From assembly GCA_947624155.1 (NCBI GenBank), contig CANQJB010000006.1, positions 1-53,524 of the forward strand: DNA of 53,524 nt, written 5' to 3'. Both the position numbers and the translations under genes were made by a program. This DNA is from an uncultured Clostridia bacterium. GTDB taxonomy: Bacteria > Bacillota > Clostridia > Oscillospirales > Ruminococcaceae. This document shows, in pieces, positions 1-53,524 of the stretch (position 1 is the stretch's first letter; each line of letters begins with the position of its first letter). The notes beneath the pieces are model-generated. The model saw nothing but the letters and a program-made list of their open reading frames with translations. It made no database searches and was not told the DNA's origin.

Positions 1-143
1 ACGGTTATAATGCACCGCGTTTTGAGGTCGATGTCGCGGTTGTTCCAGTTCTCGCCGAAAAGCACGTCGTCGTTAAAGTGTGCGAAATCGGGCGCGAAGT
101 CGCCGAGCTGATTTCTTCCTGCGGTCTGTGTGATTTTTTCCAT
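1..143 (-). CDS. Carboxymuconolactone decarboxylase family protein (partial, 5' part only)
   Basis: The N-terminal 47 codons are present; the rest lies outside the window. The protein begins MEKITQTAGRNQLGDFAPDF and continues through HFNDDVLFGENWNN, the usual opening of carboxymuconolactone decarboxylase (AhpD-like) proteins, many of which are thiol peroxidase-type or small-aromatic enzymes. An AGGAGG ribosome site lies about 8 bases before the ATG. It follows the aldo/keto reductase gene by 17 bp and is probably the third gene of the TetR-led operon. The catalytic cysteines expected further downstream cannot be seen, so activity is not assessed. Confidence 0.75.
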   Translation of the reverse strand, partial: MEKITQTAGRNQLGDFAPDFAHFNDDVLFGENWNNRDIDLKTRCIIT

Positions 144-160
144 GATGATACCTCCTAAAA

Positions 161-1171
161 TTATACAACATTTCCTGCTTTTTGTTTGCCGTTCTGCGCC
201 ATCACTCCGACCAGCGCGTGAGGCACATAAAGTTCTTCAAGATAGTCAATTTCTTCGACGGTCAGTGCGAGGTCGACCGCCTTTGCTGCGCCCTCGACGT
301 GTGAGATTTTTGTTGCACCGACTACGGGAGCGGCAACCTTTGTGAGCAGCCACGCAAGCGAGACCTCGGTCATCGAAACGCCGCGTTTATCGGCGATTTC
401 AGCCACCCGCGCGATGATTTTACCGTCGGCTTCGGCAGTCGAGTCGTACTTGAATTTCGCGTAGGAATCCTCGACCAGCCGCTTCGACGTCTCGCCCGGG
501 TGCTTCGAGAGTCTCCCGCCCGCAAGCGCGCTGTACGGGGTCATCGCGATGTTCTGGTCACGGCAGAACGGCGCCATTTCGCGCTCCTCCTCGCGGGCAA
601 TCAGGTTGTAGTGACCCTGAATTGATACAAATTCGGTCAAGCCATGCTCACGCGCATAGAAATTCGCTTTTGCAAGCTGCCACGCGAAACAGTTCGAGAT
701 ACCGATATACCTCGCCTTTCCCGCCTTGACGACGGCGTGCAGCCCCTCCATTATCTCCTCCATCGGCGTGTGGTAGTCCCACATGTGGTAGATATAGAGG
801 TCGACATACTCCATATTTAGATTTTTAAGACTTTGGTTGATGTAGTTTTCGATGTGCTGCTGCCCCGAGATTCCGCTGTCAATTTCCTCCTGCGTGCGCG
901 GGGTGAATTTCGTTGCGACGACGACATCATCGCGCTTGGCAAAGTCGCGGAGCGCCCGCCCCAGAAACTGCTCGCTGGTGCCGTTTTGGTAGACGATCGC
1001 GGTGTCAAAGAAGTTGATGCCGAGCTCAAGCCCGCGCTTGATGATTTCGCGGCTTTGCGCTTCGTCCACCGTCCAGCTGTGCTGCCCCGTCGCGGCGTTT
1101 CCGAAGCCCATGCAGCCCATGCAAATCCTCGAAACGTTGAGGTCGGAATTGCCTAATTTTGTGTACTTCAT
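161..1171 (-). CDS. Aldo/keto reductase
   Basis: A 336-residue, full-length NAD(P)H-dependent aldo/keto reductase with a TIM-barrel fold. The family tetrad is visible: Asp56 and Tyr61 in FFDTAIVYQNG, Lys88 in VVVATKF and His129 in DLYIYHMWD. The GATKISHVEGA segment near residue 290 is the usual cofactor phosphate-binding region. The gene starts 9 bp after the TetR stop, so the two are probably co-transcribed and the TetR protein likely controls it. In related operons such enzymes reduce reactive aldehydes or quinones; the substrate here is unknown. Confidence 0.9.
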   Translation of the reverse strand: MKYTKLGNSDLNVSRICMGCMGFGNAATGQHSWTVDEAQSREIIKRGLELGINFFDTAIVYQNGTSEQFLGRALRDFAKRDDVVVATKFTPRTQEEIDSGISGQQHIENYINQSLKNLNMEYVDLYIYHMWDYHTPMEEIMEGLHAVVKAGKARYIGISNCFAWQLAKANFYAREHGLTEFVSIQGHYNLIAREEEREMAPFCRDQNIAMTPYSALAGGRLSKHPGETSKRLVEDSYAKFKYDSTAEADGKIIARVAEIADKRGVSMTEVSLAWLLTKVAAPVVGATKISHVEGAAKAVDLALTVEEIDYLEELYVPHALVGVMAQNGKQKAGNVV

Positions 1172-1180
1172 ATATCCTCC

Positions 1181-1801
1181 TTAACTTTTCAGCAGCCCGA
1201 TAACGCAGTTGTAGGTTATCTCATAAATTGTCAAAAATACATAGTTCACGCCCGCTTTTTCCATCGCCGCGCGCTGCTTTTCGGTGACGAATGTGTATGG
1301 GTAGATTCCGAACATAAACGGGAAAAAGTTGTAGATGAAGTCGTCAACCTGTTTACCCGTCATATCTCCGAAAAATTTATTGAGGCAGTCCCGAACCGCG
1401 CTCATAGCGCGTCCGTAGGCGATTTTCATCTCAACCAAATTTTCGGGGCGGCTGTTTTCCTCCATATCGTAATGATTCATCGACATGATCTTGAGAAGCT
1501 GCGCGCGGTTCTTCAAAGAATGAGCGAGAGCTTCCGCAAACTCCTCGCGGGACATTTTTTCATACTCTAAAATAGATGACAATTCATCAATCCAGCGGTT
1601 GTATTCTCGGGTCAGGAGCGCTAAGAAAATCTCCTCTTTAGTTTGGAAATAGTTATAAATCGACGTTCGCGTGAAGCTCGTTGCTCCCGCTATGTCGCGA
1701 AGCGTTATCTCCTTAAAACTCATCGTCTGATAGAGCTTTTCGCAGGCGTTGATAATCTCTTCGCGCCTCGCTTCGGTAAGCTCAGGTGAACCTTTCGGCA
1801 T
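1181..1801 (-). CDS. TetR/AcrR family transcriptional regulator
   Basis: A 206-residue TetR-type repressor. The N-terminal helix-turn-helix is clear (FKEITLRDIAGATSFTRTSI then YNYFQTKEEIF, about residues 28-58). The C-terminal ligand domain resembles the clostridial TetR group with a DMTGKQVDDFIYNFFPF segment. An AAAGGAGG site sits about 8 bases before the ATG. It is the first gene of a TetR - aldo/keto reductase - carboxymuconolactone decarboxylase operon. Two TGACA-N3-TGTCA palindromes around the promoter about 200 bp upstream are the probable autoregulatory operators. Confidence 0.88.
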   Translation of the reverse strand: MPKGSPELTEARREEIINACEKLYQTMSFKEITLRDIAGATSFTRTSIYNYFQTKEEIFLALLTREYNRWIDELSSILEYEKMSREEFAEALAHSLKNRAQLLKIMSMNHYDMEENSRPENLVEMKIAYGRAMSAVRDCLNKFFGDMTGKQVDDFIYNFFPFMFGIYPYTFVTEKQRAAMEKAGVNYVFLTIYEITYNCVIGLLKS

Positions 1802-1843
1802 ATTGCTGCCTCCTTTTGTTTAATTTAATTGCCGAAAGTAATG

Positions 1844-1972
1844 CTAATGTTGAAGGTTTTTATAAGCATTAAATGCCAAAATCTTACATTTTGCATTCGT
1901 ATCATCGACATAAACCAGATCAATACAGGCTTGGTAGAGAGCGTCGACGACCAGCTTTCCCGCCTCGGCCAT
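1844..1972 (-). pseudogene. Possible 42-codon ORF or gene remnant in the tetR leader
   Basis: Between the promoter and tetR lies an open frame starting MAEAGKLVVDALYQACIDLV and ending AFNAYKNLQH. It is acidic and helical-looking like real protein, and the same frame is open a few codons upstream of the ATG. No Shine-Dalgarno site precedes it. It may be the tail of a decayed gene or a leader ORF. I do not recognise the family. Confidence is low because short open frames occur by chance in this GC-rich DNA. Confidence 0.25.
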
Positions 1973-1999
1973 AGATTCAAAAAAGTTGTGAATTTATTT

Positions 2000-2049
2000 T
2001 GACATCTTGTCAGTATAGCCATTATAGCACTGTTCTGACACAATGTCAA
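2000..2049 (-). promoter_or_regulatory. tetR operon promoter with two TetR-type operators
   Basis: On the minus strand TTGACA (2044-2049) and TATAAT (2021-2026) are separated by 17 bp. Two 13-bp palindromes of the form TGACA-N3-TGTCA lie at 2036-2048, overlapping the -35, and at 2000-2012, just past the -10. Their centres are 36 bp apart. This is the layout expected for repression by a TetR protein, most simply the one encoded downstream. Confidence 0.75.
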
Positions 2050-2096
2050 TAGGTTTTTCAAAAAGATTTGACTCTGACATACCCGTCGTTTTTTTG

Positions 2097-2134
2097 CAAA
2101 AATTCCGGCCAACCTTTTAAAGGATCGGCCGGAA
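2097..2134 (-). terminator. Intrinsic terminator after the GH31 gene
   Basis: TTCCGGCC (2103-2110) pairs with GGCCGGAA (2127-2134), with a further CCTTT/AAAGG pairing inside the loop. On the minus strand the stem is followed by TTTTT. It lies 48 bp past the GH31 stop codon. Confidence 0.75.
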
Positions 2135-2181
2135 GCTTTATAATTTCAGGCGTTAAACTGATATTTGCATTCAGAAGTTTC

Positions 2182-4146
2182 TCAGAAGACTCCGATAACT
2201 TCCGCGCCTTCTCTGACAAAGGCGATAAACTCGTTTATATCGGCGCGGCAATTGACAGTTCTGCCGCCGTCGATGACCGATTTGTCGGAGGTTCTGACCC
2301 ACCTGCCGGCGGGGAGATAGACCTCGCGCTCGGTCACGCCCTGATCGAGGATCGGCGCAAAGAGAATGTCGGGGCCGAACATATACTGGTCGCTGAGGTT
2401 ATAGCAGTTTTCGTCCTCGGGGAAGTCGAAGAACATCGGTCGCATTATCGGCTCGCCGGTATCGGAGGTGCGGTCGGCGCACTTCAGAATATAGGGCTTC
2501 AGGCGGTATCTGAGCTCGATAAGGCTCTTGATTATCTCATAATCCCTGTCGCCGAAATGCCAGATTTCGTTGTGGCCGCCGCCGTCGCAGATTATTCCGG
2601 GGTATCTGTTCTTATAATATGACTGCTTCAGCCTTGTGCCGTGGAGCCTCATTACCGGGCAGAACAGGCCGAACTGGAACCAGCGGACTATCAGCTCGCG
2701 GAAATAGTCGGATTCGGTGTCGCCGTTGAAGAAGCCGCCGATGTCGGAGTTCCACCACGGGATACCGCACATCGCCATCGAGAGGCCGGAGACGACGCTG
2801 TTTCGGAGTTGGCGGAAGTCGGAGCCGATGTCGCCGTTCCAGACAAGCACGCCGAATCTCTGCGAGCCGGGGTATGCCGCGCGTGTAAGCAGAATTATCT
2901 CCTCCTCGCCCTCTGATTTAAGCCCGTCGTGGAAGCACTCAGAGTAGTAATAGGGGTAGAGAAGTCCGGTTTCGGCCATGTTTCCGACATGGGTCTTAAG
3001 GTTGTTCCACTGCTGAGGGTGGATCTCAGGCTCGGCCTCGTCGAGCCAGAAGGTGCGGATACCAGACTTTATGTAGGTCTTTCTGATCTGCTCCCAGACA
3101 TATTCCCGCGCCTCGGGGTTTGACATATCGACGTATGTATTATGTCCCCAGAAATCAAAGGTCGGGTATTGGCCGTTTTCGGTTCTGATCAGAAGATTGC
3201 GCTCGTTCATCTCGTTCCAGTTTCGGCTGTTGGGGTTTACGGTCGGCCAGTAGGAGACTATCGGCCTGATTCCCATTTCTTCGAGCTCCTTGACCATTCC
3301 CACGGGGTCGGGCCAATAGCGGGGGTCAAAGTCGCAGTTGCCCTGCTCGGTCCAGTGGAAGTAGTCGATAACTATCGCGTCGAGGGGTATTCCCCTCTTT
3401 TTGTATTCCCGCGCAACCTCTAAAATTTCGTCCTGGGATTCATAGCGGCACTTAGACTGCCAGAATCCCGCCGCCCATTTCGGCAACTTCGGCGCGAAGC
3501 CGGTCAGTCGGGAGTATATTTTCATCACCTCGGCCGGAGTGTCGCCGACAAAGACAAGGTAATCGGCCTGCTTTGAGTTTTCAGCGGTCCAGACGGTGTG
3601 GTTGAGGCCGAATTCGACCCGCCCCGGCGAGGGATTGTTCCAAAGAAAGCCATAGCCCAATGAGGAATAGATCACGGGCAGAGTTGACTTTGTGTTCCAG
3701 TTGGCGATGTCATAGGTGCAGCCCTTGCGGTCAAAAAAGCCCTGCTGCTCCTGGCCGAGGCCGTAGATATGCTCGCCGCGGGCGTCGAAGTTGACGCGAA
3801 TCCTGTAATTTTCGCCTGCGATATGCTGATAGCGGGTGACCATGTCCCCCTCTTCGTGGGTCGAAAGAAACGTTTTGCCGCCGCGCTGAAATTCGATTCG
3901 GCAGCCTCCCCACGATTTTATAACTCTGACGGTCAGCTTTCCGTTCTTGATAACCCCTGCTCGGCCGTCGATATAAGCCTCAGCGGAGCAATTCTCAGGC
4001 TCCAAAAGAGTCCACTTTTCGTCGGAAAGGCGGGTGTTTCTCGAAGCTCTGACTCTCGCGCAGCTCTCGCCGTAGGGCTCGACGAAAACCGTTTCGTCGC
4101 GGGTGGTAAAGAATATTCCGCCGTTTTTTATCTCAATCATGCTCAT
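2182..4146 (-). CDS. Glycoside hydrolase family 31 (alpha-xylosidase/alpha-glucosidase type)
   Basis: 654 residues, with no signal peptide, so probably cytoplasmic. The GH31 (beta/alpha)8 barrel is clear: the nucleophile Asp369 lies in TFWLDEAEPEI, of the WLDxxEPE type common in alpha-xylosidases, and the acid/base Asp439 lies in VWNGDIGSDF. The GIPWWNSDIGGFF and MRLHGTR blocks are also typical. A TTG six bases upstream keeps the frame, but the ATG at 4146 is placed best, 9 bases after AAGGAGG. A divergent AraC regulator and phased repeats lie directly upstream. The substrate is likely an alpha-linked oligosaccharide; xyloglucan or xylan fragments are a guess. Confidence 0.92.
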   Translation of the reverse strand: MSMIEIKNGGIFFTTRDETVFVEPYGESCARVRASRNTRLSDEKWTLLEPENCSAEAYIDGRAGVIKNGKLTVRVIKSWGGCRIEFQRGGKTFLSTHEEGDMVTRYQHIAGENYRIRVNFDARGEHIYGLGQEQQGFFDRKGCTYDIANWNTKSTLPVIYSSLGYGFLWNNPSPGRVEFGLNHTVWTAENSKQADYLVFVGDTPAEVMKIYSRLTGFAPKLPKWAAGFWQSKCRYESQDEILEVAREYKKRGIPLDAIVIDYFHWTEQGNCDFDPRYWPDPVGMVKELEEMGIRPIVSYWPTVNPNSRNWNEMNERNLLIRTENGQYPTFDFWGHNTYVDMSNPEAREYVWEQIRKTYIKSGIRTFWLDEAEPEIHPQQWNNLKTHVGNMAETGLLYPYYYSECFHDGLKSEGEEEIILLTRAAYPGSQRFGVLVWNGDIGSDFRQLRNSVVSGLSMAMCGIPWWNSDIGGFFNGDTESDYFRELIVRWFQFGLFCPVMRLHGTRLKQSYYKNRYPGIICDGGGHNEIWHFGDRDYEIIKSLIELRYRLKPYILKCADRTSDTGEPIMRPMFFDFPEDENCYNLSDQYMFGPDILFAPILDQGVTEREVYLPAGRWVRTSDKSVIDGGRTVNCRADINEFIAFVREGAEVIGVF

Positions 4147-4177
4147 AAACAAATTCCTCCTTATAATTTATAGCTTA

Positions 4178-4306
4178 ATTCTAACATATCCCGGCGCTCC
4201 AGGCTTTCAGTATATTGACATAAAATTTCTCTATATTGACTTTCTTGGCGGATAGACGCGGTAAATCTTATTTCTTATTGACATTTAAGCCGCAAAAGTA
4301 TAAAAT
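4178..4306. promoter_or_regulatory. Divergent GH31/araC control region with phased repeats
   Basis: TATTGAC occurs three times in direct orientation at 4213-4219, 4234-4240 and 4276-4282, spaced 21 and 42 bp apart (two and four helix turns). The third copy forms part of the araC -35, TTGACA 4278-4283, with a TAAAAT -10 at 4301-4306 (17-bp spacer). The GH31 promoter has TAGAAT (4178-4183, minus strand) but a poor -35 next to the first repeat. That fits an activator-dependent promoter. Confidence 0.6.
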
Positions 4307-4328
4307 AAAGGAGACAGGAGGGATCAGC

Positions 4329-5312
4329 ATGGACTACGGCTTTGAGAATAACACACACGGCACAAGGTTTTTCCCGATCGGGCTCCACAAAACTGTGGTG
4401 CCGCCGAATTATTCATTGGGCGAAAACGCGAAGTACAGCATTTTATATTCCCACTGGCACCCGGAATTTGAGCTGTTTTATCTCTCGCGCGGAGACTGCG
4501 TTTTTGTCATCGGCGGCGAGGAATATCCGATGAGATCGGGCGATGTGATCTTCGTCCCCGCGAACACTCTTCACTCGGCTTACAGGACTCAGAACAACAG
4601 CGAATCGGTCTTTTATGCGGCGGTGTTTTCGCGGCAGCTTCTCGGAGACCCGGTCGACATCATCAGCGAAAAATATATTCTGCCGGTGATTTCGGGAGAG
4701 CTGAAATTTTGCAGCGTTCTGAAACGTCAGGTCAGATGGCAGGCGGAGGTGATCGACCTTTTGATCGAGATAATGTCGCTTTACGACTATGCGCCCTATG
4801 ACAGCGACCCTCTGCCGGACAGATACAGCAGACACCCTGAGCTGTTTTTGAAGACGGAGGAATACGGCGCGGAGATAACCGTCAAGGCCGATCTTCTCAG
4901 AATCTGGAAGCTGATGGTCAACCATGCGGAGAGAGTTCAGAGAATCAGCTCGGCGGACCGGACAAACCGCGAAAGGATCAGGGCGGCGGTCGATTTTATC
5001 CACCGTCATTACGCCGAGCCGCTGACTCTCGAAAGGATCGCCTCGGAAGCATATATGAGCCGCGAATATTTCTCGCGGGTGTTCAAGGCCGAGACCCACC
5101 AGACGCCGTTTGAATATCTGACGAGATACAGAATTTCGCGGGCGATGGAGCTTTTGGAGCAAAGCGAGCTCAGCGTAACCGAGATCGCGGGGAAGTGCGG
5201 TTTCGCGCAGAGCGGATATTTCAACGTCAAGTTTTCGGATATCGCAGGCTGCACCCCGACCGCCTACCGAAAGGGAGTCAAGGCGCGAAAGGCGGAGAGC
5301 GACGAAAAATAA
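4329..5312 (+). CDS. AraC family transcriptional regulator
   Basis: 327 residues with an N-terminal cupin sensor (YSHWHPEFELFYLSRG, then EEYPMRSGDVIFVPANTLHS). The C-terminal double helix-turn-helix runs LTLERIASEAYMSREYFSRV and then VTEIAGKCGFAQSGYFNVKF. The frame is open upstream, but the ATG at 4329 is 6 bases after AGGAGGG and begins the conserved part. It is divergent from GH31, and the 21-bp-phased repeats between the two genes are the likely binding sites. The natural inducer is probably the GH31 substrate or product; this is inferred from position only. Confidence 0.9.
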   Translation: MDYGFENNTHGTRFFPIGLHKTVVPPNYSLGENAKYSILYSHWHPEFELFYLSRGDCVFVIGGEEYPMRSGDVIFVPANTLHSAYRTQNNSESVFYAAVFSRQLLGDPVDIISEKYILPVISGELKFCSVLKRQVRWQAEVIDLLIEIMSLYDYAPYDSDPLPDRYSRHPELFLKTEEYGAEITVKADLLRIWKLMVNHAERVQRISSADRTNRERIRAAVDFIHRHYAEPLTLERIASEAYMSREYFSRVFKAETHQTPFEYLTRYRISRAMELLEQSELSVTEIAGKCGFAQSGYFNVKFSDIAGCTPTAYRKGVKARKAESDEK

Positions 5313-5316
5313 AAGA

Positions 5317-5336
5317 ATCCCCGCACCTGCGGGGAT
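5317..5336. terminator. Intrinsic terminator between araC and the XRE gene
   Basis: ATCCCCGCA and TGCGGGGAT form a near-perfect stem with a tight loop between the two convergent stop codons. The minus-strand side is followed by a T-rich run, so it can serve the XRE gene; on the plus side the run is weaker. Confidence 0.7.
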
Positions 5337-5352
5337 ATTATGGTTACACCGG

Positions 5353-6312
5353 CTATTGGTTCGTCGCAGTTCCTACGCCGACGGCGCGGCTTTGGAGCCG
5401 TTCGGCAAAAGCGTCGCCGTCTTCGAGCGGGCTTCTGTACTGTATTCCGAAAAATCCCCAGCCTGAGTCGGCGGGATTTGCGCTGCAATAGGAATATTCG
5501 CGGCCGGAAAACTTTATAAGCAGTTCGATCGAATCGCCGTCGCGGCGCCAGGGGAATTTTCCGAGCGCAAAGACGGTTATATACTTCTCGTCGGGCTCAT
5601 ATTCAATAAGCTCCGAGGCGATTTTGGAGCATATCAGGTCGTAGTCGGGGCTGTCCGGCCCGGAATCGTATTTTCCGTAATCAGGCTTCGCGACTTCTTC
5701 GAGCCTGAAGCTTCCGGAATAAACCGTTTCGCCGAGCGGCTCGGCGGTGTCGGCGACCAAAAACAGCTCACCGCCGTAATCGGCAAATTTATAGGCGCCG
5801 GCTCTGTCGCTCAGGCTGACGAAGTAGGTCTCTCTGCCGCCGTTTAAGATGTCGTTTACGCGGCTTATTTCATAGCTTATCTCCTCGCCGCCGTAATCTA
5901 TGCCGTAGGTATAATACTGCTCGTTCGTCAGCTCTTTGACCTTTGTGACCAGCTCGGTCTCGGTTCGTTTGAGCTCGGTGCGCGCTTTCAGATTCCGAGA
6001 AAGCGCTGACGCGCCGAGAGAGCCCGCGATTATCAGCGCAGAAGAGATCAGCGCAATTGCGGCGGCTTTGAGCCACTTAGAGACCGGAGCGGCGGGCTGA
6101 TCCCTGCATTCGCCCAAGAGAAGCTCGTCGACGGTCACGCCGAGGGTCTTCGCGAGCTCGCACATCGACTCAGCGGGCGGCATATAGCTGCCGGTCTCCC
6201 ATCGCGAAACCGTCTTGTTGGTAACTCCCAGAAGCTCGCCGAGCTCGCTCTGGGTCAGGCCGCGGCCACGGCGAAGATTAGCGATCAGATTTCCTGTTTT
6301 AACTGTGTCCAT
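5353..6312 (-). CDS. XRE family regulator with a membrane anchor
   Basis: 319 residues. The N-terminal HTH_XRE domain (LRRGRGLTQSELGELLGVTN then KTVSRWETGSYMPP) occupies residues 13-50. One hydrophobic segment (AAAIALISSALIIAGSLGAS, about 84-104) follows, then a coiled-coil-like stretch and an extracytoplasmic domain I do not recognise. The layout is that of a membrane-bound DNA-binding sensor. GGGAG lies 10 bases before the ATG and is part of an inverted repeat that also flanks the -10, suggesting autoregulation. It ends in TAG. Confidence 0.82.
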   Translation of the reverse strand: MDTVKTGNLIANLRRGRGLTQSELGELLGVTNKTVSRWETGSYMPPAESMCELAKTLGVTVDELLLGECRDQPAAPVSKWLKAAAIALISSALIIAGSLGASALSRNLKARTELKRTETELVTKVKELTNEQYYTYGIDYGGEEISYEISRVNDILNGGRETYFVSLSDRAGAYKFADYGGELFLVADTAEPLGETVYSGSFRLEEVAKPDYGKYDSGPDSPDYDLICSKIASELIEYEPDEKYITVFALGKFPWRRDGDSIELLIKFSGREYSYCSANPADSGWGFFGIQYRSPLEDGDAFAERLQSRAVGVGTATNQ

Positions 6313-6319
6313 ATATTTA

Positions 6320-6364
6320 TCACTCCCTGCGCCTGATTATAGCACAGGGAGTGAAATTTGTCAT
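6320..6364 (-). promoter_or_regulatory. XRE gene promoter within an inverted repeat
   Basis: ATGACA (6359-6364) and TATAAT (6336-6341) on the minus strand are 17 bp apart. A perfect 10-bp inverted repeat, TCACTCCCTG (6320-6329) and CAGGGAGTGA (6345-6354), brackets the -10, and one arm supplies the ribosome site. It could be a protein operator or an RNA hairpin hiding the Shine-Dalgarno. Confidence 0.6.
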
Positions 6365-6408
6365 TACCATAAACCGCGAATCTTTGATTTGACGTGTTTT
6401 TGGGAGAG

Positions 6409-7554
6409 TTATTCCTCGACTTGGGCGTAAAAGACAAGCTGCTCGCCGCCGACCTCGGCGATAACGGTCAGGTCATCACCCTCGGCAAAGTAGAGCTTTG
6501 TGCCGACAGGCAGGCAGTTTGAGATTATCCCGCTGACCGAGGCGCCGGGGGTCATCGAGTCGGCGTCATATTCCACCTCGCCGATATATCTGCCCTTTTT
6601 ATAGGTTTTGCCGGTATCTATTTTCAGATATTCGGTCAGATCGGTTGAGGAGAGGCGGAGATAGTCGTCCTCGGCCATATAGAGCATATATTCGTCGAAG
6701 CCGGCGGACTGACCGCTCAGAGTGACATAGTTTTCAAAGGCCTTTCCGGTCATAGAATAGCTTGCGCCGGAGCTGACGCTGCTCGCGGGCGAGCTTTCAT
6801 AGAGCTTCAGGAAAACGAGATAGGGCCTGCCCTCGATAAAGTGGTGATATCCGCTCGGCGGGGTCAGATATAGAGTGTCGCCGTCTACTCCCCCGCCCAG
6901 CACCTTTACATCGACCTTTTCGGCGTCATAATCGCCTTTTACGGTGTGCATGATTCTGAGCGAGGTGACGGTGTAGACGGTTCCTTTGATCGTCTCGATA
7001 TGTGAACCTTCGGCCATAACCTCGGCGATCAGGTCGGATTTCGAGACCAGCGTTCTCAGGCTCGATTCAGTCGCAAGCGCCTCAGCTTCAATTAAAGTTT
7101 CTGCAACATATTCGTGCTTCGGGACCAAATAAAGGGTGTAGCTGCCGCCGAAGTTGTCCTCGGCGTTTTCCCAGGGGCAGACGACGATATAATAAGTCTT
7201 TCCGCCCTCAAAGTCAAAGTCGAGCTGCTGGTTTTCGGATTCTTTATCAATTGAGTTTGCAAGAGGCTTCCAGTTTTCGTCCATGACCCAGAGGAACCAG
7301 CGCTTGCCGGTCGGGACATCATAGAGATCGACCGAGGCGGAAATGTCCTCCTGCGGGTCGAAGCGGTAGACGTCCTGATCGCCTTCTGAACCGATCTCAC
7401 CGACGATCACGTCTTCAAACTCGATTATGTCTGCGTTTTTGCGGTTGTCGTTCCACTCGGTCTCGGCCTTGACGGCGCTGACCGGAATCGCGGGTATCAA
7501 AGCTGCGCTCAGCGCGAGAGCCGAAAGGATCGACAGCAGTTTTCTTATTTTCAT
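6409..7554 (-). CDS. Secreted PPC-domain-like protein
   Basis: 381 residues, starting at MKIRKLLSILSALALSA, 7 bases after GGAGG; the longer frame upstream has no ribosome site. The signal peptide ends near VSAVKA. Residues about 33-140 (EWNDNRKNADIIEF, VGEIGSEGDQDVYRF, SYTLYLV) match the bacterial pre-peptidase C-terminal (PPC) beta-sandwich fold. The remainder contains two blocks about expression of a value (GTVYTVTSLRIMHTVKGDY, EGRPYLVFLKLYE) that I cannot assign. There is no sortase motif or further membrane segment. It is probably a soluble exported or cell-surface protein of unknown function. Confidence 0.7.
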   Translation of the reverse strand: MKIRKLLSILSALALSAALIPAIPVSAVKAETEWNDNRKNADIIEFEDVIVGEIGSEGDQDVYRFDPQEDISASVDLYDVPTGKRWFLWVMDENWKPLANSIDKESENQQLDFDFEGGKTYYIVVCPWENAEDNFGGSYTLYLVPKHEYVAETLIEAEALATESSLRTLVSKSDLIAEVMAEGSHIETIKGTVYTVTSLRIMHTVKGDYDAEKVDVKVLGGGVDGDTLYLTPPSGYHHFIEGRPYLVFLKLYESSPASSVSSGASYSMTGKAFENYVTLSGQSAGFDEYMLYMAEDDYLRLSSTDLTEYLKIDTGKTYKKGRYIGEVEYDADSMTPGASVSGIISNCLPVGTKLYFAEGDDLTVIAEVGGEQLVFYAQVEE

Positions 7555-7592
7555 TTTTAACTCCTCCTTATTTGCTTTCATATATAATACAA

Positions 7593-7622
7593 ATCGGCGG
7601 CGCGAAATATTGCACCGCCGAT
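7593..7622 (-). terminator. Hairpin after hflX
   Basis: ATCGGCGG (7593-7600) pairs with CCGCCGAT (7615-7622). On the minus strand it is followed by TTTGTATTATAT, a moderate T-rich run, just past the hflX stop. Confidence 0.55.
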
Positions 7623-7630
7623 AAAAAAGT

Positions 7631-8905
7631 TTAAACCGCAAATTTTTCCGCAGAATGTATCAGTTTTACATCGACAAGCGCGTCGACCGAGATGCCATCG
7701 GCGGTGTATTCCTCTACAAAGACGTTTCCCTCGGCGCGGATCTTCGCGAGAAGTCCGGCTTCGGAGAACGGAAGAAGGAGCTTCATTCGCTTCGCGGTTT
7801 CGGGAAGAGCATTTGTCAGCTCTTCGAGAAGGCGGTCGAGGCCGGTTCCCTCTTTTGCAGAGATCATAACCGTCCCCTCGGGCAGAGGCGAGCCGTCCCA
7901 TTCGGCGATGTCGCATTTATTGAGAACGGTCACAATCGGTATTCCGTCGCAGCCGAGCTCGGAAAGCAGCTCGCGGGTGACCTTTGTCTGCTGCTCGATA
8001 TCCTCACTGGAGCAGTCGCAGACGTGGAGTATAACATCGGCGTTTGATGCCTCCTCGAGAGTCGATTTAAACGCCTCGACGAGGTGGTGGGGCAGCCGGC
8101 TTATCAGGCCGACGGTGTCGGTTAAAAGAACGCTGCGGCCGTCGGGCAGAAGAATCGCGCGGGAGGTCGTCTCGAGGGTCGCGAAGAGCTTGTTTTCAAC
8201 GAGAACACCGGCCTCGGTCAGCGCGTTCATCAGAGTCGATTTGCCGACATTTGTATATCCGACTATTGCGGCGGTAAGGACACCGTCCTTCTTGCGCCTC
8301 TTTCGGGTCAGCTCGCGGCGCGCCTCGATGTCTTTGAGCTCGGCGCTCAGAGAATCTATCCTCGAACGGATATAGCGGCGGTCGAGCTCAAGCTTCATCT
8401 CTCCGGGGCCGCCTCTCATTCCGACTGCGCCGCCGGTCCGAGAAAGCTGCTTGCCCATTCCGAGCAGCCTCGGAAGCATATATTTGTGCCTCGCGATCTC
8501 TACTTGCAGTTTCCCCTCGCGGGTGGTCGCGCGCTGAGCGAAGATGCTGAGAATCAGCATTGTGCGGTCGATGACCTCGACGTCGAGGGTGTCTTCGATA
8601 TTTCTGAGCTGAGACGGGGTCAGTTCTAAATCAAAGACGACGATGTCGATTTCAAGGTCTGAGCAGAGCTGTTTCATCTCCGAAAGCCGCCCCGAACCGA
8701 CGCAGGTCGCGCCGTCGGGAGATTGGCGCTTCTGGACTACTTCAACGGCTGTTTCGCCGCCTGCTGTTCTTATCAGCTCCCGAAGCTCGGCGAGCGAGCG
8801 CTCGACATCGTATTCTCCGGTGTCGACTGCGGCGATCATCGCCTTCGGAAGCCCCGAGCTCTCGGGCTGTTTTTCAAATATTCTTTCAAAGTTAGTGTCA
8901 GTCAT
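7631..8905 (-). CDS. hflX: GTPase HflX
   Basis: 424 residues. HflX is a ribosome-binding GTPase that splits stalled or antibiotic-blocked ribosomes. The N-terminal HflX domain includes SGRLSEMKQL and ELTPSQLRNIEDTL. The glycine-rich linker AVGMRGGPGEMKLELDRR is diagnostic. The G domain has G1 GYTNVGKST (215-223), G3 DTVG and G4 NKCD. GGAGG lies only 4 bases before the ATG. A separate 5-codon ORF with its own ribosome site lies 80 bp upstream, so expression may be controlled by leader translation. The gene is followed by a terminator-like hairpin. Confidence 0.95.
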   Translation of the reverse strand: MTDTNFERIFEKQPESSGLPKAMIAAVDTGEYDVERSLAELRELIRTAGGETAVEVVQKRQSPDGATCVGSGRLSEMKQLCSDLEIDIVVFDLELTPSQLRNIEDTLDVEVIDRTMLILSIFAQRATTREGKLQVEIARHKYMLPRLLGMGKQLSRTGGAVGMRGGPGEMKLELDRRYIRSRIDSLSAELKDIEARRELTRKRRKKDGVLTAAIVGYTNVGKSTLMNALTEAGVLVENKLFATLETTSRAILLPDGRSVLLTDTVGLISRLPHHLVEAFKSTLEEASNADVILHVCDCSSEDIEQQTKVTRELLSELGCDGIPIVTVLNKCDIAEWDGSPLPEGTVMISAKEGTGLDRLLEELTNALPETAKRMKLLLPFSEAGLLAKIRAEGNVFVEEYTADGISVDALVDVKLIHSAEKFAV

Positions 8906-9040
8906 AAGTCCTCCGTTTTCGGTCTTGGCCGGCAGTTTTAACAGGTGATCAGACTTACTTGACTGCCTTGCAGGTAAGCCTTAGTTTATCTGCGAATACG
9001 CATTTTTGGCTATTCTCCTTTACTTTGGATTTGGGTTATA
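8904..9040 (-). promoter_or_regulatory. hflX leader with leader peptide and competing stems
   Basis: A TATAAC -10 (9035-9040, poor -35) precedes a short leader. After the leader ORF, GGCUUAC (8974-8980) can pair with GUAAGUC (8952-8958), extended by CUGC/GCAG. The same GUAAGUC can instead pair with GACUUAU (8904-8910), which covers the hflX ribosome site and start codon. GGCAGU (8962-8967) also matches ACUGCC (8931-8936). Mutually exclusive stems are typical of translation attenuators; which state is on cannot be decided by eye. Confidence 0.5.
8986..9003 (-). CDS. hflX leader peptide MRIRR
   Basis: ATG CGT ATT CGC AGA TAA encodes MRIRR. AAGGAG lies 11 bases upstream of the ATG, so translation is plausible. 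Arg-X-Arg at the start of a nascent chain is the known +X+ motif at which macrolide-bound ribosomes stall, as in ErmDL-type leaders with MRLR. The next gene, hflX, is an antibiotic-response ribosome-splitting factor, and Listeria hflX homologues are induced through upstream attenuation. Ribosome stalling here is an inference. Confidence 0.55.
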   Translation of the reverse strand: MRIRR

Positions 9041-9076
9041 TCGTAGATTAAAGCGGTGACAGAATTGAAAGCAAAG

Positions 9077-9132
9077 CCGCGCCGGAAGCAGACAAATACC
9101 GCATCCCGCCGCGGCGCCGGATAATATTCCGG
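9077..9132 (-). other. GC-rich hairpins after the argC-like gene
   Basis: GCCGG/CCGGC around 9115-9132 and CGCGGC/GCCGCG between about 9077 and 9113 can form stems past the argC-like stop. The T-rich stretch after them is weak. They may end argC-like transcription before the hflX leader starts. Confidence 0.3.
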
Positions 9133-9153
9133 CTGAGTGGTATATATAGTATA

Positions 9154-10098
9154 TCAGACTACGCCTTTCAGCTCATCCAGTCCGAGCATCAGGTTCATGT
9201 TCTGAACGACGGCTCCGGCGCCGCCCTTGCCGAGATTGTCGAATCTCGCGGCTAAAAGGCAGATGTCGTTGTCGCCGAAGACAAAGATCTGAACACGGTT
9301 TGAGCCTGCCATTCCTCCGGCGTCGAGGAAGCCGCCGAGCCCGTCGATCGAGCCCTCGAATTCCTCGACAGTGATAAGCGGCTCATGCTCATAAAAGCGC
9401 TTGAAGGTCTCCCAGACCTGCTTTGAGTGGAGCCTCTTGGAGAGGGTGCGGAGGTGCATCGGTATTGTGACGAGAATGCCGTTGGGATAGTCGTCGATCA
9501 TCGGGTTGAGCGACGGGCGGTAGGAAATGCCGCAGGCGTGCATTATCTCCTTTTGCTGCAAAATGTTCTGGTCGAGGCCGTACTGACGGGCGGAGGAATA
9601 GCTCCGCGGGCGGCTCGGGTCTTCATACATCGCGATCATGTTCGCGCCGCCGCTGGAATAGCCGACGACCGAGTTGACATAAAGCGGGAGATAGGGCGGC
9701 ATTATCTTGCCTTTTAAAAGCGGGTTGACAAGCATTACCGTTCCGACAGCCATCGGCGCGGGCAGAGAGACAAAGCGCGCGTTCGCGATCTTTCGGCGCT
9801 GCTCGGGGCTGAGCTCCGGCAAACCGTAGACCCAGCTCGGGGAGAGGCGGAAGGCGTTGGAGGTGTCGATGACCTTAACTCCGGGGTTGGTTATCAGAGG
9901 GACTGTTTCGACGACAGTCTGGGCAGACTGGCAGAGAATAACGATGTCGGCGGTATTCAAAAGGGAGACGCGCTGCTGCTCGGTGACCTTTTTAGGGCTT
10001 TCAAGATAAATTATCTCGAGGTCGTCGCGTCCCATTATCATTTTATTGAGATTTAAATTGACGGTCCCGTAATGGCCGTCGATAAGGACTTTCTTCAC
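9154..10098 (-). CDS. ArgC-like (type 2) protein lacking the catalytic cysteine
   Basis: 314 residues, aligned by eye over its whole length with short-form N-acetyl-gamma-glutamyl-phosphate reductase: a GHYGTVNLNL start, VIDTSNAFRLSPSWVYGLPE, VNSVVGYSSGGANMIAMYE and FDNLGKGGAGAVVQNMNLML. The active-site segment, normally NPGCHATG, reads LPAPMAVG (near residue 114), so the thiol nucleophile is replaced by proline. The usual reductase reaction through a thioester should be impossible. The start is GTG with GGAAGTG 7 bases upstream. It stands alone, without other arg genes. It may have a changed or binding-only role. Confidence 0.8.
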   Translation of the reverse strand: MKKVLIDGHYGTVNLNLNKMIMGRDDLEIIYLESPKKVTEQQRVSLLNTADIVILCQSAQTVVETVPLITNPGVKVIDTSNAFRLSPSWVYGLPELSPEQRRKIANARFVSLPAPMAVGTVMLVNPLLKGKIMPPYLPLYVNSVVGYSSGGANMIAMYEDPSRPRSYSSARQYGLDQNILQQKEIMHACGISYRPSLNPMIDDYPNGILVTIPMHLRTLSKRLHSKQVWETFKRFYEHEPLITVEEFEGSIDGLGGFLDAGGMAGSNRVQIFVFGDNDICLLAARFDNLGKGGAGAVVQNMNLMLGLDELKGVV

Positions 10099-10148
10099 CT
10101 TGTCACTTCCGTTTCGCGGTAATAATCATTTCACACCTATACATCATA

Positions 10149-10177
10149 ATAATCACATATTTTCTCCGATTTGTCAA
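10149..10177 (-). promoter_or_regulatory. Probable promoter of the argC-like gene
   Basis: TTGACA (10172-10177, minus strand) with a weak GATTAT -10 at 10149-10154, 17 bp apart, about 50 bp upstream of the GTG start. Confidence 0.45.
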
Positions 10178-10248
10178 TAGGTAAAGCGCGAAGAAAAGAT
10201 GAAGAATTATGATTTTTTTATTTTTTGAGAAATAACGTCGGATTTGCC

Positions 10249-10276
10249 TTTACTTTTTTTCAAAATCTGTTAGAAT
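10249..10276 (+). promoter_or_regulatory. Probable promoter of the ECF sigma operon
   Basis: TTTACT (10249-10254) and TAGAAT (10271-10276) with a 16-bp spacer. Between it and the sigma gene the DNA is A/T-rich with a symmetric run of A and T tracts near 10286-10310; nothing else is recognised there. Confidence 0.45.
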
Positions 10277-10413
10277 AGAAGCAACAGAAAAAATTTTTAA
10301 AAAAATTTTTTCCGAGTGCAATATTTTTGCCTTCTCGTGCGTATTACTTATGAAACGTGCAAAAACAGGCGGAAAGGAGTTCTCGGCTTAATCGGCCGGA
10401 TCGAAAGAGGATT

Positions 10414-10911
10414 ATGCAAACTACTAACGACGTCGGTGTTTACATATCTTCTGTTGTCGATAAATATTCCGACATGGTCTACCGCACCGCTTATCACGCG
10501 CTCTGCGACAGAAGCTATGCTCAGGATATCACTCAGGAGGTTTTTTTGAAGCTTTTGCAGACTCTGCCCGACTTTGAATCGGACGAGCACGAGCGGGCAT
10601 GGCTGATAAGAGTAACGCTGAATATGTGCAAAAACTATAACCGAAAGGTCTATTCTCACCCGACCTCGGAGCTTTCAGAAACGATCGTTTCAAACGAAAG
10701 GTTCGGCCAGGGGCCGGTGCTCGAGGCTGTAATGGAGCTGCCCGAAAAATACAGAACGGTTGTTTATCTGCATTATTTCGAGGGCTACAAGATCTCGGAG
10801 ATCTGCGACCTGACGGGGCAGAACCAAAACACCGTTTCATCGCTTTTAATGAGAGCGAGAAAACGGCTCAGACTAATGCTGGAGGAGGAGTTTGACGATG
10901 AAAATAAATGA
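10414..10911 (+). CDS. ECF-type RNA polymerase sigma factor
   Basis: 165 residues. Region 2 reads VDKYSDMVYRTAYHALCDRS then YAQDITQEVFLKLLQTLPDF. Region 4 reads MELPEKYRTVVYLHYFEGYK then ISEICDLTGQNQNTVSSLLM. The ATG at 10414 gives the usual ECF length; a GTG 57 bases upstream would only add a basic tail. AAAGAGG precedes the ATG closely. The stop overlaps the start of the next gene by 14 bases, pointing to translational coupling with its likely anti-sigma partner. Confidence 0.88.
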   Translation: MQTTNDVGVYISSVVDKYSDMVYRTAYHALCDRSYAQDITQEVFLKLLQTLPDFESDEHERAWLIRVTLNMCKNYNRKVYSHPTSELSETIVSNERFGQGPVLEAVMELPEKYRTVVYLHYFEGYKISEICDLTGQNQNTVSSLLMRARKRLRLMLEEEFDDENK

Positions 10912-12775
10912 ATATAAAAACGAAGTCAGCTCGCTCCGGCTCGACGACGATTTTAAGGCTAAGCTTAAGGAAACGCTTTTGGAAGCGGCAAAGGAGAACG
11001 CGCCGGAGTCGGCTCGCGACCGCGGCGAAAGAAGCGGACCCGCGGTCTTCGCAAGAAAATATTCGCGATATATCGCGCTCGCGGCCTGCATACTGCTTGT
11101 CGTTTCGACTGTCAGCATCGTTTCGATCGGCGGACTGCCGTTCGCGGTCACCGGTTCAAAGTCTGCCGACAATAATGCCACGGTTGCCGACGCACCGCAG
11201 GACACTGACGGCGAGGACATTGATGAAAGAGATCAGGAAGCCCCGGCGGAGGCGGCTGCAGACGGGACCGGCGATATTGCAGATGAACCGAATCTTATGA
11301 GCGCAGAGATCAACCCGGATATGCCCGCCGACGACAGCGAACCCGACGTTATTGCGGACGACGTCGATGACGAATCCGTTCCGGTCGAAAGCGTCGACGA
11401 TGAACCCGACGCCGAAGAGGATAGCGAAGTAGTCTCGGAGGAAGTTCCGGAAGAGATTCCGGCTTCAATTCCGGCTACAAGCGCGCCCTATTCGAGCTTT
11501 GCCTCGCCGGAATATGACGGCGACTACAACGGCGACGACTACATTCTCTGGGTCAGCGGCGATATGCCGTCAAACTACGCTCTCGTTTCGATGGACGACA
11601 TTCAGACTGTCCCCTCGACAGTCGTCCCGATCGACCCGATTTATCCGGCTCCCGATTCGGAATCTGTTCCGGCATATCCCGAAGACCCGAATAATTCAAC
11701 CCCCTCCGGGGCGGGTACCGACACCTCAAATGTCGATGTTGTGACAAATGTCGATGAGGAGGTTGACGAGACCGTTGAAGAGCCGCAGGCTCCAACCGAG
11801 AGCGTCGACTTTCCCGAGACATCGCCGACCTCGCAGACGGGATATGATGATGACAGCGACTCGGCGAACAGCGAATTTCAGATCCCGTCGGTCGAGATAC
11901 TGACCGAAGGCAGCAGCTACGGATATTACGATATCCGCGACGGGGTTATCGCGAAGCTTGACAATGTCGGGCTGATAAGATTCTCGGTCGAAGACAGCTA
12001 CACCGGCTACGGCGAGGTTTCCCTGAACGCCGCTGGAGTCACTATGGACACGACCACGCAGACGCTTTATAAAATAACCGTCAAATACGACTACTTCAGC
12101 AGCGAAGACCCCGAAGCCGAGCGGCTTTTGCTCAACGACGGCACCGAGCACTATCAGATGGTCGGCCGCCCGCTGATGCAGGGCGAGTATATCGCGGTTG
12201 TAACCGAAAATTCCGACAACGTTCTTGTGCCGATTCCCGAGCTTATCTACGCCGTTCACAATGTCAACGGCCTCGATATCGCCTATCACCTTTACAGCAG
12301 CGACGGCTTTGACGTCGACCCGGGAAGCACCAACATGGGCATTCTGCCGGAGGAGCAGATGATAATTACCTCGACCGCCAACAATCCCGAGGTTTATACT
12401 CAGAAGGCGGCGGTCAGGGAGCTGACCTACTACCTGCGCAGAAATATACTCAGACTTGAGCCAACCTTGATAAGCTTCAAAGAGCCGGAACCGCTCAGGT
12501 CAAGGATCACCGCGAACTTCCCGACAGGAAAGCTGACTCTTTCGGTTCCGGAGCCGGATTCAGACGGGCTGATCTCGGTCAACGGAATTTCGGTCGGAAG
12601 CAGCTTAGACGACGCTCTTAAAGCATTCCTGCTCTCGGAATATCAATTCGAGCAGACCTGCACCTTAAAGCTCGTCGCCTCGGAGGAGGACGGAAAATGG
12701 AGCGTAACGGTCTATGTCACCGACGGAGTTGTCAGCGCAATAGAGCCGAGCGCTCTGCCGCAGCCTGCGGAATAA
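10898..12775 (+). CDS. Large membrane protein, putative anti-sigma partner
   Basis: 625 residues. A cytoplasmic head of about 55 residues with no zinc-finger HXXXCXXC is followed by one membrane segment (YIALAACILLVVSTVSIVSI). Then comes a strongly acidic, Pro/Asp/Glu-rich linker (about 80-330) and a C-terminal extracytoplasmic domain of about 290 residues that I do not recognise. GGAGGAG lies 7 bases before the ATG, inside the sigma gene. The order sigma then single-pass membrane protein is that of ECF/anti-sigma pairs. Binding to the sigma factor is inferred from position. A strong terminator follows. Confidence 0.6.
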   Translation: MKINEYKNEVSSLRLDDDFKAKLKETLLEAAKENAPESARDRGERSGPAVFARKYSRYIALAACILLVVSTVSIVSIGGLPFAVTGSKSADNNATVADAPQDTDGEDIDERDQEAPAEAAADGTGDIADEPNLMSAEINPDMPADDSEPDVIADDVDDESVPVESVDDEPDAEEDSEVVSEEVPEEIPASIPATSAPYSSFASPEYDGDYNGDDYILWVSGDMPSNYALVSMDDIQTVPSTVVPIDPIYPAPDSESVPAYPEDPNNSTPSGAGTDTSNVDVVTNVDEEVDETVEEPQAPTESVDFPETSPTSQTGYDDDSDSANSEFQIPSVEILTEGSSYGYYDIRDGVIAKLDNVGLIRFSVEDSYTGYGEVSLNAAGVTMDTTTQTLYKITVKYDYFSSEDPEAERLLLNDGTEHYQMVGRPLMQGEYIAVVTENSDNVLVPIPELIYAVHNVNGLDIAYHLYSSDGFDVDPGSTNMGILPEEQMIITSTANNPEVYTQKAAVRELTYYLRRNILRLEPTLISFKEPEPLRSRITANFPTGKLTLSVPEPDSDGLISVNGISVGSSLDDALKAFLLSEYQFEQTCTLKLVASEEDGKWSVTVYVTDGVVSAIEPSALPQPAE

Positions 12776-12793
12776 TCAAGAAGTGAAATAATA

Positions 12794-12838
12794 TCGGCGG
12801 GGAGCTCGCTTTTAAGCTCCTCGCCGAATTTTATTTAT
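12794..12838 (+). terminator. Intrinsic terminator after the sigma operon
   Basis: A long stem pairs TCGGCGGGGAGCT with AGCTCCTCGCCGA (12794-12826), followed by ATTTTATTTATT. It also separates the operon from the convergent parC stop. Confidence 0.85.
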
Positions 12839-12843
12839 TGATG

Positions 12844-15090
12844 TTAAAATGTGATCTGATCGGGGTCGGGGACATCTTTCGCGAAAGGCCCGGCCGCAGG
12901 GAGAGTCTTTGTCTTGAATTTTGAATATTCCTTGACCTGCTCGGCATTCAGGATATGGGCGCTTTCGACCTTTGCACCGGCTTTCAGAGTCATCACCTGA
13001 ACGCCCTGGGTGTCTCTCGTCGTCTTCGGGAGAATCATTCCGGTGTTGAAGACTATCGCCCTGCCGTTTGTCGAGCGGAGCATAACGTCTGCGCCCTCGC
13101 CGATATTGAGGATCGCGGTGAGCTCGGCTTTTTCGCAGTATGCCTTTAAAAGCACCTTGCGGTTGGTCTTGGTCTCATAAGCGCTGAGGGGGACCTTCGC
13201 GGCCTTGCCGTTTTTGTAAATGAACAGCAGGCAGCCGGAATAGTCGAGGGTCGCGGCCATTCCGATCACGCTCTCGCCCTCGTCGAATTTCAGCGCGACG
13301 GGAATGAAGTCGCCGAGAACGCTCGCCTTTGTGTCTGAGAAGGCGGACGCCTTTGACTTATAGCACTTCGCGTTGGCTGTAAAGAACAGAAGCTCGGCGC
13401 GGTTTGAGAGGTCGATCTCCTGGGTAACGACGTCGTTTTCCTTGACCTTTTGCTCGCCGCTCATTCTCAGGCTCTGGGGAGTTATCTTCTTGAAATAGCC
13501 GTCGCGGGTCAGAATCAGGCGGCAGGGATAGTCGGCGATCTCCGGCTCGGTGCTGACCTCCGGCTCGTCGTAGATATATATTACCTCGGTCTTGCGCGGC
13601 TGGCCGTATTTTTCGGCGACGCGCTTCAGCTCGTCGATGATTATGAGCTTTATTCTGCGCTCGCTGCCGAGAATCTGTTCAAGCTCGGCGATCTCGTTCT
13701 CTAGGTCGGTTCTGTCTTTGATGCGGTTGAGGATATATTCGCGGTTGAGGTGCCGCAGCTTGATCTCGGCGACATATTCGGCCTGAACCTCGTCGATCGA
13801 GAAGCCGATCATCAGGTTCGGGACAACGTCGGCTTCCTCGTCGGTCTCGCGGACGATCTTTATCGCCTTGTCGATGTCGAGCAGAATCCGCTCTAAGCCC
13901 TCGAGAAGGTGGAGGCGCTCTTTTTTCTTCGAGAGGTCGAAGCTGACTCTGCGCCTGACGCAGCCGGTTCGGAATTTGAGCCATTCGCGGATTATGTCGG
14001 TGACACCGAGAACCTTCGGGTAGCCGTTGACGAGAATGTTGAAGTTGGCGGAAAAGCTGTCCTGAAGAGGGGTAAGCTTATAGAGCTTTCTCATCAGCTC
14101 GTCGGGGTTGACGCCGCGTTTGAGGTCGATAGCGATTTTGAGGCCGTCGAGGTCGGTCTCGTCGCGGATATAGCTGACCTCTTTAAGCCCGCCCTTTGCG
14201 AGCTCGATAACCTTTTCGATTATCGCTTCAACGGTCGTTGTCGGGGGAATCTCGGTTATTTCGATGCAGTTAGCTTCTTTATCATAGCTGTATTTTGCTC
14301 TGATCTTGACCGCTCCCCTGCCGGTCGAAAAGATCTGGCGGAGCTTGTCTTCGTCATAGATCATATATCCGCCGCCGGGGAAGTCGGGACCCTTCATCGT
14401 CTGCATAACGTCATAGTCGGGGTCGCGGATCAGGGCGACAGTCGCCTCGCAGAGTTCACGAAGATTGAACGGGCAGACCGCGCTCGCCATTGAAACGCCG
14501 ATTCCGACGTTGGAGTTTACGAGTATCGACGGGAATGTCACCGGCAGAAGCTCCGGCTCGGTCATCGTGTTGTCATAGTTCGGGACGAAGTTGACTGTGT
14601 CCTTGTCGATGTCGGAAAAAAGCTCGTTGCAGATAGGCTCAAGCTTTGCTTCGGTGTAGCGGCTGGCGGCGTAGGCCATATCGCTTGAATATGCCTTTCC
14701 GAAATTGCCCTTTGAGTCGATATAGGGGTGGAGAAGGGCTTCATTTCCTCTCGCGAGGCGGACCATTGTCTCATAAATCGCCTGGTCGCCGTGGGGGTTG
14801 AGCTTCATTGTCTGGCCGACGATGTTGGCGGATTTTGTCCTCGGGCCGGTCAGCAGCCCCATTTTATACATTGTATAGAGAAGCTTGCGGTGAGAGGGCT
14901 TGAAGCCGTCGATCTCGGGGAAGGCTCTCGAAACGATTACGCTCATCGCATAGGGCATATAGTTCTTTTCAAGCGTTATCGTTATCGGTTCGTCGACAAC
15001 TGTTCCCGCGCCCTGAATATAAGCGCCGGCGTGGCGCTCCGAGAGCTTGGGCTGCTTTGGTTCTTTGTCTTTTGATGTCTTTTTCGGCAT
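12844..15090 (-). CDS. parC: Type IIA topoisomerase subunit A (topoisomerase IV ParC-like)
   Basis: 748 residues; the DNA breakage-reunion subunit. The catalytic Tyr145 lies in AASRYTEAKL, and the quinolone region is LNPHGDQAIYETMV. The position of GyrA Ser83 is Gln103, and Asp87 is Glu107. The C-terminal beta-propeller lacks a GyrA box (QRRGGKG), favouring topoisomerase IV or a related second enzyme over gyrase. It lies 97 bp downstream of the B subunit on the same strand. The name parC follows family similarity; a divergent gyrase-like paralogue cannot be excluded. Confidence 0.85.
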   Translation of the reverse strand: MPKKTSKDKEPKQPKLSERHAGAYIQGAGTVVDEPITITLEKNYMPYAMSVIVSRAFPEIDGFKPSHRKLLYTMYKMGLLTGPRTKSANIVGQTMKLNPHGDQAIYETMVRLARGNEALLHPYIDSKGNFGKAYSSDMAYAASRYTEAKLEPICNELFSDIDKDTVNFVPNYDNTMTEPELLPVTFPSILVNSNVGIGVSMASAVCPFNLRELCEATVALIRDPDYDVMQTMKGPDFPGGGYMIYDEDKLRQIFSTGRGAVKIRAKYSYDKEANCIEITEIPPTTTVEAIIEKVIELAKGGLKEVSYIRDETDLDGLKIAIDLKRGVNPDELMRKLYKLTPLQDSFSANFNILVNGYPKVLGVTDIIREWLKFRTGCVRRRVSFDLSKKKERLHLLEGLERILLDIDKAIKIVRETDEEADVVPNLMIGFSIDEVQAEYVAEIKLRHLNREYILNRIKDRTDLENEIAELEQILGSERRIKLIIIDELKRVAEKYGQPRKTEVIYIYDEPEVSTEPEIADYPCRLILTRDGYFKKITPQSLRMSGEQKVKENDVVTQEIDLSNRAELLFFTANAKCYKSKASAFSDTKASVLGDFIPVALKFDEGESVIGMAATLDYSGCLLFIYKNGKAAKVPLSAYETKTNRKVLLKAYCEKAELTAILNIGEGADVMLRSTNGRAIVFNTGMILPKTTRDTQGVQVMTLKAGAKVESAHILNAEQVKEYSKFKTKTLPAAGPFAKDVPDPDQITF

Positions 15091-15187
15091 ATATATCCTC
15101 TTTCCGGTTTGGTATTTCGGGGGCGGGCGAGCCGTCCGCGGAGCGCGCCCGCGGGGCGGGCTGTGCGAGCGGGTGGCGAGCCTCGGC

Positions 15188-17170
15188 TCAGCTTATGTCC
15201 GCCATGTCGAGATAGTCGTGGCCGTTGTTGTTGATAAATTCCTTTCTCGCGGAGAGGTTGTCCCCGAGAAGCATATCGAACATAAACTTGGTGTGCTCCG
15301 CCTCGTCGGGGCTGACCTTAATCAGTCTTCTCGTCGCGGGGTTCATCGTCGTCAGGCTCATCATGTCCGGCTCGTTCTCACCGAGGCCCTTTGAGCGCTG
15401 AATGGTGTATTTCTGGCTGCCGATCTGCCGAAGAATATCCGATCTCTCGCTTTCGTCATAGGCGAAATAGGTGCGCTCCTTGGTGTTGATCTCATAGAGC
15501 GGTGATTCCGCGATAAAGACATAGCCCTTTTCGATAAGTGTCGGCGCGAGGGTGTAGAGCATAGTCAGGATCAGGGTCCTGATCTGGAAGCCGTCGTAGT
15601 CGGCATCGGTGCATATAACGATCTTTGACCAGCGCAGGGCGTTGAGGTTAAAGCTCGAAAGCTCCTTGTTCTTCGAGGATTTGACCTCGACTCCGCAGCC
15701 GAGCACCTTCATCAGGTCGGTTATTATCTCGCTTTCAAAGATTTTGTTATAGCTGGCTTTTAAGCAGTTTAAAATCTTTCCCCTAACCGGAATGACGGCC
15801 TGAAACTCGGCGTTCCGGGCGAGCTTTACCGAGCCGAGAGCCGAATCTCCCTCGACGATATAAAGCTCGCGGCGCTCAACGTCCTTTGAGCGGCAGTCGA
15901 CAAACTTTTTGACCATATTCGCCATGTCGAGCTTTTCGGCGTAGAGCTTTTTGGTGTTGATCCTAGTTTTTTCGGCGGATTCGCGGCTGCGCTTGTTTAT
16001 CAAAACCTGGTCGCAGATCTTATTCGCGTCCTCGGGGTTTTCGATGAAATAGACCTCGAGCTGATGCTTTAAAAACTCGACCGCGGCGTCATAGATAAAT
16101 TTGTTGTTTATCGCCTTTTTGGTCTGGTTTTCATAAGACGCCTGGGTCGAAAACGAGCTTGAGACCATTACGAGGCAGTCCTCGATATCGCCAAAGATTA
16201 TCTTTGACTCGTTTTTGAGATATTTGTTGTTCTGCTTCATATAGGTGTCGATATATGAGGTAAACGCCTGGCGGACGGCCTTTTCGGTCGAGCCGCCGTA
16301 TTCGAGAAAACTCGAATTGTGGAAATACTCCGCGATCTTGACAGTCTTTGAAAACGCAAACGCGAAGTTATATTTGACCTTATAGTCGTTCATGTCGTCG
16401 CGGTCGCGGCCCTTTCGGTCAGCGGTCCAGAGCTGGGGCGAGGTCAGGCCGTTTTCGCCGATCAGCTCGTTGACATAGTCGAGTATTCCGTTTTCATAGA
16501 GAAACTCATACTGCTCAAAGCCGCCGTCCTCATTCTGCCAGCGGAAAATAAACTCAAGGCCGGCGTTGACTATCGCCTGCTTTTTCAGAAGGTCAAGGAA
16601 ATATTCCTTTTCGATTACGATGTCGGTAAAGACGTCGAGATCGGGCAGCCAGCGGTGGCGGGTGCCGGTCTGGCGGCGCTTTGTCTCCTCTTTTTTAAGC
16701 CCGCCGATGTTTTCGCCCTCCTCAAAATGGAGGTTATATTTATATCCGTCGCGATACACCTCGACGTCCATATATTTTGAGGCATACTGGGTCGCGCAGG
16801 CGCCGAGGCCGTTCAGACCGAGGGAATATTCATAGCTTCCGCCGTCGACGTTGTCATATTTTCCGCCCGCATAAAGCTCGCAGTAGACGAGCTCCCAGTT
16901 ATAGCGGTTTTCGGCCTTATTGAAATCGACGGGGCAGCCGCGGCCGTTGTCCTCGACCTCGACCGAATAGTCGTTATAATAGGTCACATAAATCTTTTTG
17001 CCGTAGCCCTGATGAGCCTCGTCGACCGAGTTTGAGATTATTTCAAATACGGAGTGCTTGCAGCCCTCGAGGCCGTCGGAGCCGAAGATTACCGCCGGAC
17101 GCTTTCTGACGCGGTCAGCGCCCTTAAGCGAGCGTATCGCTTCGTTGTCATATACCTTTTTTGCGGGCAT
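15188..17170 (-). CDS. parE: Type IIA topoisomerase subunit B (topoisomerase IV ParE-like)
   Basis: 660 residues; the ATPase subunit that captures DNA together with ParC. GHKL ATPase motifs are SNSVDEA, VEDNGRGCPVD and GLNGLGACATQYAS. TOPRIM motifs are YIVEGDSALGS and CTDADYDGFQIRTLIL. GKILNCLKA is also typical. The Cys in NGRGCPVD and the Ala-Cys in LGACA differ from the common NGRGIPV and VGASV forms, in line with a divergent clostridial group. A good promoter lies about 50 bp upstream. Confidence 0.88.
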   Translation of the reverse strand: MPAKKVYDNEAIRSLKGADRVRKRPAVIFGSDGLEGCKHSVFEIISNSVDEAHQGYGKKIYVTYYNDYSVEVEDNGRGCPVDFNKAENRYNWELVYCELYAGGKYDNVDGGSYEYSLGLNGLGACATQYASKYMDVEVYRDGYKYNLHFEEGENIGGLKKEETKRRQTGTRHRWLPDLDVFTDIVIEKEYFLDLLKKQAIVNAGLEFIFRWQNEDGGFEQYEFLYENGILDYVNELIGENGLTSPQLWTADRKGRDRDDMNDYKVKYNFAFAFSKTVKIAEYFHNSSFLEYGGSTEKAVRQAFTSYIDTYMKQNNKYLKNESKIIFGDIEDCLVMVSSSFSTQASYENQTKKAINNKFIYDAAVEFLKHQLEVYFIENPEDANKICDQVLINKRSRESAEKTRINTKKLYAEKLDMANMVKKFVDCRSKDVERRELYIVEGDSALGSVKLARNAEFQAVIPVRGKILNCLKASYNKIFESEIITDLMKVLGCGVEVKSSKNKELSSFNLNALRWSKIVICTDADYDGFQIRTLILTMLYTLAPTLIEKGYVFIAESPLYEINTKERTYFAYDESERSDILRQIGSQKYTIQRSKGLGENEPDMMSLTTMNPATRRLIKVSPDEAEHTKFMFDMLLGDNLSARKEFINNNGHDYLDMADIS

Positions 17171-17218
17171 TTATTCAGAACTTCCTTTCCAAAAATATCA
17201 AAATCACAATATGTAGTT

Positions 17219-17247
17219 ATTATAGCACACTTTTCACACTAATGCAA
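17219..17247 (-). promoter_or_regulatory. parE-parC promoter
   Basis: On the minus strand TTGCAT (17242-17247) and TATAAT (17219-17224) are 17 bp apart, about 50 bp before the parE start. Confidence 0.75.
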
Positions 17248-17299
17248 GTGTTTTGTGGGGAAGGGTGGCGGACGGATTAGTATCGGCATAATATAAACC

Positions 17300-17366
17300 A
17301 GCGCAGGGCGATATGCCCTCCGCTTTTATATAACGCCGCCATGCCTGCAATTCCGGGTGTGGCGGC
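17300..17366. other. Two hairpins in the parE-rpe intergenic region
   Basis: AGCG-C-AGGGC / GCCCT-C-CGCT (17300-17324) is followed on the plus strand by TTTTATAT and looks like a terminator. GCCGCCA (17335-17341) and TGGCGGC (17360-17366) form a second stem. No ORF or recognised RNA lies in the roughly 160 bp between the divergent promoters. Confidence 0.4.
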
Positions 17367-17411
17367 TATCGGCAAATTTATTAAAATTCGGTATCAAATT
17401 CGGAATTTGAT

Positions 17412-17440
17412 TTGACAATCGCGGGAGTTTATAGTATAAT
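17412..17440 (+). promoter_or_regulatory. rpe promoter
   Basis: Perfect sigma-A consensus: TTGACA (17412-17417), 17-bp spacer, TATAAT (17435-17440), 52 bp before the rpe ATG. Confidence 0.85.
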
Positions 17441-17492
17441 TATTGTGTATTAGTTTGCTCTAATTTTATTACAACTTTTATTCAGAGGTTTT

Positions 17493-18143
17493 ATGAATAC
17501 AAAAATTTCAGCGTCAATTCTCAGCGCCGATTTCGGCCGGCTCGCGGACGAGCTCAAACGCGCCGAAATCTCCGGCTGCGATATGATCCACTTCGACGTT
17601 ATGGACGGACATTTTGTCCCGAATCTGAGCTACGGCGTTCCGGTTCTGAAATCAATAAGAAAATACTGCTCTCTGCCCTTTGACGTACACCTTATGATAA
17701 CCGATCCCGGGCGGTTTATTGATGCCTTTGCCGACGCCGGCGCAGACCACATCACCTTCCATGAGGAGATCGAGGCCGACCCGATCGAAATAATCGAAAA
17801 GATTCGCTCGCGCGGGCTCACCGCCGGAATATCGGTCAAGCCGAAGACGCCGGTCGAAAGAATCTTTCCGCTTCTCGACAGGCTAGACATGGTTCTGATC
17901 ATGACCGTTGAGCCGGGCTTCGGCGGGCAGGGGTTTATTGAGGACACACTCGGGAAGATCTCAGCGCTAAGGGCGGAGATCACCCGCAGGGGGCTCGGGA
18001 CCGACATCGAGGTCGACGGCGGGATCGGATTCAACACCTCGCCGCGCGTCAGAGCCGCGGGGGCAAACGTTCTCGTCTCGGGCTCATATATCTTCAAGGC
18101 CGAGGACATGGCCGCGGCTGTCGCTTCAATGAGAAGAGTTTAG
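17493..18143 (+). CDS. rpe: Ribulose-phosphate 3-epimerase
   Basis: 216 residues, full length. The enzyme interconverts D-ribulose 5-phosphate and D-xylulose 5-phosphate in the pentose phosphate pathway. Typical blocks are KISASILSADFGRLADEL, MIHFDVMDGHFVPNLSYG with the metal-binding His and Asp, FDVHLMI, MTVEPGFGGQGF and IEVDGGIG. AGAGG precedes the ATG. It ends in TAG and overlaps the convergent MecA-like gene by 18 bp. Confidence 0.96.
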   Translation: MNTKISASILSADFGRLADELKRAEISGCDMIHFDVMDGHFVPNLSYGVPVLKSIRKYCSLPFDVHLMITDPGRFIDAFADAGADHITFHEEIEADPIEIIEKIRSRGLTAGISVKPKTPVERIFPLLDRLDMVLIMTVEPGFGGQGFIEDTLGKISALRAEITRRGLGTDIEVDGGIGFNTSPRVRAAGANVLVSGSYIFKAEDMAAAVASMRRV

Positions 18144-18443
18144 GACAGTTACCGCCCCGCTGCCGATCAGAACGCTGCCGTGCTCGGCGAGAAGCTCGCG
18201 GTAGAGATCGCCGATGCAGACCGCTTCGCTGTGCTCGCAGATCTCGGGCAGAAGGCGCTTCAGCTCCTTTGTTCTGACCGAAATTCCGAGGCAGAGTCTC
18301 CCGTTAAAATAGAGACTGCCGTTATTTACCCCTGCTCTTTCAAGGCAGCGGGCAAGGTTTTTCAGCGATTCTGCGCGGACAAGACACACCAGCGGCATCT
18401 CGGCGGGATATGCCCGCAGTCGGCGGCGCTTTTTCTCAATCAC
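18126..18443 (-). CDS. MecA C-terminal-domain-like small protein
   Basis: 105 residues starting at GTG, 8 bases after AAAGGGG. The pattern CLVRAESLKNLARCLERAGV, GSLYFNGRLCLGI, LPEICEHSE and LLAEHGSVLIGSGAVTVL resembles the C-terminal half of the adaptor protein MecA, which binds ClpC. The N-terminal substrate-binding half of MecA is absent. It is placed between rpe and the Rnf-like operon on the opposite strand. Assignment rests on spacing of hydrophobic and LY/EHG positions by eye, so it is tentative; it could be an unrelated small protein. Confidence 0.5.
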   Translation of the reverse strand: MIEKKRRRLRAYPAEMPLVCLVRAESLKNLARCLERAGVNNGSLYFNGRLCLGISVRTKELKRLLPEICEHSEAVCIGDLYRELLAEHGSVLIGSGAVTVLNSSH

Positions 18444-18479
18444 CGAATATCCCCTTTCGATAATTTATTAAGGACGGTA

Positions 18480-19793
18480 ATCTTTACGGCTAAAATCCCG
18501 ACAACCGAAAAATCCGAAAAGCTGCGCTATGCAAAGACTTCGGCGCTGCTGTTTACAATAGTTTTCATGGCGTTTTACTATTACGGCCTCCGCGCGGTGA
18601 TAGTCACCGCCGTTTCCGTCTTTTCGAGCTTTCTCGCGGACTATATCTGCTGCGCGGCGAGGCGGATCAAATTCGACTGGAGCGACGAGTCGCCGCTGAT
18701 GTCGGGGCTGCTGCTCGCGCTGTTGATGCCGGCGACGATCCCCTACACCGTTATGGCGTTTTCGGCGGCTTTTATGGCGATAGTCTGCAAGCACGCTTTC
18801 GGCGGCAACCGCAATCTGATATTCTGCCCGGTCTGCATCGCATATATTTTTACCGTTTTCTGTTTTCCGTCGGTAATTTTGAGATATCCGACGCCGGTGC
18901 CTTTCGGCGAGCTTTCTCTGACAAATACTGCGACCGACGCCGTTGCCCGCTCGTTCACCTATTATCTCGACAACGGAATGTCGACGACATTCGGCATTCT
19001 CGATCTGGTCTGGGGCAGGCTCGCGGGGCCGATGGGAAGCTCGGCGATTCTGATAATCATGATCTGCGCGATCGCGATGTATTTCTTTCACGATATTCCT
19101 GCGACGGCATTTTTTGCCGGTCTCGGCGGAAATATCCTTCTGAGCGTTCTCTATCCCGTCGGTGAAACCGGCTGGTATGCAGTCCTCAATTCCCTCGCTG
19201 CGGGGTCATATCTGTTTTCGCTGGTCTTTTTGGCCTGCGACCTGAGATATGTCCCGAAAAGGGCGTTTTCTCAGCTTATCTACGGGCTGCTTCTCGCGGT
19301 CGGATCATATCTGATCCGGCAGAACACCGGAATCGAGAACAGCGCAGTATTCACGATACCGATCCTCTGCATCTTCCGCGACGAGTTTGACCGCCTTTCC
19401 GACGCGCTTGAAAGGCTGCTCAGGTTCCTCTGGAAGTGGACAAAGATCATCGCGGCGTTTTTGAGAAAGAACCTTGTTATCGCGGCGGTATGGCTAGGAA
19501 AAAACATCAAAAACGGAGCGGTTGCGCTCGCGAGGCTGATTGCAAAGGGGTTCAATAAGCTTTGCGACTTTATCAGCGACAAGATAATCGAGGCGCAGAA
19601 GAAGCGCGCCGAGGCGAAAAAGTCAAGGGAAGAAGCTGAGAGCGCAGAGGAAAGCGTTCCCGGCGAAGCAGCTTCGGAAAGTGCGCCTGAACCAAACGCT
19701 CCGGAAGCGGAGACGGAAACCGCTCAGGAAGAAAAGCCGGAAAGCGAAGAACCCGAGGAAGAAACCGAACAGGAGGCCGGCGAAAATGAATGA
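18480..19793 (+). CDS. RnfD-like membrane protein without flavinylation motif
   Basis: About 437 residues. The membrane part (roughly 1-300) matches RnfD/NqrB-type subunits: YYYGLRAVIVTAVSVFSSFL, ESPLMSGLLLALLMPATIPY, CKHAFGGNRNLIFCPVCIAY and LVWGRLAGPMGSSA. In RnfD the FMN is bound to the Thr of an (S/T)xAT motif. The matching stretch here is TDAVARSFTYYLDNG, with no such motif. A basic then Glu-rich tail (about 300-437) is extra. No ATG or GTG lies near the conserved start. AAGGA sits 5 bases before an ATC at 18480, which would be a rare start codon. The frame is open further upstream, but only over the antisense MecA-like gene. Confidence 0.7.
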   Translation: MFTAKIPTTEKSEKLRYAKTSALLFTIVFMAFYYYGLRAVIVTAVSVFSSFLADYICCAARRIKFDWSDESPLMSGLLLALLMPATIPYTVMAFSAAFMAIVCKHAFGGNRNLIFCPVCIAYIFTVFCFPSVILRYPTPVPFGELSLTNTATDAVARSFTYYLDNGMSTTFGILDLVWGRLAGPMGSSAILIIMICAIAMYFFHDIPATAFFAGLGGNILLSVLYPVGETGWYAVLNSLAAGSYLFSLVFLACDLRYVPKRAFSQLIYGLLLAVGSYLIRQNTGIENSAVFTIPILCIFRDEFDRLSDALERLLRFLWKWTKIIAAFLRKNLVIAAVWLGKNIKNGAVALARLIAKGFNKLCDFISDKIIEAQKKRAEAKKSREEAESAEESVPGEAASESAPEPNAPEAETETAQEEKPESEEPEEETEQEAGENE

Positions 19794-20403
19794 AAAGATG
19801 TTTTTCCGCGACGCTGAGCGCGAGGGAATGCTGACAAGAAACCCGCTTTTTGCGAGCGGAGTTATAATCGCTCCGGCGGCCGCCGCCTGCACCGACTTTT
19901 ATTCCGCGGCGATACTCTCGGCTGTTTTTACCGCCGTCACCTTTGTCACCGTCGCGATTTGCAGATTTGTTCCCCGAAAAATCGTCTATACCGTTCGTAT
20001 TATATTATATACCCTCGTCGCTTCTTTAGTGTATGTACCGATACACCTCTTTTTCACAAGCGGCGACCTCGCGGAGATGTATTACGCGGTCGGGATATAT
20101 GCCCCTCTGCTTATCACCAACTCGCTTATCACTCTTCGCACCGAAACGAAGTTTTACCGCCTCTCGACCTCATATATGCTTAAGCTCGCGGCGTTTTATG
20201 TTATGGGCTATGACCTCGCGCTTCTGAGCTTCGGAGGGATAAGGGGAATTCTGACAAAAGGTACTGTTATGGGCGTAAAGGTACTCCCCTTTTCAATCCC
20301 CGCGCTTTCAAATCTTTTCGGCGGGTTTATCCTGCTCGCGGTGATAAGCGCGCTGTTCAGATGGATACTCCAGATCGTTTACGGAACATACGGAAAATCA
20401 TAA
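19786..20403 (+). CDS. RnfE-like membrane protein lacking both cluster cysteines
   Basis: 205 residues with about six membrane segments. It aligns with RnfE/RsxE from RNPLFASGVIIAPAAAACTD (usual NNxxLVQLLGLCPLLAVT) to YAVGIYAPLLITNSLITLRT (usual LGIFIPLIVTNCIxxGRAEA). Both cysteines that hold the intramembrane [2Fe-2S] cluster are replaced, by Ala29 and Ser113. The ATG overlaps the end of the RnfD-like gene by 8 bases, and AGGAGG lies upstream. This start is better than the longer basic reading in the same frame. Confidence 0.75.
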   Translation: MNEKMFFRDAEREGMLTRNPLFASGVIIAPAAAACTDFYSAAILSAVFTAVTFVTVAICRFVPRKIVYTVRIILYTLVASLVYVPIHLFFTSGDLAEMYYAVGIYAPLLITNSLITLRTETKFYRLSTSYMLKLAAFYVMGYDLALLSFGGIRGILTKGTVMGVKVLPFSIPALSNLFGGFILLAVISALFRWILQIVYGTYGKS

Positions 20404-20462
20404 CGCATATTTCGATAAATTTATTTTCCCCGGCAATGTAGAATAGAAAGGAACGTTAAGCC

Positions 20463-21038
20463 TTGACGCAGTTTTTTGAAGCTCTGCTCGCCGCTCTCGC
20501 AGCGGTCACGCTTGAAAATGTCATATTCACATCGGCGATCGGCACCTCGACACTGATCGAGTGCGCGAAGTCGCCGCGGCAGCTTCTGTCATTCGGCGCG
20601 TTTATCACCGAATTTTCGGTCCTTTCGAGCTTCCTCGCCTATTATGCCGAGGGCTGGCTCAAGACCGAGACATCGCGGCTGTTTTTGCAGAGCGTCTATG
20701 TCCTCTGCCTCGGGCTTGTTTATATCGTGACGCTGCTCGTGATTCGTCTAGTCGCGAAAAAGTGGTTTTCGTCATTAAAAAAATACGTTCACCTTACCGC
20801 CTTTAACTGCGCGGTCCTCGGCTGTCTGTTCAACAACGGAATCAGCGGGGCGCCGCTCGGGGAACGGCTGATATACGCCGCGGAAATAGGGGTAGGCTTC
20901 ATTCTCGCGACCTATCTTCTCGCAATCAACTACAAAAAGCTGTCGAGTAAAGACGTTCCGGTGTCATTTCGGGGATTTCCGGCTTCGGTTCTTTATATCG
21001 GCATTATCTCAATGATAGTTTACAGCATGAAAATCTAG
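20463..21038 (+). CDS. RnfA-like membrane protein lacking one cluster cysteine
   Basis: 191 residues with six predicted membrane segments, colinear with RnfA/RsxA. The first half-repeat LENVIFTSAIGTSTLIECAK aligns without gaps to [20 protein letters not shown], putting Ser29 at the cluster Cys. The second half HLTAFNCAVLGCLFNNG keeps Cys116. The end DVPVSFRGFPASVLYIGIIS matches the conserved VPxxFRG block. The start is TTG, 10 bases after AAAGGA. It is the third gene of the module, 59 bp after the RnfE-like gene. Confidence 0.75.
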   Translation: MTQFFEALLAALAAVTLENVIFTSAIGTSTLIECAKSPRQLLSFGAFITEFSVLSSFLAYYAEGWLKTETSRLFLQSVYVLCLGLVYIVTLLVIRLVAKKWFSSLKKYVHLTAFNCAVLGCLFNNGISGAPLGERLIYAAEIGVGFILATYLLAINYKKLSSKDVPVSFRGFPASVLYIGIISMIVYSMKI

Positions 21039-21053
21039 AAAGAAGTGGCAAAA

Positions 21054-22256
21054 ATGAAAAAGAGAAAAATCAAAAAGACAAAACCGATGTTCAAGAAAAA
21101 GCGCTCGCCCGCGCGCACCGCTCTTAACGTCTTCCTGATCGCCCTTTTGCTTATCGCGATCGCCTTTTTGGGTTACAGCGTCGGCAAACCGATCATGGAA
21201 TTTGTCAGCTCCCGCCCGAGCCGCGAGGCGAACGTTTCAACCGGCCCGACCGAGCCTTTGGAGCCTGCGACCTCGCCGACGACAGTCTCGGAAAAGCCGG
21301 TCACGACCACCGAGGCGCCGGTTTCCGAAGAGCCCGAAAAGGAGCTTTCAAGGCTTTATTTCGTCAAGCTGCCTCCGGCGCAGGAATTTGACGCCTGGCT
21401 GGACGAAAATATCGCCTATGCCACGCAGAACGGATATTACGGCCTTGTCGTCGAGCTTGTCGCCGACGGCGGAACGGTCGGATATAACACCGCGAGCGAA
21501 AAGGCGATCGCCTATTCCGCCGTCTCGCAGTATGCACTCGCCGACCTAAAAGCGGCCGCGCAGCGAATCTCCGACGCGGGTCTGCTGTCCTATGCTCGAA
21601 TCTCGGCGCTGAGCGACCATATCGTCAGCCGGATCGACAAGGGAATGTGCTATCTGTTTGAAAACTCGACCAGCACCTGGCTCGACAACTCGGTCTCGGC
21701 GGGCGGAAAATCCTGGATCACGCCTTTCAGCGACAGCTCGAAGGAATATATCTCGGGATTTGTCAGCGAGATCTCAGACGCGGGGTTCGCCGGAATTATC
21801 GCTGGTGAGCTGATCTTCCCACCGTTCAGGCGTTCCGACCTAGAATATGTCGGAGCATCGGTTCAGAGCCCGACGAGATATACCGCGCTCGCAGACTTCT
21901 CCAACTCGATTCAGGCGACGCTCGGCGAGGCAAAGAGCTATGCGATCGAGGTCGACGCGCTGGATATTCTTCGCGGAAGCGATGAAGTCCTGAACGACCC
22001 GTCGCTTCTGAACTGCAATACCGTTTATGTGCGTTACAGCTCCTCTGAGATAGGCGTCAGGGTCGAAATAACCGACGAAACCGAAATATCCTACGAGGGA
22101 CTGAGCGAGAACGACAAGCTCAAAGCAGTTTTCAAGAACGTCTCGGAGGCTCTCGCCGACAGCGGAAAGACCGTTATCCCCGCGGTCGAGGAGCAGTCGC
22201 AGGCAGACCTGCTCGTCAGCATGGGGTATGACGGGAAGCTGATTGTTATTTATTGA
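21054..22256 (+). CDS. Membrane-anchored glycoside-hydrolase-like protein (DUF4015-like)
   Basis: 400 residues from the ATG at 21054; an in-frame GTG 9 bases earlier is possible. The very basic N-terminus is followed by one membrane segment (ALNVFLIALLLIAIAFLGYS), a Pro/Thr-rich linker and an extracytoplasmic TIM-barrel-like domain. That domain includes ENIAYATQNGYYGLVVELVA, LKAAAQRISDAGLLSYARIS and ISDAGFAGIIAGEL. The pattern resembles putative glycosyl hydrolases of the DUF4015 type. It is directly downstream of the Rnf-like genes and probably in the same operon. No catalytic residues can be named with confidence. Confidence 0.55.
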   Translation: MKKRKIKKTKPMFKKKRSPARTALNVFLIALLLIAIAFLGYSVGKPIMEFVSSRPSREANVSTGPTEPLEPATSPTTVSEKPVTTTEAPVSEEPEKELSRLYFVKLPPAQEFDAWLDENIAYATQNGYYGLVVELVADGGTVGYNTASEKAIAYSAVSQYALADLKAAAQRISDAGLLSYARISALSDHIVSRIDKGMCYLFENSTSTWLDNSVSAGGKSWITPFSDSSKEYISGFVSEISDAGFAGIIAGELIFPPFRRSDLEYVGASVQSPTRYTALADFSNSIQATLGEAKSYAIEVDALDILRGSDEVLNDPSLLNCNTVYVRYSSSEIGVRVEITDETEISYEGLSENDKLKAVFKNVSEALADSGKTVIPAVEEQSQADLLVSMGYDGKLIVIY

Positions 22257-22275
22257 TTCAAGGAATACTCTCGAT

Positions 22276-22318
22276 AAAAACACCCTCCGCACTGAGATCA
22301 ATGCGGGGGCGTGTTTTA
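22276..22318. terminator. Bidirectional intrinsic terminator
   Basis: AAAACACCCTCCGCA pairs with TGCGGGGGCGTGTTTT (with G-U pairs) between the convergent stops of the glycosidase-like gene and spoIVA. T-rich tails occur on both strands. Confidence 0.8.
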
Positions 22319-22329
22319 TTCCGTAGGGT

Positions 22330-23808
22330 TTATATCAGCAGGCAGATCAGGCCGGAGCAGCCCTCGTTAATTATTCTTTCGACGGCCTCGCGGAGCTTTT
22401 CGCGGGCTTCCTCGGGGAGGCGGCCTAGCTTTTGCTGGAGCCCTTCGCTGACAAGCTCCGAAAGGCTCTTGCCGAAAATGTTTGTCTCCCAGATCTTCTC
22501 GGGGTCGCGGTCGAAGTCGTTCATCAGATAGCTGATAAGCTCCTCGCTCTGCTTTTCTGAGCCGACGATCGGCTCGACCTCGGCCGAGATGTCCGCGCGG
22601 ATAAGATGGATCGACGGCGCGGCGGCTTTAAGCCTTACGCCGTATTTTCCGCCCTGGCGGATAATCTCCGGCTCGTCGAGCGAAAGCTCGCTCTCCTCCG
22701 GCATAACTATTCCGTAGCCGATCTTTTCGACCTGTTCGAGGGCGTCCGAAAACTTTTCAAACCTGCGCTTGAATCTAACCAGCTCGAGAATTTTCGGCAT
22801 CAGCTCGTCGTCGCCTGAGACGGTCAGCCCCGATTCCTCGCTCAGAATGCGGTAGAACAGCGAGCCGTCGAGCTCGACCTTTATTTTGCAGGCGCCGGTT
22901 CCGAGGTCGATTTCGGAGATCTCGGAGTTCACAACGTCGCTGCATTCGCCGATTTCGGCGCAGAGGCTTCTGAGGTCGCGAAGATATCTGACCTTATCTG
23001 CCGCGCGGCGGATACCGCCGAACAGCTCGTCTTTCAGCCAATGGCCTTTCGAGAGGACATTCACCCATTTCGGCATACTGACGCCGATCTCCTTGACCGG
23101 AAACGCATAGAGCAGCGAGGTGATTATCTTTGAGATGTCGTCCTTTGTCATCGTCAGGCAGTTCACCGGCAGGACCGAGACGCCGTATTTCTCCCTCATG
23201 CTCTCGCAGAGCGCTTCGGTTCGCTCCGAGGTCTCGTCGACGGTGTTCATCAGCACCACAAACGGCTTCCCGAGCTCAGAAAGCTCCGAGATCACCCGCT
23301 GCTCGCATTCCTCGTATTCGTCGCGGTCGAGGCCGGTCACCGAGCCGTCGGTTGTCACAACTATCCCGACGGTTGAGTGCTCGGTAATCACCTTCTGGGT
23401 GCCGATCTCGGCGGCCATGTTGAATGGCACTTCGGTGTCAAACCAGGGAGTTCTGACCATTCTCGGGGCGTCGTTTTCGATATATCCGACTGCTGACGGA
23501 ATTATATAGCCGACGCAGTCGATCATTCTGATGTTTACCGTCGCGGAATCGTCGAGGCAGACCGCGACCGCCTCCTCGGGAATGAATTTCGGCTCGGTGG
23601 TCATTATCGTCTTTCCGGCGGAGGCCTGCGGCAGCTCGTCGACTGCCCGCTCACGCATATACTGCTCCTGAATGTTGGGGATCACGAGATCCTCCATAAA
23701 TCTGCGGATAAAGGTCGATTTTCCGCTTCTGACCGGCCCAACGACGCCGATATAGATGTCGCCGCCGGTGCGCTCGGAAATGCTTTTATATATGTTGTTA
23801 GTTGTCAT
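22330..23808 (-). CDS. spoIVA: Stage IV sporulation protein A
   Basis: 492 residues, full length. SpoIVA is an ATPase that polymerises on the forespore outer membrane as the spore coat base. The Walker A motif is GPVRSGKST (24-32). NIRMIDCVGYIIPSAVGY, RTPWFDTEVPFNMAAEIGTQ and the EHSTVGIVVTTDGSVT block are diagnostic. The C-terminus ENTNIFGKSLSELVSEGL-like segment and the hydrophobic end ICLLI are typical membrane-contact residues. GGAGGG precedes the ATG. It lies 11 bp after sipL and is almost certainly co-transcribed with it. Confidence 0.96.
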   Translation of the reverse strand: MTTNNIYKSISERTGGDIYIGVVGPVRSGKSTFIRRFMEDLVIPNIQEQYMRERAVDELPQASAGKTIMTTEPKFIPEEAVAVCLDDSATVNIRMIDCVGYIIPSAVGYIENDAPRMVRTPWFDTEVPFNMAAEIGTQKVITEHSTVGIVVTTDGSVTGLDRDEYEECEQRVISELSELGKPFVVLMNTVDETSERTEALCESMREKYGVSVLPVNCLTMTKDDISKIITSLLYAFPVKEIGVSMPKWVNVLSKGHWLKDELFGGIRRAADKVRYLRDLRSLCAEIGECSDVVNSEISEIDLGTGACKIKVELDGSLFYRILSEESGLTVSGDDELMPKILELVRFKRRFEKFSDALEQVEKIGYGIVMPEESELSLDEPEIIRQGGKYGVRLKAAAPSIHLIRADISAEVEPIVGSEKQSEELISYLMNDFDRDPEKIWETNIFGKSLSELVSEGLQQKLGRLPEEAREKLREAVERIINEGCSGLICLLI

Positions 23809-23819
23809 ATTCCCTCCTG

Positions 23820-25352
23820 TTATTCAATCGGAATCAGCAGCATCGAGCCGGCCTCGACTGCCTCGCCGTCGATTTCGTTTTCTTCAAGTATCGCGTCGAG
23901 GCTGGCGCGGCACCTCTTGGCTATCTCCCAGGGCTGCTCGCCCGGCTCGGCGTAGTAGAGCTTCAGAGAACAGCTTCTGTCCCGCTCGACCGGTCTTGTC
24001 TCGTCTAGGCGGATATCGCTTATGAAGCTGTGGGGCTTCGCCTCGCAGATATATCCCCTGAGCTTGATTTCGACCGTCACCTCTATCGCGTTGGAGCTGG
24101 TCAGATTATATGTCACCGCGCCGACCGACGCTCTGACGTCGGAGCTGCCGCTGTCGCAGACTGGGTTTTCAAGGTCGTGCTGATAAGGCGCCTCGGATTC
24201 GAGGCAGATCGGCTTTCCGGATTCGTTTTTTGCGAAAACGGTCAGATTGACCTTTCCCGAAAAGGCGCAGTCGCCGTTCGGCTTTCTGACTATTCCGACG
24301 GCTTTTCCCGCCTCGGCGCTCGCGCTCATCACCGAGCGTATCTCGCCCTCGCTGTATGTAAGAGTCGCCTTGATCTTGTGGCTGTCGCTGACCGGCTCGG
24401 GGACGCACTCGATCGCGCAGTCGGCGCGCTCAGCCTCGGCCTCGCACTCGGTCGAAAAGACGTCGTCGGCGAGCTGGGCGCTCTCAAACCGCAGAGCTAA
24501 GCAGCTTATGTCTATCCCGAGCTCGCATTCGATCTTTGCGGGCTCGCTCTTTGCGACCGGGCGTATCTCGCAGCTTGAAACGCTCGCGTCGACATAGACG
24601 TCGAACCGCTCGTCGAGACCTTCGATGTCGGAAACCTGAGAAAACGGGAGGTCGAAGCTGATTTTTTCGATCTCTCCTCCGCCCTCGGGAATGTAGATCA
24701 CGCTGACTCCCGCCTCGCCCTTTGTCAGAAGCTTTCCGGAGATCACCTTTTTATCCGCCGAATTGACCGAGGCGTCGGCGCGCAGCACCACCCCGACCGG
24801 CGGCTTTGTCTGAATGATCTCTACCTCGTCGAGAACGGTCACTCGCTTGGTGATAAACAGGCGCTTCGAGGGATAGGTCACAAGCTTTTTGCGAAGCTGC
24901 AAGCCTCCGCCCGTGGCCGAGGTGACCGCCTGGCGCGGCTCGTCTGCCAAAACTCTAAGGCGGGTCGAGATCACCCCGCGGATATCAACCCGGCGCTTAT
25001 TGACAACGCGGCAGCTTTTAGACTCTACCGACGGCTCGATATAGATCACCGGCGACTTTGGGCTGTAACTCAGCTCGGCGGATTTGTCATAAGAGAGCAT
25101 CTGCTCGATCGCGGAGATCTCGCCGTTCTCCGAGACATATACCACCCTGACAAGCGCGTTGAGCTCGAAATTGAGCTTTGAGCCGTTTAAGGTTCTTCTT
25201 GCGGCCGAGGGATAGATGCGGCAGCTCAGAACCTTGAATATTTCCGGGCAGTAGTCCGGAAGGACATAGTCCAGCTCCAGAGCCTGCTCGTTCACCGAAT
25301 CGAGAAGTACCTTCTCGACGGCGAAGCTTTCCCTAGTAAGTTTAAAATCCAT
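23820..25352 (-). CDS. sipL: SPOCS-domain, LysM protein SipL
   Basis: 510 residues with DUF3794 (SPOCS) repeats across most of the length (for example VLLDSVNEQALELDYVLPDY, and AVEVTVEIKLRGYICE-like blocks). A C-terminal LysM domain follows, from about residue 458 (LKLYYAEPGEQPWEIAKRCR to GSMLLIPIE). SipL binds SpoIVA through this LysM domain in Clostridioides difficile and is required for coat localisation. The arrangement sipL-spoIVA supports the assignment. AAAGGAGG lies before the ATG. I could not identify a clear sigma-E promoter between it and the upstream terminator. Confidence 0.9.
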   Translation of the reverse strand: MDFKLTRESFAVEKVLLDSVNEQALELDYVLPDYCPEIFKVLSCRIYPSAARRTLNGSKLNFELNALVRVVYVSENGEISAIEQMLSYDKSAELSYSPKSPVIYIEPSVESKSCRVVNKRRVDIRGVISTRLRVLADEPRQAVTSATGGGLQLRKKLVTYPSKRLFITKRVTVLDEVEIIQTKPPVGVVLRADASVNSADKKVISGKLLTKGEAGVSVIYIPEGGGEIEKISFDLPFSQVSDIEGLDERFDVYVDASVSSCEIRPVAKSEPAKIECELGIDISCLALRFESAQLADDVFSTECEAEAERADCAIECVPEPVSDSHKIKATLTYSEGEIRSVMSASAEAGKAVGIVRKPNGDCAFSGKVNLTVFAKNESGKPICLESEAPYQHDLENPVCDSGSSDVRASVGAVTYNLTSSNAIEVTVEIKLRGYICEAKPHSFISDIRLDETRPVERDRSCSLKLYYAEPGEQPWEIAKRCRASLDAILEENEIDGEAVEAGSMLLIPIE

Positions 25353-25434
25353 AGTTCCTCCTTTAAATGCTCAGTGGCTGCATAAATCATTGCCGCTATA
25401 TCTATATTCAGCTTGTTTCACCCTCATGACAGGG

Positions 25435-25471
25435 AAAATAAAAAATAATCCCTCGGCGCGCCGAGGGATTA
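25435..25471 (-). terminator. Strong terminator of the mini-ORF transcript
   Basis: A 26-bp perfect palindrome (25446-25471, core CCCTCGGCGCGCCGAGGG) is followed on the minus strand by TTTTTTATTTTC. It separates the upstream transcript from sipL by about 85 bp. Confidence 0.9.
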
Positions 25472-25573
25472 CTTGGTTTTAAGATTTTGAGGCTAATTCT
25501 ATCGCAGGATATTCAAAGGAGCAACTTGCGCTGCTCCTTGTTATATATAAATTTATGTGGGTCATTATTTCCG

Positions 25574-25597
25574 CTAAGCGGTTAAACACCTGTTCAT
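25574..25597 (-). CDS. Mini-ORF 5 (MNRCLTA)
   Basis: Seven codons then TAG, with AAAGG about 10 bases before the ATG. The stop codon lies in a CCGC/GCGG hairpin. Confidence 0.4.
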   Translation of the reverse strand: MNRCLTA

Positions 25598-25621
25598 TGG
25601 ATTCACGCCTTTCAAAGCAAT

Positions 25622-25651
25622 TTAGAGAATTTTGTGTTTATTCACATACAT
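25622..25651 (-). CDS. Mini-ORF 4 (MYVNKHKIL)
   Basis: Nine codons then TAA, with GGAG 9 bases before the ATG, the best-placed site of the series. Confidence 0.45.
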   Translation of the reverse strand: MYVNKHKIL

Positions 25652-25677
25652 CGGAATCATCTCCGTGAGATTTATTC

Positions 25678-25722
25678 TTAAAGCTTTTTGTGTATGAATC
25701 TTTGGTTAAAGCTTAGTTGTAT
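25678..25722 (-). CDS. Mini-ORF 3 (ATA start, 14 codons)
   Basis: The repeat copy here reads AGAGGTGAGTCCAGCATA, with a good AGAGGTGA ribosome site but ATA where other copies have ATG. The frame reads IQLSFNQRFIHKKL and stops. A GTG at 25733 would give the alternative MSPAYN. This copy may be degenerate. Confidence 0.25.
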   Translation of the reverse strand: MQLSFNQRFIHKKL

Positions 25723-25754
25723 GCTGGACTCACCTCTTTCGGTTTATTTTCGGA

Positions 25755-25781
25755 TTAAATCCAGGATCTTGCGAGTTTCAT
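25755..25781 (-). CDS. Mini-ORF 2 (MKLARSWI)
   Basis: Eight codons then TAA. The upstream motif copy, GCAGTGATTCTT, has a weak ribosome site. The region around its start can pair with TTCATAAGA located just after mini-ORF 1. Confidence 0.35.
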   Translation of the reverse strand: MKLARSWI

Positions 25782-25839
25782 AAGAATCACTGCTTTCATC
25801 AGATCGTTGGTCAGATTGGCCGGCGTCTTATGAATTTGG

Positions 25840-25851
25840 TTACCTCTTCAT
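25840..25851 (-). CDS. Mini-ORF 1 (MKR)
   Basis: ATG AAG AGG TAA with AGGAG 9-10 bases upstream. First of five units; the start sits in the loop of a GGTT/AACC stem. Confidence 0.4.
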   Translation of the reverse strand: MKR

Positions 25852-25913
25852 CGGAACCCTCTCCTTTTGGATTTGAGATTTGTTTGTTTTGTCTTATCTC
25901 TTTCTGTGTCTAT

Positions 25914-25942
25914 AATATAACACACTTTTTAGTGATTGTCAA
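25914..25942 (-). promoter_or_regulatory. Promoter of the mini-ORF transcript
   Basis: TTGACA (25937-25942, minus strand), a 17-bp spacer and TATATT (25914-25919). The predicted start is near 25907. Confidence 0.8.
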
Positions 25943-26000
25943 CACTTTTTTTAAAAAAATTCAAAAGAAATTATTTAATATTTTGTTCACAAAAGAGTTC

Positions 26001-26029
26001 TTGACTTTCTTTCGGCTATCGGTTATAAT
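26001..26029 (+). promoter_or_regulatory. Promoter of the DUF1292 gene
   Basis: TTGACT (26001-26006), 17-bp spacer, TATAAT (26024-26029), divergent from the mini-ORF promoter about 60 bp away. Confidence 0.8.
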
Positions 26030-26066
26030 AATACTGTTGCGAATAAATTTGAAAGGGATTTTCGGT

Positions 26067-26408
26067 ATGAGCGACTACAATTACAACCCCGATCTATATA
26101 CTCTTATCGACGAAAACGGAGTGGAGCAAACCTTTGAGCTGCTCGACACGCTCGAAGAAGGCGACAATGTCTATTATGCCCTTCTTCCCGTCCACGACAA
26201 CCCCGAGGACTCGATCGCCGGAGACGCCGAGCTCGTCGTCTTAAAGCTTGAAGACCCCGAGGACGACACCACCCTTATTTCGATCGACGACGATGACGAA
26301 TACGACAGGATCGGTTCGATCTTCCTCGAAAGGCTCGAAGGTTACTATGACCCCGCCGAGGACGAAGAAGAGGAAGAGGAAGAGGAAGACGAGGACGGAG
26401 AAAACTGA
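26067..26408 (+). CDS. DUF1292 family protein (YrzB-like)
   Basis: 113 residues from the ATG placed about 9 bases after AAAGGGA; the open frame upstream crosses the promoter and is not used. The body (LYTLIDENGVEQTFELLDTL, VYYALLPV, ELVVLKLED) is typical of DUF1292. The last 20 residues are almost all Glu and Asp. The function of the family is unknown; in Firmicutes it usually travels with ruvX, which here lies just beyond, convergent. It is very acidic and probably cytoplasmic. Confidence 0.9.
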   Translation: MSDYNYNPDLYTLIDENGVEQTFELLDTLEEGDNVYYALLPVHDNPEDSIAGDAELVVLKLEDPEDDTTLISIDDDDEYDRIGSIFLERLEGYYDPAEDEEEEEEEEDEDGEN

Positions 26409-26445
26409 ATTTTCCGGCCGGAACGTGAAATAATATAACGGCGAT

Positions 26446-26486
26446 GCAAATCGCTTTCTGCCTTGTGCGATAATTTGCGGTTTTTT
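26446..26486 (+). terminator. Intrinsic terminator after DUF1292
   Basis: GCAAAT-CGC (26446-26454) pairs with GCG-ATA-ATTTGC (26467-26478) with a small bulge, followed by GGTTTTTT. Confidence 0.7.
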
Positions 26487-26518
26487 AAATCCAACACATA
26501 AATTAAGGGATTCGTCCT

Positions 26519-26635
26519 CCGGAAGCGGATTGCAGACCTCCCGACCGCGCCAGCGCGGCGGACGAAGGGAGCGTGAAACTTTCGGGGCGTCTTACCCACC
26601 CTGCTTCGTGCGGGTTTTATGTCCGCAAATACCGG
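26519..26635 (+). ncRNA. Candidate structured RNA between DUF1292 and ruvX
   Basis: This stretch, free of genes, can fold into a long rod. CCGG-AA-GCGGA (26519-26529) closes with TCCGC-AAATA-CCGG (26622-26635). Inside are CTCCC/GGGAG (26538-26542 and 26567-26571) around a perfect CCGCGC-CA-GCGCGG hairpin. A terminator follows at 26677. Size and rod shape recall 6S RNA, but I cannot recognise its sequence signature, the SRP motif is absent, and the transcribed strand is uncertain. Confidence 0.35.
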
Positions 26636-26676
26636 CAAGGCGGATTTTTATATCTTGCGGAATATATGAATTTTAA

Positions 26677-26703
26677 GGGACGCCCTCTCTTGCAGGGCGT
26701 CCC
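26677..26703. terminator. Intrinsic terminator before ruvX
   Basis: GGGACGCCCT (26677-26686) and AGGGCGTCCC (26694-26703) form a perfect 10-bp stem. T-containing tails occur both ways; it can end ruvX transcription or an RNA from the left. Confidence 0.8.
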
Positions 26704-26721
26704 CTCTTTAAAATCTGATGC

Positions 26722-27150
26722 TTACGCTTCGATCCCCTTTTTGCGTCTGTAATCGAGATAGCTCTCAAGAATGAGGGTTGCGGCGACGGTGTCGACTACC
26801 TGCTTGCGCTTTTTTCCCCTGACATTCGTCTCATTCAGAATCCCGATCGCCTGAACCGTCGTGACGCGCTCGTCCCACAAAACCGTCTTAACGCCGCTCT
26901 CGCGCTCGAGCTTTTCGGCCAGCTCCTCGCACATCTTTGCGCGGGGGCCGGCAGAGCCGTCCATGTTTATCGGGTGGCCGACGACGACAAGCTCGCTCTT
27001 ATTTTCAGAAATCGCCTCGAGAAGCCTTTTGAAGCGCTTTTCGGGGCTTTTTTCAAATAGCGTTTCGAGCGGCGAAGCGATCGCCTCGCTTTCAAGACAA
27101 TAAGCGAGGCCGGTGCGGCTGTCGCCGTAATCAATTGCAAGTATTCTCAT
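26722..27150 (-). CDS. ruvX: Holliday junction resolvase-like RuvX (YqgF)
   Basis: 142 residues, full length. RNase H-fold motifs are MRILAIDYGDSRTGLAYCL, VVVGHPINMDGSAGP, LWDERVTT and KKRKQVVDTVAATLILESYL with the metal-binding acids. The family takes part in pre-16S rRNA 5' processing and is also proposed as a junction resolvase. It lies 10 bp after the LURP-one-like gene on the same strand. Confidence 0.93.
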   Translation of the reverse strand: MRILAIDYGDSRTGLAYCLESEAIASPLETLFEKSPEKRFKRLLEAISENKSELVVVGHPINMDGSAGPRAKMCEELAEKLERESGVKTVLWDERVTTVQAIGILNETNVRGKKRKQVVDTVAATLILESYLDYRRKKGIEA

Positions 27151-27160
27151 TTTGCCTCCG

Positions 27161-27628
27161 CTAGTTTCGGCAGTTCATCATGTCGATCGTTATCGCGATC
27201 ATCATCGCGGCAAGCTCATCGGCAGGGTTTTCGACCGTCAGGGTGTAGGTGTCGCTCAGGTGGAAAAGCTCGCGGGAAATGTGGGCGATAACAGCGCCGT
27301 TTTGATTTAAAATATCATAGTCCCAGCCGAGGAAATCGCCGCTGACGCTCCAGCCGTTGTCGATAGTGTAATAAGGCGTGAAAAGGGTGATCTCGCGGCG
27401 GACGCCGATCTCGACCCCGCGGATACTGAGCACGGCTTTCTGAATGAACAGCGTTATCCTCTCGCGGATATTGCCGACCTCGCGGACCGATCCCGCCTCG
27501 AAGATGTGGATTCGGTGGCCGATCGTAAAGAGCTCGGTGGTTATCGAATAGCGCGGAGTGCCGGTGTGGTCGCAGACGTCGTAGGTGTCGGTCAGCGCGA
27601 AGATTCGCTGGCGGATAGTCAGGCTCAT
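27161..27628 (-). CDS. LURP-one-related (tubby-like barrel) protein
   Basis: 155 residues. The strand-rich pattern RQRIFALTDTYDVCDHTGTP, YSITTELFTIGHRIHIFE, FSVSGDFLGWDYDI-type and AHISRELFHLSDTYTLTVEN matches the bacterial YxjI/LURP-one family (phospholipid-scramblase-like barrel). The ATG at 27628 follows AGGTGA by 5 bases and is preferred over the GTG at 27637, which overlaps the ROK stop. Its function is not known. The upstream ROK kinase is translationally adjacent. Confidence 0.75.
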   Translation of the reverse strand: MSLTIRQRIFALTDTYDVCDHTGTPRYSITTELFTIGHRIHIFEAGSVREVGNIRERITLFIQKAVLSIRGVEIGVRREITLFTPYYTIDNGWSVSGDFLGWDYDILNQNGAVIAHISRELFHLSDTYTLTVENPADELAAMMIAITIDMMNCRN

Positions 27629-27633
27629 TCGGC

Positions 27634-28587
27634 TCACCTGTTTCTTTGAAGTCCCAAAAACGCCGCGCCGATTATTCCCGCCTCGTTTCCTAAAGAAGCG
27701 CGGACGATCTCGGTGTTGCGCTCGGAGCGCTTGGAATATACCTGCTCTTTGACCGCCTCGCGAAGAGGGATCATCAGAGCGTCGCCCTCGTTGCAGACTC
27801 CCCCGCCGATGCAGAGTATCTCGGGCTGGAAGATATTTATTACGTTCGCGATGCCCGCGGCGAGGTATTTTATGTATTTGTCGACGACTTCTTTAGCCGC
27901 CGCATCTCCGGCTCTCATCGCATTGAAGGCAAGGCGGCCTGAAATGTGGTCTCCGACCATTTCGTGCATCTTCGACTCGGGGTGCGAGTCCATCGCTTCC
28001 CTAGTCATTCTGATAAGACCTGTCGCGGAGCTGTATACCTCGAAGCAGCCGCGTCTGCCGCAGGTGCATTCCGGGCCGTCCACCTCGATAACGGTGTGGC
28101 CGATCTCGGCTCCCGCAAAGTTGAAGCCGGAATATATTTTATCGTCGATGATTATTCCTCCGCCGACGCCTGTGCCGAGAGTGATGCAGACGGCGTTGTG
28201 GACATTTCTCGCAGAGCCTGCGATAAACTCGCCGTAGGCCGCGGCGTTGGCGTCGTTTTCGACATAAACCGGCAGAGCGATATTCTCCTTTATATAGTCT
28301 GCGACCGGTTCGTTATAAAAGTCAAGGTTGTTGGAATATTCGATGGTTCCGGTCTCGCTGTTGACGGTTCCGGGCGCGCCTATTCCGACCGACTCGATGT
28401 CGTCGACCGAAAGACCGGCCTCCTCAACGGCTTTCAGGGCAACGGCGGCCATATCTGCGCAGATCTCGCGGCAGGGGCGGGGTCTGGCCGTCGGGACGGA
28501 AACCTTTGAAAGTATTTTGAAATCAGAGCTGACAACTCCGGCGGCGATGTTTGTTCCGCCGAGGTCGATACCTATATAATATTTCAT
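27634..28587 (-). CDS. ROK family sugar kinase (glucokinase type)
   Basis: 317 residues. It has the ATP-binding YYIGIDLGGTNIAAGVV, the sugar-binding GAPGTVN and VYVENDANAAAYGEF blocks, and GTGVGGGIIIDDKIYSGFN. The ROK zinc motif is GPECTCGRRGCFEVYSS. It probably phosphorylates glucose or another hexose in the cytoplasm. It heads a small minus-strand cluster with the LURP-one-like gene and ruvX. Substrate specificity cannot be read from the sequence alone. Confidence 0.92.
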   Translation of the reverse strand: MKYYIGIDLGGTNIAAGVVSSDFKILSKVSVPTARPRPCREICADMAAVALKAVEEAGLSVDDIESVGIGAPGTVNSETGTIEYSNNLDFYNEPVADYIKENIALPVYVENDANAAAYGEFIAGSARNVHNAVCITLGTGVGGGIIIDDKIYSGFNFAGAEIGHTVIEVDGPECTCGRRGCFEVYSSATGLIRMTREAMDSHPESKMHEMVGDHISGRLAFNAMRAGDAAAKEVVDKYIKYLAAGIANVINIFQPEILCIGGGVCNEGDALMIPLREAVKEQVYSKRSERNTEIVRASLGNEAGIIGAAFLGLQRNR

Positions 28588-28690
28588 TGAAATTCTCCTT
28601 TTAGATTTGCTGCGATTATTCTATCACAAGCTGGGGGTGGTGTCAATATCCGAGCATTTGCTTTTGTAGGATAAATTGAAAGTTTTCGGT

Positions 28691-28712
28691 CCAACCTTTT
28701 TCAAAAGGTTGG
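28691..28712 (-). terminator. Hairpin after the beta-helix gene
   Basis: CCAACCTTTT and AAAAGGTTGG form a perfect 10-bp stem with a 2-nt loop, 19 bp past the stop at 28731. No strong T run follows. Confidence 0.5.
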
Positions 28713-28730
28713 CAACAAAACCGGCTTGCA

Positions 28731-31085
28731 TTACCCCCACTCCGCTTCGACGCTGTGCAGCATAATCGTGTTCTGCCAGCCGCCGGAGCCGGGCGAACCG
28801 GTGTGCCAGATCATTATCCCGCAGTCGGGGCTGTCCGGCAGCTCGTCCTCTAAATGCACCCGCTCGGCATAGCCTTTTTTGGTCTTCTCGGACGGAACCG
28901 GCGAAGAGGTTGAAACGTCGGCGGTCAACCGCCCTCCGTCAAAAGACAGCCTGACCGAACAGCCGGTGATAAAGCAGGAGGTTCTGACAAGCTCGGTCAG
29001 ATATTCCACCTTTCCGCAGTCATACCGAACAAGCGCCATCGAGACCGCATCGGAGGCGTCTTTCAGCCTTATTACCCGCAGCGCCGGGCCGCTCAGAGTC
29101 GCATTATCAAATTTCAGGCCGAAGTCGATATACTGCCCTGCGCTCCCGAGCCCCTGACCGGCGGTCTTCGCGGGGTCGCAGGTCACCGTCAGCGTCATCT
29201 TCCCGCCGTTTGAATGGACGGGCGTATATCTCAGGCGCGCGCCCTGAACGTTCTGATAAAAGCCTTTGCCGACGCTTCCGTTGCCGGTCGCGCCGTATTT
29301 ATAAGGCACGGCGACGTCGTAATACCAGTCGCCGAAGCTCTCGGAATTCGGAATTACGTCCTCCGGCTTCGCGCAGTCGAGGATCCAGCGGCCGGGTTCG
29401 GGCGGGAATATTTCCTCGGGAATATCAGAAAAATCGGTGAAGATTCGGTTGAGCGGGACGTTTTCGACAGGCTCAGACACTGCCTCGGTCGGCTCTCCCC
29501 TCTCGCTTCCGCTTACTCTCGGGATAATCACCGCCTTGATCCTCAGACCTGCGTCGGCCTCGGTCGGGCGATAGGTTTTGAGAGGATTTTCCTTTGAAAC
29601 GGCGCAGAGCTTCCAAACTCCGCCGTCGGCGCGGTACCAGTTTATATCCGAAATATCCCGACGGTTTTTGATCGAAAGCTCATATTCGAGGGTCAGCGCG
29701 CTGCTCTCCCGAACGAGCTTCAACCCCTCGACAGTCGGCGCGAGAACGGGATAGGGCGCAACAGAAAGCTCCGCCGCAGCCTCGAGGCCGCTCTCCGAAA
29801 CGGCGGTAACTACGACGCGCCGAAGATCGGGGCCGGAATTTTTGCCGGTGACATATACCCTTCGACTGTCGGCGCGAAGCGTCACGCAGCCTTCATCTGC
29901 CGCGCGAACCGAAAAGCTGACATTTTCTTGGCATAGCTCGCCGTTAAAGAAACGGCTCTGAGCGCTCAGACACAGGTTCTCGCCGCCTGAAATAAGTTCG
30001 GCGCGATCAGGCGTAAGCTCCAAAAGGGTCGGAAGGCTCGGACTTCCGAGAAGATTTTCGATATTTGGGCTGCCGCCGGGAAGAAGATATGCGCCGAGGG
30101 CGGGGCTCGCGGATATGTCGACCGACTCGGGAGCGCCCGTGCCGCCGAGGGTCACGGGGCTGCCGTTCAGAGTGACGCCGCTTTGATAGCATTTTAAGTA
30201 GGCGGCGGGGTATTTTGTCCATCCGAGCTCGCGGGGGCTGCCCTCGAAGCGGCAGTTTATCATCGCAGCGGGGCCACCCTCTTTGGTCAGATACTGTCCT
30301 CCGCCGTTGTGGACTCTGAAATCGCAGTCGATAAAAACGGCTCCGGTGCGGCCGGTTCGGTAGATCGGCCTGCCGCCGTAGAGGTCGAAGTCGCAGCCGA
30401 CGTGAACGGCGTCGCCGTTGAGCGAATCGTCGGTGCATTCAAAGTGGCAGGAGCGGTAGAGCGCCTTTTTCGCGCCGCAGATCGGGCAGAGATTCAGGCG
30501 GCTGACAAAGCGGCAATTTTCGGCATAAAGGCTGCCGCCGCTCTGTATCGCAAGCTGGGCCTGGGTAACTGCGTCGGTGCGGCGGGCGCGGTTTTCGGAC
30601 GGGTCGCGCGGATAGACTAGGTCGATACTGCAATAGTTGCCGATAGTCAGATCAGTAACCGTCAATTTTTCGACATCAAATCGGAACATTGTGTAGTTGA
30701 CATCGCAGCCGTGGGACTGTCCGCGGTTTGCGGCAATTACGGTGTCAAATGGATCGCCGGTCAGCCCGACAAGCTTTAATGCTTTACATTTTACATGAAC
30801 GCCGTAGGGCAGATCGTCGCCGCTCTACTTCTTTACAATTTCTTCGGAAAGCGGGTCGTGAAGCCAGTAAACTCCGGGCGCAATATAGATAGTTACGGGG
30901 CTGTATTCATCGGCATTTTTAAGTTCGTAACAGTCAAAAGCTTTACAGACATCGCAGTAAACATGAGGCGCGGGCTTCTCGCCGGGAGTCGGTTTTTTGA
31001 GCAAAATTGCGCGGCTGCCGAGATCATACCGGCGCCCGGCATAGATGAATCCGGTTTCTGTCAGTGTTAAGTTTTCATCAATCAT
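28731..31085 (-). pseudogene. Right-handed beta-helix protein interrupted by an in-frame amber codon
   Basis: One frame runs from the ATG at 31085 (after AAGGAGG) to 28731, about 784 codons, broken once by TAG at 30825-30827. Coding continues in the same frame right after it (SGDDLPYGVHVKCKALKLVG). The first half (TIYIAPGVYWLHDPL, AENCRFVSR, CHFECTDDSLNGDAVHVGCD, VFIDCDFRVHNGGGQY) is a parallel beta-helix similar to pectinesterase/pectate-lyase-type proteins. The second half has Ig-like segments and a lectin-like end. No signal peptide is seen. It may be a fresh nonsense mutation, a sequencing error, or two proteins (86 aa and a restart near 30689). Confidence 0.7.
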
Positions 31086-31117
31086 TTTGACTGCGCCTCC
31101 TTTTCAATTCTGACTAT

Positions 31118-31146
31118 ATCATAGCACAAAATTGACGGTTTGACAA
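31118..31146 (-). promoter_or_regulatory. Promoter of the beta-helix gene
   Basis: TTGTCA (31141-31146, minus strand), 17-bp spacer, TATGAT (31118-31123), 33 bp before the ATG. Confidence 0.7.
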
Positions 31147-31294
31147 GTTTTTGGAGAAAATAATTTGTGTACAAAGGAAAATATGTGGCTTATCCATAGC
31201 TCATCAGATTGTGGAGATTCTTCAAAAAGCGCAAGCTTGAACGTTAAGTTTGGATCGAAACCTTTCGGTTTGGCGTCCTAGTTCAGATATTACA

Positions 31295-33133
31295 TCACAC
31301 CAATTTTATATTATACTTTTTCAGCCAGTAGTTGAGCTGTAAAAAATACGCAAGCGTCTGCGGGGCGGTCATAAGCTGACCGTACCAGGGCGTCTGGCGG
31401 TCGGAGCTGAGCAGCTCTTCAAGCGAGCCTGGGCGGACGATCTCATGAACCGGCGCTGATCTGTCCCCGATAACGCTGCGAAGCTCCTCCGAAACGGCTT
31501 TCATATACGAAGGGTTATGCGTCTTCGGGTATGGGCTCTTTTTGCGCCAGAGAATTTCGTCGGGCAGAAGGCCGCGCATCGCCTCTCTCAATAGCCCCTT
31601 TTCATATCCGTTGTGGTCCTTATACTCCCAGGGCAGGGTGTAGAGATACTCGGCGATACGGTGGTCGCAGAACGGCACCCTGACCTCGAGGCTGCTATAC
31701 ATGCTCATTCTGTCCTTGCGGTCTAAAAGCGTCTGCATAAACCAGTTGACGTTCAGGTTCATCATCTGCTTCATTCTGCGCTCCAAAGGGGCGGTTCCGG
31801 GGAGGATAGAGCTTTCTCCGACCGTCTTGCGGTAGTAATAGTCAACGTATTCCTCGGGGTTTATGCCTTTCAGAAGCCCATCGCGGATAAAGCCCTTTCT
31901 CCAAGAAGTCGACTGAGCCCAGGGGAAGCCCTCGCGCTCGCGGATCTCGGGGTCGCGGTACCAGGGGTATCCGCCGAAAATTTCGTCGGCACATTCCCCC
32001 GAAAGCGCGACCGTCGCGGTCTTTTTTATCTCCTTACAAAACAGGAGCAGCGACGAATCTACGTCTGCCATTCCGGGGAGGTCGCGCGCGTCGACCGCGG
32101 AATAGAGCGCGCTGACAAGCTCCGGCGTGTCGATTACCGTGTAGATATTCTCGGCGCTGAGATAGCTGTTCATCAGCTCGATATATGCCGGATCGCTGTT
32201 GGGCTGGAATTTTCCGGCCTTGAAGTATTTCTCGTTGTCCTTATAGCCTACCGAGACGGTTTTAAGCCGCCCGCCGCGCTCCGAAAAATATCTGTCGGCG
32301 ACTGCGGAGATGATGCTTGAATCAAGGCCGCCGGAGAGGAAGGTGCAGACCGGGACGTCGGCAGAGAGCTGGCGGGTTATCGAGTCGATAACTAGATACC
32401 TGACCTTTTCGGCGGCCTGCTCGAAGCTGTCGGTGCAGGGAGAATCCTCGATCTTCCAATATCTTCTGAGTTCAAGTCGGCCGTCCTCATAATAGAAGCC
32501 GCACTCGCCGGGCAGAAGCTCAAAGATGTCCCTGAACACGCCGCTCCCCGGGACTCGCCCCGGCCCGAGGAGCATTATCTGGGCGAGGCCCTCGCTGTCC
32601 AGCTCCGGCTCAATATATGGGTGCTTTAGAAGCGCTTTTATCTCCGACGCGAAGATAAACGTGCCGCGCCTTTGGGCGTAGAACAGCGGCTTTACGCCCA
32701 TTCTGTCGCGGGCAAGAAACAGTCTCCTCCCCTGCTTTTCCCAAATCGCAAAGGCATAGATGCCGTTGAACCGCTCAACGCAGCGCTCTCCCCATTCGGC
32801 GTAGGAATGAAGAAGCACCTCGGTGTCGGAGCGGGTTTTAAACTCATGGCCGAGGGTTTTGAGTTCATTCCTCAGCTCGTCGGTGTTATACAGCTCGCCG
32901 TTATAGACGACGGTGTATTCCTCGCCGCCGTATAAAAGCGTCATCGGCTGCAAGCCGTTATCGGGGTCGACGACGCAGAGGCGCGCATGTATCAGCGCAG
33001 CGCTGCGGTCAAAATATAGGCCGGTCTGATCCGGCCCGCGGCGCGAAAGCTCCTTCTGCATATCGCGATAAACGAGTAAAAAACGTTCTGCCTGCTCTTC
33101 GGGGCGGCAGATCTGCCCTGCTATTCCGCACAT
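31295..33133 (-). CDS. asnB: Asparagine synthase (glutamine-hydrolysing)
   Basis: 612 residues, starting at MCGIAGQI with Cys2 as the glutaminase nucleophile. GGGAGG is 8 bases upstream, and the longer reading frame would bury Cys2. The N-terminal Ntn domain has SRRGPDQTG, VVYNGELYNTDELR and RSDTEVLLHSY. The C-terminal synthetase domain has the SGGLDSSII pyrophosphate loop and GECADEIFGGYPWYR. It converts aspartate and glutamine to asparagine with ATP. It stands alone, with a TATAAT about 60 bp upstream but no clear -35. Confidence 0.95.
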   Translation of the reverse strand: MCGIAGQICRPEEQAERFLLVYRDMQKELSRRGPDQTGLYFDRSAALIHARLCVVDPDNGLQPMTLLYGGEEYTVVYNGELYNTDELRNELKTLGHEFKTRSDTEVLLHSYAEWGERCVERFNGIYAFAIWEKQGRRLFLARDRMGVKPLFYAQRRGTFIFASEIKALLKHPYIEPELDSEGLAQIMLLGPGRVPGSGVFRDIFELLPGECGFYYEDGRLELRRYWKIEDSPCTDSFEQAAEKVRYLVIDSITRQLSADVPVCTFLSGGLDSSIISAVADRYFSERGGRLKTVSVGYKDNEKYFKAGKFQPNSDPAYIELMNSYLSAENIYTVIDTPELVSALYSAVDARDLPGMADVDSSLLLFCKEIKKTATVALSGECADEIFGGYPWYRDPEIREREGFPWAQSTSWRKGFIRDGLLKGINPEEYVDYYYRKTVGESSILPGTAPLERRMKQMMNLNVNWFMQTLLDRKDRMSMYSSLEVRVPFCDHRIAEYLYTLPWEYKDHNGYEKGLLREAMRGLLPDEILWRKKSPYPKTHNPSYMKAVSEELRSVIGDRSAPVHEIVRPGSLEELLSSDRQTPWYGQLMTAPQTLAYFLQLNYWLKKYNIKLV

Positions 33134-33210
33134 ATAAATTACCTCCCAAAAAATCACGCCCGCCAAATTGGCGAGCGCCGTTGCTCGGTTTTATTATATG
33201 CCGCGGGGCG

Positions 33211-33693
33211 TCACTCGGTGCGCTGAAAGGCAAGGCGCGGGGTTCCGTCGTCGGTGACGATTGTTCCGCAGAGCTTAAAGCCGTGCTCCGAAAGAAGCCG
33301 GAGCATCGGAGCATTGTCGCGGTGGGTGTCGATGCGGATATTTTTCGATATTGCGGAGCAGTATTCAAGGCAGGCAGAGAAAACGCCGCGGACGCTGCCG
33401 TCAGAGGCAAGGCGGTGGATAGTGCCGTAGGGAAGATTATTGAGCCATTCGCCGTCGATTGAGCGGTATGTCGGGTCGTCGCCGGTTATGAAGCTGAAAA
33501 CGCCGACGGTGCGGCCGCCGTCGCAAATCACATAGCAGACGCCGTTAGAGATGTCGTCGAGGGTTCTCTCACTCGGAGGGCGGGCGCCGCCCCACTGGGT
33601 CGGGTTGCCGGATCGGCGCATAAATTCGCGCGCGGAGGCGAAAATCTCCTGAATGCGCTCAAAATCGGATATCAAAGCCTTTCTGACAGTCAT
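33211..33693 (-). CDS. GNAT family N-acetyltransferase
   Basis: 160 residues from the ATG 8 bases after AGGAGG. It begins MTVRKALISDFERIQEIFAS and carries MRRSGNPTQWGG, typical of a clostridial GNAT subgroup. The acetyl-CoA segment is IHRLASDGSVRGVFSACLEY, followed by the usual DTHRDNAPMLRLLSEHGFKL end. The substrate is unknown. Confidence 0.88.
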   Translation of the reverse strand: MTVRKALISDFERIQEIFASAREFMRRSGNPTQWGGARPPSERTLDDISNGVCYVICDGGRTVGVFSFITGDDPTYRSIDGEWLNNLPYGTIHRLASDGSVRGVFSACLEYCSAISKNIRIDTHRDNAPMLRLLSEHGFKLCGTIVTDDGTPRLAFQRTE

Positions 33694-33712
33694 GCAATCG
33701 CCTCCTGAGGAC

Positions 33713-33741
33713 AGGATAGCATAATTGAGGGAGGAATGCAA
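33713..33741 (-). promoter_or_regulatory. Promoter of the GNAT gene
   Basis: TTGCAT (33736-33741, minus strand), 17-bp spacer, TATCCT (33713-33718), 20 bp before the start codon. Confidence 0.55.
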
Positions 33742-33874
33742 GGGGGAGTGGCCAAAGTTTATGTTATTTGTATTTGCACAGCTTATCGCGAAGTAAATTA
33801 GGAAAATCGGGGCTCAACAAAGTACGGAAACATTATAATGAATCGCGAGCCTTAATTGAATAAAATTGCTGTAA

Positions 33875-33900
33875 CCCCCGCGTCGGCGCTGGCGCGGGGG
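33875..33900 (-). terminator. Terminator of the sigma/ABC operon
   Basis: CCCCCGCG (33875-33882) pairs with CGCGGGGG (33893-33900), with GGCGC repeats in the loop, just past the ATPase stop. The downstream minus-strand tail TTACAGCAATTTT is only moderately T-rich. Confidence 0.6.
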
Positions 33901-33905
33901 GCTGT

Positions 33906-34538
33906 TCATCTTATTTTCGCCATTCTGCCCTTGTCCATTTCAACGACGGTGTCGCAGAGAACGTCGATGTCTTCGGCGGAGTGTGAAGCGATCAGGATAG
34001 TTTTGCCTTGTTCTTTTAGGTCAAGGAGATACTTTCGCATTTCTCCGACGCCGTCTTTGTCGAGCCCGTTCATAGGCTCGTCCAAAATCAGCAGGTCGGG
34101 ATTTTCCATGATTGCCTGAGCGAGGCCGAGGCGCTGGCGCATACCGAGGGAATATTTTTTGACCGATTTCTTTAATTTGGGGTCGAGGCCGACAAGCTCG
34201 ATACTGCGGCGAATGTCATCATCGGTGATTTTATGGCGAATGTCGGCGAGGAGCTTTAGGTTTTTGAAACCGGTGTAATACGGGATAAACTCCGGCGTTT
34301 CAATAATTACGCCGACGCTCTCGGGAAAGTCGCAGTCGATTCCGATGCGCTTGCCTGCGACGGTAATTTCGCCCTCGGTGGGCTTGATAAAGCCGCAGAT
34401 GCACTTCATCAGCATGGTTTTTCCCGAGCCGTTGCGGCCGATGATTCCGTGGATTTTGCCGTCTTCAAATTCAGCGTTTATGTTCTGCAAAATCACATCT
34501 TTCTTTATTTTTAAACTAACATTATTAACTGTTATCAT
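33906..34538 (-). CDS. ABC transporter ATP-binding protein
   Basis: 210 residues. Walker A is GRNGSGKTML, the signature is YSLGMRQRLG, Walker B is LLILDEPMNGLD, and the switch His is in ASHSAED. The YYTGFKNLKLLADIR segment is typical of BcrA/YxlF-type exporters and drug or bacteriocin self-protection ATPases. It is the last gene of an operon that starts with an ECF sigma factor and includes two membrane subunits just upstream. The transported substrate is unknown. Confidence 0.92.
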   Translation of the reverse strand: MITVNNVSLKIKKDVILQNINAEFEDGKIHGIIGRNGSGKTMLMKCICGFIKPTEGEITVAGKRIGIDCDFPESVGVIIETPEFIPYYTGFKNLKLLADIRHKITDDDIRRSIELVGLDPKLKKSVKKYSLGMRQRLGLAQAIMENPDLLILDEPMNGLDKDGVGEMRKYLLDLKEQGKTILIASHSAEDIDVLCDTVVEMDKGRMAKIR

Positions 34539-34539
34539 C

Positions 34540-35400
34540 TCAATCCTCCTTAGCTATAAGCGAGAGATTCTTGCGCTTTATCGCCCTTACGCCGAGAAAA
34601 CAGGCGAGCGCGTTGGCTGCGAGAAGATAGGCGAAGGAGCCCGAAATCGGGAACCACATTTCGTTGAACAATTCGTCATAGTGGAGCCCGACGTTTGAGT
34701 GTGCGAACGGCAGAAGCCAGCGGAGGCCGACATCGGAGAGCTGGAGAGCCATACCCGCGCCGAGCAGGATCAGATTCGCCGCAAGACCGATAATTTTGTT
34801 GAACCGGAGTGTCAGGGTCATCTGGAGCTGGGCAGAAAAGGTCATATAGAGCAGCATCAGAAGGCTGCCGGTTATCGCCGCCCCGGCGACGGTGAAGTTG
34901 TTCATCACCGACATGTCGATATAGCAGAGCGAGTGGGCGTCCTTAAAGGTCTTTATCGCCGTCTCGGGGGAATGGATCAGCTTCGAGGAGTTTGACCAGA
35001 CATTTCCGACAAAGCCGAGCGGATTTATTGCAGCGATCCCGAATATGAGGAGCACCAAAAGGGCCGTCAGTCCGGCGGCCGCCGCAAATCCCACCTGAGC
35101 GTAATACCACCTCGCGCGGCCGGTTCTTATCATCACAAAGGCCGCGTTGGCGGAGATGTCGGGAAAATCCAGCATCATCACTGCGGAGGTCAGAAGAATC
35201 ACAGTCACGCAAAGAGGATTTGTTATAAACGCCATATAAGGTTCGAGCGAATTGACCGGCTCGCCGAACATTCGGGAGTATTCTTTCATTGCGCTGACCG
35301 AGAGCACATAGAGCAGAATAAAGGTGAACCCGCAGAGGATCTGTTTGTCGTTCGTAAGCCACTTTATGTATTCCGAAAGCGAAATTCTCAGCGTTTTCAA
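34540..35400 (-). CDS. ABC transporter membrane subunit 1
   Basis: 286 residues with about six hydrophobic segments (FTFILLYVLSVSAM, VTVILLTSAVMMLDF, AAGLTALLVLLIFGIAA, GSLLMLLYMTF, LAANLILLGAGMALQL, YLLAANALACFLG). The topology is that of ABC-2-type permeases. The final Asp codon is one base from the ATPase start, and its own start overlaps the stop of the next membrane gene by 4 bases, so the three are coupled. Confidence 0.75.
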   Translation of the reverse strand: MKTLRISLSEYIKWLTNDKQILCGFTFILLYVLSVSAMKEYSRMFGEPVNSLEPYMAFITNPLCVTVILLTSAVMMLDFPDISANAAFVMIRTGRARWYYAQVGFAAAAGLTALLVLLIFGIAAINPLGFVGNVWSNSSKLIHSPETAIKTFKDAHSLCYIDMSVMNNFTVAGAAITGSLLMLLYMTFSAQLQMTLTLRFNKIIGLAANLILLGAGMALQLSDVGLRWLLPFAHSNVGLHYDELFNEMWFPISGSFAYLLAANALACFLGVRAIKRKNLSLIAKED

Positions 35401-36284
35401 TTTGTCACCCTCCTTTTAAACAGCGCGCCGCCGGCAAAATAAAACAGCAGCACCGGTATCGCGATTATTGCGAAATACCACCCCGGGCCGACCCCGGGGA
35501 ACTCGGAAAGCGCGGTTTCGGTCTGGAAAACCAGATATTTCGGGTTCAGCGGCCACGCCCAGCGGTGAAGCGAGAACGCAAGCTCGTCGGTTATTCTGTC
35601 TGCGAGATAAAAGAGCATTACCGGTATTCCGAGAGCGCGGTATTTATTCATGAATATCAGATAAAGCAGCAGGCAGAACGCCGAGACCGCAGCGGAATAC
35701 AGAAAGACGTTAATTGTCTGATTCAGGATAAATACATATTCGTTCTGAGTGGAGAAAAGGCCGTTTAAAAAGCCGCCGAGCTCGAGCCGCCCGCGAAGCC
35801 ACTCGCGGGAGCCCTCGACAAGCGTCGCGCGGTCGGGGAAGTCGGAATTTCGGGGCAGAACGCAGTATATCGCCGCGCAGAAAATCAGGTATCCCGCCGT
35901 TGCCGCGCACGCGCCGGAAAGGGTCGAGCGGAAAAATGTGCGGTTCCAATAATCTTTGCTGCTGCGCTCGCGCGAAAGCTTCAGGCGGTAATTGCCCTTA
36001 AGCTCGGCCGAAAGGAGCGGCAAAAATGGAAGCGAGCAGATCAGCGGGAGAAGCATTGTGAACCAGACCGCGCCGCCGCTTTGGCAAACAAGCGCAGCGG
36101 AATGATTGGGCGAATCGAGAAAAATCTGCCGGTCGTTGCCAAGTATCTGGACTATCACCGGCCCGGGCTCGATTTTGTAGTCCCAGCTTCCGGTATAAGG
36201 GGTCATAAACAGCAGAATGACAGTTAATGCTGCCGAGACCGCAAACCCCGCATAAGTATAAACCGCGTCTTTAAAACTATTCAA
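35397..36284 (-). CDS. ABC transporter membrane subunit 2
   Basis: 295 residues from a TTG start 7 bases after AAAGGAG; the longer upstream frame overlaps the lipoprotein gene. About six membrane segments are visible (AGFAVSAALTVILLFMTPY, TMLLPLICSLPFLPLLSAEL, ACAATAGYLIFCAAIYCVL, SAAVSAFCLLLYLIFMN, YFAIIAIPVLLFYFAGGALF). A large loop faces out after the first. It probably pairs with the other permease gene to form the transport channel. Family identity beyond this is not clear. Confidence 0.7.
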   Translation of the reverse strand: MNSFKDAVYTYAGFAVSAALTVILLFMTPYTGSWDYKIEPGPVIVQILGNDRQIFLDSPNHSAALVCQSGGAVWFTMLLPLICSLPFLPLLSAELKGNYRLKLSRERSSKDYWNRTFFRSTLSGACAATAGYLIFCAAIYCVLPRNSDFPDRATLVEGSREWLRGRLELGGFLNGLFSTQNEYVFILNQTINVFLYSAAVSAFCLLLYLIFMNKYRALGIPVMLFYLADRITDELAFSLHRWAWPLNPKYLVFQTETALSEFPGVGPGWYFAIIAIPVLLFYFAGGALFKRRVTN

Positions 36285-36288
36285 ATTT

Positions 36289-37647
36289 TCATCTCCTTTG
36301 AACCTCGCCGTAGAACATCGCGACGACCTCGCCGGAAACCGCGTCGACAAAATAGATCTCGGCGCCGTCGCCGTCAAAGCTCGAACTGCCGACAGGGCGG
36401 AAGCACCAATAGGGCTTTATTTCGAGCTCGCAGTCGGTCAGCGCAAGATATTCGTAATAGGTGGGATATTCCCAGACCGAATAATAGGGGTAGCTCTTGC
36501 AGACGGTGACATAATTCAGCTCGGCGGAAAGATTAAGATTTATATTCGGGGCGAGCTTTTCGGAAAGAATGTCGGCCGCCGCGCCGAGGGTCAGAAGGCT
36601 GTCGCCGGAGTCGGTCTCTAAAGTGTATTCGACCGAGTGGCCTTTTGTGTATCTCGCCGGGGTCTCCTTTTGGGAGCACCAGCACATATTGCCCGAAGAA
36701 ATCATAAACGGGTCTCCGCTCTCGATCGCTTCCATATCCGTCAGGTAATGCCGGTCGACGTCGAAAAAGTTTCCTGCTTCGTCGCGCTTCTGCATCACAA
36801 ACAGATAGCCGAAGGTGTCGCCGGGGAGGGATTTGACAAAGAGCGTCTTTGCAAAATAGGTATAAGCCTGCGGGTCGGAGGGGGCTATTTCGCTGTTATA
36901 AAAGCCCTCGACAAATTTTATCGCGTCGCCGACGCTCCACTCCTCGCCGCCGTACATTGTGTAGCTCAGTCCCTCGGGCGGGGCTTCGCGGTCTAGATCA
37001 TATCTCGCTGCGGTGTCAAAGGAATCGTGGTAGTAGGTGCCGTCGGGGGCGCGGCTGCCGGTTTTTGAGCCCCAGATCTCGCCCTTTGTGTTTGAGACGA
37101 ACCCGAGCCACATATCGCGCTTTGCGTCCTCTCGGAATGCGTCGGTCGCAAAGGTCAGGCAGTTTAGATTCAGAACATTTCCGTCGGGCAGAAGCTCCGG
37201 CTCGTCCGACACCGGGTAGTCCTTATACATCGGGTCGCCGATATTTTCGTGGGTCCAGTATTTTTCGTCCCTGACGTCGAGCCTGCCGCCAAAAAGATAT
37301 TCAGCGTGGGAATAGATGTCGAAATCCTCGCCGCGGGCGGTTCTGACGTCATAGGTCGGCATAACGCTCCCCTCGCCCGCTCGCGCCCATTCGACCGTGA
37401 TATTTTTATATGTCTTCTGAAGATCATAGTCGAGCTGACTGCGAATAACATTCATATCCCCGCGCTCGGCGGGCTGAAATTCGGCCTCGGTCTGTTCGGC
37501 CGTGGCGCTCGGCTGCGGGACTGTTACCGCCTCAGATGCTTCCGATTCCGGGGCAGCGCTCTCTTTAAGGCTGTCCGGCATTTCGGCGCAGCCCGCCGCT
37601 ATAACGCAGACCAGGGCTGCGGCAAGAAAAGCTTTAAGCTTAGTCAT
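36289..37647 (-). CDS. Lipoprotein of unknown function
   Basis: 452 residues starting MTKLKAFLAAALVCVIAAGC; Cys20 lies in a proper lipobox (IAAGC). A Ser/Glu/Ala-rich linker leads to a globular outer-face domain I do not recognise. Motifs include DYDLQKTYKNITVEWARAGE, LNLNCLTFATDAF and SYPYYSVWEYPTYYEYLAL. The ATG 6 bases after GGAGG is preferred over the earlier ATG three bases upstream. It overlaps the previous gene by 8 bases and precedes the two permeases, so it may be a sensor or accessory part of the transporter. Confidence 0.7.
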   Translation of the reverse strand: MTKLKAFLAAALVCVIAAGCAEMPDSLKESAAPESEASEAVTVPQPSATAEQTEAEFQPAERGDMNVIRSQLDYDLQKTYKNITVEWARAGEGSVMPTYDVRTARGEDFDIYSHAEYLFGGRLDVRDEKYWTHENIGDPMYKDYPVSDEPELLPDGNVLNLNCLTFATDAFREDAKRDMWLGFVSNTKGEIWGSKTGSRAPDGTYYHDSFDTAARYDLDREAPPEGLSYTMYGGEEWSVGDAIKFVEGFYNSEIAPSDPQAYTYFAKTLFVKSLPGDTFGYLFVMQKRDEAGNFFDVDRHYLTDMEAIESGDPFMISSGNMCWCSQKETPARYTKGHSVEYTLETDSGDSLLTLGAAADILSEKLAPNINLNLSAELNYVTVCKSYPYYSVWEYPTYYEYLALTDCELEIKPYWCFRPVGSSSFDGDGAEIYFVDAVSGEVVAMFYGEVQRR

Positions 37648-38665
37648 CATAATCCTCCGTGTCAAATTCAAATATTTCGCCCTTAAATTCCACCGCTTCG
37701 ATCTTTGAGAGGTCCAAAGGAACAGAAAAACCGATATAATCGTGGAAATCCCTGCCGTTTTCGGGGTCGATCCAGCCGTTTTGCGAGGCGATCAGCCCCG
37801 AGACCGAGGAATAATCCTCGCCGTCGCCGAAGGTCGTTCCGTCGCGCATAATCAGCCTGATGCTTGAAAGGTCGATAAAATACTTGTCCTCAGAATAACC
37901 GAGCTCGACCGCTTTGCCGTAGTCGTAGGTCAGAAGTATTCCGAACGGCGAAAGCTCCATTTTCATCTCAAGCCCGCAGACCGTTTTCGCCTCGCGGGCG
38001 GCAACCGACGGGAGAATATTGAGCGATTCCGCCTGGACGTTCAGGCTGACCGCGTCTCTTTCAAGGTAGACGAAGCTCTCTGGGCTGCCGATCGGGTCGG
38101 GGTAATAGCCGAAGCCGCTTAGCTCGACGGTAAAGCCGCCGGTCGGCGGGTTTTTAAAGCCGGTGTGAACATATCCGAAGGTGTAGACGCTCCCCTCGCG
38201 TGACAAAAGCGTCGCGATATAGCTGCCCGAGACAAGGCTGTCGCCATAGCTTCGGAATGTCGGGAGAATCCCCTCGGGGATTTCGCCGAGCGCCGAGGCG
38301 TCGGCTTCGACGACCGCGGCCAGATAATGCTCGCCGCAGGCAACGCTTGTCAGCCTGACCGTCAGCCCGTTTTCGGTGTCCTCGGCGGCGGATTCGGTGC
38401 CGTAGAACCCGCTGTCAGTGATCTCGGGAAGATCAGGAGAGCCGCCTCCCCTGCCGCTGTTTGAAAGATAGCCGAATATCTGCCGAAGGCCGAAAAAGCT
38501 GTTTGATGCCGCGGCAGTGGTCCCGAGCGCGAGGACCGCTATCGCCGCCGCGATAAGGACCGTTTTTATTCTCATGTGCGGTTTTTTCGGCTTATAGTCC
38601 GCCGCCTCGTCGAGATATTTCGGGTCGATCTTGCCGAGCTCGACCGCAATTTTCGGTATATTCAT
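37640..38665 (-). CDS. DUF4179-like membrane protein, putative anti-sigma factor
   Basis: 341 residues. A short cytoplasmic head (MNIPKIAVELGKIDPKYLDE) precedes one membrane segment (IKTVLIAAAIAVLALGTTAA) and an external domain with NGLTVRLTSVACGEHYLAAV, typical of DUF4179-type partners of ECF sigma factors. Its ATG overlaps the sigma stop by 4 bases and uses a GAGTGAGG site. Anti-sigma action is inferred from this coupling and layout. Confidence 0.7.
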   Translation of the reverse strand: MNIPKIAVELGKIDPKYLDEAADYKPKKPHMRIKTVLIAAAIAVLALGTTAAASNSFFGLRQIFGYLSNSGRGGGSPDLPEITDSGFYGTESAAEDTENGLTVRLTSVACGEHYLAAVVEADASALGEIPEGILPTFRSYGDSLVSGSYIATLLSREGSVYTFGYVHTGFKNPPTGGFTVELSGFGYYPDPIGSPESFVYLERDAVSLNVQAESLNILPSVAAREAKTVCGLEMKMELSPFGILLTYDYGKAVELGYSEDKYFIDLSSIRLIMRDGTTFGDGEDYSSVSGLIASQNGWIDPENGRDFHDYIGFSVPLDLSKIEAVEFKGEIFEFDTEDYDD

Positions 38666-39219
38666 ATCCTCACTCCCCTCTCGCTCAGAAATGCCCGAAG
38701 CTTTGCGCGGGCTCTTGTTAGCTCCTTTTTGATTTTGCTGACCGAAAATCCGCATTCGGCCGAAATTTCCGAAATGCTGTCGAAATACCAGTAGCGCTTT
38801 AAAAATATCACCCTGCTGTCCTTTGAAAGGGTGTCGAGAAACTCCTCCAAAATGTCGCTCAAGCCGTTTTCGGAATATTTTTCGCTGACGCTCTCGTCCG
38901 GAAGGACGTTTTCGAGCTCGGAGAGCGAAATTTCAAGCTCGGCAGACCTCTTTTTCCGGGAAAGAAAGCGGAAGCGGTCCAAAGAGAGGTTTCTTACCGC
39001 CGCAGAGATAAACCCGCGGAAATTTTCCGGCCTCTCGGGCGGAATCGAGTTCCAGAGCCTAAGATATGTCTCGTTGACGCACTCCTCGGCGTCCTCGCGG
39101 GAATTGAGAATGTTGTTCGATATTTTAAAGCAGAGTCCTCCGTATTTGACCGAGGTCTCATAGATCGCGGACTCGTCGCGCGAAAAATAGCGTTCGATCA
39201 GCTCGCTGTCGTCAAGCAT
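38662..39219 (-). CDS. ECF-type RNA polymerase sigma factor
   Basis: 185 residues. Region 2 reads LCFKISNNILNSREDAEECV then NETYLRLWNSIPPERPENFR. Region 4 reads LSKDSRVIFLKRYWYFDSIS then EISAECGFSVSKIKKELTRA. AAAGGAGG precedes the ATG. It leads an operon with an anti-sigma-like protein, a lipoprotein, two permeases and an ATPase, which it probably switches on. An A/T-rich TATATT lies about 25 bp upstream of the start, but the promoter class is uncertain. Confidence 0.9.
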   Translation of the reverse strand: MLDDSELIERYFSRDESAIYETSVKYGGLCFKISNNILNSREDAEECVNETYLRLWNSIPPERPENFRGFISAAVRNLSLDRFRFLSRKKRSAELEISLSELENVLPDESVSEKYSENGLSDILEEFLDTLSKDSRVIFLKRYWYFDSISEISAECGFSVSKIKKELTRARAKLRAFLSERGVRI

Positions 39220-39297
39220 TTTTTTCCTCCTTTTTGGTCTTCAAAATATAAGACGCCGTTTTAAGCGAAAAAGTGGACATAAATCTGACAATACGAA

Positions 39298-39323
39298 AAA
39301 ATCCGGGAAAGTTCCCGGATTTT
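39298..39323 (-). terminator. Terminator after the PspC genes
   Basis: AAAATCCGGGAA and TTCCCGGATTTT form a perfect 12-bp stem with a 2-nt loop. A T run continues on the minus strand. It isolates the PspC operon from the sigma operon downstream. Confidence 0.85.
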
Positions 39324-39353
39324 ATTTGTGAATCAGATTCCCAAAGCGCAGAA

Positions 39354-39560
39354 TCATTCGACAATCGTCGTGCCGTCAGGAATTTCGGGGATTATCAGCG
39401 CGGCGATTATATAGGCCAGAAGACCGACGCCGACGACAAGAATCAGAACCGCCCAAATCAGCCTGATAATTGTCGGGTCGATCTTGAAATATTCGCCGAT
39501 TCCGCCGCAGACGCCGCAGATCATTCTGTTGCTGCGCGATTTATAGAGCTTTTTGGTCAT
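39354..39560 (-). CDS. PspC domain protein 2
   Basis: 68 residues: KLYKSRSNRMICGVCGGIGE, then YFKIDPTIIRLIWAVLILVV. The protein is a minimal PspC membrane protein with the CGVCGGIGEY hallmark and one or two membrane helices. Family members respond to envelope stress. It is 12 bp downstream of a very similar paralogue. Confidence 0.9.
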   Translation of the reverse strand: MTKKLYKSRSNRMICGVCGGIGEYFKIDPTIIRLIWAVLILVVGVGLLAYIIAALIIPEIPDGTTIVE

Positions 39561-39572
39561 AATATTGCCTCC

Positions 39573-39770
39573 TCAGCAGCCCGGATATTCCGGAATTATT
39601 ATCATCGCAATAATATAGAAGAGAATGCCGGTGCCGCAGCTGGCGAAGGTCACGGCAGCAAGGAGCAGCCTGACGATGGTCGGGTCGATATTGAAATACT
39701 CCCCTATTCCTCCGCAGACACCCGAAATCTTTCTGTCGGTCGGGGATTTATAAAGCTTTCTTTCAGACAT
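39573..39770 (-). CDS. PspC domain protein 1
   Basis: 65 residues, MSERKLYKSPTDRKISGVCG then GIGEYFNIDPTIVRLLLAAV. It is a tandem duplicate of the following gene, differing mainly in the membrane helix (FASCGTGILFYIIAMIIIPE). It lies 16 bp after the formate/nitrite-type channel gene and is probably co-transcribed with it. Confidence 0.9.
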   Translation of the reverse strand: MSERKLYKSPTDRKISGVCGGIGEYFNIDPTIVRLLLAAVTFASCGTGILFYIIAMIIIPEYPGC

Positions 39771-39786
39771 TGCCGCCGGTCCTCCT

Positions 39787-40410
39787 TCAGGCTTCGATGT
39801 TTTTTAAGCGGTAGAGCGCGGCGATAACCAGAGCGCCGACCGAATTTCCGAGTATTACTGCGATAATGAAGCCTATGTATTCAAGGCTGATCATTCCCGC
39901 GAGGGCGAAATAGAACATATCGGCGATGGAGTGTTCAAACCCGGCGAGAATAAAGACGGGTATGCAGAACAGAACCCCGGCGATGGTGTTCTTCGACTTA
40001 TAGGTCTTGACTGCGACATACATCAGCACTCCGCAGAGACAGCCGAGCACAAACGCGCGGAGTATTCCGTTGTCGAGCTTTGTCTGGCAGCTCTGCTGGG
40101 CCTTTTCGACAAGCTGAGGCCGCGCGAAGCGGATCAGAAAGCCGGTCAGCGTTGCGCCGAGAAAGTTGCCGAAAAGGCCGACTCCGAGCTGGGCGGCGGT
40201 CTTCGGGTCGAAGCTTTCGGCGGCAAAGCCGATCCTTCCGGTGTAAAGATAGAGGTCCATCATGCAGATCGAGAGCAGCGCGATAGTAAAGAGTATCGCA
40301 CCGATATAGCGGTCTTCACAGCTAAGGAGCACGCTTCCTCCGATCGAGATCAGAAGCCCCGAAGCCATTCCGCCGAAAATCTGCGGATAAAAGCGTCTGA
40401 CTGTTTTCAT
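39787..40410 (-). CDS. Formate/nitrite transporter (FNT) family channel, short form
   Basis: 207 residues with six membrane segments. FNT hallmarks are FGGMASGLLISIGGSVLLS, CLCGVLMYVAV in the middle, and FILAGFEHSIADMFYF with the conserved substrate-gating His. FNT channels pass formate, nitrite, hydrosulfide or similar anions. At 207 residues it is shorter than the usual 260-290, mostly at the ends. It is followed by the two PspC genes. Confidence 0.85.
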   Translation of the reverse strand: MKTVRRFYPQIFGGMASGLLISIGGSVLLSCEDRYIGAILFTIALLSICMMDLYLYTGRIGFAAESFDPKTAAQLGVGLFGNFLGATLTGFLIRFARPQLVEKAQQSCQTKLDNGILRAFVLGCLCGVLMYVAVKTYKSKNTIAGVLFCIPVFILAGFEHSIADMFYFALAGMISLEYIGFIIAVILGNSVGALVIAALYRLKNIEA

Positions 40411-40440
40411 TTTTCCCTTTCCTCCGATAAATTTATTTGC

Positions 40441-40457
40441 AAAGGGCTCAGCCCTTT
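40441..40457 (-). terminator. Hairpin at the end of dapL
   Basis: AAAGGGCT and AGCCCTTT form an 8-bp stem that includes the dapL stop codon. The tail is A/T-rich but not a clean T run. Confidence 0.4.
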
Positions 40458-41629
40458 AACATCCGATAAAGCCTTTCCATCGCCTCGGTGGTCTTTTCAT
40501 GTGTCGAGAAAGATGTCAGTCTGAAATAGCCCGCGCCGTTTTTGCCGAAGCCCTCGCCTGGGGTGCCGACAACGTTAGCTTCGTTTAAGAGGCGGTCGAA
40601 AAATTCCCACGAGCCCATTCCGCCGGGGCATTTCAGCCAGATATAAGGCGAGTTTTTTCCGCCGAAGTATTTGATATTGCAGCGATCGAGGCCGGACATC
40701 AATATCGCGGCGTTCTGCTGATAATAGGCAATATTTTCGCGGATCTGCTTTTGACCCTCGGGGGTGAAAACCGCCTCTGCCGCGCGCTGAACGACATAAG
40801 CCACGCCGTTAAACTTTGTGGTCTGGCGGCGGAGCCACATCGCGTTGAGGTCGCCGTCGGCCTTTAATGTCTTCGGAACGATTGTGTAGCCGCAGCGGGT
40901 GCCGGTGAAGCCGGCGGTCTTTGAAAGCGAGCAGAACTCGATCACGCACTCGCGCGCGCCCTCGATCTCGTAGGCGGAATGGGGAACGTCGGGGTCGGTG
41001 ATGAACGCCTCATAAGCCGCGTCGAGAAGGATCAGAGCGTTGTTTTCTTTAGCGTAATCTATCCACTCCCTGAGCTGAGCGCGGGTATATGCCGCGCCGG
41101 TAGGGTTATTCGGCGTACAGAGATAAATTAGGTCGGCGCGGACGGAGCGGTCGGGCATCGGCAAAAAGCCGTTCGACTCGTTTGCGTCGGCATAGATTAT
41201 TCTCCGCCCGGCCATCACGTTGGTGTCGACATAGACCGGATAGACCGGGTCGGTGACGAGAACGGTGTTGTCGGAATCGAAGAGATCCAAAATATTTCCG
41301 AGATCGCTTTTAGCGCCGTCAGAGACAAAAATCTCCCAGTAATCGAGATCGACGCCGAAGCCGGAGTAATAATTCTTAATTGCATTTATCAGAAAATCAT
41401 AGCCGTTGTCGTCGACATATCCGCGGAAGGTCTCTTTTTTCCCCATTTCGTCGGCGGCCCTTTTCATCGCCTCAACGACGGCGGGCGCGAGCGGCAGAGT
41501 CACGTCGCCGATACCCATTTTAATGATGTCGGCGTCGGGGTGCAAAGAGGTGTATTCGCGCAGGCGGTGGGCAATATCAATAAACAGATAGTTCTTTTTC
41601 AGGTTGGAATAATTTGAATTGAGTTTCAT
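40448..41629 (-). CDS. dapL: LL-diaminopimelate aminotransferase
   Basis: 393 residues. It is a PLP enzyme that makes LL-diaminopimelate in one step from tetrahydrodipicolinate, replacing DapD/C/E. Visible are the N-terminal NYSNLKKNYLFIDIAHRL, KMGIGDVTLPLAPAV, VSDGAKSDLGNILDLF, YLCTPNNPTGAAY and the PLP lysine in EFCSLSKTAGFTGTRCGYTI. It is the last gene of the L-box-controlled operon, 13 bp after dapF. Confidence 0.95.
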   Translation of the reverse strand: MKLNSNYSNLKKNYLFIDIAHRLREYTSLHPDADIIKMGIGDVTLPLAPAVVEAMKRAADEMGKKETFRGYVDDNGYDFLINAIKNYYSGFGVDLDYWEIFVSDGAKSDLGNILDLFDSDNTVLVTDPVYPVYVDTNVMAGRRIIYADANESNGFLPMPDRSVRADLIYLCTPNNPTGAAYTRAQLREWIDYAKENNALILLDAAYEAFITDPDVPHSAYEIEGARECVIEFCSLSKTAGFTGTRCGYTIVPKTLKADGDLNAMWLRRQTTKFNGVAYVVQRAAEAVFTPEGQKQIRENIAYYQQNAAILMSGLDRCNIKYFGGKNSPYIWLKCPGGMGSWEFFDRLLNEANVVGTPGEGFGKNGAGYFRLTSFSTHEKTTEAMERLYRMLKG

Positions 41630-41642
41630 TCTGATCGCCTTT

Positions 41643-42479
41643 CTAAAGTTTTATTTCGCCCTCAAAGGCGGTTTCGGCCGGGCCGGTCATTTCGATGCTG
41701 AAATCACCGCGGCAGATTATTTTAAGGTCTCCGCCGCGCAGCATCACCGTTATTTCCTCACCGGCGGGGCAGATACCGTTTTTGACAGCAGCCGCAGCGA
41801 CCGCGCAGGCGCCGGTCCCGCAGGCCATCGTTTCGCCGCTGCCGCGCTCCCAGACTCTCATTCTGAGCTCTCTTTCGCCGACGATGTTGACAAACTCGGT
41901 GTTTACCCTGTCGGGGAAGAGAGAGTTAAATTCAAACTCGGGGCCGATTTTTTCGAGCGGCAGGCTGTCGACAGAGGTTTCGGTGAAGACGACGCAATGA
42001 GGGTTCCCCATTGAAACGGCGGTTGCGCGCCAGTCTTCGCCGGCAACCGTTATTTTCTCGTTTATCATCTCATTTTCAGAGACGACCGGCACCGCCTCGG
42101 GGCGAAAATCGGCTCTGCCCATGTCTACGGTGACATAATCGACCTCGCCGCCGCTGACATGGAGCCTCAGCGTCTTGATTCCGGCGAGGGTCTCAAGCGT
42201 GACTGCCGTCTTCGAGGTCAGGCCCTTGTCATAGACAAATTTTCCGACGCACCTTGCGCCGTTGCCGCACATCTTCCCCTCGCTGCCGTCGGCGTTGAAC
42301 ATTCTCATTCTGAAATCAGCCTTTTCTGACGGGCAGATCAGGATTATTCCGTCGCCGCCGATCGAGCGCCGCCGGTCCGAAAGCCGGACTGCGAGCTCTT
42401 CAGGGTTGTCGATATGCTCCTCAAAGCAGTTTATATAGACATAGTCGTTGGCTATGCCGTGCATTTTAGTGAATTTCAT
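41643..42479 (-). CDS. dapF: Diaminopimelate epimerase
   Basis: 278 residues. It converts LL- to meso-diaminopimelate for peptidoglycan and lysine. The two catalytic cysteines lie in KMCGNGARCVGKF and ETMACGTGACAVAAA. The start MKFTKMHGIANDYVYINCFE is typical. It lies between lysA (2 bp upstream) and dapL. Confidence 0.96.
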   Translation of the reverse strand: MKFTKMHGIANDYVYINCFEEHIDNPEELAVRLSDRRRSIGGDGIILICPSEKADFRMRMFNADGSEGKMCGNGARCVGKFVYDKGLTSKTAVTLETLAGIKTLRLHVSGGEVDYVTVDMGRADFRPEAVPVVSENEMINEKITVAGEDWRATAVSMGNPHCVVFTETSVDSLPLEKIGPEFEFNSLFPDRVNTEFVNIVGERELRMRVWERGSGETMACGTGACAVAAAAVKNGICPAGEEITVMLRGGDLKIICRGDFSIEMTGPAETAFEGEIKL

Positions 42480-42481
42480 CT

Positions 42482-43786
42482 TTACTCCAGAATAATGTCG
42501 TTAGATATCAGGTCATCAAAGCTCTCGCGCCTGACCGCGACTCTGTCTTCTCCGCCGCTTATCATCACTATCGGCGGGCGGGGAACGCGGTTATAGTTTG
42601 AGGCCATCGAATAGTTGTAAGCTCCAGTGGTCAGAACGGCGACGATGTCTCCCCGAGCGATGTCGGCGGGGAAACGGACTCCCGGCTGAATTATGTCGCC
42701 CGATTCGCAGCAGCGCCCGACGAGGTCGGCAGTCAGAGCCGGTTCGCGGTCGGCCTTATTTGCGGTCAGAACGGTATATTTCGAGCCGTAGAGGGCATAG
42801 CGCGGATTGTCGGTCATTCCGCCGTCGACCGAGACATAGTTTTTGTAGCCGGTGATCTTTTTAACCGCGCCGACCGAATAGAGGGTGATACCGGCGTCGG
42901 CGACGATGCTTCTGCCCGGCTCGAGCCGCAGAGCGGGAACGCCGATCCCGAGTTCGTTTGATCTTTCGGCGACAAAGCCGCAGACCTGCCGAATATTCGC
43001 GGGAATATCGAGCTCGCCCTGACCCTGATAATATTTTACTCCGTAACCTCCCCCGAGGTCAAGGATTTTTACAGAAAAATTCAGAATTTTTTTAATTTCG
43101 GCGATAAATTCGAGCATCACCGCCGCAGATCTGACAAAAACGTCGGAGTCGAAGACCATTGAGCCCACATGGCAGTGTATGCCCTCGAGGCGAAGATTAG
43201 GCTTTGAGAGCGCGATTCCGACCGCCTCGATCGCCTGACCGGTCTCGATCGCGATTCCGAACTTTGAATCGACCTTGCCGGTCGCGACTTCGTCATAGGT
43301 GTGAGGGTCGATGCCGGGGGTCACGCGGAGAAGAATTTTCTGGGTGATCCCCTTCTCGCCTGCGATTCGGTCGAGGGCTTCGAGCTCGTCGAGGCCGTCG
43401 CAGACGAAATAGCCCACTCCGCAGTCAATCGCAAATTCGATGTCGCCGTCGGTCTTGTTGTTGCCCTGAAAATAGGCGTTTTCCATCGGAAAACCGGCCT
43501 TCTTTGCGGTATATATCTCCCCGGGGGAGACAAGATCGGCGCCGAGACCCTCCTCGGAAATTATCTTATATATTCCTGCAAAGCAGCAGGCCTTTGAGGC
43601 GTAGATCGCCATGCTGCCGGGGGCGGCGGCCTCGCTAAGAGCGTCGCGGTATTCGCGGCATCTGCGCCGAATCAGCTCCTCGTCCATCAGATAGAGCGGG
43701 GTGCCGTGCTTTTTGGCGAGGGAGACGGTGTCGGCGCCGGCGAAGAAGAGCCTGCCGTTTTTGACTTCCAGGTTGTCGTAAAGCAT
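42482..43786 (-). CDS. lysA: Diaminopimelate decarboxylase
   Basis: 434 residues. It makes L-lysine from meso-diaminopimelate using PLP. Visible are the PLP lysine in IYASKACCFAGIYKII, HCHVGSM, LDLGGGYGVKY, LEPGRSIVADAG and the active-site CESGDII. It lies 10 bp after dapA and overlaps nothing; the operon order is dapA-lysA-dapF-dapL. Confidence 0.96.
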   Translation of the reverse strand: MLYDNLEVKNGRLFFAGADTVSLAKKHGTPLYLMDEELIRRRCREYRDALSEAAAPGSMAIYASKACCFAGIYKIISEEGLGADLVSPGEIYTAKKAGFPMENAYFQGNNKTDGDIEFAIDCGVGYFVCDGLDELEALDRIAGEKGITQKILLRVTPGIDPHTYDEVATGKVDSKFGIAIETGQAIEAVGIALSKPNLRLEGIHCHVGSMVFDSDVFVRSAAVMLEFIAEIKKILNFSVKILDLGGGYGVKYYQGQGELDIPANIRQVCGFVAERSNELGIGVPALRLEPGRSIVADAGITLYSVGAVKKITGYKNYVSVDGGMTDNPRYALYGSKYTVLTANKADREPALTADLVGRCCESGDIIQPGVRFPADIARGDIVAVLTTGAYNYSMASNYNRVPRPPIVMISGGEDRVAVRRESFDDLISNDIILE

Positions 43787-43796
43787 TATTATCCTC

Positions 43797-44681
43797 CTAG
43801 ATCAGCTTCTGCTCGCGCATCAATGCAAAGAGAGTCTTCTGATGCTCCTGCTCGAGGCAGGTCAGCGGCAGCCTCAGCTCGTTTTCGCCGTATCCCATTG
43901 CAGACATCGCCGCCTTGACCGGTATCGGGTTGACCTCGGAAAACAGCGCGTTTATCAGCGGGAGAAGCCTGAGCTGAGCAGCCCTTGCCTCGGAATATCG
44001 TCCCTCGAGGCAGTCACGGCAGATCTTATCGGTCTCGGCGGGCATGAGGTTTGAGAGAACGGAAATTACTCCCTTTCCGCCTAGCGACATCACCGGCAGG
44101 ATCTGGTCGTCGTTGCCGCTGTAGATGTCGATGTCGTCGCCGCAGAGGGCCGCGATCTCGGCGATCTGAGAGATATTTCCGCTCGCCTCCTTGATTCCGG
44201 AGATGTTGGGGTGCTGCGAAAGGATCTTCGCGGTCTCGGGGAGAATGTTGCAGCCGGTGCGCGAGGGGACGTTATAAAGTATGACCGGCTTCGCGCTTAT
44301 GTCCGCAACGGCGGTAAAGCTCTCGATAAGGCCCTTTTGTGTCGCCTTGTTGTAATAGGGCGTGACCAGAAGAACGGCGTCCGCCCCGGCGTCGCAGGCG
44401 AATTTAGTCAGGTTGATCGCGTAGGCGGTGTCGTTTGAGCCGGTTCCGGCGATGATCGGAACTCTTCCTGCCGCGCGCTCGACACAGAAGCGGATCACCT
44501 CGCGGTGCTCCGAATCGGTCAGAGTCGAGCCCTCGCCGGTTGTTCCTGCGGCGACGATCGCGCTTATTCCCTCGGAGATCTGCCAGTCGATCAGGCGGCC
44601 GAAGGATTCGTAATCAACGCTGCCGTTTCTGAACGGGGTGATAATGGCTGTTGCCGCGCCGGTAAATACTGTGTTGTGCAT
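43797..44681 (-). CDS. dapA: 4-hydroxy-tetrahydrodipicolinate synthase
   Basis: 294 residues from the ATG 8 bases after AAAGGA; another ATG two codons upstream is too close to the ribosome site. The enzyme condenses pyruvate with aspartate semialdehyde. The Schiff-base Lys is in GIKEASGNISQI, the catalytic Tyr is in ILYNVPSRTGCN, and AGTGSNDT and TTGEGSTL are conserved. It is the first gene after the lysine riboswitch. No dapB is present in the window. Confidence 0.96.
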   Translation of the reverse strand: MHNTVFTGAATAIITPFRNGSVDYESFGRLIDWQISEGISAIVAAGTTGEGSTLTDSEHREVIRFCVERAAGRVPIIAGTGSNDTAYAINLTKFACDAGADAVLLVTPYYNKATQKGLIESFTAVADISAKPVILYNVPSRTGCNILPETAKILSQHPNISGIKEASGNISQIAEIAALCGDDIDIYSGNDDQILPVMSLGGKGVISVLSNLMPAETDKICRDCLEGRYSEARAAQLRLLPLINALFSEVNPIPVKAAMSAMGYGENELRLPLTCLEQEHQKTLFALMREQKLI

Positions 44682-44703
44682 AGTCATTTCCTTTCAAAAA
44701 GTC

Positions 44704-44735
44704 AAATAAAACGGAGGCTTAAAACGAGCCTCCGT
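44704..44735 (-). terminator. L-box expression-platform terminator
   Basis: ACGGAGGCT and AGCCTCCGT (44711-44735) form a stem followed by TTTTATT on the minus strand, directly before dapA. It probably forms when lysine is bound upstream. Confidence 0.85.
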
Positions 44736-44758
44736 GATTTTACATATCCGAAAATCGC

Positions 44759-44926
44759 GATAGCTCTCCGCGCGGAGTTTCGCGCGACAGCGAAGCGGAT
44801 ATTATTCCGCGCCGCCGGATCCCGAATCTGCCGGAAGACGGGTCCTCGGCAGCCGCCCCTTTCACAAAAGCCCGCCCCGACAGACGTTTTAGGCTTATGC
44901 TACTCTTGACGCGCTGCACCTCTATC
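44759..44926 (-). promoter_or_regulatory. Lysine riboswitch (L-box)
   Basis: The minus strand reads GATAGAGGTGC, TCAAGAGTAGC and, further on, GTGAAAGGGGCGGCTGCCGA, the core L-box signature. GATAG (44922-44926) pairs with CTATC (44759-44763) to close P1. A terminator and dapA follow. Known L-boxes shut off the operon when lysine is plentiful. Confidence 0.93.
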
Positions 44927-44936
44927 AATTTCGATT

Positions 44937-44965
44937 ACAATATCACAAATATTCGGTTTTGTCAA
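44937..44965 (-). promoter_or_regulatory. Promoter of the dapA operon
   Basis: TTGACA (44960-44965, minus strand), 17-bp spacer, TATTGT (44937-44942), directly upstream of the L-box. Confidence 0.8.
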
Positions 44966-44984
44966 TAGACCGACGCGATAAAAA

Positions 44985-45359
44985 CTAATCCTTTCCGAAC
45001 AAAAAGCTTGTGACAAACGCCAAAAGCACCGCCGGAAGAATGAAGCCGTAGAGCAAAAAGCCCTGAGCGGCGACCGTCATGGCCATCGCTACGCTCAGAA
45101 TAAACGAAATTGTCAGCCCGACGAAACCGACGGTATCGGCGGTCTCGGGCGCAGACCTTCTGAGCAGCTTAACCGTCAAAAACGGCGCCAAAAACCCGAT
45201 CGCGGTCAGCGGGAGAGAAATGACGGTCTGAACGATCAGATCAAGCCCTGCCGCAGGATTGTAGATAAAATACATTATCAGATTTTCGACAAAAAACACT
45301 ATGGCGCAGGCTATGAGCAAAAACCGGAATTTGACCAGAATTGCCGTGATCTTTTTCAT
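44985..45359 (-). CDS. Small membrane protein of unknown function
   Basis: 124 residues with four hydrophobic helices (FLLIACAIVFFVENLIMYFI, LIVQTVISLPLTAIGFLAPF, VGFVGLTISFILSVAMAMTV, GFLLYGFILPAVLLAFVTSF). It begins MKKITAILVKFR. No family is recognised. It lies between the GH10 gene and the dap operon on the same strand; co-expression with either is not shown. Confidence 0.6.
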   Translation of the reverse strand: MKKITAILVKFRFLLIACAIVFFVENLIMYFIYNPAAGLDLIVQTVISLPLTAIGFLAPFLTVKLLRRSAPETADTVGFVGLTISFILSVAMAMTVAAQGFLLYGFILPAVLLAFVTSFLFGKD

Positions 45360-45380
45360 AAATAATACCTTTTAACCGAC

Positions 45381-45404
45381 GCGCCCCTTTGGGGAAAGGG
45401 GCGC
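45381..45404. other. Perfect hairpin between GH10 and the small membrane gene
   Basis: GCGCCCCTTT and AAAGGGGCGC form a 10-bp stem with a GGGG loop. It sits downstream of the xylanase stop. The minus-strand tail lacks a clean T run, so it may be a weak terminator. Confidence 0.5.
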
Positions 45405-45457
45405 TGAATTACTTTATTATATTATCCGCTGTTTTCAGAGACAGCCGAAATCTGTTT

Positions 45458-46786
45458 TTACGGCCCGGTGTGGTAGAACGAAGTCTTCGCGACGCTCCAG
45501 AAATCGGGCTTTAAGGTATTGTCGCGGTCGACAAGCAGAGCGGCGTTTCTTCTGAGCTTCGGGGTGCTGTTGAGCCAGGAGTTCTCGTCGTCGGTTCCCC
45601 AGAAGAGGATTGCGTCGATAACGCCCTCGTCAGCAAAGTCGAGGAACATATCCATCAGCTCGTAATACTTGTCGGCCTGCTGCTTGAACTCTTCCTCGCT
45701 CCACTTATAGAAGCCGCCGTCGGCATTCGCGCCGACAAACATATTCATGTCGAGCTCGGTGATCTGAACGCGGAAGTTTCCGGCATATTCCGGGAAGCAC
45801 TCGTCATAAACCTCAGAGAGGCTGGCGATCTTCTCGATATTCTGGCGGAAGGTGTTGACGTTGCAGTCGACGCTGATGTGGGACTGGAAGCCGACGCCGT
45901 CGATTCTGACGCCCTTGCGGAGCATTCTCTCGACCATATCATACATCGCCTGGGTCTTAGAGTTCTGCCACTCCATATTGAAGTCGTTTATCATCAGAAC
46001 AAGGTCTTCGCCGCCGGCCTCGCGCGCGGCGTTGAAGGCGATCTCGACATAGTCGTCGCTGTAACCGTTTCCGTCGACGTCGCCGATTATCTCGGCCCAG
46101 TAGGAGTCGTCGGCAACGGTGCGGATTCCGCTGGCGTTAAGGACTTCGTTGCAGACGTCCCAATACTTGATGTCGTCCTTATATCTCGGAATGATCTCGT
46201 TGATGTAGGTGGTGACTCGCTCGATAAGCTGCTCGCGGGAAGCGAGGGTGCCGTTGTTATAGCAGTCCTGAAGCGAGGACTGGTCGTTCGGGTCGGCCTT
46301 GAACCACCACTGAGGCACCTGAGAATGCCAGACGATCGTGTGGCCGCGCATCTCGCTGCCGGCGGCCTTCGCAACCTTTACGAAGTTGTCGGCGTCGTCG
46401 AAGTTATAGGTGTCGGGCGCGGGGTTGCAGTGGTCTGATTTCATCTCGTTGCCGAGAACATAGATGTTGTAGTGCTTGAGGATACCCTGTGTAACAGGGT
46501 CTTCAAAATCAAGGATCTGGTTTGAGGTGAAGGCGACGCCGATCTTGACGATCCCCTCGAAATATTTATAGAGCGCGGGGACGTTGGGGTCGTTGACCAA
46601 AAGGGTGCGGTCGTTTTCCATTGATTCGAGCTCGTCGAGAGTGTACTTGAGGTCGGTGCTTGTAAGCTCGGCCTTAAAGTCGGGAAGCTCTTCGGATTCC
46701 GGCTCGGCCTCGGTTTTGCCGCAGGCGGCCAGATTAAAGAGCATCAGAATCGCAAGAAGAAGCGACAGCAGTTTCATTTTTTTCAT
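45458..46786 (-). CDS. GH10 endo-1,4-beta-xylanase lipoprotein
   Basis: 442 residues. The lipobox is LFNLAACG with Cys22, so the enzyme is probably tethered outside the cell membrane. The GH10 barrel has GHTIVWHSQVPQWW, the acid/base Glu214 in YWDVCNEVLN and the nucleophile Glu344 in VQITELDMNM; GFQSHISVD and LFWGTDDENSW are also conserved. It cleaves xylan. A palindrome upstream may be its operator. It is single-domain, without a binding module. Confidence 0.95.
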   Translation of the reverse strand: MKKMKLLSLLLAILMLFNLAACGKTEAEPESEELPDFKAELTSTDLKYTLDELESMENDRTLLVNDPNVPALYKYFEGIVKIGVAFTSNQILDFEDPVTQGILKHYNIYVLGNEMKSDHCNPAPDTYNFDDADNFVKVAKAAGSEMRGHTIVWHSQVPQWWFKADPNDQSSLQDCYNNGTLASREQLIERVTTYINEIIPRYKDDIKYWDVCNEVLNASGIRTVADDSYWAEIIGDVDGNGYSDDYVEIAFNAAREAGGEDLVLMINDFNMEWQNSKTQAMYDMVERMLRKGVRIDGVGFQSHISVDCNVNTFRQNIEKIASLSEVYDECFPEYAGNFRVQITELDMNMFVGANADGGFYKWSEEEFKQQADKYYELMDMFLDFADEGVIDAILFWGTDDENSWLNSTPKLRRNAALLVDRDNTLKPDFWSVAKTSFYHTGP

Positions 46787-46870
46787 ATCTGTTCCTCCAA
46801 TGTTAGAAAGTTATAGATATTTTATCATATCCGAGCAATTTTTTGAAGAGGAATATCAGACAATAAACTT

Positions 46871-46892
46871 TCAAACTGTTTGTGCAGTTTGA
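46871..46892 (-). promoter_or_regulatory. Candidate operator upstream of the xylanase
   Basis: TCAAACTG (46871-46878) and CAGTTTGA (46885-46892) form a perfect 8-bp inverted repeat with a 6-bp centre, 85 bp before the GH10 start. No regulator gene is next to it. Confidence 0.4.
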
Positions 46893-46966
46893 CAGACAGA
46901 GCGGTTAAAAATTCCTCACAGCGCCCTCTTTTTTTGTTAAAACAGACAAAACCGCTGATTTGTCTA

Positions 46967-46995
46967 TTTACAAGCGGGGAAACTTATTATATAAT
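46967..46995 (+). promoter_or_regulatory. ATP synthase operon promoter
   Basis: TTTACA (46967-46972), 17-bp spacer, TATAAT (46990-46995), about 30 bp before the atpI start. Confidence 0.85.
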
Positions 46996-47024
46996 AAGAG
47001 GTAAGTTTTTAGGGAGGCGGGAAT

Positions 47025-47471
47025 ATGGACGAAACAAAGCGCGCGGTGCGCGAATTTATGCTGAATATCGCGCTCGGCTTCGCGGTTTATATCCCCGTTG
47101 TCTGCGCGGGATTTCTGATCGCCGGAAGGTTCGGCCTAAATGTCCTTCTCGGCGCGGTCTACGGCTCGGCGGTCATGATTCTCTATTACTTTCTCTTCGC
47201 TCGGGCGACCGCAAAGGCCGCCGGCGAGGACAGCCCGGAGGCCGCTAAAAAGCGGATCCAGGCGGCTTACAGCCTCAGAATGTTTATGCTGGTGATACTG
47301 ATGGGTCTCGGGATATTCTTCTCGACCGACTACGCCCCGGCGGTAATCTTTCACTGGCTTCCGATAATTATTTCAATGATCGTCCCAAGAATATCCATCG
47401 CCGTCTGGCAGATCGTCAGAATGGCGAAGGGCGGCACCGAAAAGGAGAGTGATGAGCCTGATGGAAATTGA
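47025..47471 (+). CDS. atpI: ATP synthase subunit I
   Basis: 148 residues with four membrane helices (LNIALGFAVYIPVVCAGFLI, NVLLGAVYGSAVMILYYFLF, LRMFMLVILMGLGIFF, AVIFHWLPIIISMIVPRISI). Subunit I assists c-ring assembly. GGGAGG precedes the ATG. It overlaps atpB by 20 bases. Assignment rests on position and topology, since the family is poorly conserved. Confidence 0.8.
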   Translation: MDETKRAVREFMLNIALGFAVYIPVVCAGFLIAGRFGLNVLLGAVYGSAVMILYYFLFARATAKAAGEDSPEAAKKRIQAAYSLRMFMLVILMGLGIFFSTDYAPAVIFHWLPIIISMIVPRISIAVWQIVRMAKGGTEKESDEPDGN

Positions 47472-48207
47472 AGTAACGGGTGCGAAGATACTCTTTGAGC
47501 TTCCCTTCGGCATCACAATCACCGAAACTCAGGTCAATATGTGGATAGTGATGATCGCGATAGCCGCGGTCTGCATCTGGCTGACCCACGACTTAAAGGT
47601 CAGGCCGACCTCGAAGCGCCAGATCGTCGCGGAGTTTTTAGTCAAAACCGCGGAGAATTTCGTCACCGGTAATATGGGTCTCCGCTGGAAGTGGTTTGTG
47701 CCTTATATCGCGGCGCTTTTCTCGCTCGCGATGTTCTCGAGCCTGATCTCGCTTCTCGGAATGTTCGCCCCGACCGGCGACCTCAATACCACCCTCGGCT
47801 GGGCGATAATGACCTTTGTTCTGATAACTTTCTATAAGATTAAGACAAACGGGCCTTTCGGCTATGCAAAGAGCCTAACCGAGCCGATATTCATTATGAC
47901 GCCGATGAATATTCTCGGCGAGTTCGCGACTCCCGTCTCGATGGCTTTCCGTATGTTCGGAAACATCGCTTCGGGAACGGTCGTCTCGGCGCTGGTCTAT
48001 GCCGCGCTCGCGGCTCTGAACAACGCCGTATTCGGCTGGCTCCCCGGAATACTCGGAGAAATGGGAGAAAAGCTTCCGATACTCCAGCTCGGTCTTCCGG
48101 CAATCCTCTCGCTCTATTTTGACGTTTTCAGCGGCGTGTTGCAAGCGTTCATATTCTGTATGCTTACAATGCTCTATATCGCCTCCGCCGCTGAAACCGA
48201 CTCATAG
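47452..48207 (+). CDS. atpB: ATP synthase F0 subunit a
   Basis: 251 residues. The essential Arg of the ion channel is in SMAFRMFGNIASG. Other hallmarks are RQIVAEFLVKTAENFVTGN, EFATPVSMAF and LYFDVFSGVLQAFIFCMLTM. The ATG at 47452 lies 4 bases after AAGGAG within atpI. Together with the c ring it carries ions across the membrane. Confidence 0.95.
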   Translation: MSLMEIEVTGAKILFELPFGITITETQVNMWIVMIAIAAVCIWLTHDLKVRPTSKRQIVAEFLVKTAENFVTGNMGLRWKWFVPYIAALFSLAMFSSLISLLGMFAPTGDLNTTLGWAIMTFVLITFYKIKTNGPFGYAKSLTEPIFIMTPMNILGEFATPVSMAFRMFGNIASGTVVSALVYAALAALNNAVFGWLPGILGEMGEKLPILQLGLPAILSLYFDVFSGVLQAFIFCMLTMLYIASAAETDS

Positions 48208-48234
48208 AAAAAGCAAAACCACTCACTTATCTGA

Positions 48235-48579
<345 letters not shown>

Positions 48580-48600
48580 TCAAAGAAAGGCAGTTTTACT

Positions 48601-49116
48601 ATGATTACAATGGCGGGAACACTTGATTTTCTCTCCATAAACGTCTGGCATATCCTGATGGCGATAGGAAATCTTCTGATACTTGTCCTGATTCTCAAGA
48701 AATTCCTGTTCAAGCCGGTTCAGAATATCATCAAGCAGCGCGAAGAGGAGATCGGCAAGGCATATTCCGACGCAGGCGAAGCCCTCGAGGCCGCCAACGC
48801 CGAAAAGGAGCTTTATCTCAAAAAGCTCGACGACGCCAAAAGCGAGGCCGACAGCCTCATCAAAACCGCGAGCGACCGCGCAAAGGCGGAGTCGGCGGAG
48901 ATAATCTCTGACGCAAAGGCCGAGGCCGAGCGCCGCCGCAAAAACGCCGACGAGGATATTGAGCTTGCCAAAAAGAAGGCGGCAGACGAGATGCGCGACT
49001 CGATCTCCGAGATGGTCATTTCGCTGGCCGAAAAGGTCGTCGAAAAGGAGATCGACCCGAAGGCTCATCAGTCGCTGATCGACGAGGCGATCGACAGTCT
49101 CGGCGAGGATTCGTAA
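48601..49116 (+). CDS. atpF: ATP synthase F0 subunit b
   Basis: 171 residues. One N-terminal membrane helix (INVWHILMAIGNLLILVLIL) is followed by a long charged coiled coil (REEEIGKAYSDAGEALEAAN and so on) that forms the peripheral stalk. It lies 21 bp after atpE. An ATG three codons downstream is also possible. Confidence 0.93.
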   Translation: MITMAGTLDFLSINVWHILMAIGNLLILVLILKKFLFKPVQNIIKQREEEIGKAYSDAGEALEAANAEKELYLKKLDDAKSEADSLIKTASDRAKAESAEIISDAKAEAERRRKNADEDIELAKKKAADEMRDSISEMVISLAEKVVEKEIDPKAHQSLIDEAIDSLGEDS

Positions 49117-49143
49117 CGTCCATTTAGGAAAGGGGTGCCGGAA

Positions 49144-49683
49144 TTGGCAAAGGACTTTTCCCGCGAATACGGAACCGCCGTCTATCAGCTCGCGGTCGAG
49201 GAAAACTGCTCGAAGCAGGTGTTTGACGACTTTATAAGCGTCGCGGAGGTATTCCGCCGCAACCCCGGCTTCAAAAGGCTTCTTTCAAACCCGCGTCTGA
49301 GCGCCGGCGAGCGCGCCGAAACGGTCGGCAGAGTCTTTGAGGGCAGGATCAACGTAAACCTTCTTAATGCGCTCAAAATTCTGGCCGAAAAGCGCCGCTG
49401 CGACACCGTTGAAAAATGCTGCGAGGTTTATAAGCGCCTCTACTGCGAGGACAACGGGATATTGCAGGCAGTCGCTTCGTCGGCGGTTGAGCTGAGCGAG
49501 GAGCAGAAACAGCGCCTTGTCGAAAAGCTTAAGGCGTCGACCAAAAAGGAGATACTCCTCGAATGCCGGGTCGACCCTTCCTGCATCGGCGGAATACGGC
49601 TCGAATACGGCGGAAAAAGATATGACGCGAGCGTTCGCGGAAGGCTTTCGGAGCTCGGGCGCGCCGTCAGAAATTCGGACTGA
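49144..49683 (+). CDS. atpH: ATP synthase F1 subunit delta
   Basis: 179 residues from TTG (AKDFSREYGTAVYQLAVEEN), about 9 bases after AAAGGGG; a GTG at 49135 is in frame but too near that site. The block FEGRINVNLLNALKILAEKR and the end DPSCIGGIRLEYGGKRYDAS are typical. It links the F1 head to the b stalk. Confidence 0.9.
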   Translation: MAKDFSREYGTAVYQLAVEENCSKQVFDDFISVAEVFRRNPGFKRLLSNPRLSAGERAETVGRVFEGRINVNLLNALKILAEKRRCDTVEKCCEVYKRLYCEDNGILQAVASSAVELSEEQKQRLVEKLKASTKKEILLECRVDPSCIGGIRLEYGGKRYDASVRGRLSELGRAVRNSD

Positions 49684-49706
49684 TATTTATTTAATGGAGA
49701 AAATCT

Positions 49707-51221
49707 ATGAACATTGACGATATCAGCAGCCTTATCAAGGCTCAGATAAAAAACTACGACAAAAAGGCGGAGCTTTCCGAAACCGGAAGCGTTATCACCG
49801 TCGGCGACGGCATCGCTTCGGTCTACGGGCTCGACAACTGCCTTTCAAACGAGCTCGTCGAGTTCTCTAACGGAACCTACGGAATGGCCCTCAACCTCGA
49901 AGAGGATTCCGTTTCGGTCGTTATGCTCGGCTCTGACGTCGGAATACGCGAGGGCGACGTCGTCAAGCGCACCGGCTCGGTAGTCTCTGTCCCGGTCGGA
50001 AAGGGACTTATCGGCCGCGTTGTCAACGCGCTCGGCCAGCCGATCGACGGCAAGGGGCCGATCGAAAGCGAAGCGATGCTGCCGATTGAGCAGAAGGCGA
50101 CAGGAATTATCGAGAGAAAATCGGTCAGCGTTCCGCTTCAGACCGGCATCAAGGCCATCGACTCGATGATACCGATTGGCAGAGGGCAGCGCGAGCTGAT
50201 AATCGGCGACCGCCAGACCGGCAAAACGGTTATCGCGGCGGACACGATCATCAACCAAAAGGGCAAGAACTGCATCTGCATCTATGTCGCGATCGGCCAG
50301 AAAAACTCGACCGTCGCTCAGCTTGTCGAGACCCTTTCGCGAGCGGGCGCGATGGATTATACCATCGTCGTCAGCTCCACGGCTTCGGAGCTCGCGACTC
50401 TGCAATATATCGCCCCCTACGCCGGATGCACTATGGGCGAATACTTTATGAAGCAGGGGCTCGACGCGCTGATAATATATGACGATCTTTCAAAGCACGC
50501 CGTCGCTTACCGCACACTCTCTCTGCTTATTCGCAGACCGCCGGGACGCGAGGCTTATCCCGGAGACGTTTTCTATCTCCATTCGAGACTCCTTGAGCGC
50601 GCGGCGCGGCTTTCTCCCGAAGCGGGCGGAGGCTCGCTGACCGCTCTGCCGATAATCGAGACACAGGCGGGCGACGTTTCGGCCTATATTCCTACAAACG
50701 TAATTTCGATCACCGACGGGCAGATATTCCTCGAAACCGAGATGTTCAACTCCGGCATAATGCCGGCCGTCAACCCGGGCATTTCGGTTTCAAGAGTCGG
50801 CGGCTCGGCTCAGCTGAAGGCGATGAAGCAGGTCTCGGGAACTCTTAAGCTCCTCTATTCGCAGTATCGCGAGCTTCAAAGCTTTGCGCAGTTCGGCTCA
50901 GACCTCGACAAGGACACCAAGGAGCGACTTGCCCAGGGCGAGAGGATAGTTGAGGTCTTAAAACAGGATCGCAGCTCCCCTGTCGACGTTGAGCTCCAGG
51001 TCTGCATCATCTTCGCGGTCGTCAACAACTACCTCAGAGACGTTGAGGTCTCAAAGGTCAAGGAATATGAAAAGGGGCTCTATTTTGAGATGAACTCCTA
51101 TCACCGCGACCTGCTCGACTATATCGCCTCGGGCGGAGGACTTGACGACGAGCACAGGGCGAAGCTTGCGGAGGCGGTCGGGGAATATACCGCCAAGTTC
51201 ACCGGCAAAAGGGACGCTTAA
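49707..51221 (+). CDS. atpA: ATP synthase F1 subunit alpha
   Basis: 504 residues, full length. The P-loop is GDRQTGKT. Also seen are [55 protein letters not shown] and [20 protein letters not shown] with the Arg-finger segment [12 protein letters not shown]. It is the non-catalytic nucleotide-binding subunit. Confidence 0.97.
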
Positions 51222-51248
51222 TCATAAAATCGCAAAGGAGGCTCGGCT

Positions 51249-52091
51249 ATGGCCTCGATGAAGGAAATAAATTCAAGAATCAAATCCATCTCCGGAACAC
51301 GGCAGATCACCAAGGCGATGGAGCTGGTCGCGATATCGAAGCTTTCAAAGGCGCGCGACAGGATCGACCGCACAAGGCCGTTCTATACCGAACTCTATTC
51401 TGCCCTTTCCGACATTTCAACTGCGGTCAGCCCGCTCGACAGCGGCTATTGCAGCGTCAGGGAGGTCAAAAAGACCTGCCTGATCGTCATCGCGGGCGAC
51501 AGGGGCCTCGCCGGAGGATATAACTCCAACGTCTTCAGATATTCGGCTGAACTCTGCGAGGGAGATGTCTGCGTTCTGCCGGTCGGAAAGCGCTCGCTTG
51601 AGCACTTTTTACACCGTGGATTTGAGATCGTCTCGGACGAATACGCAAGCGTCGAGGATATCGACGTCGGCGGCTGCTTTGAGATCTCACGGCTTTTGTG
51701 CAGAATGTATCTCGACGGCGATTTTGACAGACTGGTCTGCGTTTACACAAACTTTGTGTCGATGCTCGGCCAGGAGCCCGCTTCGCTGACGCTTCTTCCG
51801 CTCGACAAATCGCTCCTCTCGGACGGCAGCGAGGCAAAGTTCACTTTAGTCGAACCCGGCGCGGGAGCGGTCTTCAACTCGATCATTCCGGACATTATCG
51901 CCGGACTGATCTGGGGAGCGGTCTGCGAGAGCTTCGCTTCGGAGCTTGCATCGCGCAGGACTGCGATGGAGAGCGCGACCTCGAACGCCGATGAGATAAT
52001 CGACGACCTCAGACTGAAATACAATAAGGCGAGAAAGAGCACAATCACCCGACAGATCACCGAGATAGTCTCGGGAGCTCAGGAGGAATAG
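51249..52091 (+). CDS. atpG: ATP synthase F1 subunit gamma
   Basis: 280 residues; the rotor shaft. The N-terminal MASMKEINSRIKSISGTRQI, TKAMELVAISKLSKA, VIAGDRGLAGGYN and the C-terminal ASRRTAMESATSNADEIIDD are diagnostic. AAAGGAGG precedes the ATG. The stop lies 3 bp before the inserted GNAT gene. Confidence 0.96.
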   Translation: MASMKEINSRIKSISGTRQITKAMELVAISKLSKARDRIDRTRPFYTELYSALSDISTAVSPLDSGYCSVREVKKTCLIVIAGDRGLAGGYNSNVFRYSAELCEGDVCVLPVGKRSLEHFLHRGFEIVSDEYASVEDIDVGGCFEISRLLCRMYLDGDFDRLVCVYTNFVSMLGQEPASLTLLPLDKSLLSDGSEAKFTLVEPGAGAVFNSIIPDIIAGLIWGAVCESFASELASRRTAMESATSNADEIIDDLRLKYNKARKSTITRQITEIVSGAQEE

Positions 52092-52094
52092 CCC

Positions 52095-53524
<1,430 letters not shown>

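Follow-up and report, generated by a model that had tools for sequence, protein, structure and literature searches.

An RnfD-RnfE-RnfA-like membrane module in gut Clostridia, probably the repurposed core of an electron-driven ion pump

What might three membrane subunits of an electron-driven ion pump be doing at a locus that lacks the rest of the pump? The question is raised by the window (the whole 53,524-nucleotide stretch of DNA that was analysed), in which the initial annotation recognized consecutive homologs of RnfD, RnfE and RnfA next to an extracellular glycosidase-like gene. Our comparison of sequences indicates that there is, in some gut Clostridia, a conserved locus encoding three membrane proteins that descend from such a pump. 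Since both its metal site and its covalent flavin site have been lost, the pump core has probably been repurposed, perhaps as an ion or small-molecule transporter.

Results

The module (D', E', A' and a DUF4015 protein) and its usual neighbor lie in the window as follows.

17493..18143, + strand: rpe (ribulose-phosphate 3-epimerase), the usual upstream neighbor; PF00834, 244 bits
18480..19793, + strand: D', RnfD-like membrane protein; PF03116, 136 bits (cut-off 27.7); 437 aa counted from 18480
19786..20403, + strand: E', RnfE-like membrane protein; PF02508, 64 bits (cut-off 23.8); 205 aa
20463..21038, + strand: A', RnfA-like membrane protein; PF02508, 66 bits (cut-off 23.8); 191 aa, TTG start
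21045..22256, + strand: DUF4015 protein; PF13200, 39.4 bits (cut-off 27); 403 aa

The proposed homology to RnfD, RnfE and RnfA is borne out, with all Pfam scores above their cut-offs and with matches of D' to RnfD of 7zc6 (7zc6_D; 3.9e-42, profile A4), of E' to 7zc6_E (1.2e-6) and of A' to 9eri_A (1e-32, profile A2). Against the NCBIfam profiles, all three fall far short (rnfD 76 bits versus a cut-off of 207, rnfE 43 versus 213, rnfA 55 versus 229). The start given for D' is tentative, as ATG, GTG and TTG are all absent at 18480; its C-terminal tail is long and Glu-rich, as first described, with 25 D/E in residues 371-437, and its end overlaps the start of E'. The absence of rnfB, rnfC and rnfG from the window was confirmed by searching the genome's own RnfB, RnfC and RnfG against all six-frame open reading frames of at least 40 aa, and no NqrF-like gene was found by Pfam among the four genes of the module. 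The DUF4015 protein, the sole DUF4015 match in its genome, consists of a basic N-terminus (13 K/R in 28 residues), one hydrophobic helix (29-47) and a glycosidase-like domain. It matches 4s1a_A at 2e-16 (profile A1) and PF13200 over only profile positions 15-186 of 313, and its D191, D214, E242 and E314, invariant in 26 sequences, are putative catalytic carboxylates.

The module and canonical-type RnfA/E occur together in 25 of 25 sampled genomes of the same genus, each with four PF02508 genes; the observation is therefore beyond chance. Wider conservation was assessed at 72 named loci, which overlap with the genomes that we refer to by code and which were chosen by a single D motif, [HFY][AI]FGG[NKH]xN[LYI]I, so that D residues within the motif are conserved by construction; the motif touches neither E, A nor the four reported RnfD sites discussed below. 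D, E, A and DUF4015 stand in a row at 66 of these loci and rpe lies upstream at 70, which extends the D-E-A-glycosidase arrangement beyond the genus; at one locus (L124), D and E are present, and A and DUF4015 are missing from the following 6 kb. By profile score, a module D was found in 22 of the 26 f1 genomes sampled, and the locus was read for 17 of these 22. At f7 loci rpe is not adjacent. Other families of the order, which the named set does not sample, carry an extra RnfC-like gene (C') at the locus, with DUF4015 present or absent. As for spread beyond the order, no D from another order exceeded 178 bits, the canonical level, among the matches listed for a class sample of 291 genomes, and matches at or below that level could conceal a C'-type D. 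The tested module loci form one clade (support 100/99), whose nearest outgroup is a six-gene Rnf, L184 (83/97).

In canonical complexes, the intramembrane cluster is held by RnfA Cys25/113 and RnfE Cys26/109, according to the accessible part of PMC9588780. Alignment to the genome's own canonical subunits and E. coli Rsx gives the following counterparts and module-specific residues.

19870..19872, + strand: Ala29 of E', in the column of the first RnfE cluster cysteine
20122..20124, + strand: Ser113 of E', in the column of the second RnfE cluster cysteine
20547..20549, + strand: Ser29 of A', in the column of the first RnfA cluster cysteine
20808..20810, + strand: Cys116 of A', the sole ligand position that remains Cys
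19960..19962, + strand: Cys59 of E', a module cysteine (canonical Ile), in 99% of named-set rows
20790..20792, + strand: His110 of A', a module histidine (canonical Pro), in 100% of named-set rows

The three substitutions and the single remaining cysteine are thus as the initial annotation had read them by eye. Cys occupies all four positions in the genome's own subunits, in E. coli and in five of six other canonical rows, the sixth (L184) differing at two. Relatives share the losses: Cys is found at the first position of A in 0 of 68 named loci and at the first and second positions of E in 0 of 71 each, and in a further module set it is absent from all 31 rows at each of these three positions. 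Cys116 is present in 52 of 68 named loci, and its absence from the other 16 led us to reject it as a needed remnant ligand. A check for alternative cysteines at equal sites found none in the window, where Cys59 of E' aligns with none of the four ligand positions. Cys59 is missing from its aligned column in L096, L104, L105, L170 and the C'-bearing rows, and His110 in L104, L105 and the C'-bearing rows. By eye, a few distant relatives have a Cys one residue off a ligand position.

The covalent-FMN motif (S/T)xAT, reported lost from D', is found in none of 103 module D rows (the window's D and 102 others, with some genomes in both row sets), and in four of five canonical rows, the exception being the genome's own RnfD, which reads SSPT. 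The column of the FMN Thr is alignment-dependent, and the motif test depends on the alignment only for the choice of loop. We conclude that the losses of the cluster ligands and the flavin motif are old and fixed. Four further RnfD positions, Asn90, Asn124, Glu185 and Asp248, whose roles were taken from the accessible part of PMC9588780, have fared differently. Asn90 is replaced by L/M and Glu185 by T/A/S/N in 72 of 72 named loci, and Asn124 is retained in 56 of 72. The fourth is

19239..19241, + strand: Asp254 of D', counterpart of C. tetanomorphum RnfD Asp248; Asp in 71 of 72 named loci, with 1 gap

and the retention of Asp248 and Asn124 suggests that D' could perhaps still bind riboflavin.

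Discussion

The best reading of these sequences is that a redox-pump core may have become a non-redox transporter or channel. We give about even chances to the view that D'-E'-A' is the membrane core left over from a duplicate Rnf redox pump, which has lost its redox wiring and been retained for another job. In the initial proposal of a kept fold and lost wiring, the homology, the ligand and motif losses and purifying selection all speak for the claim, and a function as channel or transporter stays conjectural. The six-gene Rnf L184, with its altered ligands, also indicates that a changed site need not imply lost redox function. We speculate that D', E' and A' would still assemble like RnfD-RnfE-RnfA, and that, with no electrons passing inside it, the complex would transport an ion or a small solute, by alternating access in A'-E', through D' as a channel, or both. 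Such routes are consistent with statements in the accessible text of PMC12174285 that RnfA-E resembles alternating-access symporters and that RnfD/NqrB are related to ammonium/urea transporters. The DUF4015 protein, which like RnfG has one hydrophobic helix, might occupy RnfG's place with this N-terminal helix and its outside domain, and might feed, sense or process a glycan or a product derived from it, the family without DUF4015 being the exception. More tentatively, and in our view rather improbably, the module might represent a family of non-redox transporters in the Rnf/Nqr superfamily, an A-E pair plus a D channel working without electrons, in which the glycosidase-like domain replaces the swinging RnfG flavoprotein and gates or feeds the pore.

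Compared with the RNF complex RnfABCDGE (C. tetanomorphum 7zc6, A. woodii 9eri), the module shares homologous D, E and A subunits and their gene order, but it lacks B and G (and, at the window's locus, C), the four-Cys site and the covalent-FMN motif, and has an added DUF4015 protein. Na+-NQR has been proposed, in the accessible part of PMC4014512, to have arisen by duplication of rnf with loss of rnfB and of the RnfC cofactor sites, and so shares the proposed duplication and the rnfB loss with the module; however, NQR retains the [2Fe-2S] cluster and flavins and has NqrF (PMC12174285, same part), whereas the module locus has no visible electron input. In two-subunit Nqr/Rnf-like flavinylated complexes, as far as the accessible text of PMC11334425 describes them, the RnfD/NqrB-like membrane part also lacks the flavinylation site, but it is joined to an NAD-binding domain and an NqrC/RnfG-like subunit, where the module instead has an A/E pair and no RnfG. 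The module's fourth protein is above the Pfam cut-off for DUF4015 (PF13200, PDB 4s1a) but is membrane-anchored and linked to D-E-A. We found no description of the module among the papers listed by literature searches, as judged by titles and abstract openings, preprints being outside this search and subscription papers sparse in it. How electrons and ions are coupled in Rnf/Nqr is disputed, with the ion path placed in RnfD or in RnfA-RnfE (PMC12174285, accessible part), and a natural D-E-A core without cluster ligands and the covalent-FMN site would allow a clean test: should D'E'A' by itself conduct, the conduit could be mapped without electron transfer. The loci also suggest an evolutionary series in which six-gene Rnf comes first, C'-D-E-A loci, DUF4015 present or absent, are intermediate, and D-E-A-DUF4015 comes last. 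Moreover, energy conservation would be predicted too often for gut Clostridia if the module genes were annotated as Rnf.

It is possible, though we consider it unlikely, that the module is still a redox machine using other cofactors, with riboflavin in D', perhaps a new metal site, and C' feeding it in some families. The retained Asp248 and Asn124 and the near-invariant Cys59 and His110 of the named loci are consistent with this idea, and C' has both 4Fe-4S motifs in seven of seven rows (four from one genus), so some module members may be redox-active. However, C' was found at none of the 72 named loci, and the aligned columns lack His110 and Cys59 in all C'-bearing rows as well as in L104 and L105. 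In addition, C' lacks GxGGxGFP in all seven rows, a pattern that one of four canonical RnfC rows also fails.

A slim chance is left for a membrane platform without transport, holding a DUF4015 envelope enzyme and perhaps serving spore or cell-wall assembly. The initial annotation had likewise offered a scaffold for the glycosidase-like protein, a notion favored by the adjacency at 66 of 72 named loci and by the uniqueness of the DUF4015 match in the window's genome. As the whole story it fails, since five f24 loci read C'-D-E-A with no adjoining DUF4015 gene and three of these five genomes have no DUF4015 match. As for spores, 11 of the 14 stretches from the genus have spoIVA close by, and L170 has spoIIR downstream. 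SpoIVA was detected in 16 of 16 module genomes compared, but also across the order (257 of 295 genomes), and in G055, G119, G172 and G309, where D is matched at the canonical level or not at all. Because SpoIVA is this common, also in genomes without a module D, the link to sporulation is uninformative and was set aside; SpoIVA was not found in the module-bearing G028, which is 55% complete. The DUF4015 passage in the accessible part of PMC12700454 gives no functional hint.

That the module is an alternative membrane core, swapping into the same cell's canonical Rnf complex, appears very improbable. The window's genome does carry a complete canonical rnfCDGEAB elsewhere, whose subunits pass the curated rnfA, rnfD and rnfE cut-offs, and the four PF02508 genes in each of the 25 same-genus genomes would fit such an exchange; yet nothing indicates that the module subunits join that set, and A'E' lack the [2Fe-2S] ligand set. 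Furthermore, four genomes of a different family, f7 (G030, G054, G118 and G073), contain the module, no RnfG domain, and one A-type and one D-type match each, both the module's. The module can thus stand without canonical Rnf, and we reject a partnership as the general case. The score test for rnfB is weak here, as even the rnfB of the window's genome (61.4 bits) is below the cut-off; by profile coverage, the f7 matches span only the ferredoxin part (103-184), against 3-166 for that true rnfB. Family f7 is mixed, since six other sampled genomes (G090, G105, G131, G145, G159 and G171) have A matches at the canonical level or lower.

Finally, a decaying duplicate heading for loss, which the lost ligands and subunits might bring to mind, is hardly credible, and a pseudogene reading was rejected: the module genes are under purifying selection, with dN/dS of 0.07-0.26 where computable (dS often >1), and A' has been kept by all 25 genus members.

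The module and the canonical operon

Four genes make up the module in the window:

18480-22256, + strand: D' (RnfD-like), E' (RnfE-like), A' (RnfA-like) and a DUF4015 gene, in that order

By Pfam family, D' falls in PF03116, both E' and A' in PF02508, and the fourth protein in PF13200. Profiles of D', A' and the DUF4015 protein matched solved RnfD (7zc6_D, 3.9e-42), solved RnfA (9eri_A, 1e-32) and a DUF4015 structure (4s1a, 2e-16), respectively, and a single-sequence search with E' matched solved RnfE (7zc6_E, 1.2e-6). D', E' and A' fall short of their respective NCBIfam cut-offs (rnfD, rnfE, rnfA), and the same genome's own RnfB, RnfC and RnfG had no match in the six-frame ORFs of the window.

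The full rnfCDGEAB set sought elsewhere in the genome was found on contig C15, where rnfC-D-G-E-A-B is followed by an apbE-like gene; each Rnf subunit exceeds its own NCBIfam subfamily cut-off, and the ApbE match lies under its cut-off. Four PF02508 genes occur in each of 25/25 same-genus genomes sampled. In the 24 others, A' is 54-82% identical to that of the window and a second, canonical-type match is also present (24/24), the full canonical operon having been read in the window's genome only. The genome's own canonical RnfD (L007 6845-7795, - strand) has SSPT at the FMN site, not (S/T)xAT.

The conserved start of D' lacks a standard start codon in the window (18462-18500: AAGGA, then GTA ATC); relatives have GTG (L107-L109), GTA (L111, L112) or a nearby ATG (L114, L085). 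The C-terminal tail of D' in L087, L089, L091, L092 and L094 carries a common DTQEI motif, not a Glu-rich run. A 105-aa ORF (18126-18443, - strand) weakly matches the C-terminal part of MecA only (15.5 bits, cut-off 22.5), and full-length MecA-like genes occupy its position in L161 and L170.

Loss of cofactor sites

The intramembrane cluster is held by RnfA Cys25 and Cys113 and RnfE Cys26 and Cys109 (PMC9588780, partial text). Alignment upheld the cysteine losses proposed in the initial annotation: the window has Ser29 in A' and Ala29 and Ser113 in E', with Cys116 of A' as the remaining cysteine.

Residues at the cluster-cysteine columns of A and E in the 72 loci picked by D motif
A-C1: N 41, S 27 (n = 68)
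A-C2: C 52, A 12, S 2, V 2 (n = 68)
E-C1: A 51, G 16, and S, V, T, F 1 each (n = 71)
E-C2: S 33, P 17, A 13, H 7, Q 1 (n = 71)

Cys is found at A-C1, E-C1 or E-C2 in 0/31 rows of the other module set, window included; visual inspection showed Cys one residue from a ligand position in a few distant relatives. A-His110, A-Tyr87, E-Cys59 and E-Phe48 are 99-100% conserved in the 72-locus set, and A-His110 and E-Cys59 are missing in L104, L105 and every row bearing C', an RnfC-like protein.

The (S/T)xAT motif, likewise said to be lost from D', is present in 0/103 module rows versus 4/5 canonical rows. Numbered after C. tetanomorphum RnfD, Asp248 is retained in 71/72 and Asn124 (Cys in the window) in 56/72 of the loci picked by D motif; PMC9588780 locates both at the riboflavin and at a postulated Na+ site. 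Asn90 and Glu185, which that paper places farther down the Na+ route in the vicinity of FMN, are both substituted in 72/72; of the 31 rows in the other module set, 5 keep Asn90 and 4 keep Glu185.

Conservation of the locus

Scanning a genome collection with a profile built from 12 D' sequences yielded 72 loci, all of which were read. The D-E-A-glycosidase locus proved to be conserved in relatives: D-E-A-DUF4015 is consecutive in 66/72, and rpe-D-E-A-DUF4015 was found in 14/14 same-genus loci read, with spoIVA nearby in 11. Across the 72, rpe lies upstream in 70, and rnfC, rnfB and rnfG occur in none within the stretches read. Five of the six loci without a full row end at a contig edge; the sixth, L124, has D-E, with no A or DUF4015 within the next 6 kb. 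Names on the loci are mainly Oscillospiraceae, Ruminiclostridium, Ruminococcus and uncultured Clostridia, with a few Eubacterium, Roseburia or Bacteroides.

In other families, C' is encoded at the module locus. The order is rpe-C'-D-E-A-DUF4015 in G028, G076 and G038 (the last across two contigs), C'-D-E-A-DUF4015 without rpe in f7 genomes G030, G054, G118 and G073 (prmA upstream of C' in G054), and rpe-C'-D-E-A, with no adjacent DUF4015 gene, in five f24 genomes (G047, G116, G086, G102, G242), of which three have no DUF4015 match and two have one elsewhere. C' keeps both 4Fe-4S motifs (7/7 rows) and lacks GxGGxGFP (7/7), which is also missing in 1/4 canonical RnfC rows. Another module-bearing genome, G315, has eleven FMN_bind matches, several in ~700-aa open frames, probably a large set of flavinylated proteins.

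At least when it includes C', the module can occur in genomes lacking canonical Rnf, since the four f7 genomes (completeness 90-98%) have no match to the FMN_bind (RnfG) domain, and their one RnfA-type and one RnfD-type match each belong to the module. Their rnfB matches span the ferredoxin part only, and both PF02508 genes of G030, its total, are the module's.

History and selection

Among the Rnf rows sampled, all 30 module rows group in a single clade (100/99) of a D+E+A tree (38 rows, 717 columns). The 21 rows lacking C' group together (98/97), and C'-bearing rows are first-branching or unresolved. All module rows likewise fall in one clade of a 79-row E+A tree (SH-aLRT 99). The inner order is less sure because several module branches are long. 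The nearest six-gene row, an outgroup, is L184 (G042:C9:69000-80000; 83/97), with a complete operon (B, C, D, G, E, A), the FMN motif TVAT, altered A-C1 and E-C2 columns and a Cys one residue before A-C1. Because these columns are altered though all six genes are present, cluster-site change may have begun before the redox subunits were lost. We infer, as a simple sequence, that rnf was duplicated, the cluster site next changed, G and B were then lost and DUF4015 was gained; C' would later have been lost in f1 and DUF4015 in f24.

Against six same-genus relatives, dN/dS was 0.098-0.187 for D', 0.088-0.198 for E', 0.069-0.116 for A' (computable for 5/6) and 0.120-0.255 for the DUF4015 gene, compared with 0.023-0.067 for canonical rnfA and 0.077-0.125 for canonical rnfE, values that are rough because dS often exceeds 1.

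Possible function

In the portions available of PMC12174285, RnfA-E is likened to alternating-access symporters, RnfD/NqrB is kin of ammonium/urea transporters, and both are candidate ion paths. It is plausible that an Rnf core minus the cluster and covalent FMN would leave a transporter. Known relatives comprise RNF, NQR and two-subunit Nqr/Rnf-like complexes, none of which, as described in the parts seen of PMC11334425 and PMC4014512, retains D-E-A with the cluster site dropped; judged by titles and abstract starts, no published description of the module was found in the literature.

The DUF4015 protein resembles RnfG in layout, in that 13 of its first 28 residues are basic and are followed by a single hydrophobic helix and a large domain, and it might take RnfG's place, which is vacant in the module, although the f24 module has no DUF4015 gene. 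Four acidic residues of this protein are invariant across 26 sequences.
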